64,000 nt of DNA, from contig NZ_CP104208.1 in NCBI RefSeq assembly GCF_026230175.1, forward strand, positions 1,922,001 to 1,986,000, in the 5' to 3' direction. Below, one piece after another: positions 1 to 64,000 of this stretch. How positions within the stretch are numbered: position 1 is the first letter of the stretch; the number at the start of each line of letters is the position of its first letter. The position numbers and the translations under genes are program-made. The notes beneath the pieces are model-generated. The model was given only the letters and a program-made list of their open reading frames with translations. It made no database searches and was not told where the DNA came from. The stretch comes from Desulfovibrio mangrovi (GTDB taxonomy: Bacteria > Desulfobacterota > Desulfovibrionia > Desulfovibrionales > Desulfovibrionaceae).

Positions 1-24
1 TCCCGACTATAGTCCGGAGGAACA

Positions 25-597
25 ATGACCACCCGTTCCCGTTTCATTCTGGCCGCCCTGTCCGTCCTGCTGCTTGCGCTTGCGGCCTGCGGGCCCACCA
101 ACTACGTCCGCCTGCGCTACACCTCGGAATTGGCCCCAGCCCACATCCAGCCCAACGCTCCCACCGTAGCCATCGTCGAATTCGCTGACGGACGCTCCAA
201 AAAGGACGTTGGGATCCGCAATGACGCCACTCCTTTCATTCCGGTATCCAGCGTTACCGCATGGGTCAGCGAAGCTCTCAGGGAAGAACTGAGCCGCAAG
301 GGACTCAACACGCGCTATGTGAAAAGCGCCGATGAAGTAGCGCCCGGTGAACACGTAATCACCGGTACGGTCAAAAAGGTATGGCTGAAGCAGAACACGC
401 TCACAGCCTACAGCGTATCCATCGAGGCAGCCATCGCACTGGATGATGCGATGCCCGTCACGTACCGCTCCGAGCAGGAGCGTCAGGACATCCCCACCGG
501 AGATGTAACTGAAGAGCATCTCAGCGAGACACTGCGCACCATGCTCTCCAGCGCCGTGGAGGATCTTCTGGCGAAGATCTACAATACCGCGAACTAA
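25..597 (+). CDS. outer-membrane lipoprotein, YajG-like
   Basis: A 190-residue exported lipoprotein. The first 21 residues are a signal peptide ending in a lipobox (L-A-A-C, Cys at about residue 21), so the mature protein should be lipid-anchored. The remainder (V-A-I-V-E-F near residue 50, and a predicted alternating strand/helix region to the C-terminus) resembles the YajG family of small lipoproteins; the biochemical role is not known. A Shine-Dalgarno GGAGGAAC lies just before the ATG. The stop is immediately followed by the GTG of the next gene, so the two are probably translationally coupled. Confidence 0.7.
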   Translation: MTTRSRFILAALSVLLLALAACGPTNYVRLRYTSELAPAHIQPNAPTVAIVEFADGRSKKDVGIRNDATPFIPVSSVTAWVSEALREELSRKGLNTRYVKSADEVAPGEHVITGTVKKVWLKQNTLTAYSVSIEAAIALDDAMPVTYRSEQERQDIPTGDVTEEHLSETLRTMLSSAVEDLLAKIYNTAN

Positions 598-1653
598 GTG
601 CGCCGTATTCTAGCCATTATCTGGTGCCTCTGGGCCTTGAGCCCGGGGGCACCCTGTCAGGCGCAGCCCGCTGCTGCCCCTGCATTCAAACACTCCGTGG
701 CAGTAGCCTTTGGCGGGGAGCTGGGCCTGCCTGTGGCAGTGCGTGTGACTGAAGCCATGGCCCGCATAGGAGCCATGCAGAAAGCCGCCCAGTGGCTTGA
801 CCGGGATAAAAGTGTGCAGTTGGCCCGAATGGGCTACGAAAAAACCGACCCGCAAGTACTGCGAGATGCCCAGCCCCTTGCATGGATGCTCTACCGTGCA
901 GTCATCACCGAGCAAGAAAAGATAGGCAAGGCGCCTGACCTTGGCGTCCGGTCAACGGCTACAGTAGTCCCCCCCAAGAACTTTCCCGTGCGCCTCAAGG
1001 ATGCCCTGCTGCAGTCACTGCAGCTCCTGCTGCATCGCAAGGCTCTCGATCATGAACAGCGTATTCTGCGCCGCTTCGTACAACTGACTGCCTCCATGCC
1101 TGACATGGCGGCACCGGCAGATGCGCTGAACAAGCAGTTTGAACCCCAGTTCACCGACATCGCCAACGAACTTCATGCCCTCACCCTGCTTCGCGAACAG
1201 CTGGCAAGCCTGCAGAACGGACTGTGGACGCAACCGGAGCCGATTTCCCTTGCCATGAAGAGGGCTATTGAACTGGCACCGGACAACCCTCTGCTCTGGT
1301 ACGCCAAGGGCACGGCGGATTATCAGCTCCAGCGTACACAAGATGCCCTGAATGCGCTCGACAGGTGCCTTGACCTCATGCCCAATTTTGCACAGGCCCT
1401 GCATGACAGAGGCACAATATATGTGCGCCTTCACCTCACCACACTGGCTCTTGCCGATTATGATGCCGCCATCCGTCTTCAGCCCCGCAACGCCGATTTC
1501 TTCCGCTCCCGCGGCTCGGCGCACCTCGTCAACGAAGACTTTTCTCCCATGTGCCGCGACTTCTACACGGCCTGCGCTCTCGGGGTCTGCGAGAATTACC
1601 ACTGGGCCACAAGCCGGGGACACTGCACATCCGCACCGCCTGCGGGACAGTAA
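598..1653 (+). CDS. secreted TPR-repeat protein
   Basis: A 351-residue exported protein starting at GTG directly after the upstream TAA, with no independent ribosome site, which suggests coupling. Residues 1-22 form a signal peptide (two Arg, hydrophobic core, C-Q-A-Q cleavage region). Residues about 225-320 hold two or three tetratricopeptide repeats (A-P-D-N-P-L-L-W-Y-A-K-G and A-L-H-D-R-G-T-I-Y styles), so it probably scaffolds a periplasmic or envelope protein complex. A Cys-rich tail (C-R-D-F-Y-T-A-C, C-E-N-Y, G-H-C) could form disulfides. The partner is probably the upstream lipoprotein; the specific function is unknown. Confidence 0.7.
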   Translation: MRRILAIIWCLWALSPGAPCQAQPAAAPAFKHSVAVAFGGELGLPVAVRVTEAMARIGAMQKAAQWLDRDKSVQLARMGYEKTDPQVLRDAQPLAWMLYRAVITEQEKIGKAPDLGVRSTATVVPPKNFPVRLKDALLQSLQLLLHRKALDHEQRILRRFVQLTASMPDMAAPADALNKQFEPQFTDIANELHALTLLREQLASLQNGLWTQPEPISLAMKRAIELAPDNPLLWYAKGTADYQLQRTQDALNALDRCLDLMPNFAQALHDRGTIYVRLHLTTLALADYDAAIRLQPRNADFFRSRGSAHLVNEDFSPMCRDFYTACALGVCENYHWATSRGHCTSAPPAGQ

Positions 1654-1687
1654 CATGCTGCGGGCCTCAGCATCCTGAATTTCCATG

Positions 1688-1882
1688 AAAAAAGAGATCG
1701 GCCGCGTCTGGGGGTAGTAGACGCGGCCGACGCTGCAAGGGAGGAGGATGATGAATGGTGCGGCTTCGCTGCTTAACCGCACGGGAGACCGGGTGCTGCA
1801 AACCGGTCCATCATTCCCTGTTGTCATCGAAAACGTTCGACGACAAACATCCATATGGCCAGATTACACTACGCTAAGGAGC
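1688..1882 (-). ncRNA. putative structured small RNA with intrinsic terminator
   Basis: No convincing gene occupies 1654-2016. Read on the minus strand, the stretch forms four successive hairpins: 1846-1821 (11-bp stem with one G-U), 1808-1787, 1782-1758, and a 13-bp GC-rich stem at 1731-1697 followed by a T6 run at 1693-1688, which is a classical intrinsic terminator. The linker between hairpins three and four (1757-1732) is unpaired and carries CCTCCTCCC, complementary to Shine-Dalgarno sequences. A TATAAT lies at 1893-1888; no clear -35 is seen. It does not match 6S, tmRNA, RNase P or SRP RNA motifs. The 5' end is estimated from the -10 box. Confidence 0.5.
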
Positions 1883-1887
1883 GGGCT

Positions 1888-1893
1888 ATTATA
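1888..1893 (-). promoter_or_regulatory. -10 box for the putative small RNA
   Basis: A perfect TATAAT on the minus strand about 40 bases upstream of the first hairpin of the putative small RNA. The expected -35 position (about 1911-1916) reads CGCGGG, a poor match, so another sigma factor or an activator may be needed, or the site may be fortuitous. Confidence 0.35.
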
Positions 1894-1952
1894 TTTTTCA
1901 AAATTGATTGCCCGCGACGACATTTTTCCGGCCCGCCTGCACGACCGATAAG

Positions 1953-1994
1953 AGAAAAGCCCCTGCCGCGAATTCGACAGGGGCTTGTTTTTTT
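1953..1994. terminator. bidirectional intrinsic terminator
   Basis: Inverted repeat AAGCCCCTG/CAGGGGCTT flanked by A-rich sequence on the left and T7 on the right. It lies just downstream of the minus-strand secreted protein gene and separates it from the putative small RNA. Confidence 0.8.
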
Positions 1995-2016
1995 CATGAA
2001 TAAACCTAACGGAAGG

Positions 2017-2913
2017 TCATCTCCAGACAAAGGAATCGGCGCTCCCCGCACAATGACACAGGCCCTCTGCCGGACGTTGCTGCAGTTGCCTGCGCAGGCA
2101 CATGGCCGCTTCATCCTGATACACAACCCACAACGATCCGTATCGTTCACAGATATATGTGTGTCCTCCCCGGGGCGCTTCTCTCCGGGCCTGCGGGGGG
2201 CCCATCAATTCATGCACCTGTTCCGGCGTCATGCCCCGTGCAATGGTGACACGTCCGGCCTTGCTCATCTGCAGATTCCTGCGGAGAACAGCATCGCGCT
2301 TCCTCTTCAGCTCATCCAGATCCTGCAGAGCACGTTCCCGATCCCGGTCGTCGAAAGGCCGGGGAGACGGGGGAGGTGCCGGCTTTGCCTGCTGACCGTC
2401 AGAGAGAGGCGGCATGGGAGCATATCCGTCAGACAGAGGAGCCATTTCAGCAACCCGTTGCCGAGCGAAATTCACAGCCCTGCCCGAGGCGTTAAGCTCA
2501 TCCCGCAGGGCGGGAGTCTTTGCTATCTGCTCAAGCCGTTCCAGCACATCCTGCGTATTGAAAGAAACCTTGCTTCTGCAGTGGACCGACATATGCTGCC
2601 CATCCAGGCGCACTTCTTCGCCCAGACGTTCAACCTGCAGCACTGCGGCCGTAAAACTGTATACCTCATCCCGCTCAAGAGAAAAATTGGCAATTTCAGT
2701 ACGGGACTCCATGTACACGCCAGCCCGCTCCAGCGCCTTTCGCTCGGCCTCCGCATAACACATGCGAACGGCCTCGGAACGGGAGTCGTTGTCTCCCATG
2801 TGGTAGACATGCTCCACGTCAAAGGTCTGCCATGCGCAAACGGGGGAACCGGCTCCAGATGCCAGCAGCAGCACTCCGCTGGTCATCACTGCCACAAACA
2901 ACCGCCTGATCAT
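2017..2913 (-). CDS. secreted protein with FlgT-N-like and SmpA/OmlA-like regions
   Basis: A 298-residue exported protein; residues 1-27 form a signal peptide. Residues about 30-125 (D-S-R-S-E-A-V-R-M-C-Y-A-E-A-E-R-K-A-L followed by a C-R-S-K-V strand) resemble the N-terminal domain of the flagellar protein FlgT. A Pro-rich linker and a charged helix (about 165-210) follow. Residues about 218-270 (I-A-R-G-M-T-P-E-Q-V-H-E-L-M-G-P-P and the following strands) look like the SmpA/OmlA (BamE-like) fold. Its ATG overlaps the upstream MBL hydrolase stop by four bases (ATGA), so the two are co-translated. The assignment rests on motif resemblance; the role is unknown. Confidence 0.6.
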   Translation of the reverse strand: MIRRLFVAVMTSGVLLLASGAGSPVCAWQTFDVEHVYHMGDNDSRSEAVRMCYAEAERKALERAGVYMESRTEIANFSLERDEVYSFTAAVLQVERLGEEVRLDGQHMSVHCRSKVSFNTQDVLERLEQIAKTPALRDELNASGRAVNFARQRVAEMAPLSDGYAPMPPLSDGQQAKPAPPPSPRPFDDRDRERALQDLDELKRKRDAVLRRNLQMSKAGRVTIARGMTPEQVHELMGPPQARREAPRGGHTYICERYGSLWVVYQDEAAMCLRRQLQQRPAEGLCHCAGSADSFVWR

Positions 2914-3758
2914 GACAGATCAATCTCCATACCCATACGGGCTGCAAAGCAATGCATGGAAACGCCTTGCTGCAACAGCACAGCATGGCAGCGCTTGACG
3001 ACGTCATCAATCATTTCGTCAGAGTGATCCTGGTTGTGGTGGAAGAGGCCAAACTGGCGCACCTTCGCATCCATGGCCAGTTGCAAAGCCCTGCGCCACG
3101 GGGAGTGCCCCCAGCCTCTGGTGTACCGATATTCCTCTTCAGTGAACTCCGCATCATGAAAAAGAAGGTCGGCACCGGCGCAGAACTCCACATATTCGTC
3201 ATAGCTCCGTCCGCCGGGGTGCGTCCCGTCAAGTTCATTATCGGTCAAAAAGACAAACGTCCTGCCGTTTTCCGTAAATTTATACCCAAGCCCGTTGTTG
3301 GGGTGGTTCAGAGCAATGCTCTGCACATCCAGCCCGCACACCTGAATAGGAGCATCTGCAGGCGTATTCTGCATCCACTGCACCTCGGCATCCAATCCAT
3401 GAAGCGGAACCGGAAAATACGGCGGAGACATGAGCCCCGAAAGCAATTGCTTCATATCGCCGCTCTCAAGGGGACAACCGTATACGGTCAGGGAAAAATC
3501 CTTCCGGTAAATGGGCTTGAAGAAGGGAAACCCCATCAGGTGATCCCAATGAGCATGGGTAAAAAACAGTGTGCAACGACTCCGTTTCTCGGCAAGCAGC
3601 TTGTTGCCCAACTGACGAATGCCGGTACCGGCATCTATGATGATGACCTCGTCACTGGCTGTACGCAGTTCCATGCAAGTGGTGGCGCCGCCATAGCGCA
3701 GAAACTCCTCCCCCGAAACGGGAATGGATCCTCGTGCACCCCAACACCTGACAATCAT
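2910..3758 (-). CDS. MBL-fold metallohydrolase
   Basis: A 282-residue cytoplasmic metallo-beta-lactamase-fold hydrolase. The metal-binding motif T-H-A-H-W-D-H-L-M-G lies near residues 86-95, an I-D-A-G-T-G strand precedes it, and later metal ligands are supplied by L-N-H-P near 152 and F-H-D-A-E near 205. The W-G-A-R-G-S-I-P start is typical of the RNase Z/cyclic-nucleotide phosphodiesterase-like branch often placed beside two-component or chemotaxis genes. The substrate cannot be told from sequence. It is the first gene of a two-gene unit with the secreted protein at 2017-2913. Confidence 0.85.
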   Translation of the reverse strand: MIVRCWGARGSIPVSGEEFLRYGGATTCMELRTASDEVIIIDAGTGIRQLGNKLLAEKRSRCTLFFTHAHWDHLMGFPFFKPIYRKDFSLTVYGCPLESGDMKQLLSGLMSPPYFPVPLHGLDAEVQWMQNTPADAPIQVCGLDVQSIALNHPNNGLGYKFTENGRTFVFLTDNELDGTHPGGRSYDEYVEFCAGADLLFHDAEFTEEEYRYTRGWGHSPWRRALQLAMDAKVRQFGLFHHNQDHSDEMIDDVVKRCHAVLLQQGVSMHCFAARMGMEIDLS

Positions 3759-3974
3759 AGTTCTCTCCAGTGTTGAAATTCTGGCAACAACAGGAAATGC
3801 AGGCCATCACGGCATGGCAGAACGGACCGGAGCACAATGTCGTGCCCCCTATCCACAACCTAGTCACCACCCAAAGATAAACCGCTATGAAAAATAAGGC
3901 AACCAGTGCTGATTGCAGAGGTATTTCCTTGCCTATTCCCGCAGAGTGCGCGAGGGTTCTAATCAGGAGGCAAT

Positions 3975-5174
3975 ATGTTTGATACCCTGACCTTGGAAAA
4001 ATATGCGGACGTCATTATCTGGGGCCTGCAAAAGGGCCGCAGCAAGGCTTTTGCCAAAAGCGATTTCATTCTGGTCAATTACGACCATGAAGCCCTGCCG
4101 CTTGCCGAAGAGGTCTGCGCCCAGTTGCATGATCGCGGCCTTATTCCCATCCACAGGGCCCTGCCGACACCGCGAATGGAATACGACCGCTACACCAAGG
4201 CCAACAACAAACGCCTCTCCACCCTCACTCCGGGAGACAAGGATCTCTACAACCACCTGAACGGCTCCATCAGTCTGATAGCGCCTTCTTCGCTCACCCA
4301 TCTGGCGAGCATTGATCCGGAACTGCTCAACCTCGTACAGAAATCACGCCACCCCCTGCGCCAGATCATGAATACACGGGAACAGATGGGTTCCTTCGGC
4401 TGGACGCTCTGCATGTACCCTACGCAGGCACTGGCCGCTCAGGCGGGCCTTTCCCTTGAAGAATATGCCCGGCAGATAAAACTCGCCTGCTATCTGGATG
4501 ACGGTACGCCGACTCACAAATGGCGTCTGCTGGCCAAACAGATTGAAGCCCTGCGCGAAGAACTGACCAGTCTCGGCAACTGCACCCTGCGCGTGGAATC
4601 GGATTCCGTGGACCTGCTGCTCAAGGTGGGCGAACGCCGCATCTGGGCAGGCCTCACGGGACGCAACCTGCCCAGCTTTGAACTATATGTCTCACCGGAC
4701 TACAGAACAGTGGAAGGAGTATACACCTCCAACCTCCCGTCGTTCCGTTCCGGCAACATCATCAGCGATGTACGGCTGGAGTTCAAACAAGGACGCGTTA
4801 CCGCCATGCAGGCCGCGCACAGCGAGGCATTTGTGGTCAAGCAACTGAATCTGGACGAGGGCGCAGCCCGTGTCGGTGAATTCGCACTGGTGGACAAGCG
4901 CTTTTCACGCATCTCCGCCTTCATGGCCAACACCCTGTACGACGAAAACCACGGCGGCACGTGGGGGTCCATGCATATTGCCCTCGGCAATGCCTACAAC
5001 AACACCCTTGCCGGAGACGTCACGGCGTATGATGAAGAACTCCGTCGTTCGCTCGGCTTCAACTCGTCCATCCTGCACTGGGACCTCGTCAATACGGAGC
5101 GCAAGCGGGTAACCGCCATCCTGAAGGACGGAACCCGCAAGACCATATACGAAGACGGGGAATTCACACTCTAG
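3975..5174 (+). CDS. aminopeptidase, peptidase family M29
   Basis: A 399-residue cytosolic metallo-aminopeptidase of the thermophilic aminopeptidase (AmpS/PepS, M29) family, which releases N-terminal residues from peptides with two divalent metals. Visible signatures are the C-terminal H-S-E-A-F-type region, G-E-F-A-L-V-D (about 297-303), an E-N-H-G-G-T metal-ligand segment (about 324) and H-I-A-L-G-N-A-Y (about 333); length is usual for the family. AGGAGGCAAT before the ATG supports the start. It stands alone downstream of a divergent unit; the small gene at 5228 follows 53 bases later. Confidence 0.88.
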   Translation: MFDTLTLEKYADVIIWGLQKGRSKAFAKSDFILVNYDHEALPLAEEVCAQLHDRGLIPIHRALPTPRMEYDRYTKANNKRLSTLTPGDKDLYNHLNGSISLIAPSSLTHLASIDPELLNLVQKSRHPLRQIMNTREQMGSFGWTLCMYPTQALAAQAGLSLEEYARQIKLACYLDDGTPTHKWRLLAKQIEALREELTSLGNCTLRVESDSVDLLLKVGERRIWAGLTGRNLPSFELYVSPDYRTVEGVYTSNLPSFRSGNIISDVRLEFKQGRVTAMQAAHSEAFVVKQLNLDEGAARVGEFALVDKRFSRISAFMANTLYDENHGGTWGSMHIALGNAYNNTLAGDVTAYDEELRRSLGFNSSILHWDLVNTERKRVTAILKDGTRKTIYEDGEFTL

Positions 5175-5227
5175 GCACCGCAGCACAGGCTTGCCTTTCC
5201 TTTGAAAAAACGGCACCGTCCACGCCC

Positions 5228-5542
5228 ATGGAACAGATCATCATCAAGGTATACGGAAGCATTTCTCCGGCAGGGAATGAGTTGCTGCAGGCAGCGCAGC
5301 GCGTTGCAGACGAGAGTGTTTCGCTGGAAGGGGACATGCTCCTCATAAGCCATGAAGGCATGTATTTCATGATCGACGACTTTATCGAAGCCATCAAACC
5401 CCATCTGGGTAAGGGGTCTGAAGGACGCATTGATTACATCGACATGGACGAATGGACCCTGACACGCTACCGCATCCAGGACGGGCTCATCACACGCAGC
5501 GAGGCCGGACTGAATCAGGTGATGGACTACTCGGGTCACTAA
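5228..5542 (+). CDS. conserved hypothetical protein, 104 aa
   Basis: A small soluble acidic protein with alternating strand and helix segments, no signal peptide and no recognisable motif. It follows the M29 aminopeptidase by 53 bases and could be co-transcribed with it. Its stop (TAA) overlaps the stop of the convergent gene at 5539, with no terminator between the two, so the transcripts probably overlap. I do not recognise the family. Confidence 0.6.
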   Translation: MEQIIIKVYGSISPAGNELLQAAQRVADESVSLEGDMLLISHEGMYFMIDDFIEAIKPHLGKGSEGRIDYIDMDEWTLTRYRIQDGLITRSEAGLNQVMDYSGH

Positions 5543-5874
5543 TCGTCTTCGTCGCCGAACCTGCCTGCTCCGTGTCCCATACGGTTCACATTGGCCTCTT
5601 CATATGAGGACATCGTGTACAACCGCACCTTGTGGCTGCGGGGGAATTCCTTTTTCAAAAGCTGCTTGAGAAGACGTTTCAGTTTCTCCATTGAAACCTC
5701 TTCCCAACGCTCCTGCTCAAATCCATCCTCAATAACCGTAAAGGCATCATAACCGGTGCGGACCAGCGCGACAGACCGGTTCCGCTTGTAGGTGCGGACA
5801 TCAAGACAGTGCCCCCTCTCCAGCTTGGCCGCACGTTGCAGCACTGTGGCTATCAGGGTTGTCTTATCGATCAT
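5539..5874 (-). CDS. small protein of unknown function downstream of cheD
   Basis: A 111-residue protein starting at the ATG that overlaps the end of cheD. An in-frame upstream extension to 5961 lies inside cheD and is unlikely to be translated. Seen: an N-terminal helix, a basic strand region (R-T-Y-K-R-N-R), an amphipathic Lys/Leu-rich helix (about 65-80) and an acidic tail (D-E-D-D). Overlap with cheD indicates translational coupling and perhaps a role linked to chemotaxis, but no family is recognised. Confidence 0.55.
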   Translation of the reverse strand: MIDKTTLIATVLQRAAKLERGHCLDVRTYKRNRSVALVRTGYDAFTVIEDGFEQERWEEVSMEKLKRLLKQLLKKEFPRSHKVRLYTMSSYEEANVNRMGHGAGRFGDEDD

Positions 5875-6400
5875 ACAATACCCCTCCCCCATTCCGCATG
5901 GACATGACAATGTGCTTGCGGCCGGGTGACACCACGGTAATCTTGCCCTCGCCCACCTCAAAAAAGACCGTCCGGCTCAGCTCCAGCCCCACATCCTGCA
6001 ATCTGATGGGGATGCCCCGATTAGAGAGTAACGTCCGTACAGCCTGCACATTCCGCTGGCCGATAAAAAAACGGCTGCTGTTGGGCAGCACGCTGGCTCC
6101 ACCGATAAGCGCGGCGCTCAAACCCGTGGCAAACGGATTACCTCTGAGTCGCCCTATATGCCGCAGCAAATGCTCAACGCCCTTGTCGGCATAATAACCG
6201 GGGGCCTCGTCATTACTTCTGCCCCTGTTGCTGATGGAGGAGTCCGGCAATGCAATGTGCACCATGCCGCCGACGGTAGTCCGCGGATCATAGAGAATGA
6301 GCGCAACGCACGACCCAAGACCGAAGGTCTTGAGCACCGCCTCCGGTTTTGCGGAAGCGGCAAGCTCACCGATTCCAATTATGTGATTGTTATCGCCCAT
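5864..6400 (-). CDS. cheD: chemoreceptor glutamine deamidase CheD
   Basis: A 178-residue CheD, which deamidates Gln side chains of methyl-accepting chemotaxis proteins and tunes the CheA pathway in the cytoplasm. The catalytic Cys lies in T-F-G-L-G-S-C-V-A (about residue 31) and the catalytic His in G-G-M-V-H-I-A-L-P (about residue 48), with the family pattern N-x-x-A-V and F-F-E-V-G later. A GAGGGG Shine-Dalgarno sits seven bases before the ATG. The 3' end overlaps the small unknown gene. The orphan location, away from cheA/cheB, is common in Desulfovibrio relatives. Confidence 0.92.
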   Translation of the reverse strand: MGDNNHIIGIGELAASAKPEAVLKTFGLGSCVALILYDPRTTVGGMVHIALPDSSISNRGRSNDEAPGYYADKGVEHLLRHIGRLRGNPFATGLSAALIGGASVLPNSSRFFIGQRNVQAVRTLLSNRGIPIRLQDVGLELSRTVFFEVGEGKITVVSPGRKHIVMSMRNGGGVLYDR

Positions 6401-6635
6401 TCAAGACCCCTCGGAGGGGGGCACAACGCTCACCCTGACCTTCCGGAAGCCCTGCAACAGGCGACGAGTACCCGCTAATTCCAAATCAATTCCCGCAAAA
6501 GTAAAAAATGCTGAAAAACCATGGCAATACTTTACTATTCATAACGATAATCATCCAGCATTACACATAGTACAACAAGAAACAAACACCGTACAAGTCA
6601 AATCAGGAAAAACTCGCAGGCAGCGGCAACAATAA
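6401..6635 (-). other. intergenic region upstream of cheD
   Basis: An AT-rich stretch without a gene. It holds a possible minus-strand promoter for cheD (TTGCCA, 17 bases, TTACTT, near 6530-6502) and a partial Fur-box-like sequence ATAACGATAATCAT around 6541-6554. Both are weak. Confidence 0.3.
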
Positions 6636-6664
6636 GGGCCGCCCTCCAGCCGGAAGGCGGCCCC
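6631..6664 (-). terminator. intrinsic terminator of rny
   Basis: Hairpin GGGCCGCC/GGCGGCCC with a 12-base loop, followed on the minus strand by TTATTGTT, beginning 23 bases after the rny stop. Confidence 0.75.
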
Positions 6665-6687
6665 TGTCATCACACGAGATGATGGAA

Positions 6688-8247
6688 CTACTTGGCGTAA
6701 CCTACGGCCCTGCGCTCACGAATGACCGTAACGCGAATCTGGCCGGGGTACGTAAGGTTCTTCTCGATCTGCTCGGCAATGTCCTTGCACAGCAGGTACG
6801 TGGTGTCATCGTCCACGTTGTCGGAGTTGACCATAACGCGGATTTCACGGCCAGCCTGGATGGCGTATGCCTTGGAAACACCTTCGAACGCGGTGGCAAT
6901 GCCTTCCAGATCTTCAAGGCGCTTCACGTAGTTTTCAAGCAGTTCCTTACGGGCGCCGGGACGGGCACCGGAAAGGGAGTCCGCGGCCTGCACAAGCACA
7001 GCCAAGGCAGACTTGGGCGGCTGATCTTCATGGTGTGCGGCGATGGCGTGGATGATTTCCTTGCTTTCGCCGTACTTCTTGGCAAGGTCGGCACCAATGA
7101 TGGCGTGGGGACCTTCCACTTCGTGGTCCACAGCCTTGCCGATGTCGTGCAGCAGGCCGGCGCGCTTGGCGCGCTTTACGTCAAGGCCGAGTTCTGCAGC
7201 CATCATGCCGCACAGGGAAGCCACTTCCAGCGAGTGCTGCAGCACGTTCTGGGAAAAGCTGGTGCGGTACTTGAGCTGACCGAGCAGCTTGATGATATCG
7301 GCATGAATACCATGCACACCGGCGTCAAACGTTGCCTGTTCGCCCACTTCACGCAGCTGTACTTCCAATTCCTGCTGCACCTTGCGGACAACGTCCTCAA
7401 TGCGGGCAGGGTGGATGCGGCCGTCGCTGATGAGCCGCTCAAGCGCCATCTTTGCAATCTGGCGGCGCAACGGGCTGTAAGCGGAAAGAATGACGGTTTC
7501 AGGAGTGTCGTCGATGATCAGGTCAACACCGGTGGCTGCTTCAAGCGCACGGATGTTACGACCTTCGCGACCGATAATGCGACCCTTCATATCTTCGCTG
7601 GGCAGGGTAACAGCGGTAACGGTCTGTTCGCCCACGTAGTCGCCCGCATAACGCTGAATGGCGGTCGCAAGAATTTCCTTGGCCTTGCGGCTTGCGGTTT
7701 CCTTGGCTTCCGCCTCGATCTGCCGCATCATCTTTGCGGCTTCATGCTTGGTACGGGATTCGATCTCTTCGAACAGGCGCTCTTTGGCCTCATCTGCCGT
7801 CAGTCCGGAGACTTCCTGCAGACGAAGTTCCTGCTCCTGAACCTTTTCATCCAACAAAGCAGCCTGCTCTTCCAGCTTGCGCTCCTTGCGGGTGAAATCC
7901 TTTTCCTGAACGAGCAGTTCCTGCTCTTTCTGAGTCGCCTGCTCACGCTTGCGCTCAAGGCGCTCGGACTGCTCCTGCAGTTTGTGATCGCGACTCTTTA
8001 TCTCTGCTTCGCGCTCCTTGAACTCTTGTTCAAGGGTGCGTTTCTGGTTGTATATCTCGTCCTGCCCCTGAAGGATAATTTCCTTCTTCTGGGCCTGTGC
8101 TTCCTTGCGCGCTTCTTCGATAATGCGATTCGCCAGTTCCTGAGCATCGTTCAGACGCTTGGAGGAAATGACCTTATGCATCGCATATCCGGTTGCTGCG
8201 CCGATAATGGCACCCAGCAGGACGAGCCCGATGGACATCAGACTCAT
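6688..8247 (-). CDS. rny: ribonuclease Y
   Basis: A 519-residue membrane-anchored endoribonuclease that starts mRNA decay. Domains in order: an N-terminal transmembrane segment (about 3-25), a long charged coiled coil (about 30-200), a KH RNA-binding domain with [11 protein letters not shown] (about 212-222), and an HD hydrolase domain with H-S-L-E-V-A and L-L-H-D-I-G-K (about 336-370). Length is usual for the family. GGGAG precedes the ATG at 8247. It lies downstream of zapA and 6S RNA on the same strand and has its own terminator. Confidence 0.97.
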
Positions 8248-8417
8248 GCTGTTACTCCCATAGCATTCGGAAGCCCCATTCCGAATGGTCCATTGTTATG
8301 ACGCGACGTTGCGCCTGCTACACAGGAGGCAGCATGGAGAGGGGAGGATCCGGTACCGGACTAGATCAAGCCTGCCACGCATCTATTCATAAACGCGGCA
8401 CGGCTGTGAAGGGCTGA

Positions 8418-8617
8418 GATTAGGGTAACCCCGAAGCGCCGTGTGACTCACCAATGCAGGACCATGTGGTCCTTAGGTGGGCTCCTTGGACGCTCCTTCA
8501 GGCTTCCCGAATGGTTCGGGCTTGCACACCGGTGCGCCGGTCAGGCTCCCAATTGTATGATTGTGAGGCCAGCATCGGCTTATCATCACGCACACCCCAG
8601 GGGGTTGTTACCGTATC
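8418..8617 (-). ncRNA. ssrS: 6S RNA
   Basis: A minus-strand RNA of about 200 bases that aligns by eye with enterobacterial 6S RNA: the sequence around 8525-8495 has the same series as the E. coli RNA (a short C-C-C-G-A-A/T-T-C-G-G-G hairpin, then GAAGCCTGAAGGAGCGTC, then CCACCTAAGGACC with its own hairpin). The ends pair: GGTAAC-AA-CCCC near the 5' end matches GGGGTTACC near the 3' end, extended by GAT/ATC. 6S RNA binds sigma70 RNA polymerase in stationary phase. The position next to zapA matches the ygfE(zapA)-ssrS linkage of enterobacteria. Ends are inferred from the closing helix. Confidence 0.8.
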
Positions 8618-8635
8618 AAGCCCGAGGGCTGCGGG

Positions 8636-8902
8636 TCAGATATTCCCGCTATCTATCTTATCCACCAGCTTTTCCATGCGTCTTGTCAGCACTTCAAGCT
8701 TGCGGTCGGATTGCAAGAGATCGTCAGCCAGTCCTAATACCAGAAACGTCAGAAGCTTCTCCTTGCTAATCTGCCTTCCTGGAAAATTGAGCTTATTATA
8801 ACGCTCTTCTACCAATTTTTTGGCGCGCTCAACCCTGGAGGGGTCAGCCTCCGCCTTGAAAGAGACCTCAAGATCCAAGACATTCAGGTTATAACTGCGC
8901 AT
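8636..8902 (-). CDS. zapA: cell division protein ZapA
   Basis: An 88-residue FtsZ-associated protein that bundles FtsZ protofilaments at midcell. The N-terminal part (Y-N-L-N-V-L-D-L-E-V-S-F) is the ZapA globular strand and the C-terminal part (about 45-85) is a coiled coil that forms the tetramer. It follows the ZapB-like gene after six bases and lies 18 bases upstream of the 6S RNA. Confidence 0.88.
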   Translation of the reverse strand: MRSYNLNVLDLEVSFKAEADPSRVERAKKLVEERYNKLNFPGRQISKEKLLTFLVLGLADDLLQSDRKLEVLTRRMEKLVDKIDSGNI

Positions 8903-8908
8903 CGCGCA

Positions 8909-9145
8909 CTACGACCCCCCGGTCTGGTCTTTCAGTTTCAGCAACAGGGCGTCGATCCGCTGACGAACGGAGTCCTGCGTGGACCGCTCCAGTTCGAGCT
9001 GTTCCTTAAGTTCCCGGTTTTCATCTTCCAATACGGAAAGCCCCAGATCAACCTCTTCTTTGAGGCGTCTGTTGTCTTCCTTGAGGATGGCTACCGTCTC
9101 AAGAAGGGAGTCAATACGCTGTTCTAACTGGTCTATAAGCTCCAT
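8909..9145 (-). CDS. ZapB-like coiled-coil protein
   Basis: A 78-residue, almost wholly coiled-coil acidic protein (L-E-Q-R-I-D-S-L-L-E-T-V heptads from residue 4 to about 70), the size and composition of the division factor ZapB, which joins ZapA to nucleoid-associated factors. It directly precedes zapA in the same transcription unit, which supports the assignment. Coiled coils diverge rapidly, so identity rests mainly on context. Confidence 0.7.
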   Translation of the reverse strand: MELIDQLEQRIDSLLETVAILKEDNRRLKEEVDLGLSVLEDENRELKEQLELERSTQDSVRQRIDALLLKLKDQTGGS

Positions 9146-9176
9146 GACAAACTCGTATCCTTTTTGTCAGTTGAAA

Positions 9177-10556
9177 TCAAGACTTCCGTTTTCTGGGCAG
9201 GTTCTTCTGCACACCGCGGCCAATGGCAAGCGAATCGTCCGGAACGTCCTTGGTAATCACCGATCCAGCCCCTACAAGGCTGTTCGCACCGATGGTCACA
9301 GGGGCCACAAGCGAAGAATTGGAGCCGATGAAGGCACCATTGTTGATAATGGTCTTGTGCTTGTTTACCCCGTCATAGTTGCAGGTGATGGTTCCGGCAC
9401 CAATGTTGACGCCCTCGCCCACCTCGGTGTCGCCAAGATAAGTGAAATGGTTGGCCTTGGATTTTTTGCCCAGTACGGACTTCTTCAATTCGACAAAATT
9501 CCCGACGTGGGAGGCTTCCTCAAGCACGGCCCCCGGACGCAGACGAGCATAAGGCCCAACGATGCAATCCGGTCCGATCTCTGCGCCCTCTATGTGACAG
9601 AACTGGCGCACTTCGGCACCGGAAGCCACAGTGGCATTACGCAGCCACGTGTGGGACTGCACGGAAGCGCCCTTGTGTACTTCGGTATTGCCATAGAGCT
9701 CGCAGGGGCCATGCAGAATGGCCCCCGGCTCAAGATAAACCATCGGGCCGATGCGAACCGTCTCCGGCGCATGGATCATCACGCCCTGCTCCAGCCACTC
9801 GAGCACCAGATTGGTGCGCAGGAGCGACTCCGAACGAACGAGTTCCGCAGGGTTATTGATGCCCAGCAGATGGGGATCCTGCCCGCAATCCACACCGCAA
9901 ACCTTCATGCGGCGGGCAACGGCCAGCTCCACGAGGTCGGTAATGTAGTATTCGCCGCTCTTGTTGGCGTTCTGCAGCTTGTCCAGCAACGGTGCAATGG
10001 TTTCAAGCTTGAGCAGATAGATACCTGCATTGATCTCGTTCGGCTCCTGCCCGTGCAGTTTTTCATCAAAATCCTTGGCTTCCACGATGGCGGCAACATC
10101 GCCGTTATGACGCACCACTCGGCCGAAGGAAGCCGGATCAGCCAAGGTCAAGGTCATGAAGCCGATGTCCGCGTCACGATCCACCACTTCCTTCATGAAC
10201 GCCATGAGGCGCGGCTGCGGCAGCAGCGGCGTGTCGCCGTTCACTACCAGCACGCGGTTGATTCCCGCCTTTTCAATCTCAGGCCATGCCACCTGCAGCG
10301 CATGCCCGGTGCCAAGCTGTTCGCTCTGCAACACGAAATTACGCGATTCCATCTCAAAGGCCTTGCGCACCATATCCGCACCATGCCCGATGACGGTCCA
10401 GATGCCGTCACCAAAAATGGGATCAAGCGCCGTATACACGTAACGCAGCATGGGTTCGTCCAACAAAGGCTGCAACACCTTGGGCTTGTCGGAATGCATT
10501 CTGGTTCCCTTACCGGCGGCAAGGACAAGGGCACCTATCATATTTTTAGAGGACAT
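9177..10556 (-). CDS. glmU: bifunctional UDP-GlcNAc pyrophosphorylase / glucosamine-1-phosphate acetyltransferase
   Basis: A 459-residue enzyme that makes UDP-N-acetylglucosamine for peptidoglycan and lipopolysaccharide. Residues about 5-230 are the uridyltransferase with L-V-L-A-A-G-K-G-T-R-M near the start and G-T-G-H-A; residues about 250-455 are a left-handed beta-helix acetyltransferase of hexapeptide repeats (I-G-A-G-T-I-T-C-N-Y-D-G). The ATG at 10556 is preferred over the in-frame codon 90 bases upstream because family proteins begin within a few residues of the L-V-L-A-A-G strand. It lies about 30 bases before the zapB-like gene on the same strand and may share its transcript. Confidence 0.96.
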   Translation of the reverse strand: MSSKNMIGALVLAAGKGTRMHSDKPKVLQPLLDEPMLRYVYTALDPIFGDGIWTVIGHGADMVRKAFEMESRNFVLQSEQLGTGHALQVAWPEIEKAGINRVLVVNGDTPLLPQPRLMAFMKEVVDRDADIGFMTLTLADPASFGRVVRHNGDVAAIVEAKDFDEKLHGQEPNEINAGIYLLKLETIAPLLDKLQNANKSGEYYITDLVELAVARRMKVCGVDCGQDPHLLGINNPAELVRSESLLRTNLVLEWLEQGVMIHAPETVRIGPMVYLEPGAILHGPCELYGNTEVHKGASVQSHTWLRNATVASGAEVRQFCHIEGAEIGPDCIVGPYARLRPGAVLEEASHVGNFVELKKSVLGKKSKANHFTYLGDTEVGEGVNIGAGTITCNYDGVNKHKTIINNGAFIGSNSSLVAPVTIGANSLVGAGSVITKDVPDDSLAIGRGVQKNLPRKRKS

Positions 10557-10796
10557 ATCGTCTCCGGAAAGTTTGCATCTATAATCAAAAACGCTCAAAC
10601 CGCTGAAAAATACGTGGTCATACCCGTTGTTGTCCAGCGCAAACACACATCATGACATTTTAGGGAGATCAGATAGCAAACAAAAGCAGTTGAGTGGCTG
10701 TTTCATCCATAACCGACCAACAACAAGGACATATCGCGGCCTGTTGAACGATACAGTCCATGACTGAAGCCATTGGAAGTGAAGGCAGGAGCGAGG

Positions 10797-11660
10797 CTAT
10801 TCGCGCAACTGCAAACGCCCCAGCATGGCTGCGGCAAGGATGCAGACAAGTCCGGCAACGGCATGAACGGGAACCGGGGCCTGACGGACTACAGCCACAA
10901 GCAGCACAGCCAACGGCGGGGTCAGATAACTAAGATAGCCGACGATTGTCATGTTGCCGTGCACAACAGCCTTGTTCCACAACGTGAAAGAGAGTCCCAA
11001 TGGCACCAATCCCAGATACAGCGCTGACAGCAGAACCGATACCGGCGGCAACGCGTAATCGGTAGTGCCATACACGTGCACGATGAACATGCCAGAGGAA
11101 ATCAGTGCCGCGAAAATTGTGAAAGCAGGCATGTAATCCTCCGCGGGGTGACAACGGGAAAGTGTTACGGAAAACCCGCTCCAGATGAACCCGCAGCCGA
11201 GGGCATATATGTAGCCTTCAAGGTAGGCAGCATCAAAAGAAAGCCCCCTGCCCCCTGCAATGACAAGATACGCCCCATACATGCCGAGCACAGCCAACCC
11301 CAAAGTGGTGAGGCGCAGCATCCCGCAACGCAGCACTGAAGAGATAATGACAATCCAAAACGACCATGTCGTAGCCAGAATGGCACCTTCCACGACAGGG
11401 GCATGATCCAGTGCGAGATAATACACCCAGTGATATCCGAAAATGCCGATGACACCGAGAAGTGAAAGATTGAAAGAGGGTATCGGAATTCGCAGGGAAC
11501 GGCGCAACACTATTTCCTGCCCTGCCAGATAGAGCGCAGCAGGGACGAAGCTGAAAAAGAGCAACTCCGTTACGGATAACCCATCAAGGCAGTTGCCGGT
11601 AGCTGCAGGCAGGCTTGCCCAGCAAAGAATTGCTGCAAACGCATAAAGATGTGGGTGCAT
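10797..11660 (-). CDS. EamA/DMT-superfamily exporter
   Basis: A 287-residue inner-membrane protein with about ten transmembrane helices arranged as two EamA repeats (about 5-135 and 150-285); G-V-I-G-I-F-G-Y-H in the first half and P-L-A-V-L-L-V-A near the end are typical. Members export amino acids or metabolites by proton exchange; the substrate is not readable. It lies 64 bases downstream of an AraC-type regulator on the same strand, a usual regulator/exporter pair. Confidence 0.85.
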   Translation of the reverse strand: MHPHLYAFAAILCWASLPAATGNCLDGLSVTELLFFSFVPAALYLAGQEIVLRRSLRIPIPSFNLSLLGVIGIFGYHWVYYLALDHAPVVEGAILATTWSFWIVIISSVLRCGMLRLTTLGLAVLGMYGAYLVIAGGRGLSFDAAYLEGYIYALGCGFIWSGFSVTLSRCHPAEDYMPAFTIFAALISSGMFIVHVYGTTDYALPPVSVLLSALYLGLVPLGLSFTLWNKAVVHGNMTIVGYLSYLTPPLAVLLVAVVRQAPVPVHAVAGLVCILAAAMLGRLQLRE

Positions 11661-11724
11661 ACGATCTCCTTCAGCTCTTCATGCAACAAAAAAAACGAGG
11701 GGGGCTTGAACAAAATGAACGTGT

Positions 11725-12537
11725 TCAGGAAACGACGGAAGCTCTGTAGGCTGAAGGAGTCGTTCCAGCAAGTCGGCGGAACCACCGGGTGCAGTGGCTC
11801 TGATCCGCAAAACCACAGGCTGCTGCGGTATCAGCAACGGTATGGCCAAGTCGGAGCAGGTGCTTGGCATGCGCAACACGCAGGCAAACCAGATAGGTAT
11901 GGGGAGATACGCCGGTATATCTTCGGAAAAGGCGGATCAGATGCTGCGGAGTGCAATTCGCCGCCTCTGAGAGTGACAGCAGGGAGTGCTCCTCTTTGAA
12001 CGAATCCTGCAGCAATTCGTGAACCGTCCGGAACCGCCATGATTCACTCCCCAACAGGCGATGGACTGCAGGGCGATTTCCTTCACCATGACGCGAACAA
12101 AGCTGGCCGAACACCTGCGTAAACAAGATCTGGCTTTCAAGTGGGTCAGCAGTGTGCCACAGGGCTTCGTGCATTCCGGCAAGCCTGTTGTGCAGTTCAG
12201 GGTCATCATACAGGCCATCAACCATGGTGCGCTGGGCTTCATGAAAAAAGGATTCGGCCCAGTCCGTATCCACGTAGATGGTTCGCAGATTGCGTGGACC
12301 CGCTTCCACTGCACTGTTGGCGTGCACTTCACCAGGATTGACAACCCCGAAGGCATTCATACCCAGCACCGAAGTATTGCCCTTGAAACGGAAGTATTCC
12401 CCCCCGCTGTCGTTGAGCCAGATTGTCAGCGCATCGTGAACATGGGGAGGAAAGTCCACCTCTGCATGCGGACAGGAAAGCAGTTCAACGCCGGGTAAGC
12501 CCTGCGGAATGCGATATGTCACGTGCGCAAGCTTCAT
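11725..12537 (-). CDS. AraC-family transcriptional regulator
   Basis: A 270-residue regulator counted from the ATG at 12537; an in-frame ORF extends 33 codons upstream without support. The N-terminal half (about 1-150) is a cupin-like ligand domain (C-P-H-A-E-V-D-F-P-P-H-V-H and V-N-P-G-E-V-H-A), the AraC_binding type fused to exporters of amino acids. The C-terminal part holds two helix-turn-helix motifs (L-S-L-S-E-A-A-N-C-T-P-Q-H-L-I-R-L-F and V-A-D-T-A-A-A-C-G-F-A-D-Q-S). Its likely target is its own promoter and the EamA gene behind it. Confidence 0.88.
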   Translation of the reverse strand: MKLAHVTYRIPQGLPGVELLSCPHAEVDFPPHVHDALTIWLNDSGGEYFRFKGNTSVLGMNAFGVVNPGEVHANSAVEAGPRNLRTIYVDTDWAESFFHEAQRTMVDGLYDDPELHNRLAGMHEALWHTADPLESQILFTQVFGQLCSRHGEGNRPAVHRLLGSESWRFRTVHELLQDSFKEEHSLLSLSEAANCTPQHLIRLFRRYTGVSPHTYLVCLRVAHAKHLLRLGHTVADTAAACGFADQSHCTRWFRRLAGTTPSAYRASVVS

Positions 12538-12620
12538 GCCTGTTGCATACTCCACACGAAAATATGGTGCAAGCCAAGCATCCCCATTCCGCCTGCACGT
12601 CAAGGTTCTACAGCAGCCAT

Positions 12621-12656
12621 AAAAAAAGCGGGCCACCCTTTCGGGCAGCCCGCTGT
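12621..12656 (-). terminator. terminator of the atp operon
   Basis: GC-rich hairpin GCGGGC/GCCCGC with inner pairs, followed on the minus strand by T7, 18 bases after the atpC stop. Confidence 0.9.
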
Positions 12657-12673
12657 CAGTGCATGATCAGGAA

Positions 12674-13075
12674 CTACTTGCGAGATGCGCTGATGCGCTG
12701 CAGAGCACGCTGGAGAGCGGCCTGTGCACGAGCGTAGTCGATCTTTTCGCGTTCCTGTGCGATGCGTGCTTCCGCACGCTCTTTTGCCTTACGTGCACGT
12801 TCGACATCGATGTCTTCAGCGCGTTCGGCGGATTCGGCCAGAATGGACACCTTGTTATCGGAGATCTCTGCAAAACCACCGGATACGAAGACTTCGCGAG
12901 TCTTTCCGGCAGCCTTGTAGTGCAGGACTCCGATGCGCAGGGCGGCCAGGAAGGGGATGTGGTTCGGCAGGATACCGAACTCACCCTCAAAACCGGGGGC
13001 GCCCACGTAGTCCACCGCTTCGCTCAGGACAACTTTGTCCGGCGTCACGATCTCAAGCTGGAGAGACTTTTCCAT
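12674..13075 (-). CDS. atpC: F1F0 ATP synthase subunit epsilon
   Basis: A 133-residue epsilon subunit of the F1 central stalk, coupling gamma rotation to the catalytic head and inhibiting hydrolysis. The beta-sandwich (residues 1-85) has L-E-I-V-T-P-D-K-V and G-I-L-P-N-H-I-P-F; the C-terminal helical hairpin (about 90-133) is Arg/Ala-rich. GGGAGGTGACC precedes the ATG. It is the last gene of the operon, 20 bases after atpD. Confidence 0.95.
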
Positions 13076-13095
13076 AAGAGGTCACCTCCCTTGAG

Positions 13096-14517
<1,422 letters not shown>

Positions 14518-14521
14518 TTAC

Positions 14522-15403
14522 TTATCCTTTCAGCGCTTCTGCGCCGCCGACGATATCCATGAGGTCACTGGTAATGGCTGCCTGACGCGTCTTGTTGTAG
14601 ATGAGCGTCAGGTTTTGCACCATTTCGTCGCAGTTCTTGGTCGCGTTATCCATAGCTGCCATACGTGCTGCGTGTTCGCTAGCAGAGGTATCGAGCAGTC
14701 CACGGTATACCTGAACCTTGATAAAGCGGGGCAGGAGTTCTGCCAGCAGACCTTCAACAGCGGGTTCGTAGATGTACTCCTTCTGCACGCCGGAAGCGGG
14801 TACTTCCTCTTCCTTGGCAGCAGGAGCAATGGGAAGCAGAGAGAGAGTAGTAGGAATCTGCTTCGCCATGCTGACGAACTCACCAAACACCAGAACGACT
14901 TCGTCGAATTCACCGGTAAGGTAGGAGTGGATAACTTCCATGCCCAGCTCGTTGGCAAGGCTGAAATCGAAGCCACCCATGGCGTCGCCGATGCCCTTCA
15001 CGACCTCAAAATCGGTCTTGCGGATGGCATCGCGGCCCTTCTTGCCTACACAGTAGAACTTAACGGTCTTTCCTTCGGCGGCCTTCGCCTTGGCAAGCTT
15101 AATCGCCTCGTTAATGAGGTTTGCGTTAAAGCTGCCGCAGAGGCCACGGTCCGAGGTGGCGAGAACGATACCGCAGGTCTTGATTTCCTCACGGACTTCA
15201 AGAAGCGGATGGGTGTTCTCGTCCGCCTTGCTGGCAAGGTCGCCCAGCATGTCATAGAACTTATCCGCGTAGGGGCGGAACCGCTCTATGCGCGTCTGGG
15301 CACCGCGCAGTTTCGCCGAAGCCACCATGTTCATGGCTTTGGTGATCTGCTTGGTCTTCTTAACCCCAGCGATCTGTAGTTGGACGTCTTTCAACGAGGC
15401 CAT
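14522..15403 (-). CDS. atpG: F1F0 ATP synthase subunit gamma
   Basis: A 293-residue rotor shaft subunit. The N-terminal helix (I-A-G-V-K-K-T-K-Q-I-T-K-A-M-N-M-V-A) and C-terminal helix (about 245-285, with L-I-Y-N-K-T-R-Q-A-A-I-T) form the coiled coil that turns inside the alpha3beta3 ring, and the central Rossmann-like domain contains S-D-R-G-L-C-G-S-F-N. Length is usual. Confidence 0.97.
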   Translation of the reverse strand: MASLKDVQLQIAGVKKTKQITKAMNMVASAKLRGAQTRIERFRPYADKFYDMLGDLASKADENTHPLLEVREEIKTCGIVLATSDRGLCGSFNANLINEAIKLAKAKAAEGKTVKFYCVGKKGRDAIRKTDFEVVKGIGDAMGGFDFSLANELGMEVIHSYLTGEFDEVVLVFGEFVSMAKQIPTTLSLLPIAPAAKEEEVPASGVQKEYIYEPAVEGLLAELLPRFIKVQVYRGLLDTSASEHAARMAAMDNATKNCDEMVQNLTLIYNKTRQAAITSDLMDIVGGAEALKG

Positions 15404-15418
15404 ATGATACCCCCGTCC

Positions 15419-16927
15419 TTAAGCCGCGAAGCTTTTTTTGAACTCTTCGATTGCTGCTTTCAGGCGGCCTTCGATGTCCGCATCAATAACTTCACGTGCC
15501 TTCAGGTCGGCAAGGATGTCGGCCTTGGCGTTGCGCAGGAACTCAATGTAGGCGCTTTCGAAAGTACGGATCTTGTTAACCGGCACGTCGTCCATGAAGC
15601 CACGGGTAGCAGCGTACATGGAAGCAACCTGCTCGTTGAACGGCATGGGCTCGTACTGGGGCTGCTTGAGCAGCTCAACCAGACGTGCACCGCGGTTCAG
15701 CTTTGCCTGGGTAGCCTTGTCGAGGTCGGAACCGAACTGCGCGAAGGCAGCCAGTTCGCGGTACTGGGCAAGGTCAAGACGCATGGTACCGGCAACCTGC
15801 TTCATAGCCTTGATCTGCGCCGCACCACCAACTCGGGAAACGGAGAGACCAACGTTAATTGCAGGACGCACACCAGCGTTGAACAGGTTGGGCTCCAGGT
15901 ACACCTGACCGTCGGTAATGGAGATAACGTTGGTCGGGATGTACGCGGATACGTCGCCAGCCTGAGTTTCGATGATGGGCAGTGCGGTCATGGAACCGGC
16001 ACCGAGGCTGTCGTTTACCTTAGCTGCACGTTCCAGCAGACGGGAGTGCAGGTAGAAAACGTCACCGGGGTAAGCTTCACGGCCGGGAGGACGACGAAGC
16101 AGCAGGGACATCTGGCGGTAAGCGGTAGCCTGCTTGGAAAGGTCATCATAGATGATCAGAGCGTGCTGGCCGCCGTCGCGGTAGAATTCAGCCATGGTGC
16201 AGCCGGTGTAAGCAGCGATGAACTGCAGCGGTGCAGGCTCGGAAGCGGTTGCGGAGATGATGGTGGTGTAAGCCATCGCGCCGTACTTCTTCAGAGTGTC
16301 GGCAACCAGAGCAACGGTGGACTTCTTCTGACCAATGGCCACGTAGAAGCACTTAATGCCGGTTTCCTTCTGAGCAAGAATGGCGTCGATACAAACAGCG
16401 GTCTTACCAACCTGACGGTCGCCGATAACCAGTTCACGCTGACCACGACCGATGGGGGTCATGGCGTCGATAGCCTTGATGCCGGTAGGCATGGGCTGGT
16501 GAACGGACTTACGAGCGATGATGCCGGGGGCCTTGAGTTCCACGGGACGGATGTCCTTGGATTCAACAGGTCCCAGACCGTCGAGGGGCTGACCCAGGGG
16601 GTCAAGAACACGACCGATAACGGCGTCGCCCACGGGAACGGAGAAGATCTGGCCGGTACGCTTTACCGGGTCGCCTTCCTTAATGCCAGTATCTGCACCG
16701 AGAAGAGCGACACCCACGTTGTCTTCTTCAAGGTTGAGAACCATACCCTTCAGGCCGCCGGGGAACTCAAGAAGTTCCATGGCCATGGCATTACGAACGC
16801 CGTAAACACGAGCAATACCGTCACCAACGGAGAGAACGGTACCAGTTTCGCTCATTTCGACGCGCTGTTCGTAATTCTCGATCTGGCTTTCAATGATTTT
16901 GGAGATTTCTTCTGCTTTAATCTGCAT
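15419..16927 (-). CDS. atpA: F1F0 ATP synthase subunit alpha
   Basis: A 502-residue regulatory nucleotide-binding subunit. The P-loop G-D-R-Q-V-G-K-T-A lies near residues 169-177 and the arginine-finger region S-V-S-R-V-G-G near 370. The ATG at 16927 (M-Q-I-K-A-E-E-I) gives the usual N-terminus; a four-codon upstream extension is not needed. It lies four bases after atpH. Confidence 0.98.
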
Positions 16928-16931
16928 GGCC

Positions 16932-17483
16932 CTACTCACCCCTCTTGATGTTTTCTTTCAAGATACCCAGCTGAGCGCGGAGGCTCGCGTCAAGCACCTG
17001 GTCGCCGATCTTCAGCAGAACGCCACCAAGGATGCCCTTGTTAACGCCGAAGTCCAGGATGAGCTTCTGGTTTGCTTGTTTTTCCAGCTGGGTTTTTACC
17101 GCCTCGCGCTTCGCCTCGGGAAGTTCTACCGCAGTGATGAGCTCACCGCGAACAACTCCCTGCTCAGCGTCGAGCAGAATGTTGTAGAACGCCTGAATGT
17201 CAGGAATCAGTGCAAGTCGATCCTTTTCCGCCAGCAGGAAACAGAAGTTGCGGACGATCGCGCTTGCCTTGACGCTGTCGAGAACCTTTTCGATGACCGC
17301 GCGCTTTTCTTCCTGAGAGAAGATCGGGTTGCGGAACACCTTACCGAGCTCAGGCGTGCCCTCAATGGCCTTCGCCAGGGAGGCAAGTTCCTGTCCGAAG
17401 GAATCAAGTTCCTTCGCACCGGCTTTCTTACCGATGGAGAAGAGTGCCCTGGCGTATCTGCGTGCTACGATATTGCCGGTCAA
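16932..17483 (-). CDS. atpH: F1F0 ATP synthase subunit delta
   Basis: A 183-residue peripheral-stalk subunit that fastens the b subunits to the top of F1. It has the N-terminal A-R-R-Y-A-R-A-L-F start and the C-terminal [17 protein letters not shown] motif (about 150-168). Its start overlaps the end of atpF by four bases. Confidence 0.95.
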
Positions 17484-18052
17484 TTGAGCACCACCTTCGT
17501 TAAGTATTTATCGATGAGCTTTTCGTGATCTTCGTTGGTCAGCTTTTCGGCGAGCATCTGCTCGGCGGCGCTTACAACGAGTTCGGCCATTTCAGCACGC
17601 ATCTGCTCAACGGCCTGCTTCACTTCAGTCTCAGCGGTCTTGGTGGCCTGTGCCGTAATCTGGGAAGCGGTCTGTTCAGCCTTCTCAATGATGGCTGCCT
17701 TGATACGCTCACCCTGAGCACGGTACTCAGCGATAATCTCATTACGCTCGGCCTCGATGTTGGCAATACGCTGCTCGACATCGGCAAGGCTCTTGCGAGC
17801 CTGGGTCTTACGGGTTTCGAGATCCGCAAGTTCCTGCTCAATGCCAGTGCGGCGACCGGAGAAGAAGCCCACGATCTTCTTGCCAGCCTTAAACCAGATT
17901 ACCCCTACCACCACGGCAAAGGTGACGACGCGAGCTGCGAAGTTGCCCCAAGGCAACTCATGACCACCGCCCGCGGCCTCGGATGCTACGGCTGCCACAA
18001 CTGCGAGCAGTGTAAGCGCCAATGCACCGGTTAGAATTCTAAGCCCTTTCAA
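17480..18052 (-). CDS. atpF: F1F0 ATP synthase subunit b
   Basis: A 190-residue peripheral-stalk subunit. Residues 1-24 look like a cleavable signal or first membrane segment, followed by a second hydrophobic segment (about 35-55) and a long charged helix (about 60-185) that dimerises. The presence of two hydrophobic stretches is usual for delta-proteobacterial b subunits. It is preceded by the shorter b' gene, so the stalk is a b/b' heterodimer. Confidence 0.92.
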   Translation of the reverse strand: MKGLRILTGALALTLLAVVAAVASEAAGGGHELPWGNFAARVVTFAVVVGVIWFKAGKKIVGFFSGRRTGIEQELADLETRKTQARKSLADVEQRIANIEAERNEIIAEYRAQGERIKAAIIEKAEQTASQITAQATKTAETEVKQAVEQMRAEMAELVVSAAEQMLAEKLTNEDHEKLIDKYLTKVVLN

Positions 18053-18082
18053 AGCGAACCCTCCTTCAACGCTTGCGCGTGC

Positions 18083-18499
18083 TTATCCGAGCACTTTGGC
18101 CGTGGCTTTACCAGCAAGGGCACCCACTTGGCCCTTGAGAGTCTCCATAGCCTTGGCGACGTCGGCGGTCACCTTTTCCCTAGAAGCGGAAATAACAGCC
18201 TGCGCCTCCTGGTTGGCTTTGGCGAGGATGCCTGCTTCCTGGACGAGTGCCGCTTCCTTTACCTTTTCACGCTCAGCGGTGGCGTTCTTGCGTGCTTCGG
18301 TAAGGGCAGCCTCATAGTTCTTGAGTTTCGCTTCCGCAGAACCAACAAACTGTTCAGCATCGCCCAGCAGACCCGACATCTTATCCTGCCGCTGCTTGAT
18401 GATTTCCCGAATCGGACGAATCAGGAGAGCGTTCAAGACAAACAGCACGACGAGGAAGTTCACCAATTGGATAACTAATGTAATATCCAGATTGATCAT
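18083..18499 (-). CDS. F1F0 ATP synthase subunit b'
   Basis: A 138-residue second b-type subunit: one N-terminal membrane helix (about 7-28, L-V-I-Q-L-V-N-F-L-V-V-L-F-V-L-N) then a charged Ala/Glu-rich helix. b' subunits pair with b in the peripheral stalk of photosynthetic bacteria and Desulfovibrio-type bacteria. It is the first gene of the operon. The a and c subunits of F0 are not in this window. Confidence 0.9.
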   Translation of the reverse strand: MINLDITLVIQLVNFLVVLFVLNALLIRPIREIIKQRQDKMSGLLGDAEQFVGSAEAKLKNYEAALTEARKNATAEREKVKEAALVQEAGILAKANQEAQAVISASREKVTADVAKAMETLKGQVGALAGKATAKVLG

Positions 18500-18546
18500 G
18501 CCTGCTCCCTTAGTGAGGTTGTGAATTTAAGCTCAAAGTGGTTCCC

Positions 18547-18575
18547 GAATTAGCTGATTCATAGTGTTGTGTCAA
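18547..18575 (-). promoter_or_regulatory. candidate promoter of the atp operon
   Basis: A TTGACA at 18575-18570 with a 17-base spacer to a weak -10 (TAATTC, 18552-18547), about 48 bases upstream of the first ATG. The -35 is perfect, the -10 poor. Confidence 0.4.
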
Positions 18576-18649
18576 AACCTTTTTTAAAAAAAGATGGTTA
18601 CTGTTCAACCAATCAGTTCCGGATATCTCTCTGTTTTCATTTTGAATAC

Positions 18650-18684
18650 AAAAAAAGCCCCCCGTTTCGGGAGGCTTTTTTTCC
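18650..18684. terminator. bidirectional terminator between bactofilin and atp units
   Basis: A7, then GC-rich GCCCCCCG/CGGGAGGC hairpin with a short TTT loop, then T7. On the minus strand it ends the mre/rod transcript just after the bactofilin gene, 20 bases from its stop. Confidence 0.88.
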
Positions 18685-18704
18685 TATCCACTTCCTATAG
18701 CGAA

Positions 18705-19076
18705 CTATTTCTGCCCGGAGGCCTCTTTTGCCCCTTTGTCAGGGGTAACGGAGGCCTGCATGGCGATGTGACCTTCCAGCTTGGCACCTTCCTCCACCAT
18801 GAGGACGGGAGCCTGCAAGCTGCCGACAAGGTTGGCGGTGCGATGCAGCACAGCCTTCTTAGTGGCGATGATTTCGCCCTGAATATTACCAGAAAGAATA
18901 AGCTGGCCTACCCGCACCTGTCCTTCGACCCGAGCGTCCTTGCCGATTATGAGAGTTCCCTCGGATTGCACTTCGCCGTTGAAAACGCCGTCTATGCGCA
19001 CCGAGCCCTGGAAATTCAATTTGCCCTGATACACGGTCCCGGAACCGAGAAAGGCATTGATTTCATCTCTGGCCAT
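18705..19076 (-). CDS. bactofilin
   Basis: A 123-residue polymer-forming cytoskeletal protein (bactofilin, DUF583). The core is a right-handed beta-helix of short repeats with regular glycines (G-K-L-N-F-Q-G-S-V-R-I-D-G and G-K-D-A-R-V-E-G), residues about 15-105. The ATG at 19076 (M-A-R-D-E) is preferred over an upstream in-frame codon. Bactofilins help position cell-wall enzymes, and placement at the end of the mreBCD-mrdA-rodA unit ties this one to cell shape. Confidence 0.92.
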   Translation of the reverse strand: MARDEINAFLGSGTVYQGKLNFQGSVRIDGVFNGEVQSEGTLIIGKDARVEGQVRVGQLILSGNIQGEIIATKKAVLHRTANLVGSLQAPVLMVEEGAKLEGHIAMQASVTPDKGAKEASGQK

Positions 19077-19136
19077 TGGTCGCTCCTTATTTGTGACAGA
19101 GAGTACAAGCAAATACAACTGACCGGCAAAACCGGA

Positions 19137-20249
19137 TCAATTCGTTTTAAAGACAAACCGCCTCATCGAGACATTCAAAACCAGCCCTATGAGGCAAAAG
19201 TTTACCAGTGTGGCGCTACCACCATAGCTGATAAAGGGCAAGGGGATGCCAACCACCGGCATAAGCCCCATAACCATGCCCATGTTTATCAGAAACTGCC
19301 AGAAAAAATAGAAGAAAACCCCTGCAGAAAGGAATGAGCCGAAGCGGTCCTTGGCATCTCTGGCAGTATTAAAGATGGCGAGCAGAAAAAGGCAGAACAG
19401 AATCAGAAGGATCGTGCATCCCACAAAGCCCCATTCCTCACCAAACACGGCAATGGCGAAGTCAGTGTGTTTTTCCGGAAGAAAGCGCAGTTGAGACTGG
19501 GTTCCTTCCATGAATCCCTTGCCCCACACCTCGCCAGAACCGATGGCGATCTGTGATTGGATGATATGATACCCTGAACCGAGAGGGTCATCGCCCGGGT
19601 TCAGGAACGTCAGAACGCGCTGCTTCTGATAGTCCTTCATAAACATCCAGCCAATGGGTAGACATGCGGGAAACGCCACCAGACAGGTTCTGAACACCCC
19701 CTTGCTCAGGCCACGGAAGAGGATGATGCCGCCCACGTTGAGCAACATGTTCAGCGTGGTCCCCAAATCTGGCTGCTTGAGAATGAACACGGCAGGAATA
19801 AGGCACACACCGATGACCTTGACAAACTCTCCCCAGCCCAGCGGATGCGAATTGCGGGCCAGCAACTTGGCCGCGATGAGAATGGCGGCAATCTTGGCCA
19901 GTTCGCTCGGTTGCAGGTTAAAGAAGCCGAGCGATATCCATCGCTTTGCGCCATAAATTGTCTTACCTGCAATGGGCACCATGGCCAGCAGCACAACGGT
20001 GAGAATAAATACGGGCCAGGCCAGGCTACGCCAATGGCGATAGTCCAGCACCATGACAAGGAGCATGCCGAGCAGCCCGACTCCGCCCCAGACAAGCTGC
20101 TTCTGATAAAAGCTGCCCATGGCGATGCCGTCTTCCGACATGAACGCACTGGCGGAGTAAAGATTAAGAACGCCCACACAGAAAAGGATGGCCGTCATGA
20201 GAACGAGCCCCCAGTTCATGTGCGTCAGCAGTCGTCTGTCAATGGCCAT
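19137..20249 (-). CDS. rodA: rod-shape peptidoglycan polymerase RodA
   Basis: A 370-residue SEDS glycosyltransferase with about ten transmembrane helices; it polymerises glycan strands during elongation with PBP2. Family marks are Q-P-S-E-L-A-K near 120, D-L-G-T-T near 165 and the C-terminal G-I-P-L-P-F-I-S-Y-G-G-S region (about 330-341). Its ATG overlaps the mrdA stop by one base (TAATG), so translation is coupled. Confidence 0.96.
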   Translation of the reverse strand: MAIDRRLLTHMNWGLVLMTAILFCVGVLNLYSASAFMSEDGIAMGSFYQKQLVWGGVGLLGMLLVMVLDYRHWRSLAWPVFILTVVLLAMVPIAGKTIYGAKRWISLGFFNLQPSELAKIAAILIAAKLLARNSHPLGWGEFVKVIGVCLIPAVFILKQPDLGTTLNMLLNVGGIILFRGLSKGVFRTCLVAFPACLPIGWMFMKDYQKQRVLTFLNPGDDPLGSGYHIIQSQIAIGSGEVWGKGFMEGTQSQLRFLPEKHTDFAIAVFGEEWGFVGCTILLILFCLFLLAIFNTARDAKDRFGSFLSAGVFFYFFWQFLINMGMVMGLMPVVGIPLPFISYGGSATLVNFCLIGLVLNVSMRRFVFKTN

Positions 20250-22045
20250 TACTGATTCTCCTCACTGAACAGGTGATCATAGACCCTCTTGACAATAGGA
20301 CCAGCTGCCGAACCGCCGTGACCGCCATGCTCCAGCATGCAGACCACTACATAGCGCTTGTCGCCCTTATAGCCCCACGAGGCCATCCAGGCGTGGTCGC
20401 GTTCCCAGTATTCCATCTCCTCCACCTTCTGACGCTCGTCATTGGCTTTGAGCTTCAGCTTGACCACCTGCGCAGTACCGGTTTTACCGCCAATGACAGC
20501 TCCTTTGGTCTGCAACCGTTTGGCCGTTCCCCGCTGTTCCTCAACAGTCCTGCGCATGGCATCCAGAAGGAGGGCTCGCTGCGATTCGTTCAACGGAATA
20601 GTTCTTCGTACAGTAGGCTCACTGTCGGCCAACAGGCTGGGCTGCATGAGCTTGCCATCGTTCATGAGAGCACCCAGAAAGCACGCTACCTGAACCGGCG
20701 TTACCAACGTGAAGCCCTGACCAATGGCAGTGATAACTGTTTCACCGCGCTGCCACGGTTCGCCGAAACGTTTGCGCTTCCAGTCCCGTGAAGGCACAAG
20801 GCCGGAACGCTCGTGCGGCAGCCCCAGCCCCGTCTGCTCTCCAAAGCCGTTAGCCTTGGCGAAGGCTTCCATCTTGTCCACGCCGATGCGGTTCAGCATT
20901 TCATAATAATATACGTCGCAGGACTCGATAAGTGACCGGGCCATATCCACTGCACCGTGACCATGCTTCTTCCAGCAACGGAACAAAGTCTTACCCAGAT
21001 AAAATTCGCCGTTGCAGAACTCCGTCTCACGGGGATTTACGCCCTCCTTAAGCAGAAGGCCTGCCATGAGCACCTTCCAGACCGATCCGGGCGGATACAC
21101 GGACTGGATAACCCGGTTCTGCAAGGGGAAAAACGGATCGTCGCGCAGTTCGTTCCATTGCTTGTTGGTCAGGCCCGCGGCAAAGGCATTGTTGTCAAAG
21201 CTGGGCTGGGTCACCAGAGCCAGCAGCTTGCCGGTATCCGGATCCATGACAACGAGACCGCCCGCCTGCCCTTCAAAGGCTTCGGAAGCAATGCGCTGCA
21301 ACTCAAAATCCAGCGAGAGGAGAATGGAATCGCCCGCCATGGGCTCCTGCACCATCTTGCGGTTCAGTTCGCGCCCCATGACATCCACTTCCAACTGCTG
21401 CAGCCCCTTGTCGCCGCGCAAGCGGTTCTCAAGCACGAGCTCCAGCCCCTGCTTGCCCACGGCATCGCCCAACGCAAGATCGGAGTCTGCCTCCAATTCC
21501 TTTTCGTTGGCTTCCGCCACGTACCCGAGCACATGAGCGAACAGCGGCCCCTGCAGGTAGTAGCGTCTGGGCCGGATGACGATTTCCAGCCCCGGCCAGA
21601 GCATGCGGTTGGACTCAATCTGTGCCAGAAGATCAAACGGGACATCCGGCACCAGAAGCAAAGGCTGGAAGGGTTTGATGCGCGGCTTGTCCTTGAAGTA
21701 CTTGGCCCAGAGGCTTTCCTCGGGAATGCCGGTCCAGTGGCTTACCTGTGCAATGGTAGAGGCAATATCCTTGCAATCCTCACGCACCAACCCCAGTGCG
21801 TAGGCCGGGCGGTTTTCCGCAAGCAGTTCTCCTCCTCGGGCACGAAGCAGCCCCCGGGGAGCATCCACCCGTTCCTGACGCAACCTGTTTTCTCGAGCGA
21901 GTTTGGCAAACTCGTCCCCCTTGTGGATCTGCAGATACCAGAACCGGAGGAAAAAACAGAAGAACAGCAGGAGCACAAGCCCCTGCAGCAACAGAAGTCC
22001 CAGTTTCGGGGGTTGGTAGCCTTCGGGATCAAGCTGCATTGACAT
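20249..22045 (-). CDS. mrdA: penicillin-binding protein 2
   Basis: A 598-residue transpeptidase that crosslinks new wall strands in the elongasome. One N-terminal membrane helix (about 12-33), a pedestal domain, then the penicillin-binding domain with the active-site S-V-W-K (P-P-G-S-V-W-K), S-C-D and K-T-G-T (G-G-K-T-G-T-A). The ATG at 22045 (M-S-M-Q-L-D-P) is preferred over an upstream in-frame codon inside mreD. The start overlaps mreD by 17 bases, and the stop overlaps rodA. Confidence 0.96.
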   Translation of the reverse strand: MSMQLDPEGYQPPKLGLLLLQGLVLLLFFCFFLRFWYLQIHKGDEFAKLARENRLRQERVDAPRGLLRARGGELLAENRPAYALGLVREDCKDIASTIAQVSHWTGIPEESLWAKYFKDKPRIKPFQPLLLVPDVPFDLLAQIESNRMLWPGLEIVIRPRRYYLQGPLFAHVLGYVAEANEKELEADSDLALGDAVGKQGLELVLENRLRGDKGLQQLEVDVMGRELNRKMVQEPMAGDSILLSLDFELQRIASEAFEGQAGGLVVMDPDTGKLLALVTQPSFDNNAFAAGLTNKQWNELRDDPFFPLQNRVIQSVYPPGSVWKVLMAGLLLKEGVNPRETEFCNGEFYLGKTLFRCWKKHGHGAVDMARSLIESCDVYYYEMLNRIGVDKMEAFAKANGFGEQTGLGLPHERSGLVPSRDWKRKRFGEPWQRGETVITAIGQGFTLVTPVQVACFLGALMNDGKLMQPSLLADSEPTVRRTIPLNESQRALLLDAMRRTVEEQRGTAKRLQTKGAVIGGKTGTAQVVKLKLKANDERQKVEEMEYWERDHAWMASWGYKGDKRYVVVCMLEHGGHGGSAAGPIVKRVYDHLFSEENQ

Positions 22046-22517
22046 GACGCAACTCTCTTTCCCGCAAACGGAATACCACGAACCACACAAGCGGAATGAC
22101 CAGAGCGTTCAGGCAGGCATCGCTGATCAGGCGGGGGAGCAGAATATCAACATCCTGCAGGTGCTTCATCATGATACCGATGCCCACATGCCCCGCTCCG
22201 AGTGCGGCGGACAGGATAAGAATGAAAACGATGTTCTCGGCTTCAAAGAGGCTTCTGCCCAGATAGAAGAGAACACAGGCAAAAGCATACCAGAGCAGAC
22301 CGGGGCCGAAAGCAAGCAGGCCAGCACCTTCCTGAATCAGGGTGAAGAGCAGCACCAGCCAGACCGTCTGCGGCCGATTCCCCTCCTGCATGGAGCAAAG
22401 CAGACCGGGCAGCAGAAAGTCCACCCCGGGCAGCAGGTACATTGCCCAGACCCCGCAAACGGCATAAACCGTCCACCAGGCGATGGCCCTGAAAAGGGAA
22501 GGCTGAGTACCCTGCAT
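22029..22517 (-). CDS. mreD: rod-shape determining protein MreD
   Basis: A 162-residue inner-membrane protein with about five transmembrane helices (from residue 9 onwards), in the standard slot between mreC and the PBP2 gene. MreD sequences diverge quickly, so its identity rests on topology and position. It probably links MreC to the membrane part of the elongasome. Confidence 0.82.
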   Translation of the reverse strand: MQGTQPSLFRAIAWWTVYAVCGVWAMYLLPGVDFLLPGLLCSMQEGNRPQTVWLVLLFTLIQEGAGLLAFGPGLLWYAFACVLFYLGRSLFEAENIVFILILSAALGAGHVGIGIMMKHLQDVDILLPRLISDACLNALVIPLVWFVVFRLRERELRHVNAA

Positions 22518-22556
22518 TATCTATAAGCCCTTCTTCGCAGCACCACAGAGGCACCG

Positions 22557-24528
<1,972 letters not shown>

Positions 24529-24570
24529 TCACTCATCCCAGACACCCGAAACTGTAACTCCAGACCGGCA

Positions 24571-25623
24571 ATGAACAGATACCATCAATTATCCGTCTAC
24601 TTCCGACACCGTTTTCGTCAGCGAGTCCAGAAGGTCCCGCTTGATGCCGGATTCACGTGCCCCAATCGGGACGGCTCTCTGTCCACCCGTGGGTGCATCT
24701 TCTGCAACCCCCGCGGGTCCGGTTCCGGAATGGGCCTGAAAGGCGCAAGCCTCTCGGACCAATGGGCTTTTTGGCGCGAACGGTATAGCCGCTCGCTAGG
24801 CCCCGCGACCTTCATAGCCTATTTGCAATCATTTTCCAACACATATGGGCCCCTCGAAAAACTCGAACAAACCCTCACGGAAATCGAAGCCTTACCTGAT
24901 TTGGCAGGTTTGTCCATAGGAACAAGACCGGACTGCATCGACAACGAACGGCTGGACCTCATCGCCCGAACGGCCGCCAAGCCCGCCATGCGCGAAGTAT
25001 GGCTTGAGCTGGGCCTGCAATCGGCACTGGACAGAACCCTTGCCCGCATCAACAGAGGCCACGATTTTGCCTCGTTTGAACGCGCCGTCCATCTCGCCCA
25101 TAAACGCGGCCTCAAGGTTTGCGCCCACGTCATCGCAGGGCTGCCCGGAGAATCGCTGGACGATTTTCTCTATACCATCGACACAGTAAACGCACTGCCC
25201 GTGCAGGGGATCAAATTCCACAGCCTCTATGTGGCCGAGGACACCCCTCTTGCCGAGGAGTGGCAACGCGGAGAATACACCCCGCTGAACGAGGCTATAT
25301 ATATTGATACAGTGGCCGAAGCCATTCCCCGCCTGCGTCCGGAAATCGTCATACAGCGTCTGACCGGAGACCCCGCCGAAGGCGAACTGCTCGCGCCGGT
25401 ATGGCCTTCGACCAAGACAGTCATTATTTCCGCCATTGCCGCCGAGCTGCAAAAACGCGATACATGGCAGGGCAAGGCGCTGAAAGACTCCGGCAAGGGA
25501 CGACCGCCCCTGTGGTTCTCTCTGCGCCGCAACTTGCCCGCAGCACTGCATGCGGAATGGGAACAGGAATTTCGGGCAATTGCCCCGCAACTTCATTTCG
25601 ACCTTACGGAGCCGCTGCCATGA
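24571..25623 (+). CDS. TIGR01212-type radical SAM protein
   Basis: A 350-residue radical S-adenosylmethionine enzyme of the YhcC/TIGR01212 family. The iron-sulfur cluster is bound by C-P-N-R-D-G-S (about residue 29) and the following G-C-I-F-C (about 41-45), a variant of CxxxCxxC with a longer first interval that is typical of this family. The ATG at 24571 is chosen because an upstream reading frame lies antisense to mreB and mreC. The physiological reaction is not known to me. The stop overlaps the next start (ATGA). Confidence 0.88.
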   Translation: MNRYHQLSVYFRHRFRQRVQKVPLDAGFTCPNRDGSLSTRGCIFCNPRGSGSGMGLKGASLSDQWAFWRERYSRSLGPATFIAYLQSFSNTYGPLEKLEQTLTEIEALPDLAGLSIGTRPDCIDNERLDLIARTAAKPAMREVWLELGLQSALDRTLARINRGHDFASFERAVHLAHKRGLKVCAHVIAGLPGESLDDFLYTIDTVNALPVQGIKFHSLYVAEDTPLAEEWQRGEYTPLNEAIYIDTVAEAIPRLRPEIVIQRLTGDPAEGELLAPVWPSTKTVIISAIAAELQKRDTWQGKALKDSGKGRPPLWFSLRRNLPAALHAEWEQEFRAIAPQLHFDLTEPLP

Positions 25624-26132
25624 GCCCCCAAAAAACGAGCACAGACGAGCTTCTCGTCGAGTCCATTTCTGCCGGGCGGCTACGCCTTACGCTGAATTGG
25701 GTCGGACAGCAACTGGAAGAGACGGCTATTTCCTGGAAAGATGAAAAAGGGCAGGACACGCCCATTGCAGAACTCTCCCCCGCCGCCCTGAAGCTGCGGG
25801 ATGCCCTGGAACGTTACGTTGCGGGCCAGCGCGTAACCTGGCCGGAACTGCCGCTTGCCATGAAACGCTGCACTCCGTTCACGCAGGAAGTGCTTTCCAT
25901 ACTGCGCACTGTGCCTCAAGGCAAAACCGTCACTTACGGAGAACTTGCCGCCATGGCAGGCCGCCCCAACGCCGCCCGCGGCGTGGGCCAGATCATGCAC
26001 CACAACCGTTGGCCGCTCATAGTGCCCTGCCATCGGGTCATCGGATCCGGCGGCTCCATGACCGGGTTTTCGGGCTCCGCCGGCATACCTCTCAAGGAAT
26101 ACCTGTTGCAGCTTGAACGCAACGCACGATAA
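25620..26132 (+). CDS. ogt: methylated-DNA--protein-cysteine methyltransferase
   Basis: A 170-residue suicide repair protein that removes the alkyl group from O6-methylguanine. The reaction cysteine is in P-C-H-R-V-I-G (about residue 137), preceded by G-K-T-V-T-Y-G-E-L-A and R-G-V-G; the N-terminal domain is short and weakly conserved. ATG overlaps the upstream TGA, so it is coupled with the radical SAM gene. Confidence 0.92.
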   Translation: MSPQKTSTDELLVESISAGRLRLTLNWVGQQLEETAISWKDEKGQDTPIAELSPAALKLRDALERYVAGQRVTWPELPLAMKRCTPFTQEVLSILRTVPQGKTVTYGELAAMAGRPNAARGVGQIMHHNRWPLIVPCHRVIGSGGSMTGFSGSAGIPLKEYLLQLERNAR

Positions 26133-26172
26133 GCAGCCCCGCCTGAAGGCCGGAACCGACCCGCCAAGACAG

Positions 26173-26208
26173 AAAAGCGCCCGCAGCCAAACGACTGCGG
26201 GCGCTTTA
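26173..26208. terminator. bidirectional terminator, ogt/folE2
   Basis: GCGCCCGCAG/CTGCGGGCGC perfect 10-bp stem with eight-base loop; AAAA on the left and TTTA on the right. It serves the convergent ogt and folE2 ends. Confidence 0.85.
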
Positions 26209-26229
26209 TTGATAACAAGGACAACAAGC

Positions 26230-27000
26230 CTAGGTATGCTTCTCGATGGTGGCAAAGGCGCTGTGGTTATGGATGGATTCGTAGCTCTCCACCTCCACGC
26301 GGAACCAGCTCACCTGCGGATGCGCTTCCAGCTTCTGCGCCGCACTGCGCACCACGTCTTCCACAAAGGTGGGGGTCGCAAAGGCAGCCTCTGTCACGTA
26401 TTTCTCATCCTCGCGCTTGAGCAGCGAGTAGACAGGGGACGAAGCGGATGCCTCGGCAATCTCGATGAACTCTTCGATCCATGCGAAACCGCGCATACGC
26501 ACCTTCATGCGCACAAGAGCGCGCTGGCTGTGGGCGCCTTCGTCGGAGATGGCCTTGGAGCAAGGGCACACGGTCATCACCGGCACATCAACCTCCAGCA
26601 GAAAAGAGGGCTTGTCACCCTTCAGTTCGCCGGTAAGCTGACATTTGTAATTCATCAGCCCGCCGCGGCCGCTGGCCGGAGCCTTCTTGTTCAGGAAGTA
26701 CGGAAAACGGAACAAGGCATACGCCTTATGGGCATGCAGGCGTTCCTTTATGTCCAGCAGCAGGTTACGCATGCTGTCGTAATCAAGCTCCTCGCTCCAG
26801 CCTTCCAGCGCTTCCACAAAGCGACTCATGTGCGTGCCCTTGAATTCAGCGGGAAGGTCCACGCCAATGTCCACACGGGCTACGGTGTGCTGCGCCCCTT
26901 TGGCTCTGTCGCGGATAACGATGGGCAACCGCAGATCGCGGACACCAACGCGGTCAATAGCCATAGCCACCTGAGCGGGGCTCATCTGTACGTCTTCCAT
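26230..27000 (-). CDS. folE2: GTP cyclohydrolase FolE2
   Basis: A 256-residue GTP cyclohydrolase I of type IB, producing 7,8-dihydroneopterin triphosphate for folate. Family marks are V-G-V-R-D-L-R-L-P near the start, C-P-C-S-K-A-I-S (about 147-154, catalytic/metal Cys) and G-A-H-S-Q-R. The ATG at 27000 is chosen; a TTG four codons upstream is possible. AGGA stands 14 bases before the ATG. Its start lies 4 bases from the nikR stop, so the two genes are one unit. Type IB enzymes accept metals other than zinc. Confidence 0.93.
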
Positions 27001-27004
27001 GAAA

Positions 27005-27424
27005 TTAGACAAGGTCCTGTCCTGTTGTCGCCAAGCTGAGTTTACCGTGCTTGACCCCCTTGGTGGAGGTAAGCTTCTGCGCGAGGGTGCGCACCTCGTT
27101 GCCGTCTCCCTTGAGCACCAGCACTTCGAGGCAATTATGGTGGTCCAGATGCACGTGCATCGATGTAATGATCACATCATGATGATCATGCTGTATTTCC
27201 ACGAGTTTCTGGGACAGATCGCTCTTGTGGTGATCGTACACCAGAGTAAGCGTCCCTGCTATTTCGCGGGAATCATCCTTCCACTCCTCTTCCACCAGCG
27301 TATTGCGGATAAGATCGCGGATGGCTTCCGAACGGGTCTGATAGCACCGCTCTTCGCACAGGTGGTCGAACTTCTCCAGCAGGTCGGAGTCGAGGGACAC
27401 GCCGAAACGGATAGTCTGGCCCAT
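27005..27424 (-). CDS. nikR: nickel-responsive regulator NikR
   Basis: A 139-residue CopG-type repressor. N-terminal ribbon-helix-helix ([15 protein letters not shown], then [10 protein letters not shown]) and a C-terminal ACT-like nickel domain with [11 protein letters not shown], whose His and Cys residues are the canonical square-planar nickel ligands, plus an upstream H-D-H-H-D. The start M-G-Q-T-I-R at 27424 is preferred over an upstream in-frame codon. A candidate operator lies at 27532-27550. The operon partner is folE2. Confidence 0.95.
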
Positions 27425-27521
27425 ACAGTCTCCTGTCAAATTACCCGATTGCGGGGGATTGCCGAAGAGATAACCGGCCTGCCCTTGCTACGACAAGAAC
27501 CGATCTCCCCAAGACACTATC

Positions 27522-27550
27522 AATATAAATATACACCGGCTATTGGTGTA
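27522..27550 (-). promoter_or_regulatory. candidate nikR promoter and operator
   Basis: Inverted repeat TACACC-N7-GGTGTA (27532-27550) about 110 bases upstream of nikR. On the minus strand it overlaps the expected -35 of a TATATT -10 box (27527-27522, 17-base spacing). The position fits a repressor that blocks RNA polymerase. It does not equal a known NikR consensus that I can quote, so binding by NikR is an inference from location. Confidence 0.4.
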
Positions 27551-27572
27551 CCACAAATCCCTTCGTCGTACA

Positions 27573-28238
27573 TCACCGGCGCAGTTCCCAAAGACTGACC
27601 GTCACTGCGGCAGGCTGCTCATACAAGGCCGAGGTCTTCTCCATGGCAAGGCGGTGCGCCTTCCAGCCATGCCTCTCCAGCAGGGTCAGGAAATATGTGT
27701 ACACATTTCTGTTGGGTTCCGCCACCCACGCCACCCCACCCGGAGCAAGCGAGTGCTCCAGAAAGGCCAGTACAGGCTCAACAAAGCGCCGTTCGTACAT
27801 GATATCGCCGCCCCATACGCAATCAAATGCATGGGGGGCTACGGCAGGATGCCGCCAGTCCATGACCGTCCACAAGGGGGAGGCGACATTGTTGATGCGG
27901 GCATTACGCGCAGCATACCGGAGAGCCTGCGGTTCATAGTCCATGGCAACGACCTTGGCGCCGAGCCAGGAGCCCACAAGGGCGGTAAGACCAAGCCCGC
28001 AGCCCATATCGAGACAGTATTTCCCCGCGATATCCTTCTGCTTCGCATACAACCACTGGCCAAGGACCAGACTGGCCGGCCAGAGCTCAGTCCAATACGG
28101 CAGGCGCTCGTCATCGCCGAAATCTTCATCGCCCATGGCTTCCCACAGGGATTCAAGATCGGCAGCGCGTTCAAGACGCCAATGCCTGCCGCACAGATTC
28201 ACATCAATTACTGGGGTATATTCCTTGAGTCCGGTCAT
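27573..28238 (-). CDS. class I SAM-dependent methyltransferase
   Basis: A 221-residue methyltransferase of the small lysine-methyltransferase-like group. Motif I is C-L-D-M-G-C-G-L-G-L-T (about residues 74-84), followed by V-V-A-M-D-Y-E-P near 100, and the W-T-E-L-W-P-A-S-L-V-L motif near 52-62 is typical of the METTL-like protein-lysine methyltransferases. The ATG at 28238 is preferred to an in-frame codon 29 codons upstream. Substrate unknown; it stands alone. Confidence 0.75.
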   Translation of the reverse strand: MTGLKEYTPVIDVNLCGRHWRLERAADLESLWEAMGDEDFGDDERLPYWTELWPASLVLGQWLYAKQKDIAGKYCLDMGCGLGLTALVGSWLGAKVVAMDYEPQALRYAARNARINNVASPLWTVMDWRHPAVAPHAFDCVWGGDIMYERRFVEPVLAFLEHSLAPGGVAWVAEPNRNVYTYFLTLLERHGWKAHRLAMEKTSALYEQPAAVTVSLWELRR

Positions 28239-28635
28239 CGTTTCCTTCCGCCCTGCGGGGAAGATGGCAAAGGGTACATGAGGCTGTTCTCCGGGGCCGT
28301 ACGGCCTTTCCGCCAACGGCGGCAACTACCTCAAACTGCGGTGCGACTGCATAACGCACCTTGCCATTGCAGTCCACCCGCAAGATGACGTCCGGAATTG
28401 CCACCCACAGGAAAGTAGGATACCTATCGCAGCGCTGCACGGGCACTATACTGCCTACGCTAATTGACAAAACAGCCTGTTGTATTCAATCTATAATCAG
28501 GAATCCGCCACAGACTGGCGATGTGTCGCCTGCATCTGACGCCTTCGCCGCCTAAACCGGTTTCTTCCGTGCATCAGGGGACGCTCCTGTCAATTGAACA
28601 GCGCGGAGACTGCAGACCACAACAGGATACTTACC
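28239..28635 (+). promoter_or_regulatory. intergenic region upstream of bioY
   Basis: 397 bases with no convincing gene. A TTGACA at 28464-28469 and a TATAAT at 28492-28497 are 22 bases apart, too far for a standard sigma70 promoter, so one of them may pair with another element or be regulated. AGGA nine bases before the bioY ATG is a ribosome site. No BirA palindrome is obvious to me. Confidence 0.35.
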
Positions 28636-29181
28636 ATGACCACACCACTTTCGGGATTGCATAAACAGGTCTGGACCGCCATGCTGGCGGCACTGATTAC
28701 CGTGGGAGCCATGGTACAACTTCCCATCGGCCCCGTACCTGTAACCCTGCAGACCCTGTTCATTATTCTGGCAGGCCTGATACTCGGCCCTGTCCGCGGC
28801 GCAGGTGCCGTGGCGCTCTATCTTCTTGCAGGCATCATCGGCCTGCCCGTATTCGCAGGCGGCAAGGCCGGGTTCGCCCACCTTCTCGGTCCCACGGGGG
28901 GCTACCTTGTCGGATACTTGGGCACAGCTATTCTGGCCGGTTTCGGATCAGCCAAAGAGGGAGAAACGCCCTCTTTCATCAAACCGCTGCTCTGGTCCTT
29001 GGCCGGACTGGCTTCCGTCTTCGGCATGGGTCTCGTCCGTCTCATGCTCGTTCTGGATATTCCGTTCCAGAAGGCGTTGGCCATCGGTTTTGTCCCCTTC
29101 ATCGTCGGGGACCTGATCAAGGTTGTCGCCGCCGTTTTCGCATACCGCTACCTCAAAAGCCGGAGACTCCTGCCGTCGTGA
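28636..29181 (+). CDS. bioY: biotin transporter BioY
   Basis: A 181-residue S-component of an ECF-type biotin importer with about six membrane helices. The family pattern P-I-G-P-V-P-V-T-L-Q-T-L (about residues 31-42) and G-G-Y-L-V-G-Y-L (about 96) are present. The ATG at 28636 gives the usual length. bioM follows, its GTG overlapping the stop; bioN is absent from the window. Confidence 0.94.
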   Translation: MTTPLSGLHKQVWTAMLAALITVGAMVQLPIGPVPVTLQTLFIILAGLILGPVRGAGAVALYLLAGIIGLPVFAGGKAGFAHLLGPTGGYLVGYLGTAILAGFGSAKEGETPSFIKPLLWSLAGLASVFGMGLVRLMLVLDIPFQKALAIGFVPFIVGDLIKVVAAVFAYRYLKSRRLLPS

Positions 29182-29912
29182 TCGAACTGAATTCGCTGAC
29201 CTTTACGTATCCGGGCACATCTTCCCCCGCCTTGCGGAACATTTCCTTCAGCATAGAGGAAGGCACCCTTCTCTGCCTCTGCGGCGTGAACGGCAGCGGC
29301 AAATCAACCCTGTTCTCGTTGCTGGCAGGCCTTCATGCGCCAAGCTCAGGCACACTGACGGTGGCCGGAATCAGCTCTCCGGGCAAGGAAGAGAAACTGC
29401 GCGGCCTTTCCGCCCTTGTGCTGCAGGATGCAGATCTGCAGATCATCGGCTCAACCGTTGCAGAAGACATGCTGCTCGCCTTTCCGCACGGCCTTGCCGG
29501 CGCAGAGGAAACGGCAAAGGACATGGCAGCACGGTTCGGGCTCGCCGCACACTGGAATTCTCCCGTGCACACCCTGTCTTACGGACAGAAGCGCAAGCTC
29601 TGTCTGGCCGTGGCCCTGCTGAGCTCCCCGGCCCTGCTGTTGCTTGACGAGCCCTTCTCCGGACTGGACTATCCCGCCATACGCGAGATGCGCAGCATTC
29701 TCATGCGCAACAAGGAACAGAAGCTCACGCAGATCATTTCCGTTCACGACCTTGAACCCGTCATCGATCTTGCCGACAGCATGGTAGTGCTGCACATGGG
29801 AGAACAGGTTCTTTCCGGCCCCCCTGAGACAGTGCTTGCCAACATTTCGGAATACGGCGTACGCCCGCCCTGTTCATGGCAACGCAGCAAAGGCATTACC
29901 GCCTGGGAATAG
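29178..29912 (+). CDS. bioM: energy-coupling ATPase of a biotin ECF transporter
   Basis: A 244-residue ABC ATPase of the CbiO/EcfA group. Walker A is G-V-N-G-S-G-K-S-T (about 38-46), the signature L-S-Y-G-Q-K-R-K lies near 135, Walker B L-L-L-L-D-E-P-F near 156 and the H-loop S-V-H-D-L near 190. It starts at GTG overlapping the bioY TGA, so it is coupled and most likely drives biotin uptake. A BioN-type transmembrane partner is missing here, so it may be elsewhere or BioY may use a shared one. Confidence 0.9.
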   Translation: MIELNSLTFTYPGTSSPALRNISFSIEEGTLLCLCGVNGSGKSTLFSLLAGLHAPSSGTLTVAGISSPGKEEKLRGLSALVLQDADLQIIGSTVAEDMLLAFPHGLAGAEETAKDMAARFGLAAHWNSPVHTLSYGQKRKLCLAVALLSSPALLLLDEPFSGLDYPAIREMRSILMRNKEQKLTQIISVHDLEPVIDLADSMVVLHMGEQVLSGPPETVLANISEYGVRPPCSWQRSKGITAWE

Positions 29913-29939
29913 CGACGATACGCCCACGCCCATGACAAC

Positions 29940-29974
29940 AAAAGCCCCGCAACCTTCCGGCTGCGGGGCTTTTC
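29940..29974. terminator. bidirectional terminator between bioM and the alcohol dehydrogenase
   Basis: AAAAGCCCCGCA/TGCGGGGCTTTT, an 8-bp GC stem with 10-base loop, flanked by A and T runs on both sides. Confidence 0.85.
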
Positions 29975-29993
29975 CCTTCCATTCAACATGAAT

Positions 29994-31178
29994 CTAGCGG
30001 TATGCCGCTTCGAAGATTTCCGTCACCACGCGCAGATTCATCTGGGTGGGAGTGAGATTAAAGAGCCCACCCATGGTTTCCTGGGCGTTGGCGGCCAACG
30101 TGGGCATCTCGTCCCTGTGCACGCCGTAGTCGGAAAATTTAAGATCGTCCAACCCGATATCCTTGATCAGTTTTTCCAGCGCCCCCACAAAGGCAAAGGG
30201 CTGTTCATTGGCCGGAAGTGAATCCACATCCACGCCCATGAAGTAGGCAAGGTCAATCATACGGTCAGGTACATAGCGGGTAAGGTACCTGAAATACGGC
30301 ACCGAGAGCATCACCAGCCCTGCCCCGTGCGGAATTTCGGGATAATAGGCAGACAGGGCGTGTTCCATGGAGTGATGCGAAATGCAGGAGGAAAGCGATT
30401 CACAGACCCCGGCGGCCGTGGAAGCCCACGACAGCATGGTGCGCGCTTCAATGCTGTCTCCGTTCTGCACCACCTGCGGCAGGAACGAGGAAATCAGGCT
30501 CACCGCCTGCTGCGCCAGCAGGTCGCTGGTAGGCTGGCGGGCGTGGGAAAGATAGGCTTCAACCGCGTGGAAGAAGGCGTCCATCCCGGTCATTGCCGTA
30601 ACGCGGGGCGGAACGCTCAGGGTCAGCTTGGGGTCGACGATGGAAAGCACCGGATACGTGGAGTCGTTCCCCCAACCGATTTTCTCGTTGGTCTGTTCGC
30701 GGGTAATAACGATCCAGGGATCCGCCTCGGTACCTGTGCCCGCAGTAGTGGGAATGGCCACGATGGGCAGGGCAGGCTTGGCGGGCACCTGTCGCCCTCC
30801 GGTTCCGCTGGGCATGTAGTCCCAGTAGCTGCCGCTATTGGTTACCATAAGGGCGATGGCCTTTGCGGCATCTATGGAACTGCCGCCGCCAAGCCCGATC
30901 ACGAAATCACAGCCTTCGGTACGGGCAAGGGCAGCGCCTTCGGCCACATGCTCAAGCACGGGGTTGGCCTGAATCCTGTCGAACACCACGGATTCCGCAC
31001 CGTTCTGCGCCAGCAGGGTCTGCACCAGTTGCATGTAGCCGTGCGCCACCATGGAGCCGCCAGCACTTATGACGAGCAAAGCCTTCTTGCCCGGCAGATA
31101 AGGCGTCGTGCCAAGCTCCTTGAGCTTGCCGGGGCCGAAGATGATGCGCGTAGGCATATGAAACAGAAAATTAATCAT
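29994..31178 (-). CDS. iron-containing alcohol dehydrogenase
   Basis: A 394-residue Fe-ADH family oxidoreductase. The N-terminal nucleotide domain has G-L-G-G-G-S-S-I-D-A-A-K (about 96-107), and metal ligands are given by D-A-F-F-H-A-V-E (about 200) and the later H-S-M-E-H-A-L-S and H-G-A-G-L (about 265-280). It is probably an NAD(H)-linked alcohol/aldehyde enzyme; ethanol and 1,3-propanediol types cannot be separated by reading. It is a single-gene unit. Confidence 0.92.
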   Translation of the reverse strand: MINFLFHMPTRIIFGPGKLKELGTTPYLPGKKALLVISAGGSMVAHGYMQLVQTLLAQNGAESVVFDRIQANPVLEHVAEGAALARTEGCDFVIGLGGGSSIDAAKAIALMVTNSGSYWDYMPSGTGGRQVPAKPALPIVAIPTTAGTGTEADPWIVITREQTNEKIGWGNDSTYPVLSIVDPKLTLSVPPRVTAMTGMDAFFHAVEAYLSHARQPTSDLLAQQAVSLISSFLPQVVQNGDSIEARTMLSWASTAAGVCESLSSCISHHSMEHALSAYYPEIPHGAGLVMLSVPYFRYLTRYVPDRMIDLAYFMGVDVDSLPANEQPFAFVGALEKLIKDIGLDDLKFSDYGVHRDEMPTLAANAQETMGGLFNLTPTQMNLRVVTEIFEAAYR

Positions 31179-31275
31179 GTGCGTGTCTCCTTATTCTGCA
31201 CTGAACGTACGCCGGAGCGCACCGAAGGTGAATGATAGGTCGGTGTAGCACCATTATTATATACGCCCCTGAAAC

Positions 31276-31303
31276 GAAAACGGCGGTTCCCGGGAACCGC
31301 CGT
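31276..31303 (-). terminator. terminator of the M18 aminopeptidase gene
   Basis: Perfect 11-bp inverted repeat CGGCGGTTCCC/GGGAACCGCCG followed on the minus strand by TTTTCGTTTC, starting just after the stop of the M18 aminopeptidase gene. Confidence 0.78.
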
Positions 31304-31311
31304 ACAATTCG

Positions 31312-32703
31312 TTATGCCTGCATGAAAGCCGTATATGCCTTGACCGTGGCGTACAGGTCCGCCTTGCTGGAGAGCTCGAAGGGGCTGTGCATGGCAAGGA
31401 TGGGGGGACCGAAATCGATGATGTCCATGCCGTAAGCGGCAAGGTACATGGCAACGGTTCCGCCGCCGCCGAGATCCACGCGGCCCAGTTCGGCCATCTG
31501 CCACGGCACGCCCGCAGTGTTCAGCACGCCGCGCAGCCAGCCCACGTATTCGGGATGGGCGTCGTTGGCTTCATACTTACCACGGTGGCCCGTGAACTTA
31601 CAGAAGCAGGGACCATAGCCGATGGTGGCGGAATTGAGCTTCTCGTGCAGATCCTGATAGTCAGGATCCAGCGCGCCATGCACGTCGGCGGAAACGGCCT
31701 TGGTGTTCAGCATCACATCGCTGAAACGGGCTGCGGGAGCCCATGCCTGAATCAGGTCTTCCACACAATATTCAAAGAAGCGCGACTTGGCGCCGGTGGA
31801 ACCTTCGGAGCCGATCTCTTCCTTGTCCCAAAGCAGCACGGTCTGGGTAAATTCGGGCGTATCACCGGTCAGCAGGGCTTCCAACGCCGCAAAACAGCAG
31901 ATGCGGTCGTCCTGCCCATAGCCGCCGATGATGGCACCATCAAGGCCCACCAGTCGGGCCGGACCGGCAGGAACGGCCTGCAGTTCGGCGGAATACAGGT
32001 CTTCTTCGCGGATATCGTACTTGGCGTTCAGCAGTTCCAGAACGCGGCGCTTGATCTTTTCTTTGGGTGCATCCTTGGATTCGCCCTCTTCGCCGTTCTC
32101 CACCTCGACGGGACGGTGGCCGAGAATGATGTTCATCTTCTCCGCTTCAAAGGCTTCGGAAAGCACCTGCTTGGCCTGATTCTGGGCCAGATGGGGCAGC
32201 AGGTCGGCAATGGCGAACACGGGATCGCCCGGGTCCTCACCGATATTCACCTTCTTCACCTCGCCATCCTGCCGCACGATGACGCCGTGCAGTGCGAGGG
32301 GACGGGAAAACCACTGATGCTTGCGGATGCCGCCGTAATAATGGGTCTTGGCCTGTCCCACGCCGCAGGCTTCGTACAGCGGACGCTGCTTAAGGTCCAC
32401 TCGGGGGGTATCTGCATGGGCTCCCACCAGACGCAGGCCCTGCGACAGGGACCGCTTGCCCTTGCGGGCGATGAAGATGGTCTTGCCCTTGAACACGCGG
32501 TACACGAGATCATGACCGAAGTTGGTGGTATATCCCGCGGTGCGCAGGCGTTCCACCACATAGTCTATGGTTTCACGCTCGGTCTTGCAGGTGGAAAGAA
32601 AATCAATGTATCGGCCTGCCAGTTCGTCCATGGCGGCAAGGCTGGCCTCGTCACCGTAGATCTCCCAGCAGCTCTTGGGAGAAAGCTCAAGATTGTCGGT
32701 CAT
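31312..32703 (-). CDS. aminopeptidase, peptidase family M18
   Basis: A 463-residue dinuclear-zinc aminopeptidase. Family signatures are G-A-H-A-D-T-P-R (about residue 85), D-D-R-I-C-C-F-A-A (about 244), D-K-E-E-I-G-S-E-G (about 277) and a late H-S-P-F-E-L (about 438). The ATG at 32703 (M-T-D-N-L-E-L) is preferred over one seven codons upstream. It removes N-terminal residues, probably Asp/Glu or hydrophobic, from peptides in the cytosol. Confidence 0.93.
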   Translation of the reverse strand: MTDNLELSPKSCWEIYGDEASLAAMDELAGRYIDFLSTCKTERETIDYVVERLRTAGYTTNFGHDLVYRVFKGKTIFIARKGKRSLSQGLRLVGAHADTPRVDLKQRPLYEACGVGQAKTHYYGGIRKHQWFSRPLALHGVIVRQDGEVKKVNIGEDPGDPVFAIADLLPHLAQNQAKQVLSEAFEAEKMNIILGHRPVEVENGEEGESKDAPKEKIKRRVLELLNAKYDIREEDLYSAELQAVPAGPARLVGLDGAIIGGYGQDDRICCFAALEALLTGDTPEFTQTVLLWDKEEIGSEGSTGAKSRFFEYCVEDLIQAWAPAARFSDVMLNTKAVSADVHGALDPDYQDLHEKLNSATIGYGPCFCKFTGHRGKYEANDAHPEYVGWLRGVLNTAGVPWQMAELGRVDLGGGGTVAMYLAAYGMDIIDFGPPILAMHSPFELSSKADLYATVKAYTAFMQA

Positions 32704-32795
32704 TATCCAGTCTCCATCCGGCATTGGCGCGTGCCCTGCCGGAATTTGCTTGTATTGTGCTGTTGCCGGAGCACCACGTCCGGCGAAATTTCCGG

Positions 32796-34232
32796 CTAGT
32801 TGCCAGAGTCCGGCAGTGCCTGCCGCAGAGCGTCGCAGACCAATGCAAACTCGGCATCGGTGAGGGTACGCGGATCAAGGCAGAAGGCGTCGCCTTCCAG
32901 ACGGCCCACAAGGGGCGGGTTTGTATCGAGCAGACGCTGCTTCAGTCCCGTGGCAGTTCCCTTTGCAGGCGCAATGCGCACCAACGTGGTGGGCAGATCA
33001 CGCTCAGGGAAGGAACCGCCGCCCACGCGGGAAGCTCCTTCCTGCAGCGCCACTGCGCACAGGTCGCCCAGCTCGCGCCGCACCTTGGCGGCCAGCTTGC
33101 GGGCCCGCGCCTTCAGTTCGTCCGCCTTGGCGGTGATCATGGCAAGGGTGGGAATCTCGCGGCGGGCCTTTTCCGGGTCCGCGTAGAGACGCAGGGTGGC
33201 CTCCAGCGCAGCCAGCGTCATCTTGTCAATGCGCAGCGCACGGTTCATGGGGTTCTTCTTGATGCGGTCAATACACGCCTTGCGACCCACGATGATGCCT
33301 GCCTGCGGACCGCCCAGCACCTTGTCGCCGGAGAATGTCACCACGTCCGGTCCTGCGGCCACCACCTGCTGCACGGTGGGCTCATCGCCCATGCCCATGC
33401 CGGTGAAATCATGGAAACTGCCGCTGCCGAGATCTTCCAGCACGGGCAGGCCACGCTGTTTACCCAGCGCCACCATCTCCTCCAGCGTCACTTCCTTGTG
33501 GAAGCCCACAATGCGGTAGTTGGAAGTATGCACACGCAGCAGCGCCGCGGTCTCTTCGGTAATGGCATTCTCATAATCGCGCAGATGGGTACGGTTGGTG
33601 GCTCCCACTTCACGCAGGCGCGCACCGCTCTTTTCCATGACCTCGGGAATGCGGAAACTGCCGCCGATTTCCACCAGCTGCCCGCGGGAAACGATGACCT
33701 CGCGTCCCTTGCACAGGGTGTCGAGCACCAGCATGACCGCTGCGGCATTATTGTTGACCACAAGGCCCGCTTCAGCTCCCGTCACCTGACAGAGAATGCG
33801 CTCAACGTGGCTGTAGCGGCTGCCGCGTTCACCGGTTTCCAGATCGAATTCAAGGTTGGAATAGTGGGCGCAAGCTTCGCACACCGCCTCCACCGCCGTA
33901 TCCGCCAGCAGGGAACGCCCAAGGTTGGTATGCACCACCACGCCCGTGCCGTTCAGCACCCGCCTGAAATGGGGGCGCGACTTGGCCCGCACATAGGCTG
34001 CCATACGCGGCAGCAGTGCTTCCAGCGAGAGCTGTTCGGGGCTTTCATACACGCCGCCGCGAATCTCCTCGCGGCAGACATCCAGAAACCCGTTCACATG
34101 ATCACGCAGAATGGCGCGGGGCACGAGTGCGAGAGACTCCCCTCCCTTGTCTGCCGAGGGATTGAGGGGGAGATTGGCAAGGGCATCCAGCGCCCTGTCA
34201 ACCGAGGGCAATGCGCGGTACAGCTGAGACAC
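32796..34232 (-). CDS. selA: L-seryl-tRNA(Sec) selenium transferase
   Basis: A 478-residue PLP enzyme that converts seryl-tRNA(Sec) to selenocysteinyl-tRNA using selenophosphate. The N-terminal helical domain is followed by R-R-V-L-N-G-T-G-V-V-V-H-T-N-L-G-R-S (about 90-107) and the PLP lysine in F-S-G-D-K-V-L-G-G-P-Q (about 294-304). Length is usual. Presence implies the organism decodes UGA as selenocysteine; selB, selC and selD are not in the window. Confidence 0.96.
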   Translation of the reverse strand: MSQLYRALPSVDRALDALANLPLNPSADKGGESLALVPRAILRDHVNGFLDVCREEIRGGVYESPEQLSLEALLPRMAAYVRAKSRPHFRRVLNGTGVVVHTNLGRSLLADTAVEAVCEACAHYSNLEFDLETGERGSRYSHVERILCQVTGAEAGLVVNNNAAAVMLVLDTLCKGREVIVSRGQLVEIGGSFRIPEVMEKSGARLREVGATNRTHLRDYENAITEETAALLRVHTSNYRIVGFHKEVTLEEMVALGKQRGLPVLEDLGSGSFHDFTGMGMGDEPTVQQVVAAGPDVVTFSGDKVLGGPQAGIIVGRKACIDRIKKNPMNRALRIDKMTLAALEATLRLYADPEKARREIPTLAMITAKADELKARARKLAAKVRRELGDLCAVALQEGASRVGGGSFPERDLPTTLVRIAPAKGTATGLKQRLLDTNPPLVGRLEGDAFCLDPRTLTDAEFALVCDALRQALPDSGN

Positions 34233-34279
34233 GGTGAGGCTCCTTTGGTGTCCGTTGGTTTACGGCAAGGCCTTGGCGG

Positions 34280-35548
34280 TTAATCCCGCTCCAGACACTT
34301 GGGGCGGAGTGTAAAGAACTCGCCCAGTAAATACAAGGAACCACAGAGCAGAACCACCTTATCTTGTGCAACTTTTTTGGAAAGCCGCAATGCCTCGCCC
34401 AGAGAAACGCAGATTCTGGCACGCTCGCCAATGATTTCCGCAAGCGCTTCCGGTTCCATGGCGCGTTCATTATCCGCAATGGGCGGCAGGAAAACCGGCC
34501 CTTCACTCAAGGCCAGCAGCTGCGGGATAATGTCGTCCAGCGGCTTGTCCTTCATGCAGCCGAAGATGACCGCTGCAGGATGGATATCAAGCACCTTGAG
34601 GGACTCCTTCAGCGCCGCGAACGCGTGGCCGTTATGCGCCCCGTCCAGAATAAGCGCGGGATGGTCCGCCTGCGCCTCCACCTCCTGCATGCGTCCTGCG
34701 ATCCATGCGTCGGCAAAGCCCAGTTCCTTCACATCGTCCCAGTCCATGATGGGCGGAGGAGCCCAGCCGTACTTGTCCACCAGCAGTTTGAAGGCGCCAA
34801 GCGCAAGACAGGCGTTATCCTTCTGATGCGGCCCCATGAGTCCGATACGGGGATTCTCCGGCATGGTGATGAGTTCCGCCGCCATATGCAGAGTCGTGCC
34901 CTGCTGGGCAGCCACATCGCTCAGCACGGCCAGTGCGGCGTCTTCCTGCACGTTGGTGACCACAGGCACCCCCTTGCGGATGGCTCCGGCCTTGTCGCGG
35001 GCAATGTCTTCAAGACGGTTGCCCAACACGTGCTGGTGATCATACGCGATGGGCGCATACACGGTGATATCCGTCTCCAGCGCGTTGGTGGCGTCGTACA
35101 GGCCGCCGAGACCGGCCTCCATCACGGCAATATCCACCTCATAGTCGTAGAAGGCGAGCACGGCGAGTACCGTAAGAAATTCAAAATAGGTTAGCGTGTC
35201 CCCGCCCGCATCCATGATGTCATTGGCAAGGTCGCACCATTCCTCTTCATCCAGCATATGCCCGTTTATGCGGACCCGCTCGCGCGGCGTGGTGAAGTGC
35301 GGCGAGGTGTAAAGACCCGAGTTCAGACCCGTGGACTGCGCCAGCGAAGTAAGGAAGGCAGCCGTGCTGCCTTTGCCGTTGGTGCCCAGCACGTGCGCCA
35401 CGGCATAGGGCGGACGGCGCAGTTCCAACTCATCCAGCACCTTGGTGATGCGGTCGAGGCTGAGGTCCATATGAAAAAGGCCCAGCTTATCAAGATAGGC
35501 CTCAAACGCGTCGTATGTGGGAAAATGATTACGTTCTGTTTCGCTCAT
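34280..35548 (-). CDS. folC: folylpolyglutamate / dihydrofolate synthase
   Basis: A 422-residue Mur-ligase-family enzyme adding glutamate to (dihydro)folate or to dihydropteroate. The P-loop G-T-N-G-K-G-S-T-A-A-F is near residue 55, and the L-D-G-A-H-N-G-H-A Mur motif lies near 308. The ATG at 35548 (M-S-E-T-E-R-N) is preferred over the longer in-frame start. It lies 47 bases before selA, same strand, and may be co-transcribed. Confidence 0.93.
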   Translation of the reverse strand: MSETERNHFPTYDAFEAYLDKLGLFHMDLSLDRITKVLDELELRRPPYAVAHVLGTNGKGSTAAFLTSLAQSTGLNSGLYTSPHFTTPRERVRINGHMLDEEEWCDLANDIMDAGGDTLTYFEFLTVLAVLAFYDYEVDIAVMEAGLGGLYDATNALETDITVYAPIAYDHQHVLGNRLEDIARDKAGAIRKGVPVVTNVQEDAALAVLSDVAAQQGTTLHMAAELITMPENPRIGLMGPHQKDNACLALGAFKLLVDKYGWAPPPIMDWDDVKELGFADAWIAGRMQEVEAQADHPALILDGAHNGHAFAALKESLKVLDIHPAAVIFGCMKDKPLDDIIPQLLALSEGPVFLPPIADNERAMEPEALAEIIGERARICVSLGEALRLSKKVAQDKVVLLCGSLYLLGEFFTLRPKCLERD

Positions 35549-35740
35549 GGGTTTGGCGTTAGGGCATGCGGCGGGCGGCGTCAAGAAGCTTTTACGCCAG
35601 CGCGGCCATTGGGGCCGTAGGGCTTTGCAACCATCCCCGCTCACCAGCTCCGTACAGCACCGGATATGCGGCGACTGCCGCCGAAATGCGTCCGCACTAC
35701 CGTCGAATGTGATTTAGCTCGTTTTTCTGCAACCTATGGC

Positions 35741-35768
35741 TTGACCCCACCCGCAGACCTCGTATAAA
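35741..35768 (+). promoter_or_regulatory. promoter of the tRNA-Arg gene
   Basis: TTGACC, a 16-base spacer and TATAAA; the -10 ends 52 bases before the tRNA. A clear sigma70 promoter. Confidence 0.75.
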
Positions 35769-35819
35769 AGACTTAGCCTCCCGTACGGGAGAAGGGGTTC
35801 ATGCCCCGCCATACAATAC

Positions 35820-35896
35820 GCGCCTGTAGCTCAGTCGGATAGAGCATCTGCCTTCTAAGCAGACGGTCGAGGGTTCGAATCCTTCCGGGCGCGCCA
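35820..35896 (+). tRNA. tRNA-Arg (anticodon TCT)
   Basis: 77 bases including an encoded CCA. Acceptor stem GCGCCTG/CGGGCGC, D-loop with AGCTCAGTCGGATAGAGC, anticodon loop CTTCTAA (anticodon TCT reads AGA/AGG), T-arm GAGGGTTCGAATCCTTC. Downstream is a terminator and no sign of an integrated element. Confidence 0.97.
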
Positions 35897-35907
35897 TGAA
35901 AACAAAA

Positions 35908-35938
35908 GGTCAGGAGTATTCCTGACCTTTTCTGTTTT
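35908..35938 (+). terminator. terminator of the tRNA-Arg transcript
   Basis: Stem GGTCAGG/CCTGACC, AGTATT loop, then TTTTCTGTTTT. Confidence 0.9.
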
Positions 35939-36050
35939 CCTGCCCGAAATAACTGGCGCGGCGCACAACAAAATCAAAGCACGGCAACACTTTACATCCC
36001 ACAGCAACACTCCTACAGTGCGGTTTCCTGTCACTGTCGGAGGTGTCGGC

Positions 36051-36998
36051 ATGAACGTGCTTGCGGCCATAGCGCCCATTTTCGCGCTAATTGTCACGGG
36101 GTTCTTCCTCAAGCGGATCAGCTTTCCATCGGAAGGTTTCTGGCCGCAGGCAGAACGGCTCACATATTACGTCCTCTTCCCTGCCCTGCTGCTGGACAAA
36201 CTGGCGAACATCCACCTCGGTGACCAGCCGGTGTGGAGCATGGCCCTTGCCATGGGGCTCGGGGTCTGCATCATGGCGGGCGGCCTGCTTATATTACGCA
36301 GCAGGGTACAGACGGACGGACCGGCCTTCACCTCCATCTTTCAAGGGGCCATGCGCCCCAACACCTATGTGGGGCTTTCCGCCGCAAGCGGACTGTTCGG
36401 CGATGCGGGCGTATCCCTTTCCGCCGTGGCGCTGATGACGCTCATTCCGCTGGTCAACGTGCTGTGCGTGACCACGCTGGTGCGGCACGGCCGCAACGGG
36501 CAGAACGGACACACCTCTGCCAAGCCGGAAAAACAGGCGGGCGGGCTCTTGTTCACCCTGCGCCAGCTAGCCACCAACCCGCTCATTCTCGGCTGCATTG
36601 CGGGCTTTGCCCTGAACGGTCTGGAGCTTCAGTTGCCATCCTCAATCGGTGAAGCACTGCGCATACTCGGCAGCGCGTCGCTCCCCATGGGCCTGCTCTC
36701 CGTCGGCGCGGGGCTCTCTTTTGCCGCATTGGTCAAGGGCAGCAGGGACGTGCTTGTCAGCTCCGCCTGCAAACTGCTCATCCTGCCTGCCATAACAGGC
36801 ATACTCTGCCTGCTGCTGGGCATTTCCGGCACAGCGCTGGCCATTTGCCTGATCTTCACAGCCATTCCGGTTTCCGTGTCTTCATACATTCTCGCCCGGG
36901 TTCTGGGCGGCGACCATGAACGCATGGCAGCCATCATCACCGCACAAACGCTGCTTTCGGCGCTGACCATGCCGGTGGTGCTCATGCTGGTGATCTGA
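36051..36998 (+). CDS. AEC-family auxin-efflux-carrier-like transporter
   Basis: A 315-residue inner-membrane carrier with about ten transmembrane helices in two halves separated by a charged cytoplasmic loop (about 145-165). The ATG at 36051 follows GGAGG by seven bases; an in-frame upstream codon lacks this. AEC proteins exchange organic anions or export metabolites; the substrate is not evident. Confidence 0.85.
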   Translation: MNVLAAIAPIFALIVTGFFLKRISFPSEGFWPQAERLTYYVLFPALLLDKLANIHLGDQPVWSMALAMGLGVCIMAGGLLILRSRVQTDGPAFTSIFQGAMRPNTYVGLSAASGLFGDAGVSLSAVALMTLIPLVNVLCVTTLVRHGRNGQNGHTSAKPEKQAGGLLFTLRQLATNPLILGCIAGFALNGLELQLPSSIGEALRILGSASLPMGLLSVGAGLSFAALVKGSRDVLVSSACKLLILPAITGILCLLLGISGTALAICLIFTAIPVSVSSYILARVLGGDHERMAAIITAQTLLSALTMPVVLMLVI

Positions 36999-37014
36999 CC
37001 AGCACCACATGAAT

Positions 37015-37048
37015 AACGCCGGATAGCCACAGGCCATCCAGCGTTTTG
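37015..37048. terminator. terminator between AEC and chemoreceptor genes
   Basis: Imperfect 14-bp inverted repeat AACGCCGGATAGCC/GGCCATCCAGCGTT with a three-base loop, ending in TTTTGATTG on the plus strand. It ends the carrier gene and, reading the other way, probably the chemoreceptor gene. Confidence 0.6.
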
Positions 37049-37082
37049 ATTGTACAATGCGATAATCGTATCAGGCTATGCT

Positions 37083-38864
37083 CTACCCAGAGTCACCCTT
37101 GCACCGTTCAAGCTCGGCAATGATCTCCTGCAGCTGCTCGGCGAGCGCCGCCACCACATGGATGGCCTCTGATGAACGGGAAATCATGTCGGACGTTTCT
37201 GTTGAGAGCCGGTACACATCAGCCGTGGAGCGGTTGATCTCCTCCGCCGATGCCGATTGCTCTTCCGCAGCCGTGGCAATGGAACGCACCTGGTCCGCCG
37301 TGGAGTTGATGAGCTCCACAATATGGGCCAACGCATCTTCCGCCTGCCGCGCAAGCACCGCATTCTTGCCCACAGCTTCCGAAGCGCCCTTCATGGAGGC
37401 GATGCTTTCGCGCGTGCCCTCCTGAATGCTGCGGATGGCGTCGCCCACTTCCTTGGTGGCATTCATGGTCTTTTCCGCCAGCTTGCGCACTTCATCGGCC
37501 ACGACGGCAAAGCCACGCCCTGCTTCACCGGCACGCGCAGCCTCAATGGCCGCATTCAGGGCCAGCAGGTTGGTCTGATCCGCGATATCGTTGATCACCT
37601 CCATGATCCTGCCAATAGCATCTGCCCTGTGCCCCAGTTCCGCCAGCCCTTCGGACATTTCCTGAGCCTGCGTCTGCACGCTCGCAGTCACCGCCATAAC
37701 CTGCCCGACGATGCCTGCTCCTTCCATGGCCTTTTCCCGCGCCGCATCTGAACCTTCTGCGGCCTGCGACGCACTCTTGGTCACTTCCAGCACGGTGGCA
37801 CTCATCTCTTCCATGGATGTGGAAGTTTCCTGCACACGCCCGCGCTGGATATCCGAACTGTTCGAAATTTCCGAAGCCTGTGTGGCCAACTCTTCCGCCG
37901 CCGAAGCCAGTTCCGAGGAAATGCTCACGGCCTTCTCCGACACTCCGGACATAACGACAAGCAATCCCTGCACACGCTCCTTTTCCGCCATAGCGCTATC
38001 CATGGCCTGCTGCGCCTTGCGAGCCTGTTCAGCTGCCTCCTTACTGCGCTCATCCGCCTCGGCCATCTTGTCTTTCAAATTGCCCACCATGGCTTCGATG
38101 GAAGCTCGCAGGTCCGCCATCTCGGCGCTGAAATCTCCTTCGGGTCGCGCATCCAATGTACCTCCGGCTACCTTGCCTGCGTAGTCAATAATCCTTCGGG
38201 CTGGCGAGGTGATGGAGCGGGCAATAAGCAGGTTCAGCACCAACCCAACCGTAATGGCAATACAGAACAGGATACCGATGATGAAACGGGCGGAATCCAT
38301 GGCGACGTGAGCCGCCTCTTCCACTTCCATAGTGCTTTTTTCCTCAAGATCCACCAGCGTTGCAACCTGCTCCTTCAAGGTAGTAAAGGCACGGTCGGCA
38401 GACTGCATCATCATGCTGGCCGTTGTGGCGTCAATGGTCGCCATATCAAGCCCCTGCACAAGTTCATCGGCGTACAAGATAACGGATTCGCTGATTGCCA
38501 CCAGCGCTTCATGCTCGTCGGCAAGGGTCTCATCCTCGCTCATGGCCGCCAGTTCCTTGCGGGTTGATTCCAGCCGATCAACGATATCTTTGACCTGACT
38601 TTCCATGCGGTCTTCGGAGAATCCGGAAGAGGCCCACGCAATAATCTGGTAGGACTGGGAATGGATGCTTGCGAGATCATAATTGATGCTCAGCACCTTG
38701 CGTTGCACTTCCGTACGGACATCCAGCGTATCCAGCATCTCGCCAAGACTGGTGAAACGCTCAAACGTGATCAGGCCGATGACAAGGAGCAGCAGCAAGA
38801 CACTGAGCGTGCTTATGGTCAGCTTCCGATTGATGGTGAGAGCATTGCCAAGGGATTGCGCCAT
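37083..38864 (-). CDS. methyl-accepting chemotaxis protein
   Basis: A 593-residue chemoreceptor. TM1 about 14-34, a periplasmic four-helix-bundle-like domain (about 35-190), TM2 about 193-215, HAMP (about 217-270), and the cytoplasmic signalling hairpin with the highly conserved tip [16 protein letters not shown] (about 427-442) that contacts CheA/CheW. It ends E-R-C-K-G-D-S-G, so the CheR/CheB-tethering pentapeptide is absent. A gene for a secreted single Cache domain lies 54 bases upstream on the same strand and may be a separate sensor partner. Confidence 0.95.
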
Positions 38865-38918
38865 GACATCCTCCTCAAAGGATAGCGGACCGGCGACAGA
38901 CCGCCGGCCCGTCCCTAA

Positions 38919-39365
38919 CTATTTGTAGGCACCGCTGCCGAAGAGAAGCCCGTCCTTCATCATGATCCAGGAAACCTTGTCGCGAATCTTCTTCTGCGTG
39001 GGATGGGTCCACTTGTATTCAACCCAACCGCCCGAATCTGGCACCTTGTAGAAATCGCGCATGAACTCCTTGCCGTCGGCATCCTTCATCTTCAGCATGT
39101 TCTTGCCCACAAGCTTTGGATTGGCGCCATGCGCCAGCGTGTTGCCTTCCATGTCGAAGACGAACACATAGATGTCTTCCTTTATCAACGAACCTGACGG
39201 GTTGTTCACTTCAGCCAGCAGCGCTTCCTTGCCATTGGCCTGATATAACGCAACGGCCTTTTCAACCATGGCCTTTGCATCGTCAGGAGTACCTTCCGCC
39301 ATGGCCGTGGTGACCATTCCCAGCAGCATTGCCAGCGCCAGCATGGCTAACAGAACCTTCTTCAT
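38919..39365 (-). CDS. secreted single Cache-domain protein
   Basis: A 148-residue exported protein: residues 1-23 form a signal peptide (A-M-A cleavage), and residues about 25-148 form one small Cache-type sensor domain, with D-D-A-K-A-M-V-E-K-A, the F-V-F-D-M-E-G-N-T-L-A-H-G strand set and N-M-L-K-M-K-D. It has no membrane anchor after the signal. It directly precedes the chemoreceptor gene, so it may bind a ligand in the periplasm and pass it to that receptor; this is inferred from position only. Confidence 0.82.
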   Translation of the reverse strand: MKKVLLAMLALAMLLGMVTTAMAEGTPDDAKAMVEKAVALYQANGKEALLAEVNNPSGSLIKEDIYVFVFDMEGNTLAHGANPKLVGKNMLKMKDADGKEFMRDFYKVPDSGGWVEYKWTHPTQKKIRDKVSWIMMKDGLLFGSGAYK

Positions 39366-39472
39366 GTTAACTCCTCTCTCATATTTGACGTTACATGGTG
39401 CAAAGGATTCTTTGCATTGTATGACAGTAAGCGATGCAATCTGGGGTGACAGTTATATTCTGTTATCACAGC

Positions 39473-39497
39473 AAAAAGGCCGCCCCAAGGACGGCCT
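39473..39497 (-). terminator. terminator of the glycogen phosphorylase gene
   Basis: Stem AGGCCG.CC/GGGCGGCCT with a short loop, followed on the minus strand by TTTTTGC, 25 bases after the stop. Confidence 0.75.
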
Positions 39498-39521
39498 GTG
39501 TCACATATGTATGGTGGAAGC

Positions 39522-41999
39522 TTACACGCCGGAAACGCCCCATATATCCTTGGCGTACTCATCCACGGCGCGGTCACTGGAGAAGAAGCCCATCCTGGAC
39601 GTATTCAGCATGGACATGCGTGCCCATGCCGTGGTGTCCATGAATGCGTTAGCCACATCCTGCTGCCGGTAGGCATAGGACCTGAAGTCCGCGAGCACCA
39701 TGTAACGATCGCCGTGATTCAACAAGCTCTCCACGATATCACGGAAGAGGTGCGGTTCCGCTGGCGAGAAGAAGCCGCCCGCGATCATGTCCAGCACTTC
39801 GCGCAGTTCCGAATCGCGCTCATAGAAACTGCGGGGGTTGTATCCCTGCGCCCGCATCTCGTTGACCTCATGAGAAAGCAGCCCGAACAGGAACAGGTTG
39901 TCGCTGCCCACATGTTCCATGATCTCAATATTCGCCCCATCATGCGTACCGATGGTGATCGCACCGTTCAGGGCGAACTTCATATTGCCGGTGCCGGAAG
40001 CTTCCATGCCCGCCGTGGATATCTGCTCCGAAAGGTCCGTTGCGGGGATGATGCGCTCCGCAAGCGTAACGCAGTAGTTCTGCAGGAACACCACCTTGAG
40101 CAGGTCGCCCACTCTGGGGTCAGTGTTTATGGTGTATGCCACTGCATTGATAAGCTGGATGATGTGCTTGGCCATATAGTAGCCGGGCGCAGCCTTGCCA
40201 CCGAAGATGAAGGTGCGGGGCACGGACATGGACGCCGGATTGCTGCGGATGCGGTTATACAGGGCAATGACGTGCAGCACGTTCAGAAGCTGCCGCTTGT
40301 ATTCATGGAAGCGCTTGACGTGCACATCGAAGAGGCTCTCCGGCATGACGGTAATACCGTTCTTTTCACGGATATACTCGGCAAGCTTGTGCTTGTTGCG
40401 CAGGCGCACTTCCATCCACGCGCGGTGGAACCCTTCGCTGCCCGCATACGGCTCCAGCTTCTTGAGCTGGGCAAGGTCCGTGAGCCATTCGGGACCGATA
40501 TGCTCGGTGATGAGCCACGCGAGCGTCGGGTTGCACTGACGCAGCCAACGGCGGGGCGTGACGCCATTCGTTTTATTATTGAAGCGCTCGGGGAATATCT
40601 TGTAGAAATCGTGGAACACGCTTTCCTTGAGAATCTCCGAGTGGTGGGCTGAAACGCCGTTCACGCTGAAGCTGCCGACAATGGCCAGATGGCTCATGCG
40701 CACCCAGCGACTTTCGCCTTCATAGATAAGGGAAACGCGGCCGAGAATATTCGGGTCGTTGGGGAACTGACGACGCACGTCGTGCAGGAAGCGCCGGTTG
40801 ATCTCGTGAATGATCTGCAGATGACGCGGCAGGAGCTTGCGGAAGAGTTCTTCCGGCCACACTTCCAGCGCCTCGGGCAGTACGGTATGGTTGGTATAGG
40901 CGAAGGTACGCACGCAGATGTACCACGCCTCTTCCCAGGTCAGCAGCTCCTCGTCCACCAGAATACGCATCAGTTCGGGGATTGCCACGGCGGGATGCGT
41001 TTCATTGAGATGAATGACATTCTTGCGCGGCAGTTGGTCCCATGGACTGCCCTTCTTGCGGAAGCGACGCACGATGTCCTGAATGGTCGCCGAAACAAGA
41101 AAGAACTGCTGTTTGAGCCGAAGTTCCTTGCCCTCCGGTGCCTCGTCGTTGGGATAGAGCACCATGGAAATGTTCTCGTCGCGAATTTTCTCTTCCACAG
41201 CGCCGATGTAATCGCCCGTATTGAAGAAGGAGAACTCGAATTCCCGGCTGGACCTGGCCGCCCAAAGACGCATGTTCAATACGTAATCATTCCGGCATCC
41301 GGGAATGAACATGTCGCAGGCCATGGCCATGACCGTGGTGGCATTTTCCAGAGAATGCCGCAGTCGGCCCTGTTCATCCACCCATTCGCGCACCTGTCCG
41401 TAAAAACGAACGGGATGCACGTAATGCGAGCGCTCGAACTCCCAATGCGTTCCGCCGCGCAGCCAGTTATCCGCCCGCTCCACCTGCTTGCCGTCCTTGA
41501 TAAGCTGATAGAAAATGCCGTAGGCATAGCGGATGCCGTAGCCGTATGCAGGCAAACGTAGCGTCGCCATGGAATCGAGATAGCAGGAAGCCAGCCTGCC
41601 GAGGCCGCCGTTGCCAAGGCCCGGTTCGTATTCTTCTTCAGCCACGTCTTCAAGGCTGTATCCGATATCCGACAGCGCTTCCCGCGCTTCGTTCTCAAGT
41701 CCGAGAGCTATGAGATTCTCCCGCAGGAACGGGCCGGGAAGAAACTCAAGCGAAAGATAATACACACGCTTGGAGCTGCGGGCATAAATCTCCCGCTGGC
41801 TGGCTATCCATTTTTCCACAAGCCTGTCCCGCAGGGACATGGCAAGGGCACGGAACACGGTCTGCTTATCGGGATTCTCCGTGTCGCGGCCCAGACTGTA
41901 GAGCACATGACGCAGAACATCCTGCTTCAGTGTTTCCGCCGGTCTGGTGGCAGGAGACGGGCCGGCACCTTTATTATCGGAATTATTGAGTTTCATCAT
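39522..41999 (-). CDS. glgP: glycogen phosphorylase
   Basis: An 825-residue phosphorylase that releases glucose-1-phosphate from alpha-1,4-glucan. Visible are the N-terminal S-L-E-F-L-P-G-P and L-G-N-G-G-L-G-R-L-A-S motifs, R-F-H-E-Y-K-R-Q-L-L-N, and the PLP-site E-A-S-G-T-G-N-M-K-F (about 667-676). The ATG at 41999 follows AGGAAC directly; the upstream in-frame codons are unsupported. Length is usual for bacterial glgP. It supplies stored glucan to central metabolism. Confidence 0.96.
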   Translation of the reverse strand: MMKLNNSDNKGAGPSPATRPAETLKQDVLRHVLYSLGRDTENPDKQTVFRALAMSLRDRLVEKWIASQREIYARSSKRVYYLSLEFLPGPFLRENLIALGLENEAREALSDIGYSLEDVAEEEYEPGLGNGGLGRLASCYLDSMATLRLPAYGYGIRYAYGIFYQLIKDGKQVERADNWLRGGTHWEFERSHYVHPVRFYGQVREWVDEQGRLRHSLENATTVMAMACDMFIPGCRNDYVLNMRLWAARSSREFEFSFFNTGDYIGAVEEKIRDENISMVLYPNDEAPEGKELRLKQQFFLVSATIQDIVRRFRKKGSPWDQLPRKNVIHLNETHPAVAIPELMRILVDEELLTWEEAWYICVRTFAYTNHTVLPEALEVWPEELFRKLLPRHLQIIHEINRRFLHDVRRQFPNDPNILGRVSLIYEGESRWVRMSHLAIVGSFSVNGVSAHHSEILKESVFHDFYKIFPERFNNKTNGVTPRRWLRQCNPTLAWLITEHIGPEWLTDLAQLKKLEPYAGSEGFHRAWMEVRLRNKHKLAEYIREKNGITVMPESLFDVHVKRFHEYKRQLLNVLHVIALYNRIRSNPASMSVPRTFIFGGKAAPGYYMAKHIIQLINAVAYTINTDPRVGDLLKVVFLQNYCVTLAERIIPATDLSEQISTAGMEASGTGNMKFALNGAITIGTHDGANIEIMEHVGSDNLFLFGLLSHEVNEMRAQGYNPRSFYERDSELREVLDMIAGGFFSPAEPHLFRDIVESLLNHGDRYMVLADFRSYAYRQQDVANAFMDTTAWARMSMLNTSRMGFFSSDRAVDEYAKDIWGVSGV

Positions 42000-42452
42000 G
42001 TTCCTCCGCGGAAGAATGGAAATGGGCCTTACAGGACACCATACACGGCCCGAGGCGAAAGGGGACATGATAACCTGAAAAAAACAGGGCTGATGAACAC
42101 GTTACGAAACAATGCCCTCCCCACGAAAAAGAATTTTACATTGAGTGAATAAATAACTTTACATTGTCCGGGATTCGCGTAGAGGTATCCGTCTCGCGTG
42201 ACCGGACTTGAGCCATTTCCCTCCATCGCCCGCCGCATTGCCGCAAAGGACAATACGTAACGAGTCGGGGCGATACTGTTTCGCAACCCATCCGAACCAT
42301 TAAGACTCCCGTCCAGAGCACAACAAGTCACCACCCGGACCGCCCCGTGGCCCCTGCCCCATCAGAGAATCGGGCACGCCCTGCGGCCGGACGCGCAACC
42401 GACAGTCACGCACGGTTGCCCCACTCCTTCCAACATATTTTCAGGAATCCAC
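42000..42452 (+). promoter_or_regulatory. glgP/helicase divergent intergenic region
   Basis: 453 bases between divergent glgP and the helicase. An AT-rich core holds TTTACATTG twice (42135-42143 and 42158-42166, 23 bases apart); either copy of TTTACA could be a helicase -35. The helicase leader downstream would be about 270 bases, GC-rich and potentially folded, as with cold-regulated DEAD-box mRNAs. AGGAA lies six bases before the helicase GTG. Confidence 0.35.
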
Positions 42453-44768
42453 GTGAGTTTCGAATCCTTTTCTTTCGACCGGCGCATAGTCTCCGGCATC
42501 GCTGCGTGCGGGTATGAAACCCCCACCCCCATTCAGGCGGAGACCATTCCCGCCATCCTTCGCGGTCAGGACGTTCTGGGCCTTGCCCAGACCGGCACCG
42601 GCAAGACCGCCGCATTCGCCCTGCCCATTCTGCAGCACCTGATCAACTTTGACGCAAACCGTCGCGGTCCCGTGCGCGTGCTGGTGCTCGCCCCCACCCG
42701 CGAGCTTGCCCTGCAGATTCAGGAAACCTTCATTGCCCTCGGCAAGCAGACCGGCTACCGTTGCGCCGCCGTATTCGGCGGTGTAGGCATTGTACCCCAG
42801 ATCAAGGCTATGCGTTCCTCTTCCATGGCCGTGGCTTGCCCCGGTCGCCTGCTCGACCTTGCCAAGCGCGGCGAATGCGACCTCTCGCAGGTGGACATTC
42901 TCGTGCTCGACGAAGCAGACCGCATGTTCGACATGGGCTTCCTGCCCGACCTGCGCCGCATTCTCAGCCTGCTGCCCGCCAACCGCCAGAACCTGCTCTT
43001 CTCCGCCACCATGCCTAGCGAGATCCGCTCGCTGGCCGAAGAACTGCTGCGCGACCCCGTAACCGTACAGGTGGATCACACCGTACCCAAGGCGTCTATC
43101 GAGCATGTGGCCTACAACGTGCCCTCGCGCCAGAAGACCGGTCTGCTGCAGGCGCTGCTCAAGGAGACCGACCACGAGAGCGTGCTCATCTTCACCCGCA
43201 CCAAGCACCGCGCCAAGAACGTGGCCCGTTTTCTGGGTGAAAAGGGATGGGAAGCAACCGCCCTGCAGGGCAACCTTTCCCAGAACCGCCGTCAGGAGGC
43301 GCTGGACGGGTTCCGCGCCGGCAAATACAAGATCATGGTCGCCACGGACATCGCTGCCCGCGGCATCGACTGCTCCAGCATTTCCCACGTTATCAACTAC
43401 GACGTGCCGGACACCGCCGAGACCTACACCCACCGCATCGGTCGAACCGGCCGCGCGGAACGCACCGGCATGGCCATGACCCTCATTTCCGGTGAAGACA
43501 ATTCTCTGATGCGCTCCATTGAGCGTACCCTCGGCAACGCCATTCCCCGCACCAAGCTGGAAGGCTTTGTGTGCGATCAGGAAGAAGACGGCGATTTCGG
43601 CCGTCCCAACGACCGCTTCCCCAAGCGCGGCGGCAACCGTTCCGGCGGTGCTCCCCGCTCCGGCAAGCCCTTCAAGCGCTTCGAGGAATCCTCTGAAGGT
43701 GCGCGCGGCAGCCGTCAGGGCTTCCGTTCCGCCCGCCCGAGCGACCACGAAGACTGCCGCTGGGACAACGATTTCCGCGCAGACCGCGCCCCCAAGTCCG
43801 GCGACCGCGATTTCGGCCGCAGCATGGACCGCCAGCGCGGCGGCATGCGCTCCCCTTATGCCGACCAGCTGAGCGGCGACGCTCCCCGTTTCGGCCGTGC
43901 AGCGAAGTCTCCCTTTGCCGGCAAGTCCGACAGAGCTGACCGCTTCGGCAAGTCTGACGACAAGCCCTTCCGCAAGGAAGGCTTCGGCGGCAGAAAGGCT
44001 GAGGGCGACCGCAGGGACAGCTTCGGCAGGGACAGCTTCGGCAAGGACGGCTTCGCTAAGCGCAGCTTCGGCAACGACGGTTTTGAAAAGAAGAGCTTCG
44101 GCAAGCCCGAAGGCGCTTCCCGCCGCTTCGATAACGACGACCGCCGCCCCGCAGGCAAGCCCCGCTTTGAGCGCGACGACCGTTTCCGTTCCGAAGATCG
44201 CAGCGACCGCTTTAACCGCGAAGGCCGTTTCGAGCGCAACGAGCGCAATGACCGCGATGCACGCCCCGCCTTCAAGGCACGTGGCGAGCAGGCAGAACGC
44301 GCAGGCCGTTTCGGCAACACCGAACGCACCGGCCGTAGCGAAGAACGCAGCGGCTGGCAGAATCGCGATGACCGCCGTGGCGGCAACCGCTTTGAACGCA
44401 GCGACCGCGACTTCGGCCAGTCCGAACGCAAGGGCGGCTTCGACCGCAAGCCCCAGGGCCGTTCCGACCGCTTCGGCGACGACCGTTCCGCCCGTTTTGG
44501 CGATGACCGCTTCGCCCGCAAGAATGACGACCGTTCCGGCCGCCAGTCCGACAACCGTTTCGGCAACAAGACTGATGACCGTTCCGCCCGCAAGTCGGAC
44601 AACCGCTTCGGCCGTGACGCTGACAATAAGTTCGGCGACAAGCGCACCCGTTCCGGCTCCGGCTTCGGCGACGACCGTCGCGACGGCAACCGCGAAGACC
44701 GCAACGGACGCTCCGCACGTCCCTTCGGCGCACGCAAGGGCGGACGTCCCGCTCACGGCAAGCGCTAA
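42453..44768 (+). CDS. DEAD-box RNA helicase with long disordered C-terminal tail
   Basis: A 771-residue ATP-dependent RNA helicase starting at GTG. The core (about 1-380) has the Q motif G-Y-E-T-P-T-P-I-Q, motif I A-Q-T-G-T-G-K-T, P-T-R-E-L, D-E-A-D, S-A-T and H-R-I-G-R-T-G-R. The tail from about residue 385 to the end (some 385 residues) is low in complexity, made of D-R-F, F-G-R, D-D-R-S and S-D-N-R-F repeats rich in Arg, Asp, Gly, Ser, Phe, and ends K-R. Such tails bind RNA non-specifically and can condense. The tail is as long as the core, unusual even for RhlE/DeaD-type helicases. Confidence 0.93.
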   Translation: MSFESFSFDRRIVSGIAACGYETPTPIQAETIPAILRGQDVLGLAQTGTGKTAAFALPILQHLINFDANRRGPVRVLVLAPTRELALQIQETFIALGKQTGYRCAAVFGGVGIVPQIKAMRSSSMAVACPGRLLDLAKRGECDLSQVDILVLDEADRMFDMGFLPDLRRILSLLPANRQNLLFSATMPSEIRSLAEELLRDPVTVQVDHTVPKASIEHVAYNVPSRQKTGLLQALLKETDHESVLIFTRTKHRAKNVARFLGEKGWEATALQGNLSQNRRQEALDGFRAGKYKIMVATDIAARGIDCSSISHVINYDVPDTAETYTHRIGRTGRAERTGMAMTLISGEDNSLMRSIERTLGNAIPRTKLEGFVCDQEEDGDFGRPNDRFPKRGGNRSGGAPRSGKPFKRFEESSEGARGSRQGFRSARPSDHEDCRWDNDFRADRAPKSGDRDFGRSMDRQRGGMRSPYADQLSGDAPRFGRAAKSPFAGKSDRADRFGKSDDKPFRKEGFGGRKAEGDRRDSFGRDSFGKDGFAKRSFGNDGFEKKSFGKPEGASRRFDNDDRRPAGKPRFERDDRFRSEDRSDRFNREGRFERNERNDRDARPAFKARGEQAERAGRFGNTERTGRSEERSGWQNRDDRRGGNRFERSDRDFGQSERKGGFDRKPQGRSDRFGDDRSARFGDDRFARKNDDRSGRQSDNRFGNKTDDRSARKSDNRFGRDADNKFGDKRTRSGSGFGDDRRDGNREDRNGRSARPFGARKGGRPAHGKR

Positions 44769-44808
44769 CTGCAGGATTTACAAACAGGTTTCCCTGTGAC
44801 ACAAATCA

Positions 44809-44846
44809 CCCCTTCAGGGCCCACGCCCTGAAGGGGTTTCTTTTTT
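44809..44846 (+). terminator. terminator of the helicase gene
   Basis: Perfect 12-bp stem CCCCTTCAGGGC/GCCCTGAAGGGG with a four-base loop, then TTTCTTTTTT. Confidence 0.92.
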
Positions 44847-44876
44847 CCGAAAAACCGCAAGCCACTGGAACCAGAC

Positions 44877-45566
44877 ATGAAAACCAGCGACATCCTGCTC
44901 ATCGCCATATCTCTCGCCACAATCAGCCTGTTCGCCTTTGTTCCGGCAGCCATGGAAGCCTACGTCTCCATCAATGCCGCACACGGTTTTCTTGCCAGCT
45001 TCATCAAATTCGCCATCCTTGCCACGCTCGGCGAATGCATCGCCCTGCGCATCACCAAGGGCATCTATCTGCGCCCCGGCTTCGGACTCGCCCCGCGCAT
45101 GCTCGTCTGGGGCATATTCGGCCTCATCATCAAGGCCGCCTTTGTCATCTTCGCCACGGGCGCACCCAATCTGGTGGCTGCATTCGGGCTCAGCGAAGGC
45201 GTCAGCCTGCGCTCCGCCCTGTTCACGGATCGCATGCTCGCCGCCTTCTGCGTGAGCACCACGATGAACTGCATCTTCGCGCCCGTCATGATGGTGGCTC
45301 ACCGCGTCACGGACGAACACATCATCCGCAAGGGCGGCACCATCGGCGGCCTCTTCTCGCGCATGGACATCGCCGGCATCCTTGCCGACATGAACTGGAA
45401 GATCATCTGGGGCTTCGTGTTCCGCAAGACCATCCCCTTGTTCTGGATTCCCGCGCACACCATCACCTTCCTGCTGCCCCCCGACTTCCGCATCCTCTTC
45501 GCGGCCCTGCTCAGTGTGGCCCTCGGCATCATCCTTGCCATAGCCAGCCTGCGCGGCCAGCAGTAA
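44877..45566 (+). CDS. membrane protein, Mpv17-like C-terminal motif
   Basis: A 229-residue inner-membrane protein with about five hydrophobic segments. The last third (W-K-I-I-W-G-F near residue 179, then F-W-I-P-A-H-T-I-T-F-L-L-P-P-D-F-R-I-L-F) resembles the C-terminal signature of the Mpv17/PMP22 family. The function is unknown. It stands alone after the helicase terminator. Confidence 0.55.
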   Translation: MKTSDILLIAISLATISLFAFVPAAMEAYVSINAAHGFLASFIKFAILATLGECIALRITKGIYLRPGFGLAPRMLVWGIFGLIIKAAFVIFATGAPNLVAAFGLSEGVSLRSALFTDRMLAAFCVSTTMNCIFAPVMMVAHRVTDEHIIRKGGTIGGLFSRMDIAGILADMNWKIIWGFVFRKTIPLFWIPAHTITFLLPPDFRILFAALLSVALGIILAIASLRGQQ

Positions 45567-45603
45567 TTAGTGCATGAATTTTCCAAGAGCGATTCGCTAT
45601 GAC

Positions 45604-45629
45604 CAAAGGGGCAACCGCCCCTTTGGAAT
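45604..45629. repeat. intergenic hairpin
   Basis: CCAAAGGGGC/GCCCCTTTGG perfect stem with a short AACC loop, 38 bases after the membrane-protein stop. No T-run follows, so it may be a weak terminator or an mRNA 3'-end stabiliser. Confidence 0.5.
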
Positions 45630-45789
45630 CCCGCTTAGTCGCGCCTGAAACATTCGGGGCATGAATGCCCTCCCTCCACTGCGGGATTAATGCTGAGCAT
45701 GCAATCAGTCCTTTACAAAGCGGTCTGTTTGTGTGACGTAACTGTGTGGGCGTGTGCCCGATGATCCAGCATCCAAACAGCACCCGATA

Positions 45790-47019
45790 ATGCTCACAGC
45801 CGTCCGCGCATTGCGCGTCCTGACCATGGCCGACCAGCGGCCCGCCTCCCGCCACGGCGAGGAGACGCTGCCCGTTTCCGGCGCGGCACACGGCTCCCGT
45901 TCCCCAATTCCCTGCATTCATGACGGCGTCATCGTCGCCGAAAACGGCATCATTATCGACGTGCTGCCCTACGCGGACTTTGCCGCGACCTACGATTTCA
46001 CGCCGCAGGATCTCGGCAACCTCACCATCCTGCCGGGGCTCATCAACTGCCACTGCCATTTGGAACTCTCGCACCTCGGCGGCATTGCCGTTCAGAGACA
46101 GGGGTTCCCCGCATGGATAGGTTCTCTGCTCCCCCGTCTGGGTGAGGCTGTTACCGAAACAGCTCTGGACGCCGCCCTCTCCGAAATGGCCGCAACGGAC
46201 ACCGTGCATGTGGCCGACGTGAACGGTCGCGCCCCCCTGCCTGCCTATGAAGCGGCCATGCACCACGAGGTGGGCATCGACCTGCAGCTGGAAGTGTTCG
46301 GCTATGCCTTCCCCGAAGGCTTCACCGCCGCAGACCTGTGGGAATTCTTCCTTTCCGGTGCCGCTTCCGGCCTGCCCGACGACGTACGAAAGCGAAACAC
46401 CGTTCTCGCGGGGCATGCGCTGTATTCCACCCATCCCTCCGCATTGGTATTTGCAAAGCATTGGTGCCGCTCCCGTGAGCGGCATTTTTCTGTCCATCTG
46501 GCAGAACAGGCGGATGAAGAAGAAATGCTGCTGCGCGGCACCGGCCGTCTGCGCGAAATGCTGAACCAGCGGGTGCTGCCCAAGGACTACACCGCCCCCG
46601 GCATGCGCCCCGTGGCCTACGCCGCCGAGCTGGGCCTGCTGGATGATTCCACCCTTGCCGTGCACTGCGTGCATTGCAACGACGCGGACATTGCCCTGCT
46701 GCACGAAAGCGGCACCAACGTGTGCCTGTGCCCGCGCTCCAACGAGTACATCGGCGTGGGTACGGCCCCCGTACACAAATTTCTGGAAGCGGGCCTGAAC
46801 CTGTGCCTCGGCACGGACAGCCTCGCCTCCAACCATGACCTCAATCTCTGGAACGAGGCCCGCAAGCTGCGGGATGACCACGACGTTTCCACGCAGGCCC
46901 TGCTGCGCATGCTCACCGTTAACGGTGCTCATGCACTCGGGCTGACAAAAACGCTGGGAACGCTGGAACCCGGCAAGCATTTCCGGTATGCTGTGCTGCC
47001 GGAGGATTTACTTTTGTAA
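45790..47019 (+). CDS. amidohydrolase, aminofutalosine deaminase-like
   Basis: A 409-residue metal-dependent hydrolase of the amidohydrolase superfamily, ATZ/TRZ deaminase branch. Metal ligands: H-C-H-L-E-L-S (about residue 84), H-L-A-E-Q-A (about 224), H-C-V-H-C-N (about 286) and G-T-D-S-L-A-S-N (about 337). The H-C-H-L-E-L-S variant is seen in enzymes that deaminate aminofutalosine in menaquinone synthesis, but adenosine and guanine relatives cannot be excluded. The ATG at 45790 is chosen; an in-frame start 12 codons upstream is also open. It is 32 bases before pyrB and may be transcribed with pyrBC. Confidence 0.72.
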
Positions 47020-47051
47020 ACCGTTTTGACCCACGATGTAGAGTGCGCAAC

Positions 47052-48008
47052 ATGCAAGAAAACCAACGCTTCACATGGCCCCACAAGGACCTCTTGGACG
47101 TGTCCCAACTGACGGTGGAAGAGGCCAACCATCTTCTCGACACCGCCGAACAGTTCCACGAAATCAACCAGCGGCCCGTGAAGAAGGTGCCGACCCTCAA
47201 AGGCAAGAGCGTAATCCTCTTCTTTGCCGAGGCCAGCACGCGCACCAAGACCTCGTTCGACGTGGCGGGCAAGCGCCTTTCCGCAGACACCTTCGCGCTG
47301 ACCAAGAGCGGCTCCAGCCTCACCAAGGGCGAAAGCCTCAAGGACACCGCCCTCACCCTGCAGGCCATGAATCCGGATGTCATCGTCATCCGCCACTGGT
47401 CCAGCGGTGCCGCGCAGTATCTGGCCGAACGGCTGGATTGCGCCATCGTCAACGCCGGTGACGGCTGGCATGCCCACCCCACGCAGGCCCTTCTGGACGC
47501 CTTTTCCCTGCGCCAGCACTGGGGGCGCGACTTCAGCGGCAAGACCCTGCTCATTCTGGGCGACATCCTGCACAGCCGCGTGGCCCGCTCCAACGTCATC
47601 CTGCTGAACAAGCTGGGCGCGAAAGTGCGCGTGTGCGCGCCCCGCACCCTGCAGCCCGCAGGCCTGAACGACTGGCCCGTGACCGTCTATACCAACCTGA
47701 ATGAAGCCGTGCAGGGCGTGGACGCCGTCATGTGCCTGCGCCTGCAGCTGGAGCGCCAGCAGGCAGGCCTGCTGCCCGATCTTTCCGAATACGCCACCAC
47801 CTACTGCCTTACGGCCCGCCATCTCGCCATGGCCGCCCCCGGCGCACTGGTGATGCACCCCGGCCCCATGAACCGCGGGCTTGAAATCGCCTCCGACATC
47901 GCCGACTGCGCGGAAAGCCTTGTGCTCACGCAGGTGGCCTCCGGCGTGGCCGTGCGCATGGCCATTCTCTATCTCCACGCAACCCGCAAAGACGGAGGCT
48001 CCAAATGA
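47052..48008 (+). CDS. pyrB: aspartate carbamoyltransferase catalytic subunit
   Basis: A 318-residue enzyme of pyrimidine synthesis joining carbamoyl phosphate and aspartate. Carbamoyl-phosphate loop S-T-R-T-K-T-S-F (about residue 60) and H-P-T-Q-A-L-L-D (about 140) are visible. ATG at 47052 is preferred over one three codons upstream. No regulatory pyrI is seen. Its stop overlaps the pyrC start. Confidence 0.96.
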
Positions 48009-49267
48009 GCAGCATCCTGATCATACAGAACGCAGAATACCTCGGCGAAACCGTGGACATCGTCGTGCGCGACGGCAAGATCGATTCCGTCGGCCCCAAG
48101 GCAGACGCCACTGAAGGTGCTGAAGTCTTCGACGCCGCAGGCCTCAAGGTCTTCCCCAGCTTCATCGACTGCCACGTGCACCTGCGCGAGCCCGGCTTCG
48201 AATACAAGGAAGACATCAACTCCGGCCTGCGCTGCGCCGCGCACGGCGGATTCGGCGCGGTCATGGCCATGGCCAACACCAAGCCCGTGAACGATACCGC
48301 CGCCGTGACCAAGACCATGCTCGCCAAGGCCAAGGCCACGTGGCCACACGGCCCGCGCCTCTACCCTGTGGGGGCCGCCACCGTTGGGCTGGAAGGCAAG
48401 GAGCTTGCCCCCATGGCGGAACTCGCCGCCGCAGGCTGCGCCGCCATCTCCAACGACGGCAGGCCCGTGGGCGGTGCAGAGATGTTCCGTCGCTGCATGG
48501 AATACGCCCACACCTACGGGCTCATCGTCATCGACCACTGCGAAGACCCCACCCTCGCCAAGGAAACGCACATGAACGAAGGGGCCACCAGCGGCCGCAT
48601 CGGCGTGAAGGGACAGAGCGTGGTGGCGGAATCCATGCAGGCGGCCCGCGACATTCTGCTTTCCGAATACCTCGATATTCCCGTGCATCTGGCGCACATC
48701 AGCTGCAAGCAGTCCGTGGAGCTCATCCGCTGGGCCAAGCAGCGCGGCGTGCGCGTGACTGCGGAAACCTGCCCGCACTACCTGCTCATTGACGACCGCG
48801 AGCTGGAAAACTATTCGCCCATGGCCAAGGTGAACCCGCCCCTGCGCACCCCTGCGGATGTGGAAGCCATGCGCGAAGCTCTGAAGGACGGCACCATCGA
48901 CATTCTGGTCACCGACCACGCCCCGCACGCCGAGCACGAAAAGGAGTGCACGCTGGACGAAGCCCCCAACGGCATCTCCGGCATGGACTCCGCCGTGGCG
49001 CTCACATGGACACTGGTGACGGACGGCCTCATCTCCGAAGCCGACTTCATCAAGCGCTGGTGCCACGAGCCCGCGCGCATCTTCAACCTGCCCGCCAACA
49101 ACTTCGAAAAGGGGGCCCCTGCAGACTTCTTCCTCTTCGATCCGGAAGAACGCTGGGTGCTCACGCCCGAGGCAATGCAGTCCAAGGGCAAGAACACGCC
49201 CTTCCTCGGCCGCATGCTCAAAGGGCGCGTCAAAGCCCACTGGCTTGGCGGCGTGAAAGTAGTGTAA
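48005..49267 (+). CDS. pyrC: dihydroorotase
   Basis: A 420-residue multidomain-type dihydroorotase closing carbamoyl-aspartate to dihydroorotate. The metal motif [10 protein letters not shown] (about 54-63), the K-E-D-I region after it, and the catalytic D-H-A-P-H-A (about 305-310) are present, with E-T-C-P-H-Y near 258. ATGA overlap with pyrB means translational coupling of the two adjacent steps. Confidence 0.96.
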
Positions 49268-49280
49268 TACGAACTGAACG

Positions 49281-49310
49281 AGCGGCACCTCTACGGTGCC
49301 GCTCTGCTTT
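49281..49310 (+). terminator. probable terminator of the pyrBC unit
   Basis: Stem AGCGGCACC/GGTGCCGCT, five-base loop, then CTGCTTT; the T-run is weak. Confidence 0.6.
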
Positions 49311-49476
49311 GCGGAAGGATAATAGTACGTTTCCGCACCCGTAGCAGGGTGTCGCAAACAGAAGCAAAACAGCGTATAATACCGGAACAAACCGCAACTG
49401 CCCGTTCAAACAGCTATGAATCACTTGACATTGTCCGCTTCCCCTGTGAAGCAGATGCGGTATTGAACAGCACTTT

Positions 49477-49502
49477 CATGCCCGTCGGCAGTAACGGGCA
49501 TG
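49477..49502 (+). promoter_or_regulatory. 5'-leader hairpin in front of the HD-domain gene
   Basis: Perfect 9-bp inverted repeat CATGCCCGT/ACGGGCATG with an eight-base loop; it ends eight bases before the GGAGG ribosome site of the gene at 49520. Such a placement could affect ribosome access. No protein or ligand is known to act on it. Confidence 0.5.
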
Positions 49503-49519
49503 CCATATTAGGAGGATGA

Positions 49520-50833
49520 ATGAGTCAGCCTTTCAAGGATGCCATCGGTATCTGCAAAACCATCATGCGTAACGGGTATGACGCCTATGTGGTGAACACC
49601 CTGCTGCAGAAGGAACTGCACAACGAAGACCGCGAAGCGGAAATTGATATCGCCTGCGAACCCACCGTTGAAGAACTCACCCGTCTCTTCCCCGGTCTGC
49701 AGTCCTCCCCCATTCAGGGCGCACTGGGCCTGCTGAAGGAAGGCGACGTCACCTTCCACTTCTATCCGGCCGACACCGAAGACGCATCACACCCCGAGGC
49801 GACCCTGGCACGCATCACCCCGCGTCTGCTCAAGCGTCTGGAAGAATCCGGCACGCTGCCCGCGCACCTTGCCTGCCCGTACATTCCCCGCACCTACGAA
49901 ACCTACGACGGCTTCGTAAGCTTCAACGTGGGCGAAATCCGCATGGAAGGCATTCCGGATGAAACCCTGCGTCGCAACTACCTGCTGGGCATCCGTGCGC
50001 TGCGCTTTGCCGCCAACTTCGACCTGCCGCTGGAAAAGAATACGTGGATGGCCATTCTGAAGGGCGCTTCCCGCATTCTGGATTACGTGCCCGTGACCGA
50101 GATCATGGACGAATGGCGCAAGGTAGAAGCGGAAAACATGTGGAAGTTCGTGCAGCTTCTGTTCGATTCCATGATCCTGCACGGCCTGCTGCCGGAAATC
50201 GCCGCCCTTTCCCGCGTCATCCAGATCAAGAACGAAGAAGGCGAAGAGGAAACCGTGCTTGAGCACACCATCGGCGTGATGCACAAGTATCCGGAAGAGT
50301 TCACCTACGACTGGCTGGGCACCTTTGCCGTGCTGTTCCATGACGTGGGCAAGCTCTACACCGCAGAACACGACGGCGAACGCTGGACCTTCTACCAGCA
50401 TCACCGCGTGGGCGCGAAGGTAACCAGAAAGCTGCTTTCCCGCCTTTCCGTTCCTCAGCAGGATATCGACCTCATCTGCCACCTCGTACGGCAGCATCTG
50501 CGTTTCCACTCCATGCTGACGGACAAGGGCATCCGCCGTTTCAAGGCGCTGGACGAATACCCCCGCCTGATCGAACTGGCCCGCGCAGACCTGAAGGCCC
50601 GCGGCGTTGCGCTTACCTCCTTCAACCACAATATGAAGTATCTGGAACGCGCAGACACCCCCGAGCAAATGACCGAACCCTTCCTGAACGGTAACGACAT
50701 CATGGAAGCCACCGGCCTGAAGCCCGGCCCGCACGTGGGTATCATTCGCGATGACCTTCTCAAGGCCCAGATCGCCGGTCAGGTGAACTCGGTTGAGGAA
50801 GCCGTGGCGTATGTGAAGGCGTATAAGTTGTAG
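49520..50833 (+). CDS. degenerate tRNA nucleotidyltransferase-like protein with HD domain
   Basis: A 437-residue protein with the layout of class II CCA-adding/poly(A) polymerases. The N-terminal half lacks the nucleotidyltransferase glycines: where G-G-x-x-R-D would stand it reads Y-V-V-N-T-L-L-Q-K-E (about 23-32), and the catalytic D-x-D is E-I-D. The linker G-I-R-A-L-R-F-A-A-N-F (about 152-162) is well kept. The HD phosphohydrolase domain is intact: H-T-I-G-V-M and F-H-D-V-G-K (about 274-279). So the nucleotidyltransferase is probably inactive and phosphohydrolase activity retained; the substrate is unknown. GGAGG precedes the ATG. Confidence 0.78.
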   Translation: MSQPFKDAIGICKTIMRNGYDAYVVNTLLQKELHNEDREAEIDIACEPTVEELTRLFPGLQSSPIQGALGLLKEGDVTFHFYPADTEDASHPEATLARITPRLLKRLEESGTLPAHLACPYIPRTYETYDGFVSFNVGEIRMEGIPDETLRRNYLLGIRALRFAANFDLPLEKNTWMAILKGASRILDYVPVTEIMDEWRKVEAENMWKFVQLLFDSMILHGLLPEIAALSRVIQIKNEEGEEETVLEHTIGVMHKYPEEFTYDWLGTFAVLFHDVGKLYTAEHDGERWTFYQHHRVGAKVTRKLLSRLSVPQQDIDLICHLVRQHLRFHSMLTDKGIRRFKALDEYPRLIELARADLKARGVALTSFNHNMKYLERADTPEQMTEPFLNGNDIMEATGLKPGPHVGIIRDDLLKAQIAGQVNSVEEAVAYVKAYKL

Positions 50834-50860
50834 ATTGCGGCTAACGCCATAGAGAAAAAT

Positions 50861-50895
50861 AAAAGGCCCGAACGCTTTCGCGTTCGGGCCTTTTT
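50861..50895 (+). terminator. intrinsic terminator
   Basis: GGCCCGAACG/CGTTCGGGCC 10-bp stem with A4 before and T5 after; ends the HD-domain gene and, being symmetric, also the convergent yegP-like gene. Confidence 0.9.
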
Positions 50896-50906
50896 CACAC
50901 CCCTTA

Positions 50907-51236
50907 CTAAGAAAAATCACGAATATCTTTCGTCGGACCGTTGGTCATAACAGATGCAATACCCGTTTCCCTTGCCTGATTACTCGAGTACATCTCGCTA
51001 GTGCCAATCACCTCATGGTTCTTGGCTCTGAGAACGAAATAGGGTTCACCATTCGCAGACTCTTTTCTTTCAAATCGATCCCTATCTGTGCTGTTGGTTT
51101 GGACAGATTGAATGCCATTCTGAACGTTATGCTTCTGCGTATACATCTCGCTCGTAAGTATCACCTTTGCATTAGACGCCATTAAGTTGAAATAAAACTG
51201 ACCGTCAACAGCACGTAGAATCTCGAACCAACCCAT
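50907..51236 (-). CDS. YegP-like DUF1508 protein, two repeats
   Basis: A 109-residue small cytoplasmic protein made of two tandem DUF1508 units (about 1-52 and 55-105): W-F-E-I-L.. and Y-F-V-L-R-A-K-N, with N-x-x-V-I-x-T-S-E-M-Y at matching positions. The function of the family is poorly known. The gene and its surroundings are visibly AT-richer than flanking DNA. GGGAGGG stands six bases before the ATG, and a minus-strand promoter, TTGACT to TATATG with 18-base spacing, lies at 51303-51274. Confidence 0.8.
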   Translation of the reverse strand: MGWFEILRAVDGQFYFNLMASNAKVILTSEMYTQKHNVQNGIQSVQTNSTDRDRFERKESANGEPYFVLRAKNHEVIGTSEMYSSNQARETGIASVMTNGPTKDIRDFS

Positions 51237-51273
51237 GTCTAACCCTCCCTAGCTAAAAATTAATAATGCGTAC

Positions 51274-51303
51274 ATATAAAACTATATACAATACAAAGTC
51301 AAC
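51274..51303 (-). promoter_or_regulatory. promoter of the yegP-like gene
   Basis: TTGACT (51303-51298), 18 bases, TATATG (51279-51274), within AT-rich sequence, about 40 bases upstream of the ATG. Confidence 0.6.
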
Positions 51304-51404
51304 GAGACTGAACAAACTCAACACAAGAGATTGACCATCATTCCAATTTTTCTCATAACGAAATAACGAAGTTACGCTTTTTTCACTCTAGCCCTTTAAT
51401 CCCC

Positions 51405-52382
51405 ATGCCAATCCTCAACATAACCATCCCGGTCTTCAACCGGCCCGAGTTGACGCGGCGGACCATTGAGGCGGTGCGGAAGAACACCAAGCACCCGTAC
51501 ACGCTTACTGCCGTGGATAACGGCAGCGAGGCGGAAACGCAGGACTTGTTGCGGGAAATGAAGGAACGCGGGCAGCTGGATTATCTGTTCCGGCTGGAAA
51601 AGAATTACGGAGTAGCCGTGGCGGCCAATGTAGGCTGGCGACTCATACAAGCCCCCATCTACATGAAGCTGGACAACGATGTGGTCATCCACAATCCCAA
51701 GTGGCTGGACATCGTGCTGCTGCACATGAAAAAAGCACCGCGCGATGCAGTCTGGGGCGCGGACCTGAACCACCAGCTACAGAACAAGTGCCACGTGCCC
51801 AAGCGTGACGGGCTGATAGGCCGCGCAGCCGCGCACGTTTCAGGCGGGGCCATCCTCATCCCCAGGACCATCTCGGACATCGTGGGGTACTGGTGCGAGG
51901 ACTACGGACTCTACGGCTGCGAGGACGGCGACTACGGCGAGAAACTGAAAAGCCTGAACATAGACCAATACTACTTTGACCACACCCCCTTCATGGAGCA
52001 TCTCGGCCACGACAGCGAGTCCGTAAAAAAGGACTTCGGGCTGAACAAGAAAGTCACTCAGGATCTCTTCCGCAAACTCTACACCACCAACTATTTCCTC
52101 TACGCCCAAGGACACCGCGCGGCCAACACGCCGCCCCAGCTCATCCCCGCCGCCTTCGACGGCTACACGCTCGCCATGACCAGCAACGCGCATTACCGCC
52201 CCATTTGGCACTGCCTGCTGGAGTTCCACAACCACCGCACCAACCATCCCGACGACACCGCCCTGAACGTGGAGACGCTGCACAAACTCATCACCCTGCA
52301 GAACGACCTGTGGGCCAAAGCGGAAGCCGATGCGGAGCAGGCATATTCCCGCATACGCCAGCAGATAGGACAGCCAGCCTAA
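51405..52382 (+). CDS. glycosyltransferase, GT2 family-like
   Basis: A 325-residue GT-A glycosyltransferase. N-terminal I-T-I-P-V-F-N-R-P-E-L-T-R-R-T strand-helix, L-D-N-D-V-V (about residues 88-93) as the D-x-D-type metal/nucleotide-sugar site, and an acceptor-side region with G-C-E-D-G-D-Y-G. The sugar and acceptor are unknown. No glycan gene cluster surrounds it, which is unusual for such enzymes. Confidence 0.75.
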   Translation: MPILNITIPVFNRPELTRRTIEAVRKNTKHPYTLTAVDNGSEAETQDLLREMKERGQLDYLFRLEKNYGVAVAANVGWRLIQAPIYMKLDNDVVIHNPKWLDIVLLHMKKAPRDAVWGADLNHQLQNKCHVPKRDGLIGRAAAHVSGGAILIPRTISDIVGYWCEDYGLYGCEDGDYGEKLKSLNIDQYYFDHTPFMEHLGHDSESVKKDFGLNKKVTQDLFRKLYTTNYFLYAQGHRAANTPPQLIPAAFDGYTLAMTSNAHYRPIWHCLLEFHNHRTNHPDDTALNVETLHKLITLQNDLWAKAEADAEQAYSRIRQQIGQPA

Positions 52383-52576
52383 CCGCACGGCAAGAGTAAC
52401 TCTTTTACAGCCGTTCCCCGTCAGAACACGAAACGGCCACATCGCCTGCCGCGCCGCCGCTCACGGATTGCCCCTGCACACTTGCACAATCGCGCCTTTT
52501 ACCGTACCAATCCGGCACAGCAGGACGGCCCTTCAGCGGCTAGCACCCACATCCTGCGATTTTTCCGGAGCATTGC

Positions 52577-53641
52577 ATGGTCGATATTCTCAATCTTACC
52601 TTTTCCGAATTGGAAGCCTTTCTGGTGGAGCGCGGCGAAAAAGCCTTCCGCGCCAAGCAGATATGGCAGTGGCTGTGGAACAAGTACACGCGCGACTTCG
52701 ACGCCATGACCAACGTTTCCAAGGCCACCCGCGCCATGCTCAAGGAGCATGCCGCCATCATCTGGCCGGAAGTGGTGACCATGCAGAAAAGCAAGGACGG
52801 CACCACCAAGTTTCTGCTGCGCCTCAGAGACGGCGCGCTGGTGGAAACCGTGCTCATCCCCGGTGCCAGCGGCAGGCTCACGCAGTGCCTGTCCTGTCAG
52901 GTGGGCTGCGCCATGGGCTGCACCTTCTGCTCCACCGGCACCATGGGCTTTGAGCGCAACATGACCATGGCCGAAATTCTCGGTCAGGTGCTGGTTGCCC
53001 GCGAATACCTGAAGGACGATGCCGCCAACCCCATTCTGCGCAACCTCGTGTTCATGGGCATGGGCGAACCGCTCTTGAACATGAAGGAACTGATGCGCAG
53101 CCTCGAAAGCCTGAACAGCGTGCTGGGCCTGCAGTTCTCCCCGCGCCGCATCACCGTTTCCACCTGCGGCATAGAAAAGGGTTTGATGGAGCTGGGCGAA
53201 TCCGGCCTTGCCTATCTGGCCGTGTCGCTGCACGCCCCCACGCAGGAACTGCGCAAGCAGATCATGCCCAAGGCCGCCAACTGGCATCTGGACGACCTGA
53301 TCACCGCGCTGGAAAACTACCCGCTCAAGACCCGCGAACGCATCACATACGAATACCTGCTGCTCGGCGGCGTGAACGATTCCGTGGAACATGCCCGCCA
53401 GCTCGTGAAGCTGGTTGCCCGCACCAAGGGCAAGCTGAACCTCATCGTCTACAACCCCTCGGAAGGAGACCCCTACAAGGCCCCCACCGAAGAAGCCATT
53501 CTCGCCTTCGAACAGGTGCTGTGGTCCAAGAACATCACCGCCATCATCCGCAAGTCCAAGGGCGCGGACATCAAGGCAGCCTGCGGCCAGCTCAAGGCTT
53601 CGCAGCAGGAGCAGTGCGGGAATGCTGAGGCGAACTGTTAG
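52577..53641 (+). CDS. rlmN: dual-specificity 23S rRNA/tRNA methyltransferase RlmN
   Basis: A 354-residue radical SAM enzyme that methylates A2503 of 23S rRNA (and A37 in tRNAs). The cluster motif C-Q-V-G-C-A-M-G-C-T-F-C (about 110-121) carries the C-x3-C-x2-C set, M-G-M-G-E-P-L follows, and the late Cys region (C-G-Q-L near 340) holds the catalytic cysteine. Length and layout are usual. Confidence 0.96.
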   Translation: MVDILNLTFSELEAFLVERGEKAFRAKQIWQWLWNKYTRDFDAMTNVSKATRAMLKEHAAIIWPEVVTMQKSKDGTTKFLLRLRDGALVETVLIPGASGRLTQCLSCQVGCAMGCTFCSTGTMGFERNMTMAEILGQVLVAREYLKDDAANPILRNLVFMGMGEPLLNMKELMRSLESLNSVLGLQFSPRRITVSTCGIEKGLMELGESGLAYLAVSLHAPTQELRKQIMPKAANWHLDDLITALENYPLKTRERITYEYLLLGGVNDSVEHARQLVKLVARTKGKLNLIVYNPSEGDPYKAPTEEAILAFEQVLWSKNITAIIRKSKGADIKAACGQLKASQQEQCGNAEANC

Positions 53642-54324
53642 TATTTCAGGGAATTGAATGAAGACGAAAGCCCGGGAGATAGTGTCTCCCGGGCTTTTTT
53701 TGTTGTTTGAGGAGATTACTGGCTTGAAAGGCCTTTCACCAATTGCATGCGCTTCGCATGCTGGCGTGACAGAATGTGAGTCCCCCGTGTTTTCACTCTC
53801 GATACGCCTGTGCCGATTGGAAGCGCTTCGCTTCCACGGCAGGACAGAATCACCAGTCTCCCCCCAGCGGGGGCGAGGCAGGGGGAGTCCAGAGGGGGCC
53901 TTGCTGAGGGGCGGCACGCCCCGGCTGAGGCCCCGCTCTGGTCCCGCGGAAGTTTTAGCCGTTGGCGAATCTTCGAGCCTTACGGATAAAGACAGCAGAG
54001 CGGCGGCAACGGGGATACCAAGTCAAAACTCCATGTAGTCGGTGAAAGGTCTTTCAAGTCGGCACGGCCTCATAACGGCTTCGGCCCCGCTCTCCCCATC
54101 TCTGCTCTCTTTATCCGTAAAGTTCAAAGACTCACTTAACGGCTAAAGGTCCGGAGGCGACAACGGGAATACCAAGCCAGAACTGCATACAGTCGGTGAA
54201 AGGATCAGCTCAGCTCACCTCCCAAAGCATCCCCCCTCAACATCAACATTTACATCCCAACCACTTCCACCTACGATAGCCGATTGATCGGGCACCATGC
54301 CCCAACCCCAACCCCCAAGATACC
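53642..54324. repeat. intergenic mosaic of inverted and direct repeats
   Basis: 683 bases with no convincing gene. It has two 54-base arms in inverted orientation (53947-54000 and 54100-54153), both with TTACGGATAAAG and TTTAGCCGTT; two 43-base direct repeats (54007-54049 and 54161-54203) beginning CAACGG and ending TCGGTGAAAGG; and a near-identical CTTGAAAGG-CTTTCACC unit at 53723-53740 opposite to 54041-54058. Short hairpins GCATGCGCTTCGCATGC and GGAAGCGCTTCGCTTCC lie between. It resembles a BIME/MITE-like composite, but no transposase end is recognised. Confidence 0.7.
53667..53700 (+). terminator. terminator of rlmN
   Basis: AGCCCGGGAGA/TCTCCCGGGCT perfect 11-bp stem with a five-base loop, then T6. 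Confidence 0.92.
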
Positions 54325-57087
54325 ATGTCTGTAAAAGAACGCCTCGGCCTTACCACGGAACCGCTCTACCTGATGGACGGCTCCGCATTCATATTCCGCG
54401 CCTTCTACGCCATGCAGTCCATGCAGCGCTCCGACGGTTTTCCCACCAATGCGCTGTTCATCGTCACCCGCATCCTACTGAAATTCCTCAAGGACGAGCA
54501 GCCCACCTACTTCGGGTTCATCCTCGACGGCAGGGGGAAGAACTTCCGCCACGAAACCTATCCCGAATACAAGGCCAACCGTTCCGCCACGCCGGAACCG
54601 CTTGTGCAGCAGCTTGATCCCATCAAGCAGGCGGTACAGACCCTCGGCCTGCATCTGGAAGTTTCCGAGAACTGCGAAGCGGACGACTGCATCGCCTCCC
54701 TTGCCGCCCGTTACAAGAAGGAACGCCCCGTCATCATCATCGGCGCGGACAAGGACCTGAAGCAATGTCTGGACGACAACGTATTCATGTGGGACCCCGG
54801 CGCAAAGCAGGAAAAGCTCACCACCCTCGCCGAATTCCGCGAGGAAACCGGCCTTGAGCCAGCGCAGTGGCCTGATTTTCAGGCCATCATCGGCGACTCG
54901 TCGGACAACATTCCCGGCGTGCCTGGCATCGGCCCCAAAACTGCCGAAAAGATTTTTGCGGACTACCCCTCGCTGGAGGCCATCCGCGACAACTTCGATG
55001 CGCTCGCGCCCACGTTGCAGAAGAAGTTCGCCGACCATCTGGAGAACATGTTCACCTTCCGCACGCTCACCACGCTCTCCAAGGACCAGTGCACCAGTCT
55101 GACACTGGACCATTTCCATATCGATCCCATGGACGGCGACAAGGCTGCCGCCTTCCTGCGTGAATACGAACTGCGCGCCCTGCTCAAGGAAGTGGCCGCG
55201 CTGGCCCCCGTTACCGCCAAGGTGAACACGCCCGCCTCCGACCTGTCCGCGTCCGGCAAGCCCGCAGGCGGCAGCATGCAGCTTGGCCTGTTCGATGCCC
55301 CCGCGCCCGCACAGTCAACCGCTACAGCCGGTGCCGCACCCGCTACTGCCGCACACGGTTCGCACAGCCTGAAACTGGCAGACACCACAGATGCTACCGC
55401 GCTGCCGGACTGCTCCGGCAAACGCATCGCGCTGGTACCCATCGGCGAAATGCTCAAGAAGCCCGAATGCACCATGCCCTCGCTGCTGGACATGACCAGC
55501 AACGAGACCAGACAGGAAGCATGCATCGTCAACGTGCTTGTGGAAGGCAGCGACAGGGAATACCGCTATTCCGGCTCGCTCACCTCGCTGGCAGGCTACG
55601 CAAGCAGGGCGGAAAAGGTCATCGCACCGGACGTGAAAGCCCTGCTCGCCATCAAAAGCGGGTGGCGCACCGTGGATTCCTCCCGTTGGTTCGACCTCGG
55701 CCTTGCCGCCTATCTGCTTGATCCCGAAGACCGCGACTATTCCTGGCGCAGGCTTTCCGCACGGGCCGACGAATTCGAAATTGCACAGGAGAATCCCGCC
55801 CTGCTCGCCTTCGCCCTTGCGGACGACTTCATGCGCCGCCTGCAGGGTGCCGACCTCGTCACGCTCATGAACGAGATGGAACTGCCGCTCATCCGCGTGC
55901 TGGCAGACATGGAAGAAATCGGCATCCACATTGACGGCACCGCCTTCACCGCGTTTCTCACGGAAGTGCAGCGCGAGCTGGACCGCCTGACCAAGACAAT
56001 CTACGAAGCTGCCGGCGGGCAGTTCAACATCCGCTCCGCGCAGCAGCTGGGCGACCTGCTCTTCAACAAGCTGGGGCTCAAGCCCAAGGGCAAGACCAAG
56101 GGCGGGCAGGTTTCCACCTCGCAGGCCGTGCTGGAAAAGCTGGCAGGCGAACACGAGGTCATCGACCTGATTCTGGAATACCGCACGCTGGAAAAGCTGC
56201 GCTCCACCTATCTGGAACCCATGCCGCGCCTTGCGGATGCGCAGGGCCGCATCCACACCACCTTCAATCAGCTGGCCACGGCGACCGGACGCCTTTCCTC
56301 CAGCAACCCGAACCTGCAGAACATTCCCGTGCGCGGCCAGTTCGGCCCGCGCATGCGCGCATGCTTCACCGCACGCAAGGGCTGCAAGCTCGTCTCCGCA
56401 GACTACTCGCAGATTGAACTGCGTGTGCTGGCCCACTGCTCACAGGACCCCACCCTGCTCGAAGCCTTCCGCAACGATCAGGACATCCACAGCAGCACCG
56501 CCTCCGTGCTCTTCGACGCCCCCACGGCCGAGGTTACGCCCGACCAGCGCCGTAACGCCAAGACCATCAACTTCGGTCTCGTGTACGGCATGGGTCCGCA
56601 GAAGCTGGCGCAGGAACTCAAGATCTCCCTTAACGAGGCCAAGGAATTCATCGAACGCTATTTCGCCAAACTGCAACAGCTCAAGGCCTTCTATGAGCAG
56701 GTGGAAGCGGATGCCAAGGAACATGGCTACGTCACCACGCTCACAGGTCGCCGCCGCAACGTGCCGGAAATTCAGTCCGGCAACAACCAGATGCAGTCGC
56801 AGGCACGGCGTCAGGCCATCAATACCGTCATTCAGGGCAGCGCGGCGGACATCATCAAGATCGCCATGCTGCGGACCGCACAGGATGCGGAACTGAAGGC
56901 GCTCAAAGCACGGCTCGTACTGCAGGTACACGACGAACTGCTTCTGGAAGTGCCCACAGAAAACGCCGAAGCCGCCGCCAAGCGCCTCGCCGACATCATG
57001 TCCGGCGTGCACCCCGGCGGAAAGGCGCTGGACGTGCCGCTCAAGGTGGATTACGGCATCGGCGACGGCTGGCACGAAGCGCATTAA
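54325..57087 (+). CDS. polA: DNA polymerase I
   Basis: A 920-residue repair/replication polymerase. 5'-nuclease domain (about 1-290): L-M-D-G-S-A-F-I, N-C-E-A-D-D, G-D-S-S-D-N-I-P-G-V-P-G-I-G-P-K. Polymerase domain (about 560-920): motif A S-A-D-Y-S-Q-I-E-L-R, motif B K-T-I-N-F-G-L-V-Y-G, motif C Q-V-H-D-E-L. The middle segment lacks the D-x-E of Exo I, so 3'-5' proofreading is probably lost, as in several other PolA lineages. No strong ribosome site is seen before the ATG. Confidence 0.96.
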   Translation: MSVKERLGLTTEPLYLMDGSAFIFRAFYAMQSMQRSDGFPTNALFIVTRILLKFLKDEQPTYFGFILDGRGKNFRHETYPEYKANRSATPEPLVQQLDPIKQAVQTLGLHLEVSENCEADDCIASLAARYKKERPVIIIGADKDLKQCLDDNVFMWDPGAKQEKLTTLAEFREETGLEPAQWPDFQAIIGDSSDNIPGVPGIGPKTAEKIFADYPSLEAIRDNFDALAPTLQKKFADHLENMFTFRTLTTLSKDQCTSLTLDHFHIDPMDGDKAAAFLREYELRALLKEVAALAPVTAKVNTPASDLSASGKPAGGSMQLGLFDAPAPAQSTATAGAAPATAAHGSHSLKLADTTDATALPDCSGKRIALVPIGEMLKKPECTMPSLLDMTSNETRQEACIVNVLVEGSDREYRYSGSLTSLAGYASRAEKVIAPDVKALLAIKSGWRTVDSSRWFDLGLAAYLLDPEDRDYSWRRLSARADEFEIAQENPALLAFALADDFMRRLQGADLVTLMNEMELPLIRVLADMEEIGIHIDGTAFTAFLTEVQRELDRLTKTIYEAAGGQFNIRSAQQLGDLLFNKLGLKPKGKTKGGQVSTSQAVLEKLAGEHEVIDLILEYRTLEKLRSTYLEPMPRLADAQGRIHTTFNQLATATGRLSSSNPNLQNIPVRGQFGPRMRACFTARKGCKLVSADYSQIELRVLAHCSQDPTLLEAFRNDQDIHSSTASVLFDAPTAEVTPDQRRNAKTINFGLVYGMGPQKLAQELKISLNEAKEFIERYFAKLQQLKAFYEQVEADAKEHGYVTTLTGRRRNVPEIQSGNNQMQSQARRQAINTVIQGSAADIIKIAMLRTAQDAELKALKARLVLQVHDELLLEVPTENAEAAAKRLADIMSGVHPGGKALDVPLKVDYGIGDGWHEAH

Positions 57088-57349
57088 GCGCAGTCAGGCT
57101 GTTTTTTAAGCATGCCTCCGGCGGGCAGGGGAATAATCCCCTGCACCCGAATAGCAGCCTTGCCCGTTTACTATGCCAGATTACGGTTTCTCCCTGTTTG
57201 TTATCATTTCTGCCCGGGGGTAGGCTGATAGTCTGTTGTTAACGCGGACTCCGCGCCAGCACGTGAAAAGGTTTCCAAAGGGGCTGTTGTCCCTTTGGCC
57301 TGCGGAGCAATCCCTCCCCCCCAAAAAAAACATAGAAAAGACACAATAT
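57088..57349 (+). other. polA to rlmI intergenic region
   Basis: 262 bases. It holds one hairpin GCAGGGGAAT-ATTCCCCTGC-like stem (57124-57144) without a T-run after polA. I see no gene or clear promoter. Confidence 0.4.
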
Positions 57350-58546
57350 ATGAAACATCTCTATCTTAAAAAAGGCGAAGAAAAACGCCTTCGCGTCGGC
57401 CACCTCTGGCTGTTCAGCAACGAAGTGGACACCAAGCGCAGCCCCCTCAAGGAATTCGAACCGGGCGAATGCGCCACCATCATGTCCAGCAAGGATGTTC
57501 CCGTGGGCAGCGCCTATGTGAACCCCGCCTCGCTCATCAGCGCCCGCGTTTACTCCACCGCAGCGGATACCCCGCTCAACGCGGACCTGCTGCGCGAGCG
57601 CCTCGGCCGTGCCATGGAACTGCGCGACGCCATGTTCGGCGTGCCCTATTACCGTCTTGCCTTTGCGGAAGGCGACTACCTGCCCGGGCTGGTGGTGGAC
57701 CGCTACAACGACGTCCTCGTCGCACAGATCAGCACCGCAGGCATGGAAGCCGTGAAGGACGACATCGTCAGCGTACTTGCGGACCTGTGCAAGCCTGCAG
57801 GCATTCTGCTGCGCAACGACATGGGTAGTCGCGACCTTGAAGGCCTGCCCCGCTACACGGAAACCGCCTTCGGTACCGTGCCCGCCGAAATCGACCTGAT
57901 CGAAAACGGCGTGCGTTTCACCGCCCCACTCACGGAAGGCCAGAAAACCGGATGGTTCTATGACCAGCGCACCAACCGTAGCGACTTTGCCCGCTTCTGC
58001 AAGGGCAAGCGCGTGCTGGACGCCTTCTGCTACGCCGGAAGCTTCGGCTGCAACGCGGTAAAAGCCGGAGCCAGCGCCGTGACCTTCCTTGACGCCTCCC
58101 AGACCGCCCTTGATTACGCCGCCCGCAACGCCGCGCAGAACATGCCCGAAGGCGGCTGCGAAGTGGACACTGTGCTCGGTGATGCGCTGAACACCCTGCA
58201 GGCGCTCAAGGATTCCGGACGCCGCTTCGACGTCATCTGCGTGGACCCGCCCGCCTTCATCAAACGCAAGAAGGCCTATCATGAAGGGCTGAGCGCCTAT
58301 CAGCGCGTGAACCGCCTTGCCATGGAACTGGTGGAGGACGGCGGCATCGTCATGAGCTGCTCCTGTTCGCAGCACCTTTCCGCAGAAGACCTGAACCGCA
58401 CCGTGCTGCACGCCGCCAACAAGGCCGGAGCACGCATCCAGACGCTCATTCAGGGGCATCAGGGACCGGACCATCCCGTGCATCCCGCCATGCCGGAAAC
58501 CCACTACCTCAAGAGCTTCTGCGTGCGGGTACTGAAGAGCCGCTAA
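57350..58546 (+). CDS. class I rRNA large-subunit methyltransferase, RlmI-like
   Basis: A 398-residue enzyme of the RlmI (YccW) group that makes 5-methylcytosine in 23S rRNA. Residues about 1-75 form a PUA RNA-binding domain (R-V-G-H-L-W-L-F-S-N-E); the SAM domain has V-L-D-A-F-C-Y-A-G-S-F-G (about 223-234), the catalytic-type V-D-P-P-A-F (about 299-304) and S-C-S-C-S-Q-H (about 340-346). The ATG at 57350 is preferred; an ORF extends 38 codons upstream without support. Confidence 0.88.
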   Translation: MKHLYLKKGEEKRLRVGHLWLFSNEVDTKRSPLKEFEPGECATIMSSKDVPVGSAYVNPASLISARVYSTAADTPLNADLLRERLGRAMELRDAMFGVPYYRLAFAEGDYLPGLVVDRYNDVLVAQISTAGMEAVKDDIVSVLADLCKPAGILLRNDMGSRDLEGLPRYTETAFGTVPAEIDLIENGVRFTAPLTEGQKTGWFYDQRTNRSDFARFCKGKRVLDAFCYAGSFGCNAVKAGASAVTFLDASQTALDYAARNAAQNMPEGGCEVDTVLGDALNTLQALKDSGRRFDVICVDPPAFIKRKKAYHEGLSAYQRVNRLAMELVEDGGIVMSCSCSQHLSAEDLNRTVLHAANKAGARIQTLIQGHQGPDHPVHPAMPETHYLKSFCVRVLKSR

Positions 58547-58907
58547 CAGATCATTCGGTCCGGCGGACGAACCATCTGCATGTTGATGAGGGTTCTCCGC
58601 CGGACTATCTGCCTTTCGGGCCGGTCGGCTCCATTCTCCTCATTCTGATAAGCCTGAAGCTCTGAGCCTTATCCGTTCCCTTTGGACGACCGTTCCCTCA
58701 ACTCCCCTTTCCCAGCGCCACGCGAGCGCTCCATAATTCCGAATTTACGCCTTCCAAACCCTTCTGTGGCATGAAACTCCACTAGAGTTTTTCCTTTTTT
58801 GTTTATATGGTTTGCGTCCGTAGCGCGGCGGATGGCCCTGATGGCCTTCCTGCCGGATTCACTCACAAACCTGCTCCCATACGGGAGTCGACCATACGGA
58901 GTCGGTA
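58547..58907 (+). other. intergenic region before the aminotransferase gene
   Basis: 361 bases with no convincing gene. A strong imperfect 15-bp hairpin (58558-58605, stem GTCCGGCGGA/TCCGCCGGAC) follows the rlmI-like stop but has no T-run. A short TTTTTCCTTTTTTG stretch lies near 58787-58800. GGAGTCGGTA is the likely ribosome site. Confidence 0.45.
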
Positions 58908-60074
58908 ATGCTGAACAAACCCCGTCTCTTAACCCCCGGTCCCACGCCGCTGCCGGAACAGATTCGTCTGGCCATGGCACAGGACATGATTCACCACCGC
59001 AAGTCTGAGTTCAAGCTTGTCATGGCTGAACTGCAGGAACGCCTGCGCATGCTGTTTGGCACCGCGCAGCCTGTCATGCCTCTGGCCTGTTCCGGCACGG
59101 GCGTCATGACCGCGGCGGTGACCAACCTGTTCGCACCGGGCGAGAAAGTGATTGTCGTGGATGGCGGGAAGTTCGGCGAACGCTGGGCGAAAATCAGTCA
59201 GGGACACGGCCTTGAGGTCGTGACCATCACGGTGGAATGGGGCAACGCAGTATCCGTTGCCGAAGTAGAAGCCGCCATGAACGCCCATCCGGATGCCCGA
59301 GGCCTGCTTATCCAGAATTCCGAAACCTCCACCGGCGTGCTGCACCCCGTGCACGTGCTGGGTGCGCTAACCCGCTCCCGCAACATGCTGCTGGTGGTGG
59401 ACGGCATCTCCTCTGTGGGCATTTCTCCCTGCCCCATGGACGAATGGAACATCGATTGCCTCGTCACCGGCTCCCAGAAGGGCCTCATGCTGCCCCCCGG
59501 CCTCGGGCTCATTGCCCTGAGCGAACGCGCATGGGCCAAGGCGGAAACCGTGCCGCCCGCGTGTTTCTATTTCAATCTGCTGAGCGAACGCGCCAACGTG
59601 CAGAAGAACCAGACCCTGTTCACCACGCCCGTAAGCTTGATCATCGGCCTTAACGAAAGCATGAAGATGTTCATGGAAGCAGGTCTGGAGACCGTGTACC
59701 GCAAGCAATGGGCACTGACCATGTTCGCGCGCACCTCCGTAAAGGAGATGGGGCTTGAACTGCTGGCCAAGGACCGCTTCACCTGGGGTCTCACCAGCGT
59801 GCTGCTGCCCGAAGGCATTGACGGCGCACGGCTTCTGGAAATTGCGGCAGACCGCTTCGGCGTCTACATGGCTGGCGGTCAGGACCACCTGAAGGGCCGC
59901 GCCGTCCGCATCGGCCACATGGGCTGGGTAGACTGGGCCGACCTCGCCGCCGGTCTGCACGCGCTGGCGGAAGCCTTCCGCGCCTGCGGCGGCTACATCG
60001 GCTCCCGCGATTATCTGGAGAAAGGCTTGCAAGCCTATCACGAAGCCTTACTTACGTACGACGGTACGATGTAA
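58908..60074 (+). CDS. class V aminotransferase (serine/alanine--glyoxylate type)
   Basis: A 388-residue PLP enzyme. It begins N-K-P-R-L-L-T-P-G-P-T-P-L-P and has the PLP lysine in T-G-S-Q-K-G-L-M-L-P-P-G (about 187-198), the signature of alanine-glyoxylate/serine-pyruvate aminotransferases. It may transfer an amino group between alanine or serine and glyoxylate or hydroxypyruvate. The next gene is a DUF1844 protein 32 bases downstream, then argC. Confidence 0.9.
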   Translation: MLNKPRLLTPGPTPLPEQIRLAMAQDMIHHRKSEFKLVMAELQERLRMLFGTAQPVMPLACSGTGVMTAAVTNLFAPGEKVIVVDGGKFGERWAKISQGHGLEVVTITVEWGNAVSVAEVEAAMNAHPDARGLLIQNSETSTGVLHPVHVLGALTRSRNMLLVVDGISSVGISPCPMDEWNIDCLVTGSQKGLMLPPGLGLIALSERAWAKAETVPPACFYFNLLSERANVQKNQTLFTTPVSLIIGLNESMKMFMEAGLETVYRKQWALTMFARTSVKEMGLELLAKDRFTWGLTSVLLPEGIDGARLLEIAADRFGVYMAGGQDHLKGRAVRIGHMGWVDWADLAAGLHALAEAFRACGGYIGSRDYLEKGLQAYHEALLTYDGTM

Positions 60075-60106
60075 TTCAACTTTCCCTGCGAGCAAGGAGA
60101 CGTCAC

Positions 60107-60412
60107 ATGTCGGATGCACAGAACACCGGCTGCGGTTGCGGCTGCGGGTCTAATGCGCAGCACCAGATGCCCACGGTCACCTTTTCCACGTTCATCCTGT
60201 CTCTCGGTTCCTCCGCTCTCGTCCACCTTGGCGAGGTGCCGGACCCGGAAACCGGTCAGAGCACGCCCAACCTGCTCATGGCCAAGCACACCATCGACGT
60301 GCTGACCATGCTGCAGAACAAGACCCAGAACTGCCTTGACGCCGAAGAGCGCCAGCTGCTGGACGGCCTGCTCTATGAACTGCGCATGAAGTACGTGGTA
60401 AAGGGGAAATAG
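60107..60412 (+). CDS. DUF1844 protein
   Basis: A 101-residue conserved small protein. The N-terminus has G-C-G-C-G-C-G-S, a Cys-rich metal-like patch; the rest (about 25-95, F-S-T-F-I-L-S-L-G-S-S-A-L-V-H-L-G and helices with L-D-A-E-E-R) is the DUF1844 family. Function unknown. It sits between the aminotransferase and argC, six bases before argC. Confidence 0.85.
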   Translation: MSDAQNTGCGCGCGSNAQHQMPTVTFSTFILSLGSSALVHLGEVPDPETGQSTPNLLMAKHTIDVLTMLQNKTQNCLDAEERQLLDGLLYELRMKYVVKGK

Positions 60413-60418
60413 CGAATC

Positions 60419-61471
60419 ATGGAAAAAATCAATGTAGGGCTGGTGGGTGTAACCGGCTACACCGGCATGGAGCTCACGCGCCTGCTTGAAGGGCATTCCC
60501 GCTTCGAGCTGGTGAGCGTCACCTCCCGTGCCGAGGCCGGAAAGAAGCTGCACACCATCTACCCCTTCCTGCAGGGCATGCCGAGCGGCGAAATCGTCAT
60601 CACTGAGCCCGATCCCGAGCTTCTGGCCGCCAAGTGCGAGCTGGTCTTTCTGGCCGTACCGCACAAGACCGCCATGGAAATTGCGGCCGTGCTGCTTGAG
60701 AAGGGCCTGAAGGTTGTGGACCTTTCCGCCGACTTCCGCCTGCGCGATCAGGATATCTACGAGCACTGGTACAAGTGCCAGCACACCCAGCCCCAGTTGC
60801 TGGAGAGCGCCGTATACGGCCTGCCTGAGCTGTATGCACCCGCCATCCGCGAGGCAAAGCTCATCGCCAACCCCGGTTGCTACCCCACGTCGTCCATCCT
60901 CGGCCTCTACCCCGCGCTCATGCACGGCATGGTGGACACCAAGGGCATCATCATCGACGCCAAGTCCGGCGCGACCGGTGCAGGCCGCAAGGCCGCCGTG
61001 GGTACCCTGTTCTGTGAAGTTTCCGATAGCTTCCGTGCATACGGCCTGCCCACGCACCGCCATACGCCGGAAATCGAGCAGGAGATCAGCGCCATTGCGG
61101 GCGACGACATCACCGTGTCGTTCAACACGCATCTTCTGCCCATCAACCGCGGCATTCTCTCCACCATCTACACCACGCTGGTGAAGGACATGACCCTGGA
61201 TGACGTGCACGCCATGTATGAAGAGGCATACCGCCAGCATCCGTGGGTGCGCGTGCTGCCTGCAGGTGTGCTGCCGGAAACGCGCCACGTGCGCGGCACC
61301 ATGTTCTGTGACATCGGCCTTGTGGTGGACAAGCGCACCAACCGCCTGATCATTCTCAGCGCCATCGACAACCTCTGTCGTGGTGCCTCCGGTCAGGCAC
61401 TGGCCAACGCCAACCTCATGTGCGGCGTTGACCTGCAGGAAGGCCTGCGCCTCGCCCCACTGATGCCGTAG
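60419..61471 (+). CDS. argC: N-acetyl-gamma-glutamyl-phosphate reductase
   Basis: A 350-residue NADPH enzyme of arginine synthesis reducing N-acetylglutamyl-phosphate to the semialdehyde. The N-terminal G-V-T-G-Y-T-G-M-E-L-T-R nucleotide loop and the catalytic Cys in N-P-G-C-Y-P-T-S (about 149-156) are visible, plus H-R-H-T-P-E near 217. Length is usual. It closes the unit with a terminator 25 bases downstream. Confidence 0.95.
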   Translation: MEKINVGLVGVTGYTGMELTRLLEGHSRFELVSVTSRAEAGKKLHTIYPFLQGMPSGEIVITEPDPELLAAKCELVFLAVPHKTAMEIAAVLLEKGLKVVDLSADFRLRDQDIYEHWYKCQHTQPQLLESAVYGLPELYAPAIREAKLIANPGCYPTSSILGLYPALMHGMVDTKGIIIDAKSGATGAGRKAAVGTLFCEVSDSFRAYGLPTHRHTPEIEQEISAIAGDDITVSFNTHLLPINRGILSTIYTTLVKDMTLDDVHAMYEEAYRQHPWVRVLPAGVLPETRHVRGTMFCDIGLVVDKRTNRLIILSAIDNLCRGASGQALANANLMCGVDLQEGLRLAPLMP

Positions 61472-61492
61472 CATTTGCAAGATAGTAAGAAT

Positions 61493-61528
61493 AAAGGGTC
61501 GTGGAGGTTTGCTCCACGACCCTTTTTT
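61493..61528. terminator. terminator, argC / oxidase
   Basis: GGGTCGTGGAG/CTCCACGACCC perfect 11-bp stem with a five-base loop, then T6 on the plus strand and AATA-type run on the other side, between convergent units. Confidence 0.9.
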
Positions 61529-61561
61529 GCTTGTCTTCCGCAGGTTCTGTTCAACTACCGG

Positions 61562-62941
61562 CTAGCAGAACACCTTGCCCGGGTTCAACACGCCGTTGGG
61601 GTCGAACACGCGGCGGATGCCGCACTGCAGCCGGATGGACTCCGGAGAGAGTTCCATGGGCAGCAGGTGCTTCTTGGCTTCGCCTATGCCGTGCTCGCCG
61701 GAAAGGGTACCACCCATTTCCAGCACCTTCTGCACGATGGCGCGGATGCCCTCATCCACCCGATGCTCTTCGCTGCGCTCGGGCGCAGTGACGATAAGGT
61801 GGATGTTCCCGTCGCCTGCATGCCCGAAGCAGAAGATATCCAAACCGAACTCGCGTTCAAAATCCGGCACCAGTTCAATGAAGGGAGCAATGCTGCCGAT
61901 GGGCACGGCAATGTCCTCGGAGATAGTGATGGGCGCATGCGCGCGTATGCGGGTTGACGTCTGGCGTCGTACACTCCAGATACGCTCGCGCTCCTCCTCG
62001 GTGCCACCGGGCATGAGGCGGTTTGCGCCCTCGCGGGTGCATATGGCCTTCACCGTTTCGATCTCGCGGGTAATCTGGTCAGCCACGCCATCCAGTTCCA
62101 CTATGAGCAGAGAGGCGGTTTCACCTTCCACGGTAAAGGGCAGTTCGTTGCCCACCAGCTGCAGGCACTTATGATCAAGAAACTCCATGGCCGAAGGCAG
62201 GTGGCCGGAGGTGAGAATGGCGGTCACGGCGCGCATGGCGTCCGCCATGGAGGGAAACACTGCGGCAAGCCCCACATGGGCTGCGGGCAGCGGAATAAGC
62301 TTGAGGGTAAGCTGGGTAATGATACCGAGCGTGCCTTCGGAACCGCAGAGCAGATGCGCCATGTCGTAGCCCACCACGCCCTTACGGGTCTGTACGCCGG
62401 CCTTGATGTGTGCACCAAGGGGCGTCACCGCCTCCACGCCGAGCACGTAGTCGCGGGTCACGCCGTACTTCACGCAGGCGGGCCCACCAGCGTTGGTGGC
62501 GACATTGCCGCCGATGGTGGATTCATCCATACCAGCGGGGTCCGGCGGATAGAACAGCCCTTTGGCGGCTGCCGCATCACGCAGAGCCTGAGTGATGACG
62601 CCGGGCTCCACCACGGCCACAAGGTTTTCCGTATCGATGGAAATAATGCGGTTCATGCGTTCCAGCGAGAGTACCACACCGCCGCCTAGGGCAATGCAGC
62701 CGCCGGAGGTACCCGTGCCGCCGCCGCGCGGAAACACGGGAAAACGATGCTCGTTGGCAAGCATCATCACGCACTGTACGTCTTCAGTTGATTCGGGAAA
62801 GACCACGCAGTCGGGCATGGCCTTGTAACTTGAGGAGTCGCGGTCGTAGGGTTCGCCGGGATTGCGCAGCACCTTCTCAGGGCCGAGCACGGTTTCCAGC
62901 GACTCTAACGCTGCTGCAGAAAGACGGGAAGAAGCGGACAT
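61562..62941 (-). CDS. FAD-linked oxidase, GlcD/lactate dehydrogenase-like
   Basis: A 459-residue FAD-dependent 2-hydroxy-acid oxidoreductase. The FAD domain (about 38-210) has F-P-R-G-G-G-T-G-T-S-G-G-C (about 74-86); the C-terminal domain has H-A-G-D-G-N-I-H (about 378-385) and S-G-E-H-G-I-G. It is probably a D-lactate or glycolate dehydrogenase feeding electrons to the membrane or to a partner flavoprotein; the Fe-S partner (GlcF/LutA-type) is not adjacent. Single-gene unit. Confidence 0.92.
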   Translation of the reverse strand: MSASSRLSAAALESLETVLGPEKVLRNPGEPYDRDSSSYKAMPDCVVFPESTEDVQCVMMLANEHRFPVFPRGGGTGTSGGCIALGGGVVLSLERMNRIISIDTENLVAVVEPGVITQALRDAAAAKGLFYPPDPAGMDESTIGGNVATNAGGPACVKYGVTRDYVLGVEAVTPLGAHIKAGVQTRKGVVGYDMAHLLCGSEGTLGIITQLTLKLIPLPAAHVGLAAVFPSMADAMRAVTAILTSGHLPSAMEFLDHKCLQLVGNELPFTVEGETASLLIVELDGVADQITREIETVKAICTREGANRLMPGGTEEERERIWSVRRQTSTRIRAHAPITISEDIAVPIGSIAPFIELVPDFEREFGLDIFCFGHAGDGNIHLIVTAPERSEEHRVDEGIRAIVQKVLEMGGTLSGEHGIGEAKKHLLPMELSPESIRLQCGIRRVFDPNGVLNPGKVFC

Positions 62942-63066
62942 GTATCACTCCTGTGTATGAGCGCATGGTCTTCACCACGCGCGTAAACACCGGCCTTTCC
63001 CGCCGAGGAGATGGCCGCCGGAGCGGTCGCCCCAGTATCACGGCAGGGCGGCAGGCGGATAAGCAG

Positions 63067-63738
63067 CTATTTTTGACGTCCGAAACCGGGAATATACAGC
63101 CTGTCCTCAAACTTCTTGAGCAGCCACGAGGCGATGGAAACGAGGAACAGGTAGTACAGCGCCAGCACCATGAACACTTCGGTGAACCGGAAGGTCTTGG
63201 CCGCTATGGCACGGGCCTCGCCGGTCACTTCCATGCAGGAAATGAGATAGGCCAGAGAGGAATACTTGATGAGATAGACTATCTCGTTGCCGCACCCGGG
63301 CAGGGCTCTGCGGAATGCCTGTGGCACCACGATCCACATCACGGTCTGCACACGGCTCATGCCGAGAGCCGCACCGGCCTTGAGCTGACCTTCACGGATG
63401 GAAAGCAGCGCACCGCGCACGTACTCGGAATGATAGGCCGCGCTGCACAGAATGAAGCAGGTAACGGATGCGCCGTAGGCCTCGAAATAGATGCCGAAGG
63501 TCGGCAGGCCAAAATAGAAGACAAAGAGCTGCACCATGAGCGGCACGCCGCGGAACAGGGCGGTATAACCGTCAAAGATGCGCCGCACGGCATTGCTGCC
63601 GAACACGCGCAGGGTGCCCACAATCACGCCGAAAATGGTGCCGAAGATGGCGGAGGGAATGATGAGCAGCGCGCTCATCCACAGGCCCTTGTTCAGGGCG
63701 GGAATGAGCTGGTTCAAAAACTGGGCGTCCACGATCAC
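63067..63738 (-). CDS. polar amino-acid ABC transporter permease
   Basis: A 223-residue His/Gln/Arg-type permease with about five membrane helices. The EAA-like loop (A-G-A-A-L-G-M-S-R-V-Q-T-V) and V-V-P-Q-A-F-R-R-A-L-P-G (about 142-153) contact the ATPase. Its ATG overlaps the ATPase stop by four bases, so the ATPase gene precedes it in the operon. The substrate is not shown. Confidence 0.92.
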   Translation of the reverse strand: MIVDAQFLNQLIPALNKGLWMSALLIIPSAIFGTIFGVIVGTLRVFGSNAVRRIFDGYTALFRGVPLMVQLFVFYFGLPTFGIYFEAYGASVTCFILCSAAYHSEYVRGALLSIREGQLKAGAALGMSRVQTVMWIVVPQAFRRALPGCGNEIVYLIKYSSLAYLISCMEVTGEARAIAAKTFRFTEVFMVLALYYLFLVSIASWLLKKFEDRLYIPGFGRQK

Positions 63739-64000
63739 TTCTCCTCGTACAGGTCGGAGAGCTTGCTGCAGAAATCCGCGGTACGCGTGCCGGAACCGGG
63801 GGCAAGCAGCTTGGACGGCGCGCCCTGTTCGATGATCTGGCCCTGCTGCATGAAAACGATCTCATCCGCCAACGCGCGGGCAAAGTCCATCTGGTGGGTG
63901 GCCATGACCATAGTCAGGCCGGACTGGGCAAGGTCACGGATAACCGCGAGCACTTCGCCGACCAGTTCGGGATCCAGCGCGGACGTGGGCTCATCCAGCA
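63735..64000 (-). CDS. polar amino-acid ABC transporter ATPase, 5'-truncated by window
   Basis: The C-terminal 88 codons of a GlnQ/HisP-type ATPase running off the right edge. Visible are the Walker-B/D-loop L-D-E-P-T-S-A-L-D-P-E-L, the H-loop M-V-M-A-T-H-Q-M-D-F-A and the end Y-E-E-K. Walker A and the signature lie beyond the window. It is upstream of the permease with four-base overlap. Confidence 0.9.
   Translation of the reverse strand, partial: LDEPTSALDPELVGEVLAVIRDLAQSGLTMVMATHQMDFARALADEIVFMQQGQIIEQGAPSKLLAPGSGTRTADFCSKLSDLYEEK

Follow-up and report, generated by a model that had tools for sequence, protein, structure and literature searches.

Does the stretch between positions 1688 and 1893 of the minus strand encode a small RNA of its own, and if so, what could its C-rich linker do? 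The stretch lies in the window analysed here, which is the whole 64,000-nucleotide piece of the Desulfovibrio mangrovi genome (contig NZ_CP104208.1). A preliminary description had proposed a new regulatory RNA with an exposed anti-Shine-Dalgarno linker that acts on many mRNAs. We followed up this proposal by examining the anatomy of the locus, its conservation and covariation in related genomes, the accessibility of the linker, its candidate targets, and its resemblance to known RNAs.

Anatomy and neighbourhood of the locus

The elements named in the preliminary description, i.e., a TATAAT, four hairpins of which the last is a terminator with a 13-bp stem and T6, and the linker, are all present on the minus strand. 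The TATAAT is a −10 box (1893-1888) that would belong to the sRNA promoter and reads [A/G]AATATAAT[A/G]GC in the 10 genus members, without a recognisable −35 element. Since a pattern scan of 1500-2200 lists no minus-strand −35/−10 pair, the −10 box is the only recognisable promoter element, and its position would place the transcription start at about 1881. The 5′ arm (1881-1848) ends in an invariant GGATG (1852-1848), which can pair with the CATCC of the linker, and it is followed by hairpin 1 (1846-1821; 11 bp as read from the sequence), hairpin 2 (1808-1787; 6 bp, with an invariant GCAGCA in its loop), and hairpin 3 (1782-1758; 8 bp, with GCAGCGA in its loop in the genus). Next comes the C-rich linker TCATCCTCCTCCCTTGCAGC (1751-1732), 20 bases that are invariant in the genus and include, between hairpin 3 and the terminator, the anti-Shine-Dalgarno core CCTCCTCCC (1747-1739). 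The intrinsic terminator (1731-1688) is composed of a 13-bp stem (1731-1719/1709-1697, with one G-U pair at its base), a C-rich loop, and the T6 run (1693-1688); the pattern scan omits it, its 9-base loop exceeding the scan's loop limit of 3-8. Taken over 1680-1900 of the minus strand, the fold energy is −78.7 kcal/mol, compared with −61.1 ± 4.6 kcal/mol for 200 dinucleotide shuffles (z = −3.9). The core CCTCCTCCC alone is not rare, with 37 occurrences genome-wide.

A GCAGC-type motif occurs three times in the RNA, at 1799-1795 and 1772-1768 in hairpin loops and at 1736-1732 at the linker end, all on the minus strand. In the form GC[A/G]GC it is kept at these three places (the loops of hairpins 2 and 3 and the linker end) in 17/17 members from two genera, and this recurrence suggests that the motif may be a second contact site.

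The convergent neighbour of the sRNA is a gene for a TPR-repeat protein (598-1653, plus strand; Pfam TPR). It adjoins the sRNA in all 10 genus members and in 6/7 members of the second genus (16/17 together; the seventh locus is short), and the gap between them ranges from that in G000, where the RNA ends at 1688 and the frame at 1653, to several hundred bases in G008, G009, G007, and G001. At E ≤ 1e-10, 55 of 119 family genomes encode relatives of the TPR protein, and the distant matches among them may be other TPR proteins. Upstream of the sRNA and on its own strand is a gene at 2017-2913 (minus strand), behind which a terminator-like site (1986-1957, minus strand; one site found, 0.7 expected in shuffles) separates this gene from the sRNA. 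An MBL-fold gene is found upstream of the sRNA in 9/10 genus members, and Pfam assigns the window neighbours to TPR and MBL-fold, with two proteins lacking a match over the cut-off. Flanked by protein genes on both sides, and with a terminator-like site following the upstream one, the sRNA is unlikely to be a piece of a 3′ UTR, and it is no leader of a following same-strand gene. Elsewhere in the window, 6S RNA is encoded at 8424-8606 of the minus strand (Rfam RF00013, 87.1 bits).

Conservation and covariation in the genus

A BLASTN search of 59 genomes, including the window's own, returned one clear copy in each of the 10 genus genomes (E 1.6e-8 or better), and any match in the remaining 49 genomes was short and had an E value of 1.6e-4 or worse. 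Both the TATAAT and the linker TCATCCTCCTCCCTTGCAGC are present in 10/10 genus members, the linker being identical in all of them. Anchored, ungapped pairwise identity outlines the unit. In front of the −10 box it is 0.29-0.34 at a distance of 100 to 31 bases and 0.49 over the 30 bases adjoining the box, and it reaches 0.91 at the box itself. Further on, the 5′ arm has 0.64, hairpin 1 has 0.84, the spacer that separates it from hairpin 2 has 0.58, and the linker has 1.00; the T-run has 0.57, and in the outer flank identity falls to 0.33 and 0.26. With identity confined between the −10 box and the terminator, the data are most simply read as a gene that has these limits.

The stems are conserved as structures. 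With the RNAalifold consensus of the same 10 sequences as the structure scored, 97.8% of the stem cells are paired and two-sided changes occur in 16 of 37 pairs, which was equalled by 0/500 shuffles; the covariation score is 0.369, compared with 0.201 ± 0.017 for shuffled alignments, and sliding the structure along the alignment comes nowhere near it. Further pair types, taken alone, are not in excess (25 vs. 27.1 in shuffles). In hairpin 1, all cells of its 9 pairs are paired (100%) and 2 pairs have two-sided changes, and such changes are found in 5/7 pairs of hairpin 2 (91.2% paired), in 4/8 pairs of hairpin 3 (98.7% paired), and in 5/13 pairs of the terminator stem (99.2% paired). The sole long invariant stretch outside these covarying stems is the linker, the complement of AAGGGAGGAGGAUGA.

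Overall, covariation and limits indicate that this is almost certainly a real, well-delimited, and conserved small RNA gene. The preliminary description had staked its case on the conservation of the stems and the linker in relatives, and both are kept, with covariation, in the 10/10 genus members and in the second genus as well. Its view of a discrete structured RNA gene, ~190-195 bases long and equipped with a −10 box and a terminator, is borne out by the conservation and the limits, with expression as a prediction.

The sRNA in a second genus

We built a covariance model (R1) from the 10 genus loci and ran it against 297 genomes of the order (cut-off E ≤ 0.05). Matches were obtained in 27 genomes, comprising the 10 (by construction), six genomes of a second genus, g43 (E 9e-12 or better), and 11 weak ones. 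A second model (R2), built from the 16 loci and run against 288 family genomes, gave 24 matches, and the 17 at 109.9 bits or more were the same 16 (by construction) and G302 (115.7 bits). Seven g43 genomes carry the sRNA, and there was no match in another g43 genome with a fragmented assembly (G231).

When the two genera are taken together, in an alignment fitted to the structure, two-sided changes occur in 24/37 pairs. Hairpin 1 has them in 8/9 pairs and is 95.9% paired over both genera, the terminator stem is 99.5% paired, and hairpin 3 is weaker in the second genus (85.8% paired over both genera). The linker in g43 is TCATCCTCCCCCTTGCAGC, one base fewer, in 7/7 members; accordingly, the motif CCUCCUCCC of the 10/10 genus members is there CCUCCCCC, also one base fewer, in the 7 members. 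By eye, the 5′ half of six g43 loci (L044-L049) differs from that of the genus and contains a GCGTGG...CCACGC inverted repeat. Also read by eye, TTGCCG, 16 bases, and then a TAGGGT-like hexamer stand upstream in most of the six members, and these two elements are a plausible promoter, judging by their sequence.

The 11 weak R1 genomes (E 1.5e-5 or worse) were set aside as chance matches, as none has the linker together with the hairpins. The same applies to the 7 weak R2 genomes (at most 32.6 bits), in which linker and hairpins do not occur together at the loci examined, all but L070 and L071. For L052, which is the same place as L072, this judgement comes from the alignments. At one locus in G122 (L068), CATCCTCC-CCCTTG does occur, but it follows a different strong terminator. 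Under strict filters, and with 7 candidates per genome scored, a search of 395 genomes sampled from the phylum returned the window's own copy only, and 19 loci chosen by TPR synteny outside the two genera scored at best 13.4 bits with the unfiltered model. At 16 TPR loci outside the two genera, the 700 bases that follow the TPR frame contain no CATCCTCC, and 2 second-genus loci show the RNA. The sRNA was thus not found beyond the two genera in searches of which the large ones scored 7-10 candidates per genome under strict filters.

Accessibility of the linker

The linker lies outside every covarying helix. However, the 5′ arm can cover it. In the single-sequence fold of the window's member, the linker is on average 0.56 unpaired, and the minimum-energy fold pairs part of it. 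In the RNAalifold consensus, the CAUCC of the linker and three more motif bases pair with the 5′ arm, mostly in invariant columns, and the GGATG/CATCC helix cannot show covariation because both strands are invariant in 10/10 members.

Over the 10 members, the linker is 0.09-0.65 unpaired in the full-length fold. In seven of them (G004, G008, G002, G009, G005, G007, and G001), it is 0.09-0.29 unpaired, rising to 0.76-0.95 without the first 40 bases, and in G000, G006, and G003 the arm matters little (0.55-0.65 with the arm and 0.56-0.65 without). Shuffled 5′ arms cover the linker as well or better in 4-14 of 60 cases in six members, in 44-52 of 60 in G000, G006, and G003, and in 0 of 60 in G004. 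Since shuffled arms often cover the linker equally, capping by the 5′ arm is not significant overall, and the folding models present it as a possible feature. The linker had been described as exposed, which holds in that it stands outside the covarying stems, but not throughout, as the 5′ arm can cover it to a degree that depends on the member.

Candidate targets

The pattern AGGAGGAT-N1-6-ATG occurs at 11-29 sites per genome, compared with 1-9 for the reversed pattern. Among the matches listed there are 150 such sites, of which we took 140; left aside were three matches at the RNA's own locus, one duplicate, three further sites that were close to contig ends or unselected, and the three listed for G008. 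As G006 is absent, eight genomes are represented. Among the matches listed, an open reading frame of at least 45 aa follows the motif at 117 of the 140 sites. Again among the matches listed, the start of Lon recurs in 8/8 genomes, the window's own included, and that of a Pal/OmpA-like lipoprotein in 7/8, not the window's own; a periplasmic binding protein, HemB, and an unnamed cluster recur in 5/8 each, none of them in the window's own genome; a protein without a Pfam match recurs in 4/8; and Hsp20 (a fourth sequence being doubtful) and the nickel hydrogenase large subunit recur in 3/8 each. Pfam was run on one sequence from each of the six named sets and the unnamed 4-genome set, and the duplexes of the linker with these seven sets range from −12.7 to −22.7 kcal/mol. 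A strong Shine-Dalgarno sequence is conserved for its own sake, and for this reason the recurring target-like starts prove nothing and are leads.

Over 45 crudely called open reading frames of the window, the excess of linker pairing at start regions over intragenic regions was 2.1 kcal/mol. The reversed linker gave 2.9, and three shuffled linkers gave 2.1, 1.5, and 1.4. The best duplex is with the frame at 3975 (plus strand; −20.9 kcal/mol). The frames at 49520 (plus strand) and 38864 (minus strand) start behind AGGAGGATG, and their duplexes (−20.7 and −19.5 kcal/mol) are the second and third best of the 45; the former recurs in 4/8 genomes among the matches listed and has no Pfam match. A search for the 17-base linker complement with up to 2 mismatches found the RNA gene itself in 10/10 genomes and 8 two-mismatch matches in 5 genomes, two of which (G002:C50:38654-38670 and G001:C3:27753-27769) share GCAAGGCAGCAGGATGA. 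There is no conserved extended partner for the linker across the genus genomes in this search, as expected for a short seed. Target prediction with the linker, which the preliminary description had suggested as a check, yields candidate starts such as Lon and others, but the window frames fail to separate the linker from its reversed or shuffled versions.

Proposed role and alternatives

The locus combines features of a functional class: a −10 box and terminator, a conserved structure, and a seed complementary to the Shine-Dalgarno sequence outside the conserved stems, with partial accessibility of that seed. We favour an anti-Shine-Dalgarno role because the sole long invariant stretch outside the covarying stems complements the Shine-Dalgarno region, and we consider it probable that the RNA is a stand-alone, trans-acting, Hfq-free repressor of this kind. 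An RNA of ~190-195 nt (about 1881-1688, minus strand) would have a promoter and a terminator of its own, with hairpins 1-3 and the terminator holding the linker in place and protecting the RNA. The linker UCAUCCUCCUCCCUUGCAGC would base-pair with mRNAs at their Shine-Dalgarno region, most favourably where AGGAGGAU(GA) closely precedes the start codon, and the pairing would block ribosome binding without Hfq, leading to translational repression. Here, we infer transcription, the start site, mRNA pairing, translational repression, and the identity of the targets. As for RNA chaperoning in the genus, Hfq was found in 0/10 genomes (the same search finds it in 5/14 control genomes), while CsrA is present in 10/10. 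On this ground the sRNA would act without Hfq, as NfeR1 does.

The same two counts also fit a different view, in which the RNA works mainly via protein: A-N-GGAUG before hairpin 1 would bind CsrA, the linker and the GCAGC loops would be protein sites or structural, and mRNA pairing would be minor. GGAUG is invariant in 10/10 genus members, and GC[A/G]GC persists in the two loops and at the linker end of every member. When scored with the CsrA SELEX consensus given in PMC7652899, A-N-GGAUG matches 10 of 12 positions in 8/10 members, and only 1-5 of 300 shuffles each reach that score. However, the 8 members with high scores are related in sequence and do not count as independent cases; G000 and G003 match 8/12 at their best sites, a score reached by 47 and 60 of 300 shuffles, respectively, and the site of G003 lies elsewhere; and the consensus score is 6-7/12 in the second genus. 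CsrA sponges of the CsrB/RsmZ type carry many GGA motifs in hairpin loops, whereas the RNAs of the genus have 3-5 GGA triplets each and no CsrB-like array, with one strong site in the 5′ arm (8/10). Altogether, we regard a mainly protein-binding RNA as unlikely.

Pairing and protein binding could also be combined. In a self-capped, Hfq-free anti-Shine-Dalgarno RNA under CsrA control, the 5′ arm, acting as a Shine-Dalgarno-like decoy that carries GGAUG, would cover the linker. Once CsrA has bound at A-N-GGAUG, or the arm has been cleaved off, the linker would be free to silence a regulon that includes Lon. This is improbable in our judgement; if true, the Csr system and base-pairing repression would be linked in an Hfq-less lineage.

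It is very improbable that the RNA is an antisense or 3′-end regulator of the convergent TPR gene (598-1653). That gene is the neighbour in 10/10 members of the genus and 6/7 of the second genus, and a read-through 3′ UTR of its mRNA could overlap the sRNA. Nevertheless, the sRNA and the TPR frame do not overlap in G000, the gap reaches several hundred bases in the four genomes named above, and the invariant part is the linker, with nothing tied to the TPR frame.

We attach hardly any probability to a small protein gene, whether in the plus-strand 67-codon frame at 1748-1951 or in the minus-strand frame from 1854. In 17/17 members, the linker complement does read as a Shine-Dalgarno sequence plus ATG, and the plus-strand frame has a perfect Shine-Dalgarno-like AGGAGG. 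However, the changes follow base-pairing, and neither frame has a Pfam match. The minus-strand frame varies from 18 to 279 codons, is missing its ATG in G004, and was not detected in the second genus. Expression of the plus-strand frame had been named in advance as evidence that would speak against an RNA gene; this case is opposed by the frame's lack of conservation, as its length ranges between 12 and more than 200 aa and indels of one base interrupt it between close relatives. Intrinsic terminators are common, yet a leftover terminator with chance hairpins and no separate RNA is just as hard to credit, given that hairpins 1-3 covary, the invariant linker lies outside the terminator, and the upstream gene has its own terminator-like site (1986-1957).

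The anti-Shine-Dalgarno repressor is accordingly the reading we carry forward. Few sRNAs of sulfate-reducing bacteria have been characterised in the open-licence literature, and the genus is without detectable Hfq; a conserved, probably base-pairing RNA that stands beside the same gene in two genera is a testable entry into RNA control in these bacteria.

Comparison with known RNAs

No Rfam family reaches its threshold over 1688-1893, and this includes 6S, tmRNA, SRP, and RNase P, in agreement with the preliminary description, which had recognised none of their signatures. The C-rich, UCCC-type sRNAs of Gram-positive bacteria (e.g., RsaE) cover the Shine-Dalgarno sequence with a C-rich unpaired seed; the seed of our RNA is alike by description, and there is no Rfam match to them here. 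In Desulfovibrio vulgaris, Dv_sRNA2 is a small RNA of unknown function located downstream of the response-regulator gene DVU0679 (PMC3333781), whereas the constant neighbour here is the TPR gene, and the two RNAs are set apart by neighbourhood alone. The terms “Shine-Dalgarno” and “C-rich” are absent from the main text of a computational survey of ncRNAs (PMC11124144).

The best sub-threshold Rfam matches are CcsR1 (RF02791; 24.2 bits vs. a gathering threshold of 65.3) and ar14 (RF02344; 24.2 vs. 58.8). In the related loci (10 of the 17 members scanned), CcsR1 scores 24.8-26.8 bits in 3/10, and the other 7 give nothing at E ≤ 0.5. Both are alphaproteobacterial RNAs with CCUCCUCCC anti-Shine-Dalgarno motifs (PMC3927594; PMC10746234). 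The CcsR1-4 or cuckoo RNAs of Rhodobacter resemble our RNA in the CCUCCUCCC motif and in the C-rich loop of the last hairpin. The cuckoo RNAs are stress-induced from an RpoH-type promoter, and of the putative promoter here a TATAAT −10 box is recognisable. They differ in that CcsR has two full motifs and our RNA one, and in that the CcsR1 model places each motif in a hairpin loop, whereas here the motif is in the linker and the closing stem of the first motif is deleted in the alignment. Furthermore, CcsR RNAs are co-transcribed with a DUF1127 gene (PMC10253847), unlike our RNA: DUF1127 (PF06568) was not detected in 9/10 genus genomes, and there is none among the window neighbours. A lone DUF1127 protein (L124, G006:C12:400246-400356) is encoded in the tenth genome, on another contig than the sRNA.

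The ar14 RNAs form three hairpins, each with a motif, whereas our RNA has one motif in the linker, and the hairpin around the model's middle motif is unformed. The ar14 member NfeR1 of Sinorhizobium carries ultraconserved CCUCCUCCC seeds and silences mRNAs at the translation start independently of Hfq (PMC10746234). On the evidence of its seed, our RNA probably works like CcsR1 and ar14, yet we do not file it as a member of either. It appears to be a new family of a known kind, the C-rich anti-Shine-Dalgarno RNAs, and apparently an undescribed one, as far as Rfam and the open-licence literature show. Its presence in two genera of Desulfovibrionaceae suggests that the CCUCCUCCC solution, familiar from alphaproteobacteria, has also arisen in, or spread to, other bacteria.
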